Origin: Aggregatilineales bacterium
GTDB taxonomy: Bacteria; Chloroflexota; Anaerolineae; Aggregatilineales; Phototrophicaceae
NCBI GenBank assembly: GCA_029975765.1
Contig: JARKOK010000529.1
Coordinates: 1-43,476, forward strand
Length of the DNA stretch: 43,476 nucleotides
Direction of reading: 5' to 3'
Shown: piece by piece, positions 1 through 43,476 of the stretch
Layout: the number at the start of each line of letters is the position of its first letter
Numbering within the stretch: position 1 is the stretch's first letter
Translations under genes and position numbers: made by a program
Notes under the pieces: generated by a model
Database searches by the model: none
What the model was told of the DNA's origin: nothing
Seen by the model: the letters and a program-made list of their open reading frames with translations, nothing else

Positions 1-268
1 GACTGAACCGCCCACCGATGAACTGGATGAGGCGCGTGCCCTGTACTGGCTGAGCGTGGGCGCCCAACCAAGTGAAGCGGTGGTCTACATCATGAAGCGC
101 ACCGGCACCTGGGCACGCTTTGAACGGCTGCGTAAGGGTGAAACAGTTGAGACGCTGGTGGCCGAAGCCGCCGCTGCGAAGGCCGCTGCCGCGCCGGTCA
201 GCCCCAAGACACGCCATCCGATCCCCGGCCCCGGCCAGGGTCGTAAGGCCAACGAAGCCGCTTCCTGA
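1..268 (+). CDS. rpsP: 30S ribosomal protein S16, C-terminal part (5' truncated by window)
   Basis: Frame 2 reads TEPPTDELDEARALYWLSVGAQPSEAVVYIMKRTGTWARFERLRKGE, typical S16 C-terminal motif, followed by an Ala-rich tail; adjacent to KH protein and rimM. Confidence 0.9.
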   Translation, partial: TEPPTDELDEARALYWLSVGAQPSEAVVYIMKRTGTWARFERLRKGETVETLVAEAAAAKAAAAPVSPKTRHPIPGPGQGRKANEAAS

Positions 269-295
269 CTAATCTAACCTGAAAGGTTTCGCGCG

Positions 296-523
296 GTGGA
301 ACAGTTAATTGAATACATCGCCAAGAGCCTGGTAGATGACCCTGCCGCCGTGAAAGTTCAGCGGCGCGTGTCCGGGTCAACCTTGATTCTGGAACTGCAT
401 GTATCCTCGCAGGATACAGGCCGTGTGATTGGCAAGGGCGGTCATGTCGCCAATGCCATGCGTGCCCTGCTCCGCGCCGGGGCCGACAGCCGCTACACGC
501 GGGTCATTCTGAAGATCGTATAG
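296..523 (+). CDS. khpA: KH-domain RNA-binding protein (KhpA/YlqC type)
   Basis: 75 aa, GTG start, motif GRVIGKGGHVANAMRALL (GxxG loop); between rpsP and rimM. Confidence 0.92.
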   Translation: MEQLIEYIAKSLVDDPAAVKVQRRVSGSTLILELHVSSQDTGRVIGKGGHVANAMRALLRAGADSRYTRVILKIV

Positions 524-1081
524 ATGCAGCCGGCCAGCCACGACGGGGGGACTTCGCGTCCCCCATATCTGGTTCTGGGTGAAATCCTGCGCCCGCATGG
601 TATCGCTGGAGAACTGCGGATGCGGGTTCTCACCGGCTACCCGGAACGCCTGCCGGACCTCAAAACCGTGTATCTTGGTCGCAGCCCGGAATCCCCGGAC
701 ATTACCTCGTATGTGCTGCAAAGTGTGCGGTTCCACCAGGAATACGCGCTGCTCAAGCTAAAAGGCGTGGACAACCGCGAGCAGGCTGACCGGCTGCGTC
801 AGCGGTTGGTCATGGTTTCGATTGACGACGCGGTGCCGCTGGATGAAGGTGAAGTCTATCTGTACCAGCTCATCGGTATGGCCGTCGAAACCGAGGACGG
901 GCAGGTATTGGGCACCGTCACCGATGTGCTGGAAACCGGAGCTAACGATGTTTACATTGTGGACAGCCCGCAGTATGGCGAAGTGCTGATTCCGGTGACT
1001 GAAGAAACCATCCTGAAAATGAATGCCGACAGCCGGCGCATCACCGTCAGACTCCCGGACGGTTTGCTCCCCAATGCTTAA
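524..1081 (+). CDS. rimM: Ribosome maturation factor RimM
   Basis: LVLGEILRPHGIAGELRMRVLTGYPERL ... GEVYLYQLIGMAVETEDGQVLGTVTDVLETGANDVYIV; start codon abuts khpA stop. Confidence 0.95.
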   Translation: MQPASHDGGTSRPPYLVLGEILRPHGIAGELRMRVLTGYPERLPDLKTVYLGRSPESPDITSYVLQSVRFHQEYALLKLKGVDNREQADRLRQRLVMVSIDDAVPLDEGEVYLYQLIGMAVETEDGQVLGTVTDVLETGANDVYIVDSPQYGEVLIPVTEETILKMNADSRRITVRLPDGLLPNA

Positions 1082-1089
1082 AACCATGC

Positions 1090-1119
1090 TTGACAAGCCA
1101 AACTATCGCTTGTTATGCT
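1090..1119 (+). promoter_or_regulatory. Putative sigma70-type promoter upstream of dprA
   Basis: TTGACA (1090-1095), 18 bp spacer, TATGCT (1114-1119). Confidence 0.55.
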
Positions 1120-1157
1120 GAAGTTTGAGCCGTTCATCAACCCTTCGAGCAGCACGT

Positions 1158-2252
1158 GTGACAGACCTTCATTACTGGTTGGGTTTCAGCCTGGTACCCG
1201 AAATCGGCCCCAAACGTTTATCCCTGCTGCTTAACCGGTTTGGTGATCTCGCCTGCGCCTGGGCAGCCAGCGAAGCGCAGTTGGCTCAGGCCGGCCTCGA
1301 TAAACAGCCGCTTGCCAATCTGGTGCAGGCGCGGCGCACGCTTGACCTTGACGCCGAAATGCAAAAGGTGGCAAAAGCCGGGGCACGCCTGCTGACGCTG
1401 GTAGATGACGAATACCCCGCGCTGCTAAAAACCGTGCCGGATGCGCCGGCGGTGCTGTACATTCGCGGCACGCTCATGCCGGACGACCAGCGCGCCCTGA
1501 GCATTGTCGGCACGCGCCGGGCGACCAGCTACGGGCGGGATGCGGCTTATCATTTTGCCAGACATCTGGCGGAACAGGGTGTGACGATCATCAGCGGTCT
1601 GGCGCATGGTGTGGATACTGCCGCTCACCGGGGCGCGCTGGATGCGGGCGGGCGCACCATTGCCGTCCTGGGCTGCGGCATAGACCGCATTTATCCGGCG
1701 GACAACCACAAACTTGCGGCTGACATCGTGCGCAGCGGTGCGCTGCTGTCCGAATTTCCGATTGGCACGCCGCCCGAAGCGTTCAACTTTCCGCGCCGAA
1801 ACCGGATTATCAGCGGCCTGACATTAGGCGTGCTGGTCGTTGAAGCGCCGGATAAGAGCGGCGCGCTGATTACGACTACCACCGCCGCCGAACAGGGGCG
1901 CGAGGTCTTTGCCGTACCGGGTAATATCTTTAGCCCGATGAGCGGCGGCACCAACCGGCTGATTCAGGATGGCGCGAAGCTGGTGATGAAGGTCGAGGAT
2001 ATTCTTGATGAGTTGAACCTGGCACACACTGCTGTGCAGACCAGCGCCATCACCGAACGCATTGCTCCGGCCAACGATACCGAAGGCCGCCTGCTGGAAC
2101 ATCTGGGCGCTGATCCTGTTCATGTAGACGATCTGACGCGCCTGTGCGGGCTGCCGGTGTCAGTGGTCAGCAGCACCCTGACCATTCTCGAACTGAAGGG
2201 GCTTGCGCGAATGGTGGGACACATGCAATATTGCTTGGTACGGACATCCTGA
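1158..2252 (+). CDS. dprA: DNA processing protein DprA/Smf
   Basis: YWLGFSLVPEIGPKRL, SIVGTRRATSYGRDAA, ISGLAHGVDTAAHRGAL, RNRIISGLTLGVLVVEA. ORF track starts at TTG 1125, but the putative promoter predicts a start near there, so GTG 1158 is the likelier start. Confidence 0.93.
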   Translation: MTDLHYWLGFSLVPEIGPKRLSLLLNRFGDLACAWAASEAQLAQAGLDKQPLANLVQARRTLDLDAEMQKVAKAGARLLTLVDDEYPALLKTVPDAPAVLYIRGTLMPDDQRALSIVGTRRATSYGRDAAYHFARHLAEQGVTIISGLAHGVDTAAHRGALDAGGRTIAVLGCGIDRIYPADNHKLAADIVRSGALLSEFPIGTPPEAFNFPRRNRIISGLTLGVLVVEAPDKSGALITTTTAAEQGREVFAVPGNIFSPMSGGTNRLIQDGAKLVMKVEDILDELNLAHTAVQTSAITERIAPANDTEGRLLEHLGADPVHVDDLTRLCGLPVSVVSSTLTILELKGLARMVGHMQYCLVRTS

Positions 2253-2271
2253 TACAGACAGAGGACGCCTG

Positions 2272-3354
2272 ATGAAACATTATTATGCGATGATTATGGC
2301 GGGCGGCGGCGGCACACGCCTGTGGCCTATGAGCCGCCAGGACATGCCCAAGCAGCTCCTGCCGCTGGTTGAAGATCATTCCATGTTCAAAATCAGCGTG
2401 GAACGCCTTGCGCCCCTGTTTACGCCCGACCGCATCTACATCGTCACCGGACGTAAATACGTGGACATCATGCGGTCGCATACGCCGGAGATTCCGGCGG
2501 AAAACTTCATCGTTGAACCCTACGGCAAGGACAGCGGCCCGGCGGCGGCGCTCGGCCTGACGGTGATTCACAAACGCGACCCGGAGGCTACCGTCGCCAT
2601 CCTGACCGCCGATCACCACATCAAACACAAGGATAAATTCCGCGAGGCGCTGGCCGCCGCTTACGAAGTCGCGCAGCAGGGTTATATCGTCACGCTCGGT
2701 ATTTCGCCCTCCTACCCCGCTACTGGCTTCGGCTATATCCGCCAGGGTGACAGCCTGTGCGAGGCTAACGGCTTCACGACCTATGTTTCGCGCGGGTTTA
2801 CCGAAAAGCCTAATGCTGTGACCGCAACCGCGTTTCTGGCGTCCGGTGAATACAGTTGGAATTCCGGCATGTTCATCTGGACGGCCAGACAGGCTTTGGA
2901 CGAATTTGCCCGCCAGCAGCCCGCCATGCACGCCAGCCTGATGAAACTGCAACCGGCGGTAGATACACCCGACTTTGAGGATAAACTCGAAGCCACCTGG
3001 AATGAAATCGCCAAGATTTCGCTCGACTATGCGGTAATGGAAGGCGCAGAGAAGATGGCCGTCATTCCGGTGGACATCGGCTGGAATGATGTCGGCAGTT
3101 GGGCGTCGCTGTACGAAGTGCTGAAGCTGGACAAGTTCGGCAACGGTTTTAAGGGGCGACAACCAGAGCGTGTCAGTCTGGACACACACAACACACTGGT
3201 GTACAGTGACAAGCTGACCGTCACCATTGGCGTGAATGACATCATCGTCATTGAAACACCCGATGCGCTGCTTATCTGCCATAAAGACCGGGCGCAGGAC
3301 GTAAAAGAAGTGGTCAATCATCTGCTGACCACCAAAAACTATAAGTATCTGTAA
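2272..3354 (+). CDS. manC: Mannose-1-phosphate guanylyltransferase (nucleotidyltransferase)
   Basis: MKHYYAMIMAGGGGTRLWPMSRQDMPKQLLPL; FTEKPNAVTATAFL; WNSGMFIW; IPVDIGWNDVGSW. ATG 2272 preferred over the ORF-track start 2203. Confidence 0.9.
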   Translation: MKHYYAMIMAGGGGTRLWPMSRQDMPKQLLPLVEDHSMFKISVERLAPLFTPDRIYIVTGRKYVDIMRSHTPEIPAENFIVEPYGKDSGPAAALGLTVIHKRDPEATVAILTADHHIKHKDKFREALAAAYEVAQQGYIVTLGISPSYPATGFGYIRQGDSLCEANGFTTYVSRGFTEKPNAVTATAFLASGEYSWNSGMFIWTARQALDEFARQQPAMHASLMKLQPAVDTPDFEDKLEATWNEIAKISLDYAVMEGAEKMAVIPVDIGWNDVGSWASLYEVLKLDKFGNGFKGRQPERVSLDTHNTLVYSDKLTVTIGVNDIIVIETPDALLICHKDRAQDVKEVVNHLLTTKNYKYL

Positions 3355-3361
3355 TTTCGGC

Positions 3362-3385
3362 ACGGACACGTTATGGCGTGTCCGT
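3362..3385. repeat. Perfect 9-bp inverted repeat (hairpin) just downstream of manC
   Basis: ACGGACACG-ttatgg-CGTGTCCGT; no T-tract. Confidence 0.7.
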
Positions 3386-3422
3386 ACACCCCATTCAATA
3401 ACTGGTATCTCAGGAAACGGGC

Positions 3423-5885
3423 ATGAGTGAGACTCTACAAGCGTACTGCGTGAAGTGCAAAACCAAACGGGACATCGCCAATCCTCAGGCGGTCTTTACC
3501 GACAAAGGCACGCCGGCGACAAAAGGTGCGTGTCCGATCTGCGGCACAACCCTGTTCCGTATGGGTGCGACCGAGGCTCACGCCCACCTGCCCAAACCTG
3601 AAAAATCCGCCGCCCCCAAAGCCACAAAAAAGCCTGCTGGCAGAAAAGCCGCACCGGCGAAAAAAAACGCTAAGACCGGCAAACCAGCCAAAAAAGCTGC
3701 CGCGAAGCCAGGTGTCAAAGGCGGCAGCGGCGGCAAACTGGTGATCGTGGAATCCCCGGCGAAGGCGCGGAGCGTCGGAAACTTTCTCGGCAAGGGGTAC
3801 ACGGTTAAAGCGTCAAAAGGTCATGTTCGTGATCTGCTGGTCACACAGTTGTCAGTAGATGTTGCCAACGACTTTGAACCCAAGTACCGTGTACCCAATG
3901 ACAAACGCGATGTAGTCAGCGAACTGAAGGCCGCCGTTGAAAAAGCCGGAGAAGTTTATCTGGCAACCGACCCCGACCGTGAAGGTGAAGCGATTGCCTG
4001 GCATTTAATCGCGGCTACCGGGCTGGACGAAGCCAAGGTGCAGCGTGTGGTATTCCACGAAATTACCAAACCGGCGATTCAGGATGCCTTCAGCCACCCG
4101 CGCGAACTCGATCTGAATCTGGTCAACGCACAGCAGGCGCGGCGCATTCTCGACCGGTTGGTCGGCTACAACATCACCGAACTGCTGTGGGAAAAAGTTC
4201 GCAACCAGTTGTCCGCCGGACGCGTGCAGAGTATTGCCGTGCGGCTGGTCGTTGACCGCGAACGCGAGATCGAAGCGTTTCGCCCGGAAGAATACTGGAC
4301 CCTGGATGCCCGGTTGCAAAAACACGCCGCCAACGGCAAACACGACGACCGTCCCTTTCTGGCCCGGTTGGTAAAAATCAAAGGCGAGGATGTCAGTTTC
4401 CACCAGGAAAGTGATGTGCGCCCGCATCTCGGCATACTGGAACGCAGTCGTTATACCGTCAGCGATGTAAAACACGGCACGCGCCAGCGCAAACCGTCAG
4501 CGCCGTTTACCACCAGCACCCTCCAGCAGGAAGCTTCGCGCCGGTTGGGTTATACCGCTCGCCGCACGATGACTATCGCGCAGCAGTTGTATGAAGGCGT
4601 GGACGTGGGCGCGGATGGTTCGGTCGGTCTGATCACTTACATGCGTACCGACAGCACCCAGGTTTCAACTCAGGCGCAGGCCGAAGCCCGCGATTTCATC
4701 CACAAACGTTTTGGCGAAAAGTATCATCCGGCCAAACCTCCGGTGTACCACACAAAAGCCAAAGGTGCGCAGGAAGCGCATGAGGCCATCCGGCCAACCA
4801 GCCTGTGGCGCGAACCCGACCAGATGAAAGCGTATCTGACCCGTGACCAGTTCCGGTTATATCAGCTTATCTGGCAGCGTTTCGTCGCCAGCCAGATGGC
4901 GAATGCCATCTACAACACGCTGCGCGTCGAAATCACCGCCGGTGAGACGGCTAACGATCTGCCATACCTGTTCCGTGTGTCCGGCAGCACTATCCGGTTT
5001 GATGGTTTTCTGCGTTTATACGAGGACTCGCGCGACGAAGATGCCACCCCGGACGAGGATGAGGGACGTATCCTCCCCGATCTGAAGGCCGGTGATCTGC
5101 TGGATTTGCTGAAGCTGCTGCCGGAGCAGCATTTCACGCAGCCCCCGCCGCGCTACACGGAGGCCACTTTAGTCCGCACGCTGGAAGAATACGGCATTGG
5201 CCGTCCCAGCACTTACGCGCCAACCGTCGCCACCATCCAGGATCGTGAGTATATTGAAAAACAGGATAAACGCCTGCTGCCAACGGAAACTGGCAAAATC
5301 GTTACCGATCTGCTGGTGAAGTACTTCCCGGACATCATGGACTACCAGTTCACCGTCCGCATGGAAAATCAACTGGACGAAATCGCGGAAGGCCACCGCG
5401 AGTGGCACGGCATGATGCGCAAGTTTTACACACCCTTCGAACAGCAGTTAGGCATCGCGCGGCAGACCATACCGCAGTTGCAGCAGGAAGAGACCATCGG
5501 TCGTAACTGCCCACAATCCGGGCATCCATTAGTTGTCCGTTATGGACGCTTCGGCAAATTCATCGGCTGTTCCAATTACCCGGAGTGCCGCTATACGGAA
5601 CCCTGGCTGGAACGCACGGGCATCGCCTGTCCGGTTTGCGGTCACACCCACCAGGGCGAGATCATTGTGCGGAAGTCGCGCAAGGGGCGCACGTTTTATG
5701 GCTGTATCCGCTACCCGGATTGTGATTACACCAGTTGGAAGCGTCCGCTTGTTACGCCCTGCCCGAACTGCGGCGGCCTGTTAATCGAACAGAACCGCAC
5801 GACGGCCCAATGTTCGGTTTGCTCTCGAACTTTCTCGCTGGAGGCGCTGGGTGAAAGCGCGGCTGATCCCGTATTAACGGACTGA
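3423..5885 (+). CDS. topA: Type IA DNA topoisomerase I with N-terminal CxxC domain and Lys/Ala-rich linker
   Basis: KLVIVESPAKARSVGNFLGKGYTVKASKGHVRDL (Toprim), YLATDPDREGEAIAWHL, SVGLITYMRTDSTQVS (catalytic Tyr), C-terminal zinc fingers; extra N-terminal domain YCVKCKTKRDI...KGACPICGTTLFRMG. Confidence 0.96.
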   Translation: MSETLQAYCVKCKTKRDIANPQAVFTDKGTPATKGACPICGTTLFRMGATEAHAHLPKPEKSAAPKATKKPAGRKAAPAKKNAKTGKPAKKAAAKPGVKGGSGGKLVIVESPAKARSVGNFLGKGYTVKASKGHVRDLLVTQLSVDVANDFEPKYRVPNDKRDVVSELKAAVEKAGEVYLATDPDREGEAIAWHLIAATGLDEAKVQRVVFHEITKPAIQDAFSHPRELDLNLVNAQQARRILDRLVGYNITELLWEKVRNQLSAGRVQSIAVRLVVDREREIEAFRPEEYWTLDARLQKHAANGKHDDRPFLARLVKIKGEDVSFHQESDVRPHLGILERSRYTVSDVKHGTRQRKPSAPFTTSTLQQEASRRLGYTARRTMTIAQQLYEGVDVGADGSVGLITYMRTDSTQVSTQAQAEARDFIHKRFGEKYHPAKPPVYHTKAKGAQEAHEAIRPTSLWREPDQMKAYLTRDQFRLYQLIWQRFVASQMANAIYNTLRVEITAGETANDLPYLFRVSGSTIRFDGFLRLYEDSRDEDATPDEDEGRILPDLKAGDLLDLLKLLPEQHFTQPPPRYTEATLVRTLEEYGIGRPSTYAPTVATIQDREYIEKQDKRLLPTETGKIVTDLLVKYFPDIMDYQFTVRMENQLDEIAEGHREWHGMMRKFYTPFEQQLGIARQTIPQLQQEETIGRNCPQSGHPLVVRYGRFGKFIGCSNYPECRYTEPWLERTGIACPVCGHTHQGEIIVRKSRKGRTFYGCIRYPDCDYTSWKRPLVTPCPNCGGLLIEQNRTTAQCSVCSRTFSLEALGESAADPVLTD

Positions 5886-5889
5886 TACT

Positions 5890-5917
5890 GCCGGGGCGCC
5901 TATGGCTGCACCCCGGC
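5890..5917 (+). terminator. Hairpin downstream of topA, possible terminator
   Basis: GCCGGGG...CCCCGGC stem; no T-tract. Confidence 0.35.
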
Positions 5918-5937
5918 TGGCTGGGTCTGAGAATTGA

Positions 5938-5967
5938 TTGTCGTAACTTTGGAATGTACTGTACAAT
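5938..5967 (+). promoter_or_regulatory. Putative promoter upstream of the 6024 gene
   Basis: TTGTCG - 18 bp - TACAAT; small palindrome TGTAC-T-GTACA overlaps the -10. Confidence 0.4.
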
Positions 5968-6023
5968 AGGCGTAGCTTAGAGCGGGTTGTTACGCGCAAT
6001 ATTGACGAAAGGCGGCAACATTT

Positions 6024-7388
6024 ATGGTGGGCAAAATACGAGATACGATTACTGGCCTGTGGCCGGTGATAAAACCATACATCCCCAAGCCCCGACAGGT
6101 TATCGTAATTGTGCTGGCCTTTTTGCTCGGCCTTACATGGGCGTATGCACTGGATCCCATCATCTTTTACAACGCCGACCCCAGCCAGCTTAACCAGGGC
6201 TGGCAGGATCAATATGTACAGCTTATTGCCGACAGTTATGCCCTGTACACGACTAACGCGCCGCCCAGTGAGGAACTTAATCAGAATACTATTATCCTGC
6301 TGCGCGCCGTTGACAACCCGCAGGAAATCACGGCTCGCCTCGGTCTGATACAGATTGACGACCTGGCCGCTCAGGCCAACCCGGTTGCGGCTCAGGCGCC
6401 GCAGCCCAATCTGCTGACCTCCCTGCGTCCCTGGATTCTTGGCTCGATTGTTGTGGCAGTTGTCGCCGTACTCGGTTCGCTGATTTACGGCTTTTACATC
6501 AGCACGATGGTCGTAGAACCTATCCGCCGTTCGCTGCGCCGCCGCCGCACCGGTCAACCAGGCAGCGCCGCTCCCGTTGAAACGGTGACAGCGATCAAAG
6601 AGTCCCGCAAAATCGCCGAGCAGTTGGCAAAAGAGGCTGCCGCCGCACCCGCTGCCAATACCTTTGGCCCGCCCGTATCGCGCCATGTTTCCATGTATTC
6701 GCCCACCCGCGCTTTTGATGACTCGTTTGCCATTGAAGATGCCAAACGCGACGATGAATTTCTGGGTGAATGCGGCGCGGTTATCTCGGAGACGGTTGGC
6801 GTGGGCGATCAGGAAAAGGTCGCCGCGATTGAAGTCTGGTTGTTCGACAAAGACGACTTCGTGCGAACGCTTACCGGCGTTTTCGCCTCTGAGTATGCCT
6901 ATAATGACCCGGCTATTCGCTCCAAGCTTGACCCCAAAGGGCCGGTTGTCCTGGCGCAGCCCGGTGCGATCATCAGCCTGGAAACCAATGCCCTGCGTTT
7001 CCAGGCGCGCATTGTGGACATCGCTTACGGTGTGGGGCCGCTGCCCCCCAACAGTTATTTCGATAAGCTGACGATTGAACTGCTGGCCTGGCGTAAGGAC
7101 GCGGCCAGCGTAGCGCAGCCGGCAGTCGTCGCGCCGGCGGCCAGCGCCCCCGTGTATGCACCGCCGCCCGCTGCCGCGCCGACCTTCACGCCCCCACCTA
7201 TGCCCAGCGCCCCGCTGCCAACCTATACGCCCCCGCCGCCGCCCACTACGCCGCCTGCTGCGCCGCCCTCTTACGGCGCGGGTGTTACCCCGCTGCAGCC
7301 GCCGCCGCTGCAAATACCGCCTGAACCACCGCGACGGCGCGACGATGATCCCTTTGGCGGCACGGGCGATTGGACGCCGGTGCAGTAG
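6024..7388 (+). CDS. Membrane protein of unknown function: two TM segments, cytoplasmic domain, Pro-rich C-terminal tail
   Basis: TM segments VIVIVLAFLLGLTWAYAL and WILGSIVVAVVAVLGSLIYGFYI; tail rich in PPPAAAPTFTPPPMPSAPLPTYTPPPPPTTPPAAPP. Confidence 0.85.
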   Translation: MVGKIRDTITGLWPVIKPYIPKPRQVIVIVLAFLLGLTWAYALDPIIFYNADPSQLNQGWQDQYVQLIADSYALYTTNAPPSEELNQNTIILLRAVDNPQEITARLGLIQIDDLAAQANPVAAQAPQPNLLTSLRPWILGSIVVAVVAVLGSLIYGFYISTMVVEPIRRSLRRRRTGQPGSAAPVETVTAIKESRKIAEQLAKEAAAAPAANTFGPPVSRHVSMYSPTRAFDDSFAIEDAKRDDEFLGECGAVISETVGVGDQEKVAAIEVWLFDKDDFVRTLTGVFASEYAYNDPAIRSKLDPKGPVVLAQPGAIISLETNALRFQARIVDIAYGVGPLPPNSYFDKLTIELLAWRKDAASVAQPAVVAPAASAPVYAPPPAAAPTFTPPPMPSAPLPTYTPPPPPTTPPAAPPSYGAGVTPLQPPPLQIPPEPPRRRDDDPFGGTGDWTPVQ

Positions 7389-7407
7389 CTATCAGGAATA
7401 AAAACCA

Positions 7408-7435
7408 ACGCCCCGGAAGAATCGGGGCGTTTTTT
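7408..7435 (+). terminator. Intrinsic terminator
   Basis: ACGCCCCG-gaagaat-CGGGGCGT followed by TTTTT. Confidence 0.9.
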
Positions 7436-7479
7436 ATGGGGGACACAGTTTGCGCCAACGGGCGACAGGCACCTGTAGA

Positions 7480-7956
7480 CTATTTGATTTGTTTGATTCT
7501 AAACACCAGTTCGCCTGATGGCGTCTGCACGCGCACCTTATCTCCCTTGCGGTGGCCGAGCAGCGCCGAACCAATCGGGCTTTCGTGGGAAATTTTCCGC
7601 TCGCGGGGATTGGCTTCCGCCGGGCCAACAATTTTATAAACTTCCACATCGTCCAGACCATCCTCAACGATGGTCACTTCCGACCCCACCCGCACTTCGT
7701 CGGACTTGCCATCATTGGAAATGATCTCGGCGGAACGAATGATATTTTCCAGGTACTGAATCCGCCCTTCCAGAAACGCCTGTTTCTCTTTGGCATCATG
7801 ATAATCCGCGTTTTCCTTCAGGTCGCCTTCGGCCACTGCTTCCTTGAGCTTTAGTGCCAGTTCCGGTCGGCGAACTTCCAGCAGTTCCTTTAATTCACGT
7901 TCCAGTTCGGCTTTGCCTTCAGGCGTCAGATAGACCTGTTCTGGCATGATGTCCAC
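7480..7956 (-). CDS. greA: Transcription elongation factor GreA
   Basis: YLTPEGKAELERELKELLEVRRPELALKLKEAVAEGDLKENADYHDAKEKQAFLEGRI; VGPAEANPRERKISHESPIGSALLGHRKGDKV. Confidence 0.95.
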   Translation of the reverse strand: MDIMPEQVYLTPEGKAELERELKELLEVRRPELALKLKEAVAEGDLKENADYHDAKEKQAFLEGRIQYLENIIRSAEIISNDGKSDEVRVGSEVTIVEDGLDDVEVYKIVGPAEANPRERKISHESPIGSALLGHRKGDKVRVQTPSGELVFRIKQIK

Positions 7957-8000
7957 CTCGTCTAGACTTCAATTTCAACCAATGATATGCAGCACGATCA

Positions 8001-8840
8001 TCACAATTCCATGCGCTCGCGGCGCTGGCCTGCCAGCGCAAATACATTGCGGCGGTGCAGTTGTGGCGCGGCGCCGCTCAACATGATCCGGCTTTTGCCA
8101 CAACTTTCAATATCAATCGCATCCAGCGCGCTTTCCGGCATCGGGCTGGTCAGCGCCCGGTCTACGGCTTCACTCAGTTTCAACAGGTAATTCACATCTT
8201 CGTGGATTTTTTCTTCAACTTCACCGCGCAGAATGACCTCGCCATGTCCCTGGATGACATTCTCAAAATTGCCGTTTTGCAGACTTTTTAACGATGCCAG
8301 AAAGTCATCAAAACTGCCATCCACAAAGTACGGAATAGGCATCAGGGTATCCGCCGCAAACAACGTGCGATCCTCTTTGATCTGCACGACTATCGAATCC
8401 GGGCTGTGACCGGGCATCGAAGTTAAAAGAAATGTTTTATTACCCAGATGCAGCGCCATCGAGCCGCCATCAAAAACCAGATCAGGCAGTACCAGTTCCA
8501 CATCGCGCAGCTCTGGCGAGGTGGCTTTAGCGTGTTCGAGACTCTCACGCCCGCGTTTCTCCAGCAGTTCCCGGCAGCGCGCATGAGCGATCACCCACGC
8601 ATCCTTAAAAAAGCAGGTGCCGGTCGTATGGTCGGCGTGAAAATGGGTGTTAATAATGTAACGAATGGTTGTGCCCAGACGCGCTTCCACAAATCGTTTA
8701 ATCAGCAGCGTTTCTTCAGGATAAGCCATCGTATCAATTAATACCGCGCCCTCACTGGTCACCACCACGCCTGCTGTCACCTGCGCGTAGAGATCGCTGG
8801 TAAATACATATATATCGTCGGCAACACGTTCTCGCTGCAT
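8001..8840 (-). CDS. Metallo-beta-lactamase-fold hydrolase
   Basis: INTHFHADHTTG (HxHxDH), MPGHSPDSIVV, VIQGHGEVI. Confidence 0.9.
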   Translation of the reverse strand: MQRERVADDIYVFTSDLYAQVTAGVVVTSEGAVLIDTMAYPEETLLIKRFVEARLGTTIRYIINTHFHADHTTGTCFFKDAWVIAHARCRELLEKRGRESLEHAKATSPELRDVELVLPDLVFDGGSMALHLGNKTFLLTSMPGHSPDSIVVQIKEDRTLFAADTLMPIPYFVDGSFDDFLASLKSLQNGNFENVIQGHGEVILRGEVEEKIHEDVNYLLKLSEAVDRALTSPMPESALDAIDIESCGKSRIMLSGAAPQLHRRNVFALAGQRRERMEL

Positions 8841-8936
8841 AAATTCTCAATACATACTCAGGCTTAATCACCAGACGGGTGGAAAGTCAGTATAGTAAGT
8901 TGCCGGTGGAAAATCAAGATTTGAACCTCTCGACTA

Positions 8937-8964
8937 TTGTGAGACTGCCGAGGCTGGCTAAAAT
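8937..8964 (+). promoter_or_regulatory. Putative promoter upstream of the 9028 gene
   Basis: TTGTGA - 16 bp - TAAAAT. Confidence 0.35.
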
Positions 8965-9027
8965 CAAATATGAATCCTATTCAGACTCTCTATCTTTAAA
9001 AAACAGTTTTGGGAGAAGGACGATCTC

Positions 9028-11148
9028 ATGAGGCATCAGGTATTACGCAGGTTGACCGTTCTCGGACTGCTGGCCGGATTGATTGTCGCGCTGACGGCGG
9101 TCCGGGCGCAGGGGCAGCCCGTCTTTCGCATCGGTGTGCTGGATGACACCCTGGGGGACATCGCCACCGGCGCGTCACTGGCCGTCAACGAAATTAATAC
9201 TGCGGGCGGCATCCAGGGCGCAGATGGCACATTTTTCCGCCTGGAACTGGTCGTACAGCCAACCGATAATCTTGCCACATCGGTCGCTAACCTCAATCAG
9301 GCAGCGATCATTGCCGCGCTGGGGCCGGAGTCAAATGCGGCAGTTCTGGATAACCTGCCCCTGCTGCAATCCCTGAATGTGCCGGTGCTGACGCCGGCGA
9401 CAGTGGATACCCTGCTCACATCGGACACCTCCGGTCGCATCTTTCGCACCCGCGCCGCCGAAATTCTGCGTGGGCGCGCGCTGGCAGATTACCTCATTAA
9501 CGACTTACAGGTGCACCGCATCGCCACCGTACAATTAGGTTTTGATATTGACATCACTGCCGGGGTCATCGGCTTTTCCGAAGCCTCACGCGCTCTGGGT
9601 GTGACGGTACAGCCGGCGCTCATCATACAAAACCCGAACGATAACCCCACCATCATCGCCCAGGTCATTCAGGCCAATCCCGAAATCGTTGTCCTGTACG
9701 GCGAACCGGGGGCGACCGGGAATTTTTATGAAAGCCTGCGGTCAGCGGGCTGGTCAGGACTGACCGCCTATAACGACACCCGTGCCCCGGCCTTCCGGCA
9801 GGCCGTCGCCGCCGAGCGCCTGGCAAACATCATTTCAACCACAACCTGGCCGTTTACGGCGCGGGACGCGGTCAGCAGCACCTTCCGTGAGAACTACATT
9901 TTCACCTTTGGCAGCGTGCCTACACCGATTGCCGCCGCCAGTTACGACGCCGTATATTTGCTGGCCGAAGCGATTCGACGCCCCGGCGAACTCCAGAATA
10001 ACCTGCTGCAACTGCAAAACGTGCAGGGCGTACAGGGCATCCTCAGCCCGGCCATCCTGGGCCGGGGTGAAACCAGCAACAACGTGGCCGTCGTGCAGTT
10101 GAATCAATTCGGTGTGCCGCAGGTGCTGGCGCGTTTCCAGGGCACGGAACGTATTCCGCTTGATCAACTGGTCACGCGGGCCACGCCAACCCCTGCCGCC
10201 ACCCCCACGCCGCAGGGCGTCGTTGCCACCATCACACGGGCTATCCAGAATGTTCGCAGCGGTCCCGGTTTGAGTTATGACGTAATCGGCCAGCTGAACC
10301 AGGGTGAGCAGGTGCAGATTATCGGCGCGAATCTGGATTTCTCATGGCTGGTCATTCAGTTCCGGGGACAGCAGGGCTGGATTTCGCGCGCCATTCTGGA
10401 AGTATTTGGCAACCTCAACTCGCTGCCCATCATACAACCGCCGCCGACTCCTACGCCGCTGCCCAGCCCGACCGTACCACCGCTGCCGGACATCGTGATT
10501 GACTCGGCCTTTGTCACACCATCTCCCATCATCCCGAATGTACCGTTTACCGTCAGCGTCACGGTGCGGAACGCCGGCGGCGCAAACGCCAGTCAATTTG
10601 CCGTTGCCGCCACCTTCCCCCCGAATACGGTTTATGCTTCGGCCTTTGTGCCCGGTCTGGGTGCTGGACAGAGTACGATTGTCAATCTCGTCGGCACGCT
10701 GGTAAACACCGGTTTCTATTCCGTCGCCATTGTCGCCGATCTGAACAATGAGGTGCAGGAACTGAACGAAACCAACAATACGCTGAACTTCAGTTATACG
10801 ATCAACCGGCCTACAATTCGGCAGGCGTCACAAATCCTCAACCCCGGCGACACCCTCGATCTGGAAGGCAACGCTGTGCAGGGTGATGTGAACTGGGATG
10901 CCAGCGCCACCGCGCTGAACGCGCTGTTTGGCGCCAGAATTGCGGTGCTGGCGAATATCAACCTGGGTACCATTCACTGGGACCTGATTGATCCGAATAT
11001 CGTGAATCTGACAAGCATTCCGGCAGCTAACCTCATTCCGGGCGCGGTCATCGGCATCATCACCGCCGACGGCAATCGCGGGGCGATGCGGGTAGACAGC
11101 CTGGCGAATAACCAGCTCGCTCTGACATTTATCGTTTTCCAGCAGTAA
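9028..11148 (+). CDS. ABC-type (Leu/Ile/Val-binding fold) substrate-binding protein with SH3b and CARDB-like domains and a C-terminal domain of unknown function
   Basis: Signal peptide; FRIGVLDDTLGDIATGASLAVNEINTAGGIQGADG (PBP1); ITRAIQNVRSGPGLSYDVIGQLNQGEQVQIIG (SH3b); CARDB-like DIVIDSAFVTPSPIIPNVPFTVSVTVRNAGGANASQF. Confidence 0.87.
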   Translation: MRHQVLRRLTVLGLLAGLIVALTAVRAQGQPVFRIGVLDDTLGDIATGASLAVNEINTAGGIQGADGTFFRLELVVQPTDNLATSVANLNQAAIIAALGPESNAAVLDNLPLLQSLNVPVLTPATVDTLLTSDTSGRIFRTRAAEILRGRALADYLINDLQVHRIATVQLGFDIDITAGVIGFSEASRALGVTVQPALIIQNPNDNPTIIAQVIQANPEIVVLYGEPGATGNFYESLRSAGWSGLTAYNDTRAPAFRQAVAAERLANIISTTTWPFTARDAVSSTFRENYIFTFGSVPTPIAAASYDAVYLLAEAIRRPGELQNNLLQLQNVQGVQGILSPAILGRGETSNNVAVVQLNQFGVPQVLARFQGTERIPLDQLVTRATPTPAATPTPQGVVATITRAIQNVRSGPGLSYDVIGQLNQGEQVQIIGANLDFSWLVIQFRGQQGWISRAILEVFGNLNSLPIIQPPPTPTPLPSPTVPPLPDIVIDSAFVTPSPIIPNVPFTVSVTVRNAGGANASQFAVAATFPPNTVYASAFVPGLGAGQSTIVNLVGTLVNTGFYSVAIVADLNNEVQELNETNNTLNFSYTINRPTIRQASQILNPGDTLDLEGNAVQGDVNWDASATALNALFGARIAVLANINLGTIHWDLIDPNIVNLTSIPAANLIPGAVIGIITADGNRGAMRVDSLANNQLALTFIVFQQ

Positions 11149-11164
11149 GGTAAGTAAGGGTGAC

Positions 11165-11190
11165 AGGGGCAGCCTGTAGTGGCTGCCCCT
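11165..11190. terminator. Strong hairpin between convergent genes (bidirectional terminator candidate)
   Basis: AGGGGCAGCC-tgtagt-GGCTGCCCCT, perfect 10-bp stem. Confidence 0.6.
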
Positions 11191-11193
11191 CAA

Positions 11194-12327
11194 TCACGGT
11201 TTCAACTGAACGTCAATCCAGGTGGTGCGGTTAGGAAAGACATAGATCATTTGCTGGAAGCGCACGCGCCCGTTCTCACTGACGGTTACGTTATAGTAAT
11301 TGGCGGGTAAATCGCCCAGCACAAAGTTTTCGCCAAAAACCGAATCGGGATTCACTGTATTGTCCGCATAGGAGAAAGCATAGCGGCTGATGTCGGTGGA
11401 CTTGACCTGTAAGGTTACATCATACAGCACCGCGCCGCTGGCGTCGGTCACACGTCCGGCCAGCGTGCCAAATCCCTGAAACGGAAATATCCAGAGTTCA
11501 GGATTACGTGTCGCCCGGTAGTTGTACGCCTCGCCCACACGCACTTCAAAATGCAGGTGCGGCCCAAACGCCACGCCGGTGCCACCCACCACACCAATCT
11601 GATCACCCTGCCGGACCGCCTGCCCGGTGGTGACATCCACCCGGCTCATATGACCGTACAGCGTAAAAACTGGCTGCCCGTCCGCCGCTTCGAACGGGTG
11701 CTGAATAACGACGAGATTGCCGTAATAGGCGGTAGATGGGCCAAACTGCTGGCTGTTGTCATCACCGGCATAAAACACCGTACCATCAGCCGCCGCCCGA
11801 ATCGGTGTGCCGGTGGGATTTTCCATATCCACACCCAGATGAACTTGCAGCCGCCCGCCCGAAGTGTTGCCATACGGATAGGTGCGCGCTACCCAGTTGG
11901 TGCCGCTGTCCGCAATCGGGCGGCGCAGGCGGTAATGGTCAGCGATCTGGCTGGCCGGGTCGGATGGCGGCGGTGTCCATGTTGGCACGGGTGTGTTGTT
12001 CGGATCATTAGCCGGGTCGGTCGGCGTCGGTGATGCAATCGGCGTAGCGGTCAGCGTCAGAGTTGGCGTTAAGGTAAGGGTTGGCGTCAGCGTCGGCGTT
12101 AAGGAAGGGGTGATCGTCGGCGTGGGGCTGGGCGTAAAAGTCACCGTCGGCGGAAGCGTCGGGGTACGGCTGGGCAGTGGATTCGCGGTCGGCACGGCGG
12201 TCGCACCCTGTGCGGCAGCACTTATACCATTGGATGGTGGAATGGTCGCGGCAAAGGGCGTAGCGACCGGCTGCTGCTGGCAGGCAGATAGCAGCAGCAC
12301 GAGCAGAAGGATCGTGAAACCTGTCAT
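11194..12327 (-). CDS. M23-family metallopeptidase-like lipoprotein with Thr/Pro-rich linker
   Basis: Lipobox LLSAC; linker TPTLTPTLTLTPTLTLTATP; HLGVDMENPTGTPIRAAADGTVFYAGDD, LYGHMSRVDVTTGQAVRQGDQIGVVGGTG, GPHLHFEVRVG. Confidence 0.92.
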   Translation of the reverse strand: MTGFTILLLVLLLSACQQQPVATPFAATIPPSNGISAAAQGATAVPTANPLPSRTPTLPPTVTFTPSPTPTITPSLTPTLTPTLTLTPTLTLTATPIASPTPTDPANDPNNTPVPTWTPPPSDPASQIADHYRLRRPIADSGTNWVARTYPYGNTSGGRLQVHLGVDMENPTGTPIRAAADGTVFYAGDDNSQQFGPSTAYYGNLVVIQHPFEAADGQPVFTLYGHMSRVDVTTGQAVRQGDQIGVVGGTGVAFGPHLHFEVRVGEAYNYRATRNPELWIFPFQGFGTLAGRVTDASGAVLYDVTLQVKSTDISRYAFSYADNTVNPDSVFGENFVLGDLPANYYNVTVSENGRVRFQQMIYVFPNRTTWIDVQLKP

Positions 12328-12342
12328 ATTGAAACTCAGTGA

Positions 12343-14448
12343 TTACGACTCGTCATCATCAACAAAAGCCGGCGGCGTGGCTGGCGAACGTGGTACGCCG
12401 GGCGGCTGATTCGACAGCCGCGCCAGCGCCGTTTCGTCAATTTCCTGGCCGTTATAGCGGCGGTACAGCGCCGGGTTCTCAATCGGATCAACCGCATATC
12501 GCCAGCGGCGGCGGCCCACTTCGCGCAGTACGGAACGACATTCCGAACAACGCACGATGCGCCGCGCGCGAGGAATTCCCAGAAACCGCTCCTGCCGCGT
12601 CTCAACCCGCAGTTCGCCGCGCTGGCAAACCGGGCACGGCTGCACAACAAAACCGCCCGCGTATCGTTCCATGCCTCGCAGACCCAGCCAGTAGAGACCC
12701 GCATAACCCAGCACCAGCAGCAGCCCAACGCCGCCAACCACCGCCTCTGGTGGCAGGCCGCCCGGCAGAATAGTAGCAGGTGACGTTACCGGCGAAGCTG
12801 TTGGCGAGGGGACTGCCGGCAGTACCGCCGCGTCAGTCGCCGTCAACGTCGGCGGCAGGCGCGTTGCAGTAGCGGCCAGCGGTGTCAGCGAAGGCCGCGC
12901 CGTGCTGGTCGGCGCAGGGGTATTTATCGCGGTGAGTGTCGCAGTAGGCGTGGCCGTCGCGGTAGCTGTCGGTGTGAATGTATTGGTGGGCGCGGCGGTC
13001 AGCGTGGCAGTGGACGACGGCACGGGCGTATGGGTTGGAATCGCCGTTCGAGTTACCGTCGGCGTAAAGGTGGAGGTTGGCGCGGGCGTATCCGTCGGTA
13101 TGGTCGTCGCGCTCGGAACGGCGGTCGGTGTATGACTCGGCGTACGGGTTGGAACACGAGTGCGTGTTAAGGTTGGCGCGGGCGTATCACTGGCAGCAGC
13201 AGCCAACGCTGCCTGAGTCGGCGGCTCGGTCGGTACGGCCGTGGGTGTGTGACTCGGTGTGACAGTGGCCGTCGGCGCAGGCGTATCGCTCGGTACAACC
13301 GTCGGCGTATCTGTCGGTGTGGTCGTGGGAGTGGCCGTCGCGGTGGGCGTGACCGTCGCGGTAGGGGTAACGGTGTCACTGGGCCGGATGGTTGGCGTGT
13401 CAGTGGGCGGTGGTGTGTTGGTTGCTGTCGCTGTCGGCGCAGGGGTATCACTCGGCACAGCCGACGGCGTAGCCGTTGGAACGGCTGTAGGGCTGGCTGT
13501 CGGCTGCGGTGCAGTCGTCGCGGTCAGAGTGACGGTTTCCGTTGGTCTGGGCGTTGAGGTTTTGCTCGGCGTTGGGCTGGGCTGGCGGGTGGCCGTTAAC
13601 GTCACTGTCGGCGTAGCTGTAACAGTCTCGCTTGGCGCGGGGGTTAACGTGGCCGTTGCTGTCCAGGTCGGTGTATTCGTGGCGGTAGCGGTCGGCGTAT
13701 CAGTTGCCGTAGAGGTTGCTGTCGGCGTGGCCGTCGCGGTCAGAGTCGCTGTCGGGCTGAGCGTGACGGTGGCCGTCGGCGTGGCGCTGGGTGTGTGGGT
13801 CGCGGTGAAGGTTGGCGACGGCGTAAGGTTATCCGCCGCGACCACCGGCAGCGCCTCCACATCGGTCGCCCAGCGTACCGTTTCATAGGCGACCCAGCCA
13901 AAACCATCGCCCAGCCGGATCATCACCCACGTCCGGTCAGCATTTCGCGCCACTGGCTCAACCACTTCGCCAGCATGTAAATCAGCCAGCCGCAGATAGG
14001 TACGGCCTGGGCCGGCGCGCACGTAAACACTGCGGGTAGTCGCCCAGATCCAATCACCGGTAGGTGTAGCTGTGGGAAAAAATGGTGTGGCCGAAGCACG
14101 CCCCGGAATGGGCGACGGTGTAAGACTGGTTTCGCTCAGAACGGGCAGCGCGTCAATATCTTCCAGCCAGTACGCCAGATTTCGCTGAATCCAGCCAAAA
14201 CCTCGATAGTAACGAATCAGCACCCAGTCGCCGGCCTCGTTCCGATTAAACGGCGCGACAATGCGACCCTGCTCCAGCGCCCCCACCCTGGGATACTCGC
14301 GGCCTGGGCCGCCGCGCACGATCGCCTCTGGTACCAGAATCCGGCTGGCGTCCGGTGTCGGGGTAGCCGTTAACGTCGGGATGGACTGCGCGTGCGCTTC
14401 CATACCGCTCATGAACAGGCAAACCAGAATGATCAACCAACGTTTCAA
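12343..14448 (-). CDS. Surface protein: two SH3b domains, long Thr/Pro stalk, TM helix, C-terminal CxxC...CxxC zinc-ribbon-like domain
   Basis: TTG start at 14448 before KRWLIILVCLFMSGMEAHAQS; SH3b repeats AIVRGGPGREYPRVGALEQGRIV and SVYVRAGPGRTYLRLADLHAGEVV; about 350-residue T/P/A/V stalk; TM VVGGVGLLLVLGYAGLYWLGL; CPVCQRGEL...RIVRCSECRSVL. Confidence 0.85.
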   Translation of the reverse strand: MKRWLIILVCLFMSGMEAHAQSIPTLTATPTPDASRILVPEAIVRGGPGREYPRVGALEQGRIVAPFNRNEAGDWVLIRYYRGFGWIQRNLAYWLEDIDALPVLSETSLTPSPIPGRASATPFFPTATPTGDWIWATTRSVYVRAGPGRTYLRLADLHAGEVVEPVARNADRTWVMIRLGDGFGWVAYETVRWATDVEALPVVAADNLTPSPTFTATHTPSATPTATVTLSPTATLTATATPTATSTATDTPTATATNTPTWTATATLTPAPSETVTATPTVTLTATRQPSPTPSKTSTPRPTETVTLTATTAPQPTASPTAVPTATPSAVPSDTPAPTATATNTPPPTDTPTIRPSDTVTPTATVTPTATATPTTTPTDTPTVVPSDTPAPTATVTPSHTPTAVPTEPPTQAALAAAASDTPAPTLTRTRVPTRTPSHTPTAVPSATTIPTDTPAPTSTFTPTVTRTAIPTHTPVPSSTATLTAAPTNTFTPTATATATPTATLTAINTPAPTSTARPSLTPLAATATRLPPTLTATDAAVLPAVPSPTASPVTSPATILPGGLPPEAVVGGVGLLLVLGYAGLYWLGLRGMERYAGGFVVQPCPVCQRGELRVETRQERFLGIPRARRIVRCSECRSVLREVGRRRWRYAVDPIENPALYRRYNGQEIDETALARLSNQPPGVPRSPATPPAFVDDDES

Positions 14449-14503
14449 CCGGCACCTCGGCGCATTATGGTAACACGAACCCACCGCATCTACCAGAGGC
14501 CGG

Positions 14504-15187
14504 CTAACTGCCCATAATGGCAAAATCTACCGCCGGGGGAACGGCTCTGCCATCCACGAAAAGCTGCACTGACCAGCGCCCCGGGCTGAAGGCGACGTCA
14601 TCCGGCGTGATAAAGTACCACAGGCAGAAATCTACCGCATCCCGCGACACCGTCCAGTCGTCGCGGAAGACCACCTGCCCTTCATATGTCCATTCCACTG
14701 TCATCACCGTTCCGGCACGAATCTGGGTTGCCCGTGTCGTCACGTAAATGCGCTCCACACTCTGCGTAAACTGATTTTGCAGGCTGTTGGCGCAGCCATC
14801 TGAATTGCGAATGCTGCTGGTGACACCGGTGTTCAGAAACTCGGTTGTGACCACATTACCGAAGTTCATCTCCCCCATCGGCATATCGGCAACTTCTGGC
14901 GCGCTGCCCACTGCGCGCGCTGGCGTGGGCGGAATGAGCGCCCGCGCCGTTGCCAGAAGCTGCTGGTTCACGCTGTTCATTTCGGCAATTTGCGTTTCGC
15001 CGGCCTCAACCGTTGCCTGTATCCGTTCCAGATCAGCCTGCGCCGTTTCGGCAATCAGAGTTGCCTCGGCCACAATAGCCGCGCCTTCCGCTTGCAGCGT
15101 TGCCGGAACGTCCGGCGCATTGAATACCTGACATCCACCTGAAAACGCCAGCAGACCTATAACCCAGATTGTCCATCGTACCCGCAT
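14504..15187 (-). CDS. Hypothetical lipoprotein with short coiled-coil segment
   Basis: MRVRWTIWVIGLLAFSGGCQV signal with lipobox; Ala/Glu-rich segment ATLQAEGAAIVAEATLIAETAQADLERIQATVEAGETQIAEMNSVNQQLL; C-terminal beta-rich domain. Confidence 0.8.
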   Translation of the reverse strand: MRVRWTIWVIGLLAFSGGCQVFNAPDVPATLQAEGAAIVAEATLIAETAQADLERIQATVEAGETQIAEMNSVNQQLLATARALIPPTPARAVGSAPEVADMPMGEMNFGNVVTTEFLNTGVTSSIRNSDGCANSLQNQFTQSVERIYVTTRATQIRAGTVMTVEWTYEGQVVFRDDWTVSRDAVDFCLWYFITPDDVAFSPGRWSVQLFVDGRAVPPAVDFAIMGS

Positions 15188-15449
15188 ATAAACACATCCT
15201 GCTTTCACCGCGAATTTACAATTATACCCGCTTTAACCGAATGGATAGAACTGCTGTAACCCGGATTTAACCACCTGTAAGCCCACGATACCGCACCGCC
15301 GGAGATGGAGCGTAGCCGGGGTTCAATGACAACGTTGTGACCGACAAAGCCAAAACTTGACCGCTGGCGTAGAAATGGACGTTTATCATCGTTCACAATA
15401 AAGCGGCATGATCGTTATCAACGTCTCTTATGGAAAGGAACACGTTACC

Positions 15450-16463
15450 ATGCGGAGAGGGTCTTTTACTGTATTTGGGCTGCTGGTTGTTTTACTGGCG
15501 CTGATGCCTATCACTGCCACCGCGCAGCCAGCAGTTGAACGGTTAGTTGTTTACTCAGGCCGCTCAGAAGGGTTGATCGGCCCAATTTTGCAGCAGTTTA
15601 CCGAAGAAACCGGCATCGCAGTGGATGTGCGTTATGGCGGCACAGCCGAAATGGCCGCGACGATTCTGGAAGAAGGCGCTAACAGCCCGGCAGATGTGTT
15701 TATTGCGCAGGATGCCGGGGCGCTGGGGGCGCTGGCCGCCGCCGGACGTCTAAGCGTCCTGCCGTCCGATGTGCTGGAGCGGGTTCCATCGCAGTATGTG
15801 TCATCGGCGAGACAATGGGTGGGACTGTCCGGTCGCGCGCGGGTGCTGGTTTACAACACTGATCTGGTGCAGGCTGATGAGCTGCCCGCCTCTATCCTCG
15901 ATCTGACTCAGCCCGCATGGAGCAGTCGAATTGCCTGGGCGCCTACCAACGGCTCGCTGCAAGCGAATATTACCGCCATGCGCGTGCTGCTGGGCGATGA
16001 TGTGGCTCGCGCCTGGCTGGAGGGCATGGTCGCCAACGGCGCAGCGGCTTACGACAATAACGACTCGATTGTACAGGCCGTCATCAATGGCGAAATCCCT
16101 GCCGGGCTGGTGAATCATTACTACGTGTTTGAGTTCAAGGAGCAGTTCCCCGACGCACCGATTGCCATTCACAATTTTCAGGCGGGTGATGTCGGCGCGC
16201 TGGTCAACGTTGCCGGCGCGGGTATCGTCAGCAGCAGCCCGCGGCCGGGTTTAGCCCAGCGTCTGCTTCTCTATCTGTTGGGTGGGAATGCCCAGACCTA
16301 TTTCTCGATGGAAACCGGAGAATATCCGCTGGTGTCAAACATACCCGCCAATCCGGCTGTGCCGCCGCTCGACCCTGCCCTGGCGCCCAACATTGATCTG
16401 AGCCAGTTACAGGACTTGCAGGCCACACTCGAATTGATGCAGGCCGCCGGCGCGCTGCCCTGA
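15450..16463 (+). CDS. Extracellular solute-binding protein, iron(III)-type (FbpA/FutA-like)
   Basis: Signal peptide; RLVVYSGRSEGLIGPILQQFTEETGIAVDVRYGGTAEMAATILEEGANSPADVFIAQDAGALGAL. Confidence 0.88.
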   Translation: MRRGSFTVFGLLVVLLALMPITATAQPAVERLVVYSGRSEGLIGPILQQFTEETGIAVDVRYGGTAEMAATILEEGANSPADVFIAQDAGALGALAAAGRLSVLPSDVLERVPSQYVSSARQWVGLSGRARVLVYNTDLVQADELPASILDLTQPAWSSRIAWAPTNGSLQANITAMRVLLGDDVARAWLEGMVANGAAAYDNNDSIVQAVINGEIPAGLVNHYYVFEFKEQFPDAPIAIHNFQAGDVGALVNVAGAGIVSSSPRPGLAQRLLLYLLGGNAQTYFSMETGEYPLVSNIPANPAVPPLDPALAPNIDLSQLQDLQATLELMQAAGALP

Positions 16464-16479
16464 CAGGCGGCTGACTCTC

Positions 16480-16511
16480 AGGCCGCGCGGCGGCGGTATA
16501 CCGCGCGGCCT
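16480..16511 (+). terminator. Strong GC hairpin downstream of the FbpA-like gene
   Basis: AGGCCGCGCGG-cggcggtata-CCGCGCGGCCT, perfect 11-bp arms. Confidence 0.55.
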
Positions 16512-16537
16512 GGCTCATTTTCGGTTCATTCCGAGAC

Positions 16538-16566
16538 TTGCTCTGGTGAGAAAAGTCTGATAAGAT
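16538..16566 (+). promoter_or_regulatory. Putative promoter of tRNA-Arg
   Basis: TTGCTC - 17 bp - TAAGAT, ending 11 bp before the tRNA. Confidence 0.5.
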
Positions 16567-16577
16567 AACAGTAGAAT

Positions 16578-16649
16578 GTCCCTGTAGCTCAGTGGATAGA
16601 GCGCAGCCCTCCGGAGGCTGAAGCCCGAGTTCGAGTCTCGGCAGGGACG
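16578..16649 (+). tRNA. tRNA-Arg (anticodon CCG), CCA not encoded
   Basis: Acceptor GTCCCTG/CAGGGAC, D-arm GCTC/GAGC, anticodon arm CAGCC-CTCCGGA-GGCTG, T-arm CCGAG-TTCGAGT-CTCGG. Confidence 0.95.
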
Positions 16650-16655
16650 CAGCAG

Positions 16656-16676
16656 CGGCGCGTGAGCGCCGTTTGT
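16656..16676 (+). terminator. Hairpin downstream of tRNA-Arg
   Basis: CGGCGC-GTGA-GCGCCG followed by TTTGT. Confidence 0.55.
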
Positions 16677-16681
16677 GATTC

Positions 16682-18142
16682 TCAGGGGCGAACGACTCGA
16701 AAGCCGATGGTATCGTAGCGGCACAGTGGATTCAGATGAAAATACGAGGTAATACGGGATCGTTCCTGCACACTGATGAACGACCCACCGCGTACAGCGC
16801 GTTTGGCGCGACTGCTTAAGTCCAGCGTGCCGTCCTGCGCGTTTAAACACCACTCCCATACGTTGCCGACCATATCCATCACACCATAAGGACTCGCCCC
16901 GGACGGATACTGCTTCACAGGTGTGATCCGGCGAATACGGCTCTCATAGGTGTTGCAGTGCGCCGGGTCGAACTCGCTGCCCCAGGGATACAACCGCTCA
17001 TCACTCCCCTGCGCCGCGCGCTGCCACTGGTGTTCGGTTGGCAGGGTAATCTGTAAATTCGTTTGCGCGCTTAACCAGCGGCAGTAGGCCAGCGCCTCGT
17101 ACCAGCAGATGTTGACACGGGGATAATCACCCAGGCCGGATGCAACTTCCAGCGCCTCAGGATGCGCGCGCCGCCATTCCTGCGCCGCCGGAGCAAAGTC
17201 CCACCAGCGCGCATCCCGGTAGCCATCGCTGGCATCTACGAATGCCTGGAACTGGTGGTTGGTAATCGGGTATTTACTGATGTGAAAAGCGGGAACGGCG
17301 GTGGTGTCCGTACCACTTTCCCGCTGTATCTTCACCGAACCAGCCGGGATTGCACACCATTCCAGCATATCCTGCCGGTTGGTCTGGCAGAATGACGCCA
17401 GGTTTTGCGGGTCATAATCAGGAAAGTCCTTACGAAAAGCGACAAATGCCTGGCAGCCTACCCGCCGGGTGCGGTCATGTTTCACCAGCGCCACAATCGG
17501 CCCGTACTCGCGTTCCGCTTCGCGCAGATAGGCCTGACGCTCTAACGCTTCTTCGGCTTCTACCAGAATCGCCTGCAGGTCAATGAAGCGCGACTCATAA
17601 CCGGATTCCTTCGACCGTTTTAATAGAAAGACGGCCCGATCAAAATCGCCGGCTTCCAGCGCGTCCGCCACTTCGTTAATCACAACGGTCGGATCGGGTG
17701 TCTCCACCGGCATCGGCGCCCGCAGGCGACCGGACGATGCCCGCGCGCGGCGCGTTGCCCGTTCATCGCGCTCCGCCACATAGATCGCGTTCAGCAGTTC
17801 TTTGACCGCTTTAGTGGTCAGCCCTTCGGTCAGGTCAATGGCCTGATAGGGTTTCAGTGAATCGGGCAGCGTCGTGCGCCCCTGGATCAGCACCGGGAAA
17901 ATATGTTTTCCGGCATCACGCGCCAGCAAATACTCTTTCTGACAGTATTCCGACCGTACCGAATCGGGCGACAGCAGGTAAACAAACCCCTCGCTCCGGT
18001 CAAGGTGTTTGATGATTTCATCCCACCACTTCTGCCCGGCGTGCAGTCGTTGGTCATACCATACGTCGTGTACGTCAAGAGTCTTAACAATCTGTTTGCA
18101 GTAAGGTTTGTCTACGCGGGCATAACTGACAAAAAGACGCAT
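16682..18142 (-). CDS. TIR domain - middle helical domain - FGE/SUMF1-like domain protein
   Basis: N-term MRLFVSYARVDKPYCKQIVKTL...GFVYLLSPDSVRSEYCQKEYLLA (TIR); C-term FHISKYPITNHQFQAFVDA...VNICWYEALAYCRWLS...LPTEHQWQRAAQG...YPWG...YGVMDMVGNVWEWC...RAVRGGSF...IGFRVV (FGE fold). Confidence 0.92.
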   Translation of the reverse strand: MRLFVSYARVDKPYCKQIVKTLDVHDVWYDQRLHAGQKWWDEIIKHLDRSEGFVYLLSPDSVRSEYCQKEYLLARDAGKHIFPVLIQGRTTLPDSLKPYQAIDLTEGLTTKAVKELLNAIYVAERDERATRRARASSGRLRAPMPVETPDPTVVINEVADALEAGDFDRAVFLLKRSKESGYESRFIDLQAILVEAEEALERQAYLREAEREYGPIVALVKHDRTRRVGCQAFVAFRKDFPDYDPQNLASFCQTNRQDMLEWCAIPAGSVKIQRESGTDTTAVPAFHISKYPITNHQFQAFVDASDGYRDARWWDFAPAAQEWRRAHPEALEVASGLGDYPRVNICWYEALAYCRWLSAQTNLQITLPTEHQWQRAAQGSDERLYPWGSEFDPAHCNTYESRIRRITPVKQYPSGASPYGVMDMVGNVWEWCLNAQDGTLDLSSRAKRAVRGGSFISVQERSRITSYFHLNPLCRYDTIGFRVVRP

Positions 18143-18148
18143 GATGGG

Positions 18149-19606
18149 TTATTCAAGTGTATACATGGGGCGAAAACCAATCGAGGCATACCGGTACACA
18201 GGCTTCAATATAAAATAACTGTTGATGTCTGACCGATCCTGCGGGCTGACAAACGAGCCGCCGCGTACCATTCGTCCAACTTCCCCATCACTCCCATTTT
18301 CCTGGATGGCCCGCCAGGTGAGACACCATTCCCATACATTACCGATCATGTCGTACACCCCGTAAGGGCTGACGCCACCGGGATAACAGTCTACCGGCGT
18401 GGTGCTGCGAAAGCCGCTTTCCCGTGTATTGCAGCGGGAAACATCAAAGCGCCGTCCCCAGGGAAATGCACGTCCGCCGTCACCCTGAGCGGCACGAATC
18501 CACTGAACTTCGGATGGCAGCGTAATGGGCAAACCGGTCTTGCTGCCTAACCACCGGCAAAAAGCCATAGCCTCATACCAGGTGAGATTGCTGCGCGGGT
18601 GTAGGTCACCGGGAAACGCTGGCGGCAGCGGCACAGGGTTATTATGATGCCACTGAAGTACATGCGGCGCATAATTCCACCAGCGGTCATCCTGGTAGCC
18701 ATCCGGGGCATCAATGAAGGACTGGTACTGCTCGTTAGTTACCGGATATTTGCTGATGCGAAATGCCGGGAGGCGATGTGTAGTCTTACGCCTGTTCTGC
18801 TCCACCACAACTTTACCAGCCGGCACATCACACCATTCCAGTGCCGGCAGCGCGCGCAGACACAGCGCCGCGAGATTCTCCGGGTCATAATGGGGGAAAT
18901 TGGCATGAAAGGCCAGAAAGGCTTCATAGCCAACCTTGTATGTGCGTTTCTGCCGCAGCAGCGTCACAATCGTGTCATACTCACGTTCGACCTCACGCAT
19001 ATAAGCCTGCTGGTTCAGCGCGGACTCGGCTTCTTCAAGCATGGCTGACAGATTGATAAAACGCGGCTCGTACCCGTGTGACTGCGCCTGCTTCAGCAGA
19101 AAGACGGCCCGGTCGAACTCACCCCGATCGAGTGCCGCCGCCGCTTCGGGGATAGCCGTCACCGGATCAAACGGCGGCGCTTGCAGCAGCATACGAGATA
19201 CCTGCACGTCGGGCGGTTTCATCCGGCCTTCGCGTTCGGCCATGTAGATCGAATTCAGCAGCACGGAGACAGCCCGCGCCTCCAGGCCATTGCTCAAATC
19301 CACATATTGAATATCCTGCAGCGCCGCCGGGATGGAGGTATTCGGTTGAATAAGAACCGGAAAAATGAATTTTCCCAGATTCTGCGCGATGGCGTATTCT
19401 TTCTGGCAGTAGGGTGACTTAACGGACTCCGGCGACAGCAAATAAATAAATCCCTCACACCAGCTTAACTGACGTAGAATTTCGTCCCACCATTTCTGGC
19501 CGGCGTGCATACGATGATCAAACCAGACCTCATGCACGTTAAGCGTTTCGACAATCTGGATACAGTATGGTTGATCTACGCGAGCATAACTGATGAAAAG
19601 ACGCAC
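18149..19606 (-). CDS. TIR domain - middle helical domain - FGE/SUMF1-like domain protein (tandem paralog)
   Basis: VRLFISYARVDQPYCIQIVETLNVHEVWFDHRMHAGQKWWDEIL...LLSPESVKSPYCQKEYAIA; YDMIGNVWEWCLTW...RMVRGGSFVS...IGFRPM. GTG 19606 aligns with the neighbour's start; ORF track start is TTG 19612. Confidence 0.92.
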   Translation of the reverse strand: MRLFISYARVDQPYCIQIVETLNVHEVWFDHRMHAGQKWWDEILRQLSWCEGFIYLLSPESVKSPYCQKEYAIAQNLGKFIFPVLIQPNTSIPAALQDIQYVDLSNGLEARAVSVLLNSIYMAEREGRMKPPDVQVSRMLLQAPPFDPVTAIPEAAAALDRGEFDRAVFLLKQAQSHGYEPRFINLSAMLEEAESALNQQAYMREVEREYDTIVTLLRQKRTYKVGYEAFLAFHANFPHYDPENLAALCLRALPALEWCDVPAGKVVVEQNRRKTTHRLPAFRISKYPVTNEQYQSFIDAPDGYQDDRWWNYAPHVLQWHHNNPVPLPPAFPGDLHPRSNLTWYEAMAFCRWLGSKTGLPITLPSEVQWIRAAQGDGGRAFPWGRRFDVSRCNTRESGFRSTTPVDCYPGGVSPYGVYDMIGNVWEWCLTWRAIQENGSDGEVGRMVRGGSFVSPQDRSDINSYFILKPVYRYASIGFRPMYTLE

Positions 19607-19833
19607 GATCAAAAACCTATTTAATAGTCAGTATGACACGATTAGCAGTCTGTCGTGACAATGCGGAAGGTGCTAATATGTTTATTATATCAGGCCTTTT
19701 TAAAAACAATTTCATTTTATTACAGAACCGTAATGTCCTTAACGATTCCTTATCGCCCGCTTACGGTGAATCGTCGCTGTATCAGTATGCGTATTGTAAG
19801 CCTGGATAGTTGTAAGAAACCAGCAGATATTTG

Positions 19834-19854
19834 TGTTCGTTCGGTGAACGAACA
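19834..19854. repeat. Perfect 9-bp palindrome in AT-rich intergenic region
   Basis: TGTTCGTTC-ggt-GAACGAACA. Confidence 0.75.
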
Positions 19855-20070
19855 ATCCCCTTTAGCTGCACCCTTATTAATCTTGCCACAAAGTTTGAAT
19901 TTTTGAATTTGTGTTACATGAAGGTACTGTAGATATTTTATGATTATAATTTGTTACCCGTAAAGGTCGCTCGAACATATATTATATTTATGGATGCTGA
20001 ATAGACACTCAGCCCGAATGGTGCCAGAATGACTGGAAACGGTGGCGTATTCCGGGTTATCATTCACGCT

Positions 20071-21237
20071 ATGTCTGTCTCCCGTTTTCGAAAACTCTTT
20101 TTTTCCTACTGGCACTGGATCGCGCGCGCCGGGATTGCCTGGTTCATTCTCATCCGGCTGGCGCCCGCCCCGCCCCGCGCGCCGCTGGGTGTGCCACAAA
20201 CCGTACAGACGGTGAAACCGATTGTCTGCGTTCACACCCGGCTGATTGACGAAGTTTACGAATGGACGATCCAGCGGTCATTGCAGCGGGTGCGCGAAAT
20301 GGGCGCAGATACCATCGTGGAATTCTTCCCCTGGGCTTACGCCGAACCCGCACCCGGCGCTTATAACTGGACATCGTTTGACCGGATAATCAAACACGCC
20401 CGCAATCAGGGGCTGCACATTATCGCTCGCATGGGACTTGTCCCCGCCTGGGCGCGGCCAGATACCGAAACCGGAAGCACCACCCTTAACACGCTGCCTG
20501 ATGAATCGTTTGATGAGTTCGCGGCTTTCGTGGCAGCCTTTGCCGCCCGTTATGCCGGCGTGGTAGACCATATCATCATCTGGAACGAACCTAACCTGGC
20601 CTTCGAATGGGGCTATCGCGCGGTTGACCCGGCAGCTTATGTGCGGCTGTTACAGGCGGTGTACGCGCCAGCGCACGCCGCGAACCCCAACGTCGTTATC
20701 CTCGCTGCGCCGCTGGCACCCACGCTCGAACCCGCCGGCAGCCCACATGGATTGAATGACCTGTTATATCTGGAAGCGATCTACGAGGCGGGTGCCGCGC
20801 CTTATTTCGACGCGCTGGCAATGCATACCTATGGTTTTACCGATCCGCCAGAAGCCGAACCCGCGCCCGAAGCCCTCAATTTCCGCCGCGCCGAACTGCT
20901 GCACGCGATCATGGAACAGTATGACTATTCCGGCAAACCGGTCTACATCACCGAAAGCGGCTGGAACGATCACCCGCGTTGGACAAAAGCGGTACGCCCC
21001 TCCCAGCGGGTCGCCTATACGATTAACGCATTTAAATGGGCGGAGGACAACTGGCCCTGGCTGGATAAACTGTGTGTCTGGGCGCTGCGCTATCCAATTT
21101 CGACCCGCAGCTACCCGGACAACTTTACACTGCTGACGGCTGATTTTGAGCCAAAGCCGATTTATACCGCCATTCAAGCCTACGCGCGCGGCTGGGAGAA
21201 TACCGAGGATTTATGGCTGCCCGCCCCTGGCGAGTGA
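20071..21237 (+). CDS. Membrane-anchored glycoside hydrolase-like protein (TIM-barrel, cellulase/GH39-like)
   Basis: N-terminal TM segment; HIIIWNEPNLAFEWG (acid/base NEP motif) and KPVYITESGWNDHP (nucleophile-like TESGW). Confidence 0.82.
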   Translation: MSVSRFRKLFFSYWHWIARAGIAWFILIRLAPAPPRAPLGVPQTVQTVKPIVCVHTRLIDEVYEWTIQRSLQRVREMGADTIVEFFPWAYAEPAPGAYNWTSFDRIIKHARNQGLHIIARMGLVPAWARPDTETGSTTLNTLPDESFDEFAAFVAAFAARYAGVVDHIIIWNEPNLAFEWGYRAVDPAAYVRLLQAVYAPAHAANPNVVILAAPLAPTLEPAGSPHGLNDLLYLEAIYEAGAAPYFDALAMHTYGFTDPPEAEPAPEALNFRRAELLHAIMEQYDYSGKPVYITESGWNDHPRWTKAVRPSQRVAYTINAFKWAEDNWPWLDKLCVWALRYPISTRSYPDNFTLLTADFEPKPIYTAIQAYARGWENTEDLWLPAPGE

Positions 21238-22019
21238 TTTCAGCCGCGCTGCTGGCGGTCATTACGCTGTGGCTGTGGGCGCTGGCCGGGGTGCTGTTCG
21301 TGCTGCGCTGGAATTCGGTCGAACGCCCCGGCCCACCGCTGAAAGAATTGTTCCCCTACGGCGAAATGCGGGTAGGCGTGGATGCCAGCTATCCACCCTT
21401 TGCCGTTGCGACCGCAGACGATCTGTATGGACTGGATATTGATCTGGGGCGTGCGATTGCCGAACGGCTGAAGGTGCCGGTGCGCTTCGTCAATATGGGC
21501 TACGATGGCCTGTACGACTCGCTTAAGGCTGATCAGGTGGATGTCGTGATTTCGGCGCTGTTGATTGACCGATCCCGAACGAACGATGTGCTGTACACCC
21601 TGCCTTATTACAACGCGGGCTTCGTGCTGGTCAGCCGCGCTGGTCAACCGTTCGCTGCTATGCATGATCTGTCCGGTCACGCGCTGGCCTATGAATTTGG
21701 TTCGGACGCCGATACCTTCGCCCGCGCCTGGTTGCGGCGCATCCCACCGTTTGATACCCGCCCCTATGAGCTACCCGCTTACGCGCTGGATGCCGTCCGG
21801 TTGGGGCAGGCTGATGCCGCGCTGGTGGACGCTACCAGCGCCCGCCTGTATCTGCGTGACCATCCGCAGTGGGCGGCACAGATGCAGTATGTCAGCGATT
21901 CATTGTACGCCGTCGCGGTACGCATCAGCCGGGGTAAAACATGGGAAGCCGTCAACTTCGCGCTGCAAACACTGGCCGATGATGGAACGCTGGCGGCCAT
22001 TGTGAACCGGTGGCTGTAA
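21213..22019 (+). CDS. Amino-acid-type (PBP2) solute-binding protein with N-terminal membrane anchor
   Basis: MRVGVDASYPPFAVATADDLYGLDIDLGRAIAERLKVPVRFVNMGYDGLYDSLKADQVDVVISAL; overlaps upstream gene by 25 nt. Confidence 0.88.
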   Translation: MAARPWRVISAALLAVITLWLWALAGVLFVLRWNSVERPGPPLKELFPYGEMRVGVDASYPPFAVATADDLYGLDIDLGRAIAERLKVPVRFVNMGYDGLYDSLKADQVDVVISALLIDRSRTNDVLYTLPYYNAGFVLVSRAGQPFAAMHDLSGHALAYEFGSDADTFARAWLRRIPPFDTRPYELPAYALDAVRLGQADAALVDATSARLYLRDHPQWAAQMQYVSDSLYAVAVRISRGKTWEAVNFALQTLADDGTLAAIVNRWL

Positions 22020-22020
22020 G

Positions 22021-22779
22021 TTATTCACGCTGGCGTATCTCGTCTGCCAGCCTGCGATACGCCGCCCCGCCGGGGCTGTCCGGCGCGTAGTCCAGTATCA
22101 GTTTACCCTGATGCGGCGCGTCAGTGATATGGGTGTCGTAGGGGATCACCGTTTGTAATACCGGCACCAGCGCGCGCATGTCATCCAGCGTTTTTTGCGC
22201 GTAGGCGGCTTCACTATCAAACAGCGTCGGCAGCACGCCGCACACCTTCAGGCCGGGATTACCCATTTCGTCCCGCACCCGCCGCGCCAGATCGAGTATC
22301 GCTCGCACGCCCAGCATCGCCAGGTGATCACACTGCGCCGGAATCAGTACTTCGCCGGCGGCCAGAAAACCGGCGACTGTCAGCACGTTTAGTCCCGGTG
22401 GAGTATCAATCAGCACCACGTCAAACAGCATACGGCTCTCCCGTAGGGCAGCCCGCAGGCGCGTCAGAGGATGCTGTTCCTGCACCAGTTTGATCGCCGC
22501 CGTTGCCAGATCAATACTTCCCGGTGCAAGCGCCAGATTAGTACGAGGGGTCTGAAGGATGCGCCCCAGCGTCATCCCGTCATACATCAGCAGGGAATAA
22601 CTGCTGCGCGGCAGCCGGTAAGGATCGAAACCCAGAAATGCGGTCAGGCTGGCCTGCGGATCCAGATCAACCAGCAGAACCCGCTGCCCCTGTCCGGCCA
22701 GCACCGCGCCGAGATTAAGCGCAGTCGTCGTTTTGCCCACGCCGCCTTTTTGATTGGCAATCACCAGAATTCGCGTCAC
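22021..22779 (-). CDS. ParA-family ATPase
   Basis: ILVIANQKGGVGKTTTALNLGAVLAGQGQRVLLVDLDPQASLTAFLG (deviant Walker A), DVVLIDTPPGLNVLTV; GTG start. Confidence 0.93.
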   Translation of the reverse strand: MTRILVIANQKGGVGKTTTALNLGAVLAGQGQRVLLVDLDPQASLTAFLGFDPYRLPRSSYSLLMYDGMTLGRILQTPRTNLALAPGSIDLATAAIKLVQEQHPLTRLRAALRESRMLFDVVLIDTPPGLNVLTVAGFLAAGEVLIPAQCDHLAMLGVRAILDLARRVRDEMGNPGLKVCGVLPTLFDSEAAYAQKTLDDMRALVPVLQTVIPYDTHITDAPHQGKLILDYAPDSPGGAAYRRLADEIRQRE

Positions 22780-22807
22780 GTGTCCCCCCGCCTGCTGCTC
22801 CCTTCAG

Positions 22808-22844
22808 ATTATACCGTAAAGGCTGGAATGTTCACCGTGAAACA
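22808..22844 (-). promoter_or_regulatory. Putative parA promoter (-10 TATAAT on minus strand) with parS-like/operator palindrome at 22829-22844
   Basis: Plus strand TGTTCACCGTGAAACA; TTCAC-C-GTGAA palindrome at 22831-22841; minus-strand TATAAT at 22813-22808. Confidence 0.45.
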
Positions 22845-22861
22845 GCTATACTCATCTTATT

Positions 22862-23965
22862 ATGCACATCGGTCTTGATGCCCGTTTGACCTACTATCGC
22901 ACCGGCGGTATCAGCACTTATATCCGGCGGCTGGCAGCCGCGCTGGAAACGCTGGACACAACCAACGAGTACACAGTCTTTCACAGCCGTAAGGCCAGCG
23001 AGTCGCTGGTCAAACGCTTCCGCCGGGCGGCGTTGTGGACTCCGTGCCACCACCAGCTCGAACGCCTGGCGCTCTCCGTCGAACTGGCGCGTTTTCGGCT
23101 GGATGTGCTGCACAGCCCCGATTTTATTCCGCCCCGGCGCGGCGCGCGGCGGCATGTCATCACGGTGCATGATCTGACGTTCCTGCATTATCCGCAGTAT
23201 CTGACCGCCGACGCCCGCCGGTATTACAACGATCAGATTGAAACCGCCGTCCGGCAGGCCGATCATATCCTGGCCGACAGCCAGTCCACGAAAAACGACA
23301 TCGTAAACATGCTGCATGTCTCGCCGGATAAGGTGACGGTGCATCTGCTGGGTGTGGATGATCGTTTTCACCCGCTGCCCCCGTCCGCGCTTCAGACAGC
23401 GCGCCAGATGTTACAACTGCCGGAAAGTTATATTTTGCATGTGGGCACGCTCGAACCGCGCAAGAACATCATCGGCCTGCTGCACGCTTATCGCCAACTG
23501 CTTGACCGCCTGCCGCACGCGCCGCCGCTGCTGCTGGCCGGTCGGCAGGGCTGGCTGTTCGACAAAACCTTAAAGAGTATGGATGATCTCGGTCTGCGCC
23601 CATTCATCCATCTGCGCGAGGATATTCATGACGACCAACTGCCCGCACTGTATAATGGAGCGGCAGTGCTGGTGATGCCGTCATTTTATGAGGGGTTCGG
23701 CTTTCCCGCGCTGGAGGCGATGGCCTGTGGCACCGTGACGGTTGTCAGCCGCCGTTCCTCGCTGCCCGAAGTTGTAGGCGATGTTGGCTTGCAGGTTAAC
23801 CCGGATGACCCCGGCGAACTGGCCGCCGCCCTGGAACGCGCGCTGACTGACGAACCCTGGCGTGCGGCTCAGCGCCAGGCCGGGCTGGAGCGCGCCCGGA
23901 CATTCACCTGGGAGCGTACCGCCTCAACTGCGCTTTCGGTTTATCGCGCCGTCCTGGAGGGCTGA
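22862..23965 (+). CDS. Glycosyltransferase family 4 (group 1)
   Basis: IGLDARLTYYRTGGISTYIRRLAAAL; ILHVGTLEPRKNIIGLLHAYRQL; MPSFYEGFGFPALEAMACGTVTVVS. Confidence 0.93.
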   Translation: MHIGLDARLTYYRTGGISTYIRRLAAALETLDTTNEYTVFHSRKASESLVKRFRRAALWTPCHHQLERLALSVELARFRLDVLHSPDFIPPRRGARRHVITVHDLTFLHYPQYLTADARRYYNDQIETAVRQADHILADSQSTKNDIVNMLHVSPDKVTVHLLGVDDRFHPLPPSALQTARQMLQLPESYILHVGTLEPRKNIIGLLHAYRQLLDRLPHAPPLLLAGRQGWLFDKTLKSMDDLGLRPFIHLREDIHDDQLPALYNGAAVLVMPSFYEGFGFPALEAMACGTVTVVSRRSSLPEVVGDVGLQVNPDDPGELAAALERALTDEPWRAAQRQAGLERARTFTWERTASTALSVYRAVLEG

Positions 23966-25182
23966 TGCGCCTGTTAATGCTCACTGCCAGTTTACCCTAT
24001 CCTCCGCAGCAGGGCGGCGCGCTGCGGACTTACGGCATCTTACACGGGCTGTATCAGGCCGGGCACGACATCACCCTGTTGAGTTTCCACGAGGGAGACA
24101 CCCGGCCATCTGACACACCGCTGGCGCAGTTCTGCCGGCGCATCGAGACCATCCCCCCGCCGCTGCGTTCGAAAACTGCCCGCCTGCGCGATCTGCTGCT
24201 GACCGGTGAACCGGACATCGCCCGCCGCCTGTACAGCGATGCCTTCCGCGACCGCCTGCGTGACCTGCTGGCGGAAACATCGTTTGATCTGGTGCAGTTT
24301 GAAGGTATTGAAGTCGCCTGTTATCTGCCGCTGCTGCGTCAATGGGGAACACGAGCCAGACTGTGTTATGACGCATTTAATGCCGAAGCCGCCTTGCAGC
24401 AGGTAATTTTTCAGGTTGACCGGGCAGTTCCCAAACGCTGGCCTGCCGCCGCTTATTCCCTGATCCAATCACGCCGTATCGCCCGTTTTGAAAAACTGCT
24501 TTGCCAGCAGGCCGACAGCGTTATTGCGGTTTCCGACGAAGATGCCGCGATCCTGTGCCCGCTGCGACCTGACCATCACGTGCCGGTTGTCACCAACGGC
24601 ATTTTCGTAGACGATTATACCGGCACCGGCCAGCAGCTTGATCTGGGGGAGCACGTCATTGTATTTACCGGCAAGATGGACTACCGCCCGAATATAGATG
24701 CGATGACCTGGTTTGCTGACGACATCTTCCCGCGCGTCCAGGAACATTTACCCGATACCCGGCTGTATATTGTCGGTCAGAAACCGCATCCTCGCGTTGA
24801 GCAGCTTCGCAGCCGCCATAACATTGAAATCACCGGTTGGGTGCCGGATGTACAGCCCTTCCTGCGTGCTGCCGGGGTGTATGCGGCCCCGCTGCGTATG
24901 GGCAGCGGTACGCGCCTGAAAATTCTGGAAGCGATGGCCGTTGGCTGCGCTATTGTCGCCACGCCCATCGCTGTGAGCGGGATGCGTGACGATGTGCATC
25001 AGGTCGCCACGATCACTAACCAGACTGATGTCATGGCCGACGCGATCATCCACCTGCTGCAAGACCCGCAGCGCCGCGAGTTTATGGGGCAGCAGGCACG
25101 GCAGTACGTCAAACAACATTATGATTGGCCGGTGCTGATTCCCCGCCTGCTGGCCGTCTACAAAGGTATGGGACTTGAATAA
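23965..25182 (+). CDS. Glycosyltransferase (GT4-like)
   Basis: LPYPPQQGGALRTYGILHGLYQAGHDITLLSF; VIVFTGKMDYRPNIDAMTWFADDIFP; GSGTRLKILEAMAVGCAIVAT; TGATG overlap with upstream gene. Confidence 0.92.
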   Translation: MRLLMLTASLPYPPQQGGALRTYGILHGLYQAGHDITLLSFHEGDTRPSDTPLAQFCRRIETIPPPLRSKTARLRDLLLTGEPDIARRLYSDAFRDRLRDLLAETSFDLVQFEGIEVACYLPLLRQWGTRARLCYDAFNAEAALQQVIFQVDRAVPKRWPAAAYSLIQSRRIARFEKLLCQQADSVIAVSDEDAAILCPLRPDHHVPVVTNGIFVDDYTGTGQQLDLGEHVIVFTGKMDYRPNIDAMTWFADDIFPRVQEHLPDTRLYIVGQKPHPRVEQLRSRHNIEITGWVPDVQPFLRAAGVYAAPLRMGSGTRLKILEAMAVGCAIVATPIAVSGMRDDVHQVATITNQTDVMADAIIHLLQDPQRREFMGQQARQYVKQHYDWPVLIPRLLAVYKGMGLE

Positions 25183-26371
25183 GGAAACGCTTGTCCTGCG
25201 AAATCGTAGCATGGCGGAGGCGTTTCATCGCCCGGCGCCCAAACATCAGGCGCGGCGCGCCCTGCTGACACTGGTCGGACGAACCCCCATACCCACACTG
25301 CCTACCCATAATCGCAACCGGATTCTGCTGATTCGCCCCGACCATCTCGGCGATGTACTGCTGACTACACCGGCCTTATACGCCCTGCGCGAAGTTAACC
25401 CATATACCGAGATTCACGCGCTGGTCGGCCCCTGGTCGGCTGATGCCATTGCGGCCTACCCCGAAATTGATCTTGCCCTGACGCTGGTTTTCCCCGGCTT
25501 CAGCCGCGAACCCAAAGAAAACTGGCGCTCGCCTTACCAACTGGCGCTACAAACTGCCGGGAGGCTTCGCAAAATTGGTTACAGCAGCGCCATTATCTTT
25601 CGGCCTGACCACTGGTGGGGGGCGTTGGTCGCCAAACTTGCCGGTATCCCGGAACGCATTGGTTACAACCTGCCGGATGTAGCGCCTTTTCTGACTCAGG
25701 CCATCGAACACCGGCCCGAACATGTAGTGTGGCAAAGCCTGCGCCTGATCGAACCCTGGACGGGTGAGCTGCCGGCCAGCAAAATTGTCTACCGTTTTCC
25801 CGTTGATCCGGTCAGTGAGGGCTACGTCAACGGCTATTTGCAGGAATGGGGCATCGCGCCTGACCAGCCGATCATCTGCATCCATCCCGGAACGGGGACA
25901 TGGGTCAAACACTGGCTCGAAGAACGCTGGGCTGACGCCGCCGATACGCTGGCCGATCAGCTTGAGGCGGCGGTGGTATTTACCGGCGGCGATCATGAAT
26001 TGGCGCTGGTTCGCCGCATCGCCAGTCAGATGCACCGCCGCGCCTGTATCATGGCCGGTGATACCCGTATCGGCCAGTTAGCTGCCGTATTTAAACGCGC
26101 AAAGGTTGTTCTGGGGCCGGACAGCGGGCCGCTGCATCTGGCGGCAGCGGTTGGCACCCCGACGGTATCCCTGTTCGGCCCGGCAGACCCTCAGGAATTT
26201 GGCCCCTGGGGGCCACCGCGTAAACATTTAGTGTTGGGGAGTGACATCGGCTGCCGCCCCTGCCGCGTGCTGGATTGGGGGGCCGATAGTCCTGAATTCC
26301 ATCCCTGCGTCCGAGATATCACGCTGGCCCGCGTCCTGGACGCTGCTCGCCGCGCTGTCACACCAGCCTGA
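25175..26371 (+). CDS. Glycosyltransferase family 9 (heptosyltransferase-like)
   Basis: RILLIRPDHLGDVLLTTPALYALREVNPYTEIHALVGPWSADAI; ICIHPGTGTWVKHW; VLGPDSGPLHLAAAVGTPTVSLFGPADPQEFGPWG. Confidence 0.92.
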   Translation: MNKETLVLRNRSMAEAFHRPAPKHQARRALLTLVGRTPIPTLPTHNRNRILLIRPDHLGDVLLTTPALYALREVNPYTEIHALVGPWSADAIAAYPEIDLALTLVFPGFSREPKENWRSPYQLALQTAGRLRKIGYSSAIIFRPDHWWGALVAKLAGIPERIGYNLPDVAPFLTQAIEHRPEHVVWQSLRLIEPWTGELPASKIVYRFPVDPVSEGYVNGYLQEWGIAPDQPIICIHPGTGTWVKHWLEERWADAADTLADQLEAAVVFTGGDHELALVRRIASQMHRRACIMAGDTRIGQLAAVFKRAKVVLGPDSGPLHLAAAVGTPTVSLFGPADPQEFGPWGPPRKHLVLGSDIGCRPCRVLDWGADSPEFHPCVRDITLARVLDAARRAVTPA

Positions 26372-26383
26372 AGGATAATCGCC

Positions 26384-27427
26384 ATGCAAAGCATCTTCGA
26401 CTCCGGCGCGCCGCTTGACCGCCTCGCTGATCTGTTCCGCGATTTTGGCGATCTGATTCAAGAGGCTTCGCCGCTGTATGCCGGGTTATCCGTTCAGATC
26501 GCTGGAGATGCCGACTTACTGGCGCTGGCGGCTCATGCCCGACGCGGCCAGCCAGTACAGAACATGCTGTTCGCTGCCGTCCACGATTTGCTGTTACGCG
26601 GCGTGGCACATCCACTGGCGGCTTACTATCCGAGTGTGACTGCATCCCCTGTATCCGGTGACCCATTCCCCGCTTTTCAGGCCTTCTGTCACGAATACGC
26701 CGATGACATTCGCGCGCTGCTGGCCTCACGCCGTGTGCAGACGAACGAGGTCGGTCGCTGCGCGCTGCTGCTGCCAGCGTTTTATACCGTCGCCAGCCAG
26801 TCCGGTCATCTGCCACTGATATTAATCGAAGTCGGCGCGAGCGCGGGATTAAATCTGCTGTGGGATCGTTACGCTTACGACTATGGAACAGGCCGGCTCT
26901 ATGGCAGTTCACCGCTGGTCTTGACCTGCGAACTGCGCGGCAGCGTACAGCCGCCGCTGCCGGACACACCGCCGGCGGTGAGCGAACGAGTTGGCCTTGA
27001 CCTGAATCCAATTGATATTCGGGATGCTGACGCGGTGCGCTGGCTGCGGGCGCTGGTCTGGCCTGACCAGCCGTACCGGATGCAGCGGCTGGAAACGGCC
27101 ATCGCACTGGCGCAGTCGAATCCTCCCCGGCTGGCCGCCGGTGATGCGTTGGCGCATCTGCCCGATTTGCTGGCGGCACCGCCGGATACCGCCGTGTGTG
27201 TTTATCACAGTTTTGTTCTGAACCAGATCAGTCAGGAAAACCGCGATCAATATTACAATCTGCTGGCAGCTTACTCCCACCAGCGCGATCTCTATGATAT
27301 TGCCCTGGAATGGATTGGCACACCCACACCGGAAATCACCCTCCGCACTTTTCGCGGCGGTGATGTGCGCGAAACGCTGCTCGCCGTCTGCGAACCACAT
27401 GGCCGCTGGCTGGAATGGCGTGCTTAA
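26384..27427 (+). CDS. DUF2332-like protein
   Basis: LILIEVGASAGLNLLWDRYAYDYG, RVGLDLNPIDIRDADAVRWLRALVWPDQ, VCVYHSFVLNQ; family assignment from recall. Confidence 0.8.
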   Translation: MQSIFDSGAPLDRLADLFRDFGDLIQEASPLYAGLSVQIAGDADLLALAAHARRGQPVQNMLFAAVHDLLLRGVAHPLAAYYPSVTASPVSGDPFPAFQAFCHEYADDIRALLASRRVQTNEVGRCALLLPAFYTVASQSGHLPLILIEVGASAGLNLLWDRYAYDYGTGRLYGSSPLVLTCELRGSVQPPLPDTPPAVSERVGLDLNPIDIRDADAVRWLRALVWPDQPYRMQRLETAIALAQSNPPRLAAGDALAHLPDLLAAPPDTAVCVYHSFVLNQISQENRDQYYNLLAAYSHQRDLYDIALEWIGTPTPEITLRTFRGGDVRETLLAVCEPHGRWLEWRA

Positions 27428-28237
27428 TCAGTCGGGAATCACCACGCTGTCCAGACCTGCCTCCGGTGGCGGATACTGTGGGTTCATGTCGGCCAGCGTG
27501 TTCAGAATCACCCGCGTTACGAACAGATCACGATACCATTTATGATTGGCCGGTACGATAAACCAGGGAGCATAGTCGGTATTACACCGGGAGAGCGCAT
27601 CCTCATACGCCGCCATGTAATCATTCCAGCGTTCGCGCACCGGCAGATCGCCAATCGAAAATTTCCAGTTCTTATCAGCTTTATCCAGCCGCGCTTGCAG
27701 CCGTTGCTTCTGCTCATCTTTGCTGATGTGCAGGTAAAACTTCAGAATGCGTGTGCCATTGTCCGCGATCAGCCGCTCAAAAGCATTAATATGCTCGTAA
27801 CGCGCCCGCCAGACTTTTTCCGGTACCAGTTGGTTCACCCGCGCGATTAACACATCCTCATAATGACTGCGGTTGAAAATACCAATATAGCCTTTACCGG
27901 GGGTTTGTGGATGCACGCGCCACAAAAAATCATGGGCCAGTTCGGTCGGTGTAGGGGCTTTGAAGGCTGCAACATAGACTCCTGCCGGGTTCATGCCGCT
28001 GAATACCTTCTTGATGACGCCGTCTTTGCCGCCGGTATCCATTGCCTGAAACACGATCAGCAGTGATTGTTTGCCCTCAGCGTACAGGCGTTCCTGCCAT
28101 TCCTGCATCTGCACTTGCAGGCGGTCAACCTCCGCCCGCGCTGCATCCTTATCATACGTTTCGTGGAAATCCGGGTCACAGTCGCTCAGATCAATCGTCG
28201 TACCCGGCTTTGGAGAAAAATGATCTTTTTTGCTCAT
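27428..28237 (-). CDS. ppk2: Polyphosphate kinase 2 family protein
   Basis: LLIVFQAMDTGGKDGVIKKVFSGMNPAGVYVAAFKAPTPTELAHDFLWRVHPQTPGKGYIGIFNRSHYEDVL; start at MSKKDHF. Confidence 0.95.
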   Translation of the reverse strand: MSKKDHFSPKPGTTIDLSDCDPDFHETYDKDAARAEVDRLQVQMQEWQERLYAEGKQSLLIVFQAMDTGGKDGVIKKVFSGMNPAGVYVAAFKAPTPTELAHDFLWRVHPQTPGKGYIGIFNRSHYEDVLIARVNQLVPEKVWRARYEHINAFERLIADNGTRILKFYLHISKDEQKQRLQARLDKADKNWKFSIGDLPVRERWNDYMAAYEDALSRCNTDYAPWFIVPANHKWYRDLFVTRVILNTLADMNPQYPPPEAGLDSVVIPD

Positions 28238-28287
28238 AAATCGGTTCCTCAGGATGAACTCTTTAAGGGTGCTGATTGGATAAAAGA

Positions 28288-30006
28288 TCAATCCGGTAAA
28301 TCGGCCTCACTGCGCGGTTCGATGGTCAGGGTTTCTTCGTTACGGTACGTGACCATGCCCTGTCCCGCGCCTTTGATTTTTTTTACGTACATGCAGCGGG
28401 TAACATCTACCGGGACTTTGTTATCTCCCCGGCGCGCGCTGTAGTAGGCTGCCAGCGCCGCCGCCTGCTCAATCACGGCAGCCGGAGTCTGGCGGCCATC
28501 GAACTTGATAATCACGTGCGCGCCTGGCACGTCACGGGCGTGCAGCCACAGGTCCTGCCCCTCACCCTTACCGAACGTGACCTGTTCGTTCTGTCGGCTG
28601 TTGCGCCCCACCCAGATGACATAATTATCTTTCGTAACAACTTTTAGCGGCGCACTCTGGCCGCTGCCGGCGATACGCTTCGCCGGTTTACCGCGCCAGT
28701 ACCCGCCAGCCTGAAGCGCCTGCTGCACCTCGTCAATCTCCGGCCAGTTGGCGGCCAGTTCCAGGTCAGTATCCAGTTGGTCAAGAAAGGCCAGTTCGCG
28801 GCGCGTTTCTTCGATCAGACGCGGCACATCCTCCAGCGCGCGTTTCGCTTTGTCATATCGTTCAAAGTATCGCTGCGCGTTTTCCAGTGGGGTGAGTGTT
28901 GGGTCGAGATTGATGGTCAGTTCGGGCTGGTCAGGATCATACTGTGCCTTCAACTCGGTCTGCTTCGGTTGCAGGGTGTACTGGTAGGCGAGGATGAGTT
29001 CCCCACTCTGCCGTAGTGTATCGCGCTCGGATTCATCAGTCAGCGACTTTTCCAGCGAAGCGAGTTTAGCGCGCAGTTTCGCCTGTCCTTCACGCAGTTC
29101 GTCCCGTACCGGCACTTTGGCGGCGGCATACGCTTCTTCGCCCACTGGCGCGCCATAATAGGCAGCTAGTGCCTCGCTCAGGCTGGATACACGACGCCAG
29201 CCAGGGACGCTTTCCAGTGGATAGACGCTGTAAGCCGCAACACTGTCTTCATTTTCGACGATACCCGGCTGCCACTCACGGCGTGCCAGAGGGGTTATGA
29301 CTACGCGAATAGCCTCCAGCAGATGCTCGATGTCGGCATCGGTCGCACGCTGGTTCACCTCACCTCCGGCGCGATACACCAGTTCTTTCGCCAGCAGCGG
29401 ACTTACACCCAGCAACCGCGAGGCTAACACCTGTGCTGTCCTGCGTTTCGGGTCATCATTCTGCTGGAAGATACCCAGCAGCGTTTCGGGGGTTAATGCC
29501 GCCGGATCATGTTTGCCGGTCTGGGGCGGCGGCAGCTTATAATCGTGCTGCGGCAGGCTGAGGCGGTAGCGGTTTTCCTCCGGCCCAACCCGGCGCATAC
29601 AGTCAAGAATCACACCCTTTTGCACCAGCAGCAGGTTGCTGCGCCGCTCCATCGGCTCAATGACAATCGTCACATCACCTTCCGGCCCCTGCACATCCAG
29701 CATCAGAATGCGTTCCCAGGCCGGCTGGCTGACATGCGTGATAATCCCACCCTCGACATACCGCCGGAACAGCAGCCCCAACAGCAGCGGTTTGGTCACA
29801 CCGCGCCGCAGTTTATCGGCTACCAGATGCACGCGCGGCCTCTGCGCATCGGCACTCAGATACAGGTAGCGCCGCTGGTGGTGGGCGTAAATTTCCAGTC
29901 CCAGGCCGGTGGGGTCAACATCTAACACATCCTGCACGCGACCACCCACCAGCACGTCCAGAATTTCATCTGCCAGCGCGGCCAGCGTGAACGCATCCAG
30001 ATACAT
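28288..30006 (-). CDS. rqcH: NFACT family protein (RqcH/Rqc2 homolog)
   Basis: N-term MYLDAFTLAALADEILDVLVGGRVQDV; coiled-coil; C-term DNYVIWVGRNSRQNEQVTFGKGEGQDLWLHARDVPGAHVIIK (NFACT-R). Confidence 0.93.
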   Translation of the reverse strand: MYLDAFTLAALADEILDVLVGGRVQDVLDVDPTGLGLEIYAHHQRRYLYLSADAQRPRVHLVADKLRRGVTKPLLLGLLFRRYVEGGIITHVSQPAWERILMLDVQGPEGDVTIVIEPMERRSNLLLVQKGVILDCMRRVGPEENRYRLSLPQHDYKLPPPQTGKHDPAALTPETLLGIFQQNDDPKRRTAQVLASRLLGVSPLLAKELVYRAGGEVNQRATDADIEHLLEAIRVVITPLARREWQPGIVENEDSVAAYSVYPLESVPGWRRVSSLSEALAAYYGAPVGEEAYAAAKVPVRDELREGQAKLRAKLASLEKSLTDESERDTLRQSGELILAYQYTLQPKQTELKAQYDPDQPELTINLDPTLTPLENAQRYFERYDKAKRALEDVPRLIEETRRELAFLDQLDTDLELAANWPEIDEVQQALQAGGYWRGKPAKRIAGSGQSAPLKVVTKDNYVIWVGRNSRQNEQVTFGKGEGQDLWLHARDVPGAHVIIKFDGRQTPAAVIEQAAALAAYYSARRGDNKVPVDVTRCMYVKKIKGAGQGMVTYRNEETLTIEPRSEADLPD

Positions 30007-30008
30007 GA

Positions 30009-30482
30009 TTAATGCGCGTCCGGTGTCAGCAGGTAAGCGATAATATCCCCCAATTCCTGCTCCATCAGCAGATCAGGATAATTCTGGGGCATCGCCGGGG
30101 TAAAACCATCCACCACAAACGCCGCCGGCTGCGTGATGGATTCGTAAATGTATGCGGAGGCTGTTAACGGCGGGCGGCGCGTGCTCGCGCGGTCGGCCAC
30201 ACCCGCGAACGGCGGCGCGATTTTGTTCTCCGCCCCCGCGCGATGACAGGCGATGCAGTTGTACTTTTCCACCCACTGCGCGCCGTTGGCCGGGTCTGCA
30301 TCCGCCAGCAGCGCGGCAACCGTCGCCTGGTAGGTGTCGGCGGCCAGCACTACCGGCGTAGGGGCCGCCAGTTCCGACTCCGTCGTCAGCACAAATTCAA
30401 TGATAAAAATGACCGTGATCAGTACCAGCAGCGCCAGCGCCACGAATACCGGCCACCGCGCCGCTCTGGATTCGCCGTTCAC
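30009..30482 (-). CDS. Membrane-anchored monoheme c-type cytochrome
   Basis: N-terminal TM VFVALALLVLITVIFIIEFVLT; CIACH heme motif; distal Met in FTPAMPQNY. Confidence 0.9.
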   Translation of the reverse strand: MNGESRAARWPVFVALALLVLITVIFIIEFVLTTESELAAPTPVVLAADTYQATVAALLADADPANGAQWVEKYNCIACHRAGAENKIAPPFAGVADRASTRRPPLTASAYIYESITQPAAFVVDGFTPAMPQNYPDLLMEQELGDIIAYLLTPDAH

Positions 30483-31375
30483 AACACCAACCGATCAATC
30501 ATCATCGCCAGAAACAGGAAGGCCAGATAAGCCGTCGAGAACTTGTACATGCTGCGCGCCGCCGCGCCTGTGCCCAGGCGAATCAGGTTGATCGAAGCGT
30601 GAATCAGCCCCAGCCCCAGCAGCACCGCCGCCAGCAAATACACGATCCCCAACACCTGAAACGGCAGCGGCAGCAGCGCGATCACAAACAGTTGGATCGA
30701 ATATAACAAAATCTGGATGCGGGTAGCTTCTTCGCCGCGCGCCACCGGCATCATCGGGACGTTTGCCAGCGCATAATCCTTATTGACCAGCAGCGCCAGC
30801 GCCCAGCTATGCGGCGGCGTCCAGTAAAAGACAATCGCAAACAGCGCGAACGCCTCCAGCGACAGCGAACCAGTGACCGCCGCCCACCCGACCAGCACCG
30901 GCACCGCCCCCGCCCCGCCGCCAATCAGGATATTCACGACGGTATTGCGTTTGAGGATCATGGTATACAGGATGACGTAATACAGCCCGCCAAACAGCGC
31001 CAGCCCTGCCGCCAGCCAGTTCACCCACACGCCCAGCACCAGCACCGACCAGGCCACCAGCGCCAGGCCAAAAAACAGCGCATTGACCGGTTCCACCCGA
31101 CCGGAGGGAATAGGCCGCCGCGCAGTACGCGCCATTTTGGCATCCATGTCGCGGTCGAGATACTGGTTGATCGCGCTGGAACCCGCCGCTGCAAATGCCC
31201 CGCCAATCAAGGTCGGTATCAGGATCGAAAACTGGGGGATGCCGTCAGCGGCAATCACCATCGCCGTCAGCGTGGTGAACAGCAGCAGCAGCACAATACG
31301 CAGTTTCGCCAGTTCCAGATAGGTTTTAAGCGTTGAGGTAAAATTTAACTGGTAGCTTCGGACTGAGGATTCCAT
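30479..31375 (-). CDS. ctaB: Protoheme IX farnesyltransferase
   Basis: NQYLDRDMDAKMARTARRPIPSGRV; multiple TM; FYWTPPHSWALALLVNKDYALANVPMMPV. Confidence 0.95.
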   Translation of the reverse strand: MESSVRSYQLNFTSTLKTYLELAKLRIVLLLLFTTLTAMVIAADGIPQFSILIPTLIGGAFAAAGSSAINQYLDRDMDAKMARTARRPIPSGRVEPVNALFFGLALVAWSVLVLGVWVNWLAAGLALFGGLYYVILYTMILKRNTVVNILIGGGAGAVPVLVGWAAVTGSLSLEAFALFAIVFYWTPPHSWALALLVNKDYALANVPMMPVARGEEATRIQILLYSIQLFVIALLPLPFQVLGIVYLLAAVLLGLGLIHASINLIRLGTGAAARSMYKFSTAYLAFLFLAMMIDRLVL

Positions 31376-32292
31376 TGTTGCTCGTTTGATACTCCGCTTT
31401 CCCGATTATTCAGCCATTCTGTCGCGCTTAATACCACCAGCAGCGCCCAAGTGGCCGCCGCAAAACCGACGTGCGCCGCGCCCCACAGCGGGGCCGCACT
31501 GGTTAATACATACAGCGCGCCCACACCCGCCTGTGCCAGATACATCACCAGCGCCCATGCTGCCAGCGTCCGGGCGCTGCCGCTGCGCTGTTTGACCGCG
31601 TACCACACCAGGATGAGCAGAGATACACCCAGCGCCAGCACGGCGAAACGGTGGAACATATGAATCGTCGCTAACTGCCCCTGGCTGAATGGCAGAACCT
31701 GTCCATTACACAGCGGCCAATCAGTACAGGCCAGTGTTGCGCCGCTGCCGCGTACCAGTGCGCCGGTCAGGATGATCACCAGCGCCAGTGCCGCCGTAAT
31801 GTAGGCCAGCAGCGTGACCGTATCCCCCCCACGCCGCGCCTGCGGGCGATAGGACGCCCACACCACCGCCACCAGCAGCGCGCCCAGCAGCAGCATCGCC
31901 GTACCCAGATGCAGCGTGACAAAGGTCGGCGGCAGTTCCAGCACCACCACAATCGCGCCCAGCAGACTCTGTACGGCGAACAGCACCGCCGCCAGCACTG
32001 TCATCGTCAGCACTTTTCGATTTTGCTGGCGGTACGCGCGGATCGCTACCACCAGCGTACCAATCCCCAATAACCCGATCAGGATGGCAAACAGCCGGTG
32101 CAGCCATTCAATCCATGCCGTGATATTGTCCAGGGGCGGGAAGACCGTACCGTTGCACAGCGGCCAGTGATTACCGCAGCCCAGCCCGGAGTCGGTGACC
32201 CGCACCACCGCGCCAAACACAATCAGGCCAAAAGTAAAGAGCGCCGTTGCCAGCGCCAGACGCGTAAATAATCGCGGAGAATTTCCCTGCAT
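31345..32292 (-). CDS. ctaA: Heme A synthase (COX15/CtaA)
   Basis: FGAVVRVTDSGLGCGNHWPLCNGTVFPP; LHRLFAILIG; VRGSGATLACTDWPLCNGQ; IHMFHRFAVL. Confidence 0.94.
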   Translation of the reverse strand: MQGNSPRLFTRLALATALFTFGLIVFGAVVRVTDSGLGCGNHWPLCNGTVFPPLDNITAWIEWLHRLFAILIGLLGIGTLVVAIRAYRQQNRKVLTMTVLAAVLFAVQSLLGAIVVVLELPPTFVTLHLGTAMLLLGALLVAVVWASYRPQARRGGDTVTLLAYITAALALVIILTGALVRGSGATLACTDWPLCNGQVLPFSQGQLATIHMFHRFAVLALGVSLLILVWYAVKQRSGSARTLAAWALVMYLAQAGVGALYVLTSAAPLWGAAHVGFAAATWALLVVLSATEWLNNRESGVSNEQQWNPQSEATS

Positions 32293-32389
32293 GACAACCC
32301 GACCTAACACCGGATGGTGTTATTCTACACACACCGTTACAGATTTTCGAGAATTACTTAGATTCCACTCAAGTTCAACCTGCACCTGG

Positions 32390-32737
32390 CTACGTCTTTT
32401 CGGCGGCGCTGGTCATAGCCGGCGGAGCATCACCCTCAGCCTTAACCCGTTTTACCTGCCGGTGCAGCAACCAGAACACAATCATCAGCGTAACGGTCGC
32501 GCCGACCAGATTAAACAGCACAAAACCGATGAGCAGGAAAAGCTGCTCGGCTTTCCAGGGTGTCATGTCCAACACGGAAGCATCCGGGTTATTCGTCGTG
32601 CGAATCACGGCAGGAATCTGGAATATGCCGCCCTGAGATGCAATCTGCGCTGTCAAACCGCCGCCGATAATCAACAGTAAAATAACAAACATCAACAATG
32701 CCAACCGCCGCACGACAAACCTCCACATGGTTACCAA
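32390..32737 (-). CDS. Small membrane protein of unknown function (2 TM)
   Basis: LALLMFVILLLIIGGGLTAQIA and LFLLIGFVLFNLVGATVTLMIVFWLL. Confidence 0.75.
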   Translation of the reverse strand: MVTMWRFVVRRLALLMFVILLLIIGGGLTAQIASQGGIFQIPAVIRTTNNPDASVLDMTPWKAEQLFLLIGFVLFNLVGATVTLMIVFWLLHRQVKRVKAEGDAPPAMTSAAEKT

Positions 32738-32791
32738 CCCGAACGCTGCGAAATTGTACTCTTTCTCACAAGGCGCTGCAACCAGTGCCCG

Positions 32792-33664
32792 CTAAGGTTC
32801 GTCGCTGCCGGCAGGTTCCACCCGCGACATCTCGCGCTGTTCCTGAATTGCATCATCCACTGCGTCATGTTCTTCGCTGCTCACCGCCAGTGCATAATCT
32901 TCGCGGCTGTCTGCGGCTTCACCGGCGCTCTGCTGCGCTTCAACCATCGTTTCTCCACCCTCGCTGATTTCCAGCGGCAGGCTGAAGGAGAAGGTTGTGC
33001 CCTGCCCCGGCGTACTCTCTAACCAGATATGCCCGCCGTGTTTATGGACAATCGCGCGCGAAATTGCCAGCCCCAGGCCGCTGCCTTCAATCTTGAGGGC
33101 CACGCCCTCCCGCGACCGGAAGAACCGCTCAAAAACACGCGGCTGATCTTCCGGCGAAATACCCATACCGCTGTCCCGCACGCGCACCACCACTCGGTCA
33201 GTTTCGCGCTGCGCCTGAATCCAGACCTGCCCACCATCCCGGTTATACTTGATGCCGTTGCTGATCAGGTTGTCCATGACCTGCACCAGCCGCTGTGGAT
33301 CCGCCTGAATCAACCCCAGGTGGTCATCAAGCTGCATATGAATCCGAATGCTTCGCTGTTCGGCACTGTCGCGCAGCATCTCAACCACCTCACGGATGAC
33401 AGCCGCCAGATCACATTCAGCCAGTTCCAGCGCCATACCGGCATCCAACCACGAAATATCCAGCAGGCGTGCCACCAGATGTTCCATACGCTGCAAGCCG
33501 TTCAGGGCTTTGTCGGCAAAATGCTGCTGGCGCTCGTTCAGCGAACCGAGCTGTTGCACCAGTTCAATACAACCGCGCACGGAATTGATCGGCGTTTTCA
33601 GATCATGTGCTACGGTGTTCAGCCAATCCACTTGCGGGTCATTTGCCTCAGTCATGGTTCTCAC
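32792..33664 (-). CDS. Histidine kinase (HisKA + HATPase) lacking any N-terminal sensor or TM domain
   Basis: LNTVAHDLKTPINSVRGCIELV (H-box), VMDNLISNGIKYNRDGGQV (N), VRDSGMGISPEDQPRVFERFFR (G1/F), GSGLGLAISRAIVHKHGGHIW (G2); only about 20 residues before the H-box. Confidence 0.93.
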   Translation of the reverse strand: MRTMTEANDPQVDWLNTVAHDLKTPINSVRGCIELVQQLGSLNERQQHFADKALNGLQRMEHLVARLLDISWLDAGMALELAECDLAAVIREVVEMLRDSAEQRSIRIHMQLDDHLGLIQADPQRLVQVMDNLISNGIKYNRDGGQVWIQAQRETDRVVVRVRDSGMGISPEDQPRVFERFFRSREGVALKIEGSGLGLAISRAIVHKHGGHIWLESTPGQGTTFSFSLPLEISEGGETMVEAQQSAGEAADSREDYALAVSSEEHDAVDDAIQEQREMSRVEPAGSDEP

Positions 33665-34547
33665 CCGAACATAATAAACCGGGAAGGGTGTTCAGTGCGT
33701 AGGCCAGTCGCGTGCCCGGCCAGGTCAGCAGTGTCCCGTCTACCAGCATCACCCGGTTTTGCCGCGCCGCTGGAACATCCAGCCCAGCGAACAATGGGAG
33801 ATGCGCCTCGGTGAACGGATAGGGTTCGCTGGGCAGCAGAATGACATCAGGCTGTGCGGCCACGACTTCATCCAGCGTCACACGGGGGTAGCGCGTATCC
33901 CGCCCGGCGGCGCGTGGGTCATCGGCGGCATATGGCACCGCCTGACCCACATCCGCCGCTAACGGATACTGCCGTTCACGATCCGCGAAAACGTTGGTGC
34001 CGCCGCTAACGCGCAGGATGTCATGACAGTAGGTGCCGGCATTAAAGGTCATCAACGGGTCAAGCCAGATGGGCGCGAACACCCGGCACGGCTGCACCCG
34101 GTTTTCAGCCAGCCGCAGCACCCAGTCATACGTTTGTTCGATCAACCGCACACGCGGCACCATCGCCGGTTCATCGAACACATGCATCATATTCCACAGC
34201 AGATTGATCGCTTCCAGGACGGTGCGCGGGAATGTCACCCACACCGGAATCCCCGCATCCTGCAAACGAGCCACCGTCTCGCGCTGGTTCTCCTCACGGT
34301 TGGCGATCACCAGGTCGGGCTGCAACGCGATAATGCGCTCGACATCCGGGTTCTTGGTGCCGCCGATGTGCGGCAGAGCAGCCACCTTATCCACCGGATA
34401 GATACAGTAATCGGTAACGCCTATCAGCCGGTCACCCAGATTCAGATCGAACAACGATTCGGTCACACTGGGTACTAGCGACACCACGCGGCGGGGTGGC
34501 TGTGTTACCGGCGCTTCCATCTCGTAGGTGTAGGTGTTCGCGTCCAT
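33648..34547 (-). CDS. BtuF-like helical-backbone metal/corrinoid-binding protein without signal peptide
   Basis: PPRRVVSLVPSVTESLFDLNLGDRLIGVTDYCIYP; HIGGTKNPDVERIIALQPDLVIANREENQRE. ATG 34547 preferred because the ORF-track extension to 34856 overlaps purA and looks non-coding. Confidence 0.88.
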   Translation of the reverse strand: MDANTYTYEMEAPVTQPPRRVVSLVPSVTESLFDLNLGDRLIGVTDYCIYPVDKVAALPHIGGTKNPDVERIIALQPDLVIANREENQRETVARLQDAGIPVWVTFPRTVLEAINLLWNMMHVFDEPAMVPRVRLIEQTYDWVLRLAENRVQPCRVFAPIWLDPLMTFNAGTYCHDILRVSGGTNVFADRERQYPLAADVGQAVPYAADDPRAAGRDTRYPRVTLDEVVAAQPDVILLPSEPYPFTEAHLPLFAGLDVPAARQNRVMLVDGTLLTWPGTRLAYALNTLPGLLCSGENHD

Positions 34548-34562
34548 GTGCCTCGCAAATCT

Positions 34563-34592
34563 GTAGAGACGGGGCGTGTCTCTCGTCTCTAC
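34563..34592. repeat. REP-like hairpin
   Basis: GTAGAGACG-ggggcgtgtctct-like loop-CGTCTCTAC, perfect 9-bp arms. Confidence 0.75.
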
Positions 34593-34593
34593 C

Positions 34594-35880
34594 CTATAAC
34601 TGCACCAACTGGTCGCGCTCCGGCCCGACGCTGACCGTATGCACCGGCGTGCCGCACACCTCGGCAATCCGCTGGATATAACGCCGCGCCGCCGCCGGCA
34701 AATCGCCGCCGCGCCGCGCGCCGCTGATGTCCTCCTGCCAGCCGGATAGCGTTTCATACACCGGCTCGGCGCGTTCGAGTTCGGCGTTGGTTGTTGGTGG
34801 ATAATCCAGCAATTTGCCATCCACCCGGTATGCAACCGCAAGTTTGAGTTCCTCAAACCCGCTCAGAATATCGAGTTTGGTGAGTACCAGCTCGGTACAG
34901 CCGTTAATCAACACCGCGTAACGCAGCATAACAGCATCCAGCCAGCCGCAGCGCCGGGGACGCCCGGTGGTCGTCCCGTACTCATCCCAGAAATGCTCGC
35001 CCGTGCCGCGCAGCCGGTCACCCAGCGCGTCGGTCAGTTCGGTCGGCATGGGCCCCGCGCCAACACGGGTGCTGAAACTTTTGGCCGCCCCAACCACCCG
35101 GTCAATCCTGCCCGGCCCGATACCGAGTCCGGTCAGCGCCCCGCCTGCTGTTGGGGATGAACTGGTCACAAACGGATAACTGCCATGATCCACATCCAGC
35201 AGCGTCCCCTGTGCGCCCTCACACAACACCCGCGCGCCTTCCTGCAACCGTTGGTTCAGATATACGGCGGTATCCGCCAGAAAGGGCTGCAAACGCGCCG
35301 CCGCCTCAATATAAGGTGCGACCGCCGCATCGGCATCCAGTGTCGCCATATCCTGCCGCGCCAGCACCTCGTTCGCTTCACGAATACTCTGGTGCAGCGC
35401 GTCGGCAAATTCTTCGATGTTCGCCATATCGCCGGCACGGATGCCTTTGCGTCCGGTTTTGTCCAGATAGGCTGGCCCAATCCCACGCAGCGTGGTGCCA
35501 ATGGCCTGCGCGCCGCGCGCTTTTTCCGAAGCCGCATCCAGCGCGATATGCGCCGGGGTGATCAGATGCGCCCGCGTGCTGAACAGCAGCCGTTCCGGCG
35601 TAATGGTCACACCCAAGGCCTGAAGCTGATCCATCTCTTTGACCAGATTAACCGGGTTAACCACCATGCCGTTGCCCAGCACGCACATCACCTGCCCGCG
35701 CAAAATCCCGGACGGAATGGTGTGCAATTTAAATACCTGCTGCCCAACATAAACGGTATGCCCGGCGTTGTCACCCCCGCCATAGCGCGCCACTACGTCC
35801 GACTCTGTCGCCAGCCAATCGGCGATACGGCCTTTGCCTTCATCGCCCCACTGCGCTCCAACCAATACTGTTGCTGGCAT
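34594..35880 (-). CDS. purA: Adenylosuccinate synthetase
   Basis: ATVLVGAQWGDEGKGRIADWLA; VARYGGGDNAGHTVYVG; GTTLRGIGPAYLDKTGRKGIRAGD; EGAQGTLLDVDHGSYPFVTSSSPTAGG. Confidence 0.97.
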   Translation of the reverse strand: MPATVLVGAQWGDEGKGRIADWLATESDVVARYGGGDNAGHTVYVGQQVFKLHTIPSGILRGQVMCVLGNGMVVNPVNLVKEMDQLQALGVTITPERLLFSTRAHLITPAHIALDAASEKARGAQAIGTTLRGIGPAYLDKTGRKGIRAGDMANIEEFADALHQSIREANEVLARQDMATLDADAAVAPYIEAAARLQPFLADTAVYLNQRLQEGARVLCEGAQGTLLDVDHGSYPFVTSSSPTAGGALTGLGIGPGRIDRVVGAAKSFSTRVGAGPMPTELTDALGDRLRGTGEHFWDEYGTTTGRPRRCGWLDAVMLRYAVLINGCTELVLTKLDILSGFEELKLAVAYRVDGKLLDYPPTTNAELERAEPVYETLSGWQEDISGARRGGDLPAAARRYIQRIAEVCGTPVHTVSVGPERDQLVQL

Positions 35881-36533
35881 TTAGCCCCCTTTACCAAACT
35901 CCCGCCCCAGGACAACCGTTACCTGCCGCTGTCCCCAGGGTTCTACTTCACCGTCCGGCCCCAGCGCCAGCGCCGACGTACTGCCAATCCCGATAGCAAT
36001 CGCGCCTGGCTGCTCGTTCAGCACCCACTGCGCCGGCGCGCTCTGCGCGACCGCCGTCACACCCGGCACAACCAGCGCGCCCGCCAGCCATTCCAGGCCG
36101 GGCAGCACCGCATCACCCGTTATCACCCACGCGCCCAATGCCATCGCCGCGCGGCCTTCCGCCAGAACAACCGCGCCGTTCTCAAAGGCCGCCTGCATTC
36201 CCGCAGCCGCCGCGCCCAGCAGCCCGGAACGCAGTTCACCAACCTGCGGCGCGTTTTCAACCACGATGATCGCGGCCTCGCTTAATCGTGCGGTTAATGT
36301 CTGGTCATCTTCCGTCAGCGCATCCACAATGTAACCGGGCGGCGCGCCCAGATCATCCATATCCGCCAGCGCCGCCTCAATCCACCCATCGTGATTGCCC
36401 AGGCTGAGATACGCGACACCGCCATCCGCCGCCGCCCGTCCGATGACCTGACCGCGCACGTCGCCGCTTTCGCCGCCGGCCAGCACCAACCAGCCGCGCC
36501 CATCGCGCCAGTGCAGGATATTCTGACTTGCCA

Positions 36534-36537
<4 letters not shown>
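35881..36537 (-). CDS. S51 peptidase/cyanophycinase-like (class I GATase-like fold) protein, probably lacking the nucleophile
   Basis: GWLVLAGGESGD; GAVVLAEGRAAMALGAWVITGDAVLPGLEWLAGALVVPG; AIAIGIGSTSALALGPDGEVEPWGQRQVTVV resembles the cyanophycinase C-terminus. Confidence 0.55.
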
Positions 36538-37724
<1,187 letters not shown>

Positions 37725-37750
37725 GTTTCCTGCTGTCGTTATGCAATGGT

Positions 37751-37779
37751 GTAGGGGTGAACTGACAGTTCACCCCTAC
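37751..37779. repeat. REP-like perfect palindrome
   Basis: GTAGGGGTGAACTG-a-CAGTTCACCCCTAC, perfect 14-bp arms with 1-nt spacer. Confidence 0.85.
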
Positions 37780-37788
37780 CTTATACCC

Positions 37789-38502
37789 CTATAAATTCAG
37801 CACCCGGAAGTTTTCGACATAACGCGGCTGGTCGGAGGGCGCTTCCGGGTCAACGTTCGCGCGGATCCGCGTTTCCAGTGCCGTCATATCAGCGATCTGG
37901 CTTTTGTGTTCTCGCAGCGCCCGAATACGGGTTTCGACGTAATCCGTCACATCCACCTTTACGTTCGGATCGCGGGTGACGGTCAGCCAGATCTGTTTCA
38001 CCTTGTGCGGCGACAATCCCTCATCACGTTCCAGTTCCGGGAAATACATCCGGTTGCCCGCTGCCGGAAACAGGGCTTCCAGCGCCGCCGCGCCAATCGT
38101 GCGATGATCGTGATGATTCGGGCGATTGAACATATTCCACCAGGTTGTCGGGTCATTCGTGACCACCACATCCGGCTGCCGCAGGCGAATCATCCGCACG
38201 ATGTCCCGCTTCAGTTCCGGTGTCACCTCCAGCTCCCCGTCATGGTAGCGCAGGAATACAATGTCCTTAACCCCGATCACCGCCGCAGCGCAGCGTTGTT
38301 CCTCCTCGCGAATCGCAACCAGCCTGTCCGGAGTCATATCCGGCACATCACTGCCTTTATCGCCGCTGGTCGCCAGTACATAGGTAATCTGCGCGCCTTC
38401 TGCCGCCCACTTAGCGAAGGTGCTGCCGCAAAAAAATTCGGGGTCATCCGGGTGGGCAAACACACCCATGATCCGTTTGGGCTGCTGTACTGCTTCTGTC
38501 AT
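37789..38502 (-). CDS. PIG-L family deacetylase (LmbE-like)
   Basis: IMGVFAHPDDPEFFCGSTFAKWAAEGAQITYVLATSGDKGS (AHPDD); NRPNHHDHRTIGAAAL. Confidence 0.94.
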   Translation of the reverse strand: MTEAVQQPKRIMGVFAHPDDPEFFCGSTFAKWAAEGAQITYVLATSGDKGSDVPDMTPDRLVAIREEEQRCAAAVIGVKDIVFLRYHDGELEVTPELKRDIVRMIRLRQPDVVVTNDPTTWWNMFNRPNHHDHRTIGAAALEALFPAAGNRMYFPELERDEGLSPHKVKQIWLTVTRDPNVKVDVTDYVETRIRALREHKSQIADMTALETRIRANVDPEAPSDQPRYVENFRVLNL

Positions 38503-38523
38503 TATTGCTCCGATGTTTGTAAT

Positions 38524-38553
38524 GCATAGGGACTTACAGCCATACGCCCCTAC
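38524..38553. repeat. REP-like imperfect hairpin
   Basis: Minus strand GTAGGGGCGTATGGCTGTAAGTCCCTATGC; TAGGGGC pairs with GTCCCTA including one G-U. Confidence 0.5.
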
Positions 38554-38559
38554 CCCATG

Positions 38560-39495
38560 TCAGGCTTCGTCTTCCGCCTTCGGCTGCTTGCCGGGTTTCG
38601 CGCCACACTCGCACGGCCCATCGCCATGTTTGGCACACGGCTCCTGTGCCTTCTTTTGCAGCGCCTCCCATTCGTCCAGTGGAATGATCTCCTCCCGCTG
38701 AACAACATACCGGACATCTTCGACGACTACCGTCACCGCATCCTGCAATGGATGCACATCCAGCACCTTACCCTCACCGTGCGGCGTGCCGATCCGTTTA
38801 TTCCGCTTCGGCAGATGGCGGCGCGCTTCCACATACTGCTCGTACTCGTACACCAGGCAGCACCGCAGCCGACCACACATACCCGTGATTTCCGATGGGT
38901 TCAGCGAAATGCCCTGCGCTTTCGCCATCTTGATTGAGATCGGGCTGAAATCGGTCAGGAAGGTGGAGCAGCAGCGCAGTTCACCGCACGCGCCAAAACC
39001 ACCCAGCAGCTTGGCGACGTCACGCGGGCCAATCTGACGCATTTCCACCTGCGACGCGGGGAACATCCGCCCCAATTCGTTCCACAGCCGGTTGGTATTC
39101 ACCTTGTCTTCCGCAGTGAAAAGAAACGTCAGCAGGCTGCCATCATAATTATAATGCGCCGCCACAAACTTGACATTCTCAAAGCCCCCAAGCTGCGCGG
39201 CTTTATCTTCGCACTTTTCCAGAGCCTCGTCCTGTTTGGCTTCCCACTGCTGTTTGAGCAGCAAATCGCGCGGCGTCGCCATTCGCATGATCGGTTTGTA
39301 ATCCATGCCCCTGTCGTCCGCCGCCGCAAACCCGTTCACCTGCCCCATCTGGCGGCCCCGCGCTGTCTCCACGATCACAAAATCACCCATCTGGAGTTCG
39401 GGAAATTCGCTGTAATCGAAGTGATACAACTTTCCAACTTTGTTAAAACGCACCCCGGCAACCATACGCTGCTGGAGGATTTGTGCCTCAGACAT
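38560..39495 (-). CDS. ricT: PSP1 domain protein (RicT/YaaT type)
   Basis: GDFVIVETARGRQMGQV; FGACGELRCCSTFLTDFSPISIKMAKAQGISLNPSEITGMCGRLRCCLVYE. Confidence 0.93.
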   Translation of the reverse strand: MSEAQILQQRMVAGVRFNKVGKLYHFDYSEFPELQMGDFVIVETARGRQMGQVNGFAAADDRGMDYKPIMRMATPRDLLLKQQWEAKQDEALEKCEDKAAQLGGFENVKFVAAHYNYDGSLLTFLFTAEDKVNTNRLWNELGRMFPASQVEMRQIGPRDVAKLLGGFGACGELRCCSTFLTDFSPISIKMAKAQGISLNPSEITGMCGRLRCCLVYEYEQYVEARRHLPKRNKRIGTPHGEGKVLDVHPLQDAVTVVVEDVRYVVQREEIIPLDEWEALQKKAQEPCAKHGDGPCECGAKPGKQPKAEDEA

Positions 39496-39585
39496 TGTTG
39501 ATCTACCTTGACTCTATTCCTTACCGACCGATGGCCTCACACACGTATTCCATCATACGGCATAGTCCTCATCTGTGGCAAAATA

Positions 39586-39614
39586 TTGACATAAAATTGC
39601 CAAAATGCTAGTCT
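39586..39614 (+). promoter_or_regulatory. Putative lysC promoter
   Basis: TTGACA - 17 bp - TAGTCT. Confidence 0.55.
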
Positions 39615-39620
39615 CAAACA

Positions 39621-39702
39621 GTCGCAAGGCAGTTATGTGGCTGCAAATGCCGTATTCTTTCGTACCAACATACTCGACTGCAGCCCGATTTGCGACAGGG
39701 GG
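39621..39702 (+). promoter_or_regulatory. Structured lysC 5' leader candidate
   Basis: GTCGCAA (39621-39627) complementary to TTGCGAC (39690-39696), immediately before SD-like AGGGGG (39697-39702) and ATG 39707. Confidence 0.4.
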
Positions 39703-39706
39703 ATAC

Positions 39707-41113
39707 ATGAGCACGCTGGTGATGAAATTCGGCGGTTCGTCCGTTGGAACGAAAACGGCGCTCATGCAGGTTCTAAGCATTGTCCTGCACGAGCGCGAAC
39801 AGTGGGACAACCTGATACTGGTCGTCTCGGCGCTGGATGGGGTAACCGATGCCCTGATCGAATCCGCCCATCTGGCGCATCTGGGCAACCAGCGCGGCTA
39901 CCGGCGCATCGTCGCCAACCTCCGTACCCGCCATATGGCGCTGATCGAGGAACTGCCGCTCGGCGCGACGGAACGCGCCGCTTTGCAGGCCGACATTGAC
40001 CGGCTGCTGTTTGACATGCTGGGCACCTATGAAACCATGTCCGACCTGCCAGCGGAAACCCCGATTCCCGATCTGATAGATGCTACCATCGGCGTAGGCG
40101 AAAAACTGGCGGCGCGGATTGTGGCGGCGCTGCTGCGTCAGAAGGAAATTCGCAGCGTGGCGCTGGACGCGACCGACCTCATCATCACCGATGATGTCTA
40201 TGGTAATGCCACACCCAATATTGAACTGACATGCGACCGTATTCGCAGCAATCTGCTGCCCAGCCTCGAACGCCAGATTGTGCCCGTAGCAACCGGGTTT
40301 ATCGGCGCGACACGCAGCGGCAAACCAACCACATTGGGTCGCGGCGGCAGCGATTACACCGCCTCCATCTTCGCCATTTGTGCCGATGCCAGTGAAGTCT
40401 GGATATGGACGAGTGTGGACGGTATGATGTCCGCCGACCCGCGCGAAATTCAGTCGGCGCAGGTCATCCCGCGTATGTCGTATGAAGAAGTGGCGGAACT
40501 GGCCTACTTTGGCGCGCGCGTGCTGCACGCCCGCATGATCGGCCCACTGCGCGAGCGTCACATTCCTTTACGAATCAAGAACGTATTCAAACCCCAGCAG
40601 CCCGGCACCCTGATTCATGATGCTACCGCTGAACCCGGACAGCATCTTAAAGCCGTCACCGCGATTTCCGGCATTGGTCTGACCGCTGCCCGCAACGGGC
40701 CACTGTCGCCCATCCGTCAGTTGGTTGACCGCACGCTGCAGGCCACCATGCACACACACGCCGATGTGATGATTTCCTCGCAGTCGGCCACCCACAGCTT
40801 TGTCTGTTTCCTGATTCCGACGAGTGCCGGCCCCGACGCGATCCACGCCGCGCGGCTGATGCTGGAAGATGATCTCAGCGCGCAGCCGGATACCGCCGCG
40901 TGGCAGGTGAAACCGGTGAGCATCATCACCGTCATCCGGGATAAGATTGACGAAACACCCGCGCTGACAGCCGGTGTCCTGCACTGTTTAACAGGGATTC
41001 GTATTCTGGGACTGGCGCAAGGCCCGTCACGGTGCAGTCTCTCGATTGTGCTTGAACCAGAGCAGATGGAATCGGCGCTCTTAGCCATTCACGATCTGAT
41101 CGTGCATCAGTAA
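39707..41113 (+). CDS. lysC: Aspartate kinase
   Basis: MSTLVMKFGGSSVGTKTALMQV; TRSGKPTTLGRGGSDYTASIFAICADASEVWIWTSVDGMMSADPR; C-terminal ACT-like regions. Confidence 0.95.
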   Translation: MSTLVMKFGGSSVGTKTALMQVLSIVLHEREQWDNLILVVSALDGVTDALIESAHLAHLGNQRGYRRIVANLRTRHMALIEELPLGATERAALQADIDRLLFDMLGTYETMSDLPAETPIPDLIDATIGVGEKLAARIVAALLRQKEIRSVALDATDLIITDDVYGNATPNIELTCDRIRSNLLPSLERQIVPVATGFIGATRSGKPTTLGRGGSDYTASIFAICADASEVWIWTSVDGMMSADPREIQSAQVIPRMSYEEVAELAYFGARVLHARMIGPLRERHIPLRIKNVFKPQQPGTLIHDATAEPGQHLKAVTAISGIGLTAARNGPLSPIRQLVDRTLQATMHTHADVMISSQSATHSFVCFLIPTSAGPDAIHAARLMLEDDLSAQPDTAAWQVKPVSIITVIRDKIDETPALTAGVLHCLTGIRILGLAQGPSRCSLSIVLEPEQMESALLAIHDLIVHQ

Positions 41114-42441
41114 CGCCGCAGATACCGCTCGACTTCCCAGGGTGTCACCTGCCGGTTATATTCGTCATATTCCTGCCGTTTGGCAGCAATATACCGGTCA
41201 CTGATGTACGGACCGAGTGCCGCCAGGATAACATCATCCTGGCTCAGCGCATCCAGCGCCTCACCTAACGAGGTCGGCAGCACTTCCAACTGGCGCAGGC
41301 GGGTGCGATCCTGCCGTACCAGCGTTTCTTCCAGCGGGTCAGGCAGCGGCGTCTGCTGGCGGATTCCATCCAGTCCGGCCATCAGCATCACGGCGCTGGC
41401 AAGATATGGATTGGCGCTGGGGTCCGGGCAGCGCAGTTCCAGCCGCGTATGGGACTCAGCGCCGGTGGAAATATGCGGCACGCGGATCAGCGCCGCCCGG
41501 TTGATATGCGCCCAGGTCACATATACCGGCGCTTCAAAACTGGTACCCAGCCGTTTGTAAGAATTCACCAGCGGCGACAGTACCGCACACATGGCACGCG
41601 CGTGAGCCAGTTGGCCGGCCAGAAAGTGTTTAGCCGTCTCCGACAGGCCGTATTCATCACCGGAATAGGCAAAGACATTTTCTCCGGTTGCCACATCATG
41701 TAAACTTTGATGGGTATGCATCCCTGACCCCGGCAGCTTTTCGCTGGGACGCGGCATAAATGTACAGTGTAGCTGGTTACGGCGGGCCACCGCTTTTAAG
41801 GCCACCCGCGAAATCAGAATTTTGTCAGCCTGTTTGAGCGCCTCATCATACCGGAAATCTATCTCATGCTGACCGGAGCCGATCTCATGATGCGTTGAAT
41901 CCACCGCGATACCCATCTGCGCCAGCGTCGCCAGCATTTGCCGCCGGATGCTCTGCGACATATCGGTAGACATATCAAAATAGCTGGCTTCATCCTGTGG
42001 GAGCAGCGGGGCAAGATCACCGCCGCTGGCCTGCCGGAACAGGAAAAACTCCAGTTCGATCCCGGTCTGATAGACAAAACCCAGTTCCGCCGCCTGTTTG
42101 AGGGCCTTCATCAGCACGTTGCGTGGATCGCCAATGAACGGCTCACCGCGCAGCGTATGCACCGTGCAGATCAGGCAGGCCGTGCGTTCTTCGGCAGGGT
42201 CCCAGGGCAGAATCGTAAACGTATCCAGATCAGGCACCAGAATCATGTCGCTTTCGGCGACGCGCGCAAAGCCTTCAATAGATGAGCCGTCGAAGTGGGA
42301 GCCAGCTTCCAGCACATCCGGTAGTTTTTCCGCCGGAACGGTGATGCTTTTCACCATGCCGGTAATGTCGGTAAACCACAGATCAACAAACCGCACGCTG
42401 TTATCTTCGACAGCCGCCAGAATCGATTCTTGGGTTGCCAT
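41107..42441 (-). CDS. glnA: Type I glutamine synthetase
   Basis: VRFVDLWFTDITGMVKSITVPAEKL; GSHFDGSSIEGFARVAESDMILVPD; HHEIGSGQHEIDFRYDEALKQADK; TFMPRPSEKLPGSGMHTHQSL. ATG 42441 preferred. Confidence 0.93.
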   Translation of the reverse strand: MATQESILAAVEDNSVRFVDLWFTDITGMVKSITVPAEKLPDVLEAGSHFDGSSIEGFARVAESDMILVPDLDTFTILPWDPAEERTACLICTVHTLRGEPFIGDPRNVLMKALKQAAELGFVYQTGIELEFFLFRQASGGDLAPLLPQDEASYFDMSTDMSQSIRRQMLATLAQMGIAVDSTHHEIGSGQHEIDFRYDEALKQADKILISRVALKAVARRNQLHCTFMPRPSEKLPGSGMHTHQSLHDVATGENVFAYSGDEYGLSETAKHFLAGQLAHARAMCAVLSPLVNSYKRLGTSFEAPVYVTWAHINRAALIRVPHISTGAESHTRLELRCPDPSANPYLASAVMLMAGLDGIRQQTPLPDPLEETLVRQDRTRLRQLEVLPTSLGEALDALSQDDVILAALGPYISDRYIAAKRQEYDEYNRQVTPWEVERYLRRY

Positions 42442-42505
42442 AACTGACCTTTCAGACGCACCCTGAAGGCGCGCAGATGCATATCCGTACAACGCTCAAT
42501 CATTT

Positions 42506-42526
42506 GGTTAGGGAATATACCCAACC
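42506..42526. promoter_or_regulatory. Near-palindrome upstream of glnA, operator candidate
   Basis: GGTTAGGGaatataCCCAACC, arms match with one unpaired A. Confidence 0.35.
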
Positions 42527-42592
42527 ATAATAGAGCCTCGCCAGAGTGCAGACTGCCAAAATTCCAGACGTTCTGTTGTTAAGGGCAACCAA

Positions 42593-43048
42593 TTAATCCG
42601 GGTTCGGCAGCAGTCCCAGATGCCCTAGCAGCGCGTCAATACCTAACAGGTAGCTGCGCCAGCCGAAACCGCTGATCTGACCCACGCACACCGGCGCGAT
42701 CATCGAAGTATGCCGGAAAGACTCGCGCGCGTGAACGTTTGACAGATGAACCTCAACCACCGGCAGACTGATCGCGGCCACCGCATCCCGCAGCGCAATC
42801 GAAGTATGGGTGTACGCGCCGGGATTCATCACCACGCCATCGGCCCAGTTGCGGGCCACATGCAGCATATCAATTAACGCGCCCTCATGGTTCGACTGCT
42901 CCGCCCGCAGTTCAACGCCTCGCTGCCGGGCATGGATGGTCGCCCACTGGTTGATCTGGTCAAGCGTTACGCGCCCGTAAACATCCGGTTCGCGCAGTCC
43001 TAACAGATTCAGATTCGGCCCGTGCAGCAATAAAATTGCTTTTGCCAT
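42593..43048 (-). CDS. aroQ: Type II 3-dehydroquinate dehydratase
   Basis: [87 protein letters not shown]. Confidence 0.96.
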
Positions 43049-43052
43049 GCGT

Positions 43053-43476
43053 CTAATCACCCAGGGGACGGCTGCATTCGCGGCAGGTGGTCACGGTCGC
43101 AGCATAGGACAAATCACAGTTTGGGCAAACACGCCGCGCTGAACCGATAGCCGAGGTCACGATACTCCACGCGGCTTCGCGTTCCAGCCCGGCGGCGTTC
43201 AGATCACGCACAAAATATTCAATCGGATGGCCGCCCCCCAGCCGGGCTTTGGCCGAATTGATAAGCACCGCCAGATCCGTGGTCGGTTCAGGCGGCTTCA
43301 CCGTCAGCACTTCGGGACGAAAGGTCAGATGGCAGGTCTGGCACTCGACAAACTCGCCCAGGTCACCCATCGGAATCAGCGGAATGAAGTACAGGCTGAA
43401 GTAGCGTTTGGCCTGCTTGCGTTCGTAGGCGCGCATCGTCCGGCAGTTAGGGCAGTGAAACTGGCCGCTGCCAACG
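43053..43476 (-). CDS. Zinc-ribbon protein (5' end runs off the window)
   Basis: Open frame continues to window edge with FHCPNCRT upstream of the ORF-track Met; CQTC and CPNC...CREC motifs. Confidence 0.8.

What the first reader, a model, noticed from the sequence alone, without database searches (positions are those of the whole stretch)
16682..19606. Tandem TIR-FGE fusion genes: candidate NAD-depleting conflict system with diversified sensor
Two adjacent (6-nt gap) 486-aa proteins share a TIR domain keeping the SPxSVxSxYCQKEY segment where TIR NADases carry the catalytic Glu, a conserved middle domain and a C-terminal FGE/SUMF1 fold. FGE/C-type-lectin folds are known ligand-binding scaffolds in bacterial conflict and DGR systems, and TIR domains are known NAD-consuming effectors. 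The pair looks like an effector-plus-sensor design with two recognition specificities. No separate sensor or nuclease gene lies nearby.
Basis: partly seen in the sequence, partly recalled or inferred. Interest (0 to 1): 0.7.

Follow-up and report, generated by a model that had tools for sequence, protein, structure and literature searches.

The report
Tandem TIR–lectin-fold putative immune sensor genes
Two neighbouring bacterial genes each join a TIR enzyme domain, of the kind that destroys the cell's NAD, to a binding domain like those that serve as invader sensors in related bacteria, and they sit in a swappable slot beside a tRNA gene, so they look like fixed-specificity members of a bacterial immune-receptor family.

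Summary
In detail: two adjacent genes (16682-18142 and 18149-19606, minus strand, 6-nt gap) encode TIR + ~107-aa helical middle domain (MID) + FGE/C-type-lectin fold. Both keep an intact TIR NADase pocket; both have lost the FGE catalytic cysteines. New here: (1) A and B are not a recent duplicate but two old lineages. (2) They fill a slot between a conserved tRNA-Arg(CCG) and a core gene; the slot is empty (27-65 nt) in six relatives and carries one TIR-MID-FGE or other cargo elsewhere. They are therefore accessory, not part of the neighbouring pathway. (3) A sister clade of TIR-MID-FGE genes, also in this genome, forms an operon with a TIR-NACHT-HEAT (NLR-like) protein. (4) The full family was found only in Aggregatilineales (Chloroflexota). 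(5) Other TIR-FGE fusions in the same bacterial family are true diversity-generating-retroelement targets; the window pair is not, and it evolves under purifying selection. Best reading: stand-alone, germline-fixed TIR NADase/lectin-sensor conflict proteins. No activity, ligand or phage phenotype has been tested. New variant of a known, predicted kind.

The parts
16682..18142 (-). gene A: TIR-MID-FGE protein, 486 aa
   Evidence: ORF; Pfam TIR_2 + FGE-sulfatase; AF2 mean pLDDT 91
17789..18142 (-). gene A TIR domain (aa 1-118), with S6, D30, S64, E70
   Evidence: AF2 model 83, Foldseek 88
17933..17935 (-). codon of candidate catalytic Glu E70 of gene A
   Evidence: aligned to Cat1 E74; 62 of 64 family members
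17375..17698 (-). gene A middle helical domain MID (about aa 149-256)
   Evidence: family HMM; helices in AF2 model
16685..17374 (-). gene A FGE/C-type-lectin-fold domain (about aa 257-486), catalytic Cys pair absent
   Evidence: Pfam; Foldseek to FGE, EgtB, TvpA; residue counts
18143..18148 (.). 6-nt gap between B stop and A start
18149..19606 (-). gene B: TIR-MID-FGE protein, 485 aa, GTG start; upstream gene of the pair
   Evidence: orthologue starts
19253..19606 (-). gene B TIR domain (aa 1-118)
19397..19399 (-). codon of candidate catalytic Glu E70 of gene B
18857..19168 (-). gene B middle helical domain MID
18161..18850 (-). gene B FGE/C-type-lectin-fold domain
16578..16650 (+). tRNA-Arg(CCG): one border of the accessory slot (conserved in relatives)
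   Evidence: Rfam; ARAGORN
20029..21237 (+). GH-like gene: other border of the slot, core gene of the order (anchor, not part of the system)
   Evidence: 56 of 61 relatives; slot analysis

Best explanation
Each gene encodes a self-contained cytoplasmic conflict (immune-like) protein. The C-terminal FGE/C-type-lectin domain, no longer an enzyme, binds a foreign or damage-associated ligand. The middle helical domain couples binding to self-assembly. The N-terminal TIR then cleaves NAD+ and stops growth or kills the cell. A and B are two old lineages with different binding faces, kept side by side in an accessory-gene slot next to tRNA-Arg(CCG). Shown here: architecture, intact TIR pocket residues, loss of FGE catalytic cysteines, slot presence/absence, absence of a DGR, purifying selection. 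Inferred: NADase activity, oligomerisation through MID, ligand sensing, growth arrest and anti-phage role.
For: TIR pocket: the profile aligns the family to Cat1 (E 3.8e-7). Cat1 S7, D33, S68, E74 line its NAD site, and D33A, S68A and E74A were defective in causing growth arrest (PMC12162218). The equivalents S6, D30, S64, E70 occur in 60, 64, 62 and 62 of 64 family members. Foldseek of the TIR model is led by SPARTA TIR-APAZ and SARM1, with Cat1 also near the top. The FGE fold is confirmed (including DGR protein TvpA 2y3c), and both FGE cysteine positions are non-Cys in A. Sensor role by homology: TIR-FGE fusions in relative G030 are DGR targets whose C-terminal FGE segment is mutated at template adenines (26/27 mismatches in L282). 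The homologous segment here is more variable than the FGE core (1.90 vs 1.27 bits, p=0.002). Accessory slot: empty in six relatives, filled or swapped in others. Sister clade forms an operon with TIR-NACHT-HEAT.
Against: No activity data. TLR TIRs also carry a Glu in the equivalent motif. Two of 20 slot-clade members lost E70 (G016 Q, G263 A), so activity may be dispensable in this clade. The gene is in one place family-wide and looks largely vertically inherited, unusual for a defence gene. No phage or plasmid record carries the full architecture. The FGE evolves no faster than the TIR.
Confidence: 0.55

Rival explanations
1. The TIR-MID-FGE proteins are effector or adaptor halves of a bacterial NLR-like pair: a TIR-NACHT-HEAT receptor assembles on a trigger and recruits TIR-MID-FGE through TIR-TIR contacts. 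The window genes are orphan copies that serve such receptors (the genome's own copy on contig C365, or other TIR receptors) in trans.
For: 31 members of the sister clade lie directly downstream of a TIR-NACHT-HEAT-type gene, several overlapping by 4 nt (Pfam); own genome has it (L071). E70 is kept in 31/31 operon members but in 26/31 partner TIRs, so the TIR-MID-FGE TIR looks like the active one. In some loci the partner has shrunk to HEAT repeats.
Against: At least seven genomes have the slot copy without a sister-clade copy in the strong MID matches (draft genomes). Slot clade and operon clade are divided by one branch with 100/100 support, and no NTPase defence gene is near the window pair.
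Confidence: 0.22
2. A regulatory or physiological sensor: the TIR is a scaffold or weak signal-producing enzyme and the FGE domain reads an endogenous glycan or protein, linked to the adjacent GH/solute-binding/glycosyltransferase genes.
For: Conserved divergent neighbourhood with GH, SBP and glycosyltransferase genes across the bacterial family; purifying selection in all domains; loss of E70 in two syntenic members.
Against: GH is a core gene in 56/61 relatives, while the TIR-MID-FGE gene is missing from an otherwise intact locus in six, with 27-65 nt left between tRNA and GH. Unrelated genes occupy the slot in others. So it is a neighbour by position, not a pathway member.
Confidence: 0.12
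3. Self/non-self or contact-dependent competition protein (kin recognition or interbacterial immunity), with the FGE domain binding a competitor's product; FGE-like proteins have been proposed as type VI secretion immunity proteins.
For: Literature lead only (Lopez et al. 2021, cited in PMC9612521); the lineage is rich in TIR and FGE proteins.
Against: No secretion-system or toxin gene among the window proteins scanned; an attached TIR makes little sense for a pure immunity protein.
Confidence: 0.06
4. FGE/EgtB-type enzyme (formylglycine generation, or ergothioneine/ovothiol/selenoneine synthesis).
For: Pfam and NCBIfam name similarity.
Against: NCBIfam scores 56-72 bits against cut-offs of 360-420. 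Positions equivalent to the FGE catalytic cysteines are S457 and S462 in A; most family members have S/G and A/S/V there. No DinB-type metal-binding domain.
Confidence: 0.02

Closest known systems
DGR-diversified C-type-lectin/FGE antigen sensors of multicellular bacteria (Dore et al. 2024, PMC10907252)
   Same: C-terminal FGE/CLec ligand domain joined to conflict-system domains; TIR named as an N-terminal effector of some targets; filamentous Chloroflexi among the hosts
   Different: Window genes have no reverse transcriptase, template repeat, Avd or adenine-rich variable region; no NTPase; specificity appears fixed
FGS-centred conflict systems (STAND NTPase-FGS with TIR or other effectors; eLife 2021 PMC8195603; eLife 2020 PMC7159879)
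   Same: FGS as predicted intracellular invader sensor; TIR among the effectors
   Different: Here TIR is joined directly to FGE by a lineage-specific helical MID with no NTPase; in the sister clade the NACHT sits on a separate TIR-NACHT-HEAT protein
Cat1 (CARF-TIR, type III CRISPR; PMC12162218)
   Same: TIR pocket residues S, D, S, E; sensor + TIR in one protein
   Different: Cat1 sensor is a CARF domain for cyclic oligoadenylate; here an FGE/lectin fold; NAD cleavage not shown here
SPARTA TIR-APAZ short prokaryotic Argonaute
   Same: TIR fold is the top structural match
   Different: No Argonaute or APAZ
Thoeris (ThsB TIR + ThsA)
   Same: Weak TIR similarity (PADLOC ThsB)
   Different: No ThsA (SIR2/SLOG) gene among the window genes scanned
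Bacterial NACHT/Avs NLR-like proteins
   Same: Sister-clade partner is TIR-NACHT-HEAT
   Different: Window pair has no NTPase; the HEAT C-terminus and TIR-FGE partner match no named PADLOC system over their length

Membership tests
TIR NADase | TIR fold | tested here: met
   Pfam TIR_2; AF2 + Foldseek: SPARTA, SARM1, Cat1, AbTir
TIR NADase | catalytic Glu in alpha-C and supporting pocket residues | tested here: met
   E70, D30, S64, S6 align to Cat1 E74, D33, S68, S7; 62/64, 64/64, 62/64, 60/64 in family
TIR NADase | NAD+ hydrolysis on activation | not testable with these tools
   needs biochemistry
FGE (formylglycine-generating enzyme) | active-site cysteine pair | tested here: not met
   A has S457 and S462 at the two positions (human C336 and C341, own knowledge); family mostly S/G and A/S/V
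EgtB/OvoA/SenA sulfoxide synthases | full-length family score and N-terminal DinB metal site | tested here: not met
   56-72 bits vs cut-offs 360-420; N-terminus is TIR
DGR variable protein | RT, Avd, template repeat with adenine-directed differences to VR | tested here: not met
   no RVT_1 in own genome; no non-coding repeat of the 3' ends found in window or fetched own-genome contigs, AAY codons 2 of 57. Met in relatives L282, L284, L285, L287
STAND-FGS conflict system | STAND NTPase fused to FGS or to the adaptor in the locus | tested here: not met
   window pair has no NTPase; no STAND NTPase among the window proteins scanned
TIR-NACHT-HEAT + TIR-MID-FGE pair (described here) | upstream TIR-NACHT-HEAT gene | tested here: not met
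   window upstream neighbour is the divergent GH gene; slot clade split from operon clade 100/100
Thoeris | ThsA partner | tested here: not met
   no SIR2/SLOG-STALD gene among the window proteins scanned with Pfam
Antiphage defence system | protection against phage | not testable with these tools
   no known system matched; only partial TIR hits in PADLOC

The most novel reading that the evidence does not exclude
TIR-MID-FGE is a previously undescribed, Aggregatilineales-specific immune-receptor family with three deployments in one bacterial family: (i) stand-alone fixed-specificity receptors in a tRNA-Arg(CCG) slot (the window pair), (ii) a paired-NLR arrangement with a TIR-NACHT-HEAT protein that can shrink to HEAT repeats, and (iii) related TIR-FGE proteins diversified by DGRs. 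Fixed and hypermutated versions of one TIR-lectin receptor would be bacterial analogues of germline-encoded and somatically diversified receptors.
Probability: 0.3. Interest if true: 0.72.

Novelty: new variant of a known kind. Interest (0 to 1): 0.52.

Why it matters
FGE/C-type-lectin sensors in bacterial conflict systems are predicted, but the papers consulted describe none with a demonstrated ligand or activity. A compact 486-aa protein holding both a candidate sensor and a TIR with an intact NAD pocket, with a fixed sequence and here a tandem second version, is a tractable test case. The sister operon with a TIR-NACHT-HEAT protein resembles paired NLRs, and DGR-diversified cousins in the same bacterial family allow fixed and hypermutated forms of the same receptor design to be compared directly.

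Tried and rejected
Recent tandem duplication: rejected. A groups with G001/G263/G024 copies (98/91) and B with G009/G016 and most of the genus (99/96). DGR targeting of the window pair: rejected. Positive selection on the FGE: not seen; where synonymous sites were not saturated, dN/dS was mostly 0.02-0.2 in the TIR, MID and FGE domains, and many comparisons were saturated. Membership of the GH neighbourhood pathway: rejected by empty slots. FGE/EgtB enzyme: rejected. Conserved downstream partner gene: none found. Phage or plasmid carriage of the full architecture: none. Promoter and terminator scans were not clearly above shuffles. MID fold: helical in the model, no Pfam match even at E 5.

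Full report
OBSERVATION. The window holds two adjacent minus-strand genes: A 16682-18142 (486 aa) and B 18149-19606 (485 aa, GTG start), with a 6-nt gap. Both match Pfam TIR_2 at the N-terminus and FGE-sulfatase at the C-terminus far above cut-off, and share a middle domain (MID) of about 107 residues with no Pfam match. AF2 of A gives mean pLDDT 91, with a TIR fold, helical MID and FGE fold. Foldseek matches the C-terminus to FGE, EgtB, PvdO and the DGR variable protein TvpA. A model of the TIR alone is closest to SPARTA TIR-APAZ and SARM1, with Cat1 and AbTir also matched.

CATALYTIC STATE. A TIR profile aligns to Cat1 (9mud, E 3.8e-7). In Cat1 the residues S7, H8, N9, N10, D33, S68 and E74 of one TIR (with K121 and Y122 of another) line the NAD site, and N10A, D33A, S68A and E74A were all defective in causing growth arrest (PMC12162218). 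The positional equivalents here are S6, Y7, A8, R9, D30, S64, E70; S, D, S and E are identical. Across 64 full-length family members S6 is kept in 60, D30 in 64, S64 in 62, E70 in 62. The two E70 exceptions (G016 Gln, G263 Ala) are both in the window's clade. TLR TIRs also carry the Glu motif, so the Glu alone is not proof. The FGE catalytic cysteine positions are serine in A (S457, S462) and non-Cys in most members; EgtB/OvoA/SenA scores are far below cut-off. The FGE is therefore probably a binding scaffold.

FAMILY. Full-length relatives are numerous in the same genus, family and order. In a draw of 201 genomes across the phylum, listed matches outside the order cover essentially only the FGE part. 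The one clear full-length match at high identity in the named genome collection is an Aggregatilineales bacterium. The IQ-TREE tree of 64 members separates 20 genes lying next to the GH-like gene (the window's clade) from 31 genes lying downstream of a partner gene, a single split at 100/100. The partner is TIR-NACHT-HEAT, about 1100-1450 aa; in some loci it is reduced to HEAT repeats. This genome carries one such operon on contig C365 (L071: 1056-5186 and 5208-6737). Operon members keep E70 in 31/31; partner TIRs keep the Glu in 26/31.

A AND B ARE OLD. A groups with the single copies of G001, G263 and G024 (98/91); B with G009 (75% identical) and G016 and then most of the genus (99/96). Two lineages therefore exist at one locus, and only this genome, among those examined, has both. 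Ancestral tandem with reciprocal loss, or cargo exchange at the slot, would both explain this; not resolved.

THE SLOT. A tRNA-Arg(CCG) at 16578-16650 lies about 31 nt past the stop of A, and the same tRNA is found at this place in relatives. Between it and the GH gene there are only 27-65 nt in G005, G006, G007, G012, G014 and G023; one TIR-MID-FGE in G001, G009, G016 and G027; TIR-MID-FGE plus other genes in G010 and G011; and unrelated genes in G020, G021 and G031. In other genomes the tRNA was not in the fetched piece. The GH gene is core (56/61 genomes). The TIR-MID-FGE genes are thus accessory cargo at a stable tRNA-side slot, not members of the neighbouring pathway. In G011 a second gene in the slot has a sub-threshold match to the PIN domain of the TPR-GreAB-C-PIN conflict system. 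At least seven draft genomes have the slot copy without a sister-clade copy in the strong MID matches, so the slot genes probably do not depend on the TIR-NACHT-HEAT operon.

DIVERSIFICATION. This genome has no RVT_1 match and there is no template-repeat-like copy of the gene ends in the window or fetched contigs. Selection is purifying in all domains, though synonymous sites are often saturated. The FGE is as conserved as the TIR in the window's clade (mean identity 51% each). Within FGE, the segment homologous to DGR variable regions (457-478) is more variable than the core (1.90 vs 1.27 bits, p 0.002), and the preceding loop 433-448 is the most variable of all. In relative G030, a 532-aa TIR-(MID-like)-FGE gene is followed by an RT, an Avd-like gene and a template repeat: 26 of 27 differences between template and variable repeat are at template adenines. 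Two G018 loci and another G030 locus show 19/19, 18/18 and 15/15, though there the N-terminus of the target is cut or not TIR. This shows directly that the C-terminal FGE segment of a TIR-FGE fusion is under targeted diversification elsewhere in the same bacterial family, which is the strongest support for a sensor role here.

MECHANISM. Most likely: ligand binding by FGE drives MID-mediated assembly; TIRs come together and cleave NAD+; the cell stops. Shown: domains, pocket residues, family, slot, lack of DGR. Inferred: binding, assembly, NAD cleavage, defence. It works like a TIR NADase effector with a built-in sensor; it is not a member of the DGR, STAND-FGS, Thoeris or FGE-enzyme families, since defining features were tested and not met.

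NOVELTY. TIR effectors with FGS/CLec sensors are a predicted kind (PMC7159879, PMC8195603, PMC10907252). In the literature searched no description of a TIR-MID-FGE family, its TIR-NACHT-HEAT operon or the tRNA-Arg slot was found. Literature coverage is open-access only. Limits: unnamed draft genomes (own genome 594 contigs, 6.65% contamination), own ORF calling, no experimental data.

Noticed in passing
L282 (G030:C201:8000-19000) 3989-7267: Complete DGR whose variable protein is a TIR-(MID-like)-FGE fusion, with RT, Avd-like gene and TR; 26/27 TR/VR differences at adenines. Further FGE-targeting DGRs in L284, L285 (G018) and L287 (G030), all differences at adenines; L283 (G030) has a TIR-FGE gene, RT and a similar repeat (ungapped comparison only).
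   Followed up: partly
L071 (G000:C365) 1056-6737 and L083-L094, L223-L256: Conserved operon of TIR-NACHT-HEAT (1100-1450 aa) and TIR-MID-FGE; in L061 and L064 the upstream partner is HEAT repeats only, and in L056 and L085 its NACHT P-loop and TIR Glu look degenerate.
   Followed up: partly
own genome G000: 40 TIR_2 matches in one 6-Mb draft genome, 3-62 in 31 genomes of the family; at least 7 TIR-FGE fusions in G000.
   Followed up: partly
window 16578-20029 and homologous loci: Slot between tRNA-Arg(CCG) and the GH gene holds varied cargo in relatives: GH10 xylanase-like, Na/H antiporter + flavodoxin-like, AlaX-like, DoxX, a possible TPR-GreAB-C-PIN gene (sub-threshold).
   Followed up: partly
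L252 6306-7448, L253 1526-2641, L259 1-660: Proteins of about 370-380 aa with a MID-like domain but no TIR or FGE match under the family HMMs, next to a conserved gene beginning MTEPLIYD (L252, L253); function unknown.
   Followed up: no
L058 9123-10646 (G016), L225 714 (G263): Syntenic TIR-MID-FGE members with the catalytic Glu replaced by Gln or Ala: possible natural pseudo-enzymes in the slot clade.
   Followed up: no
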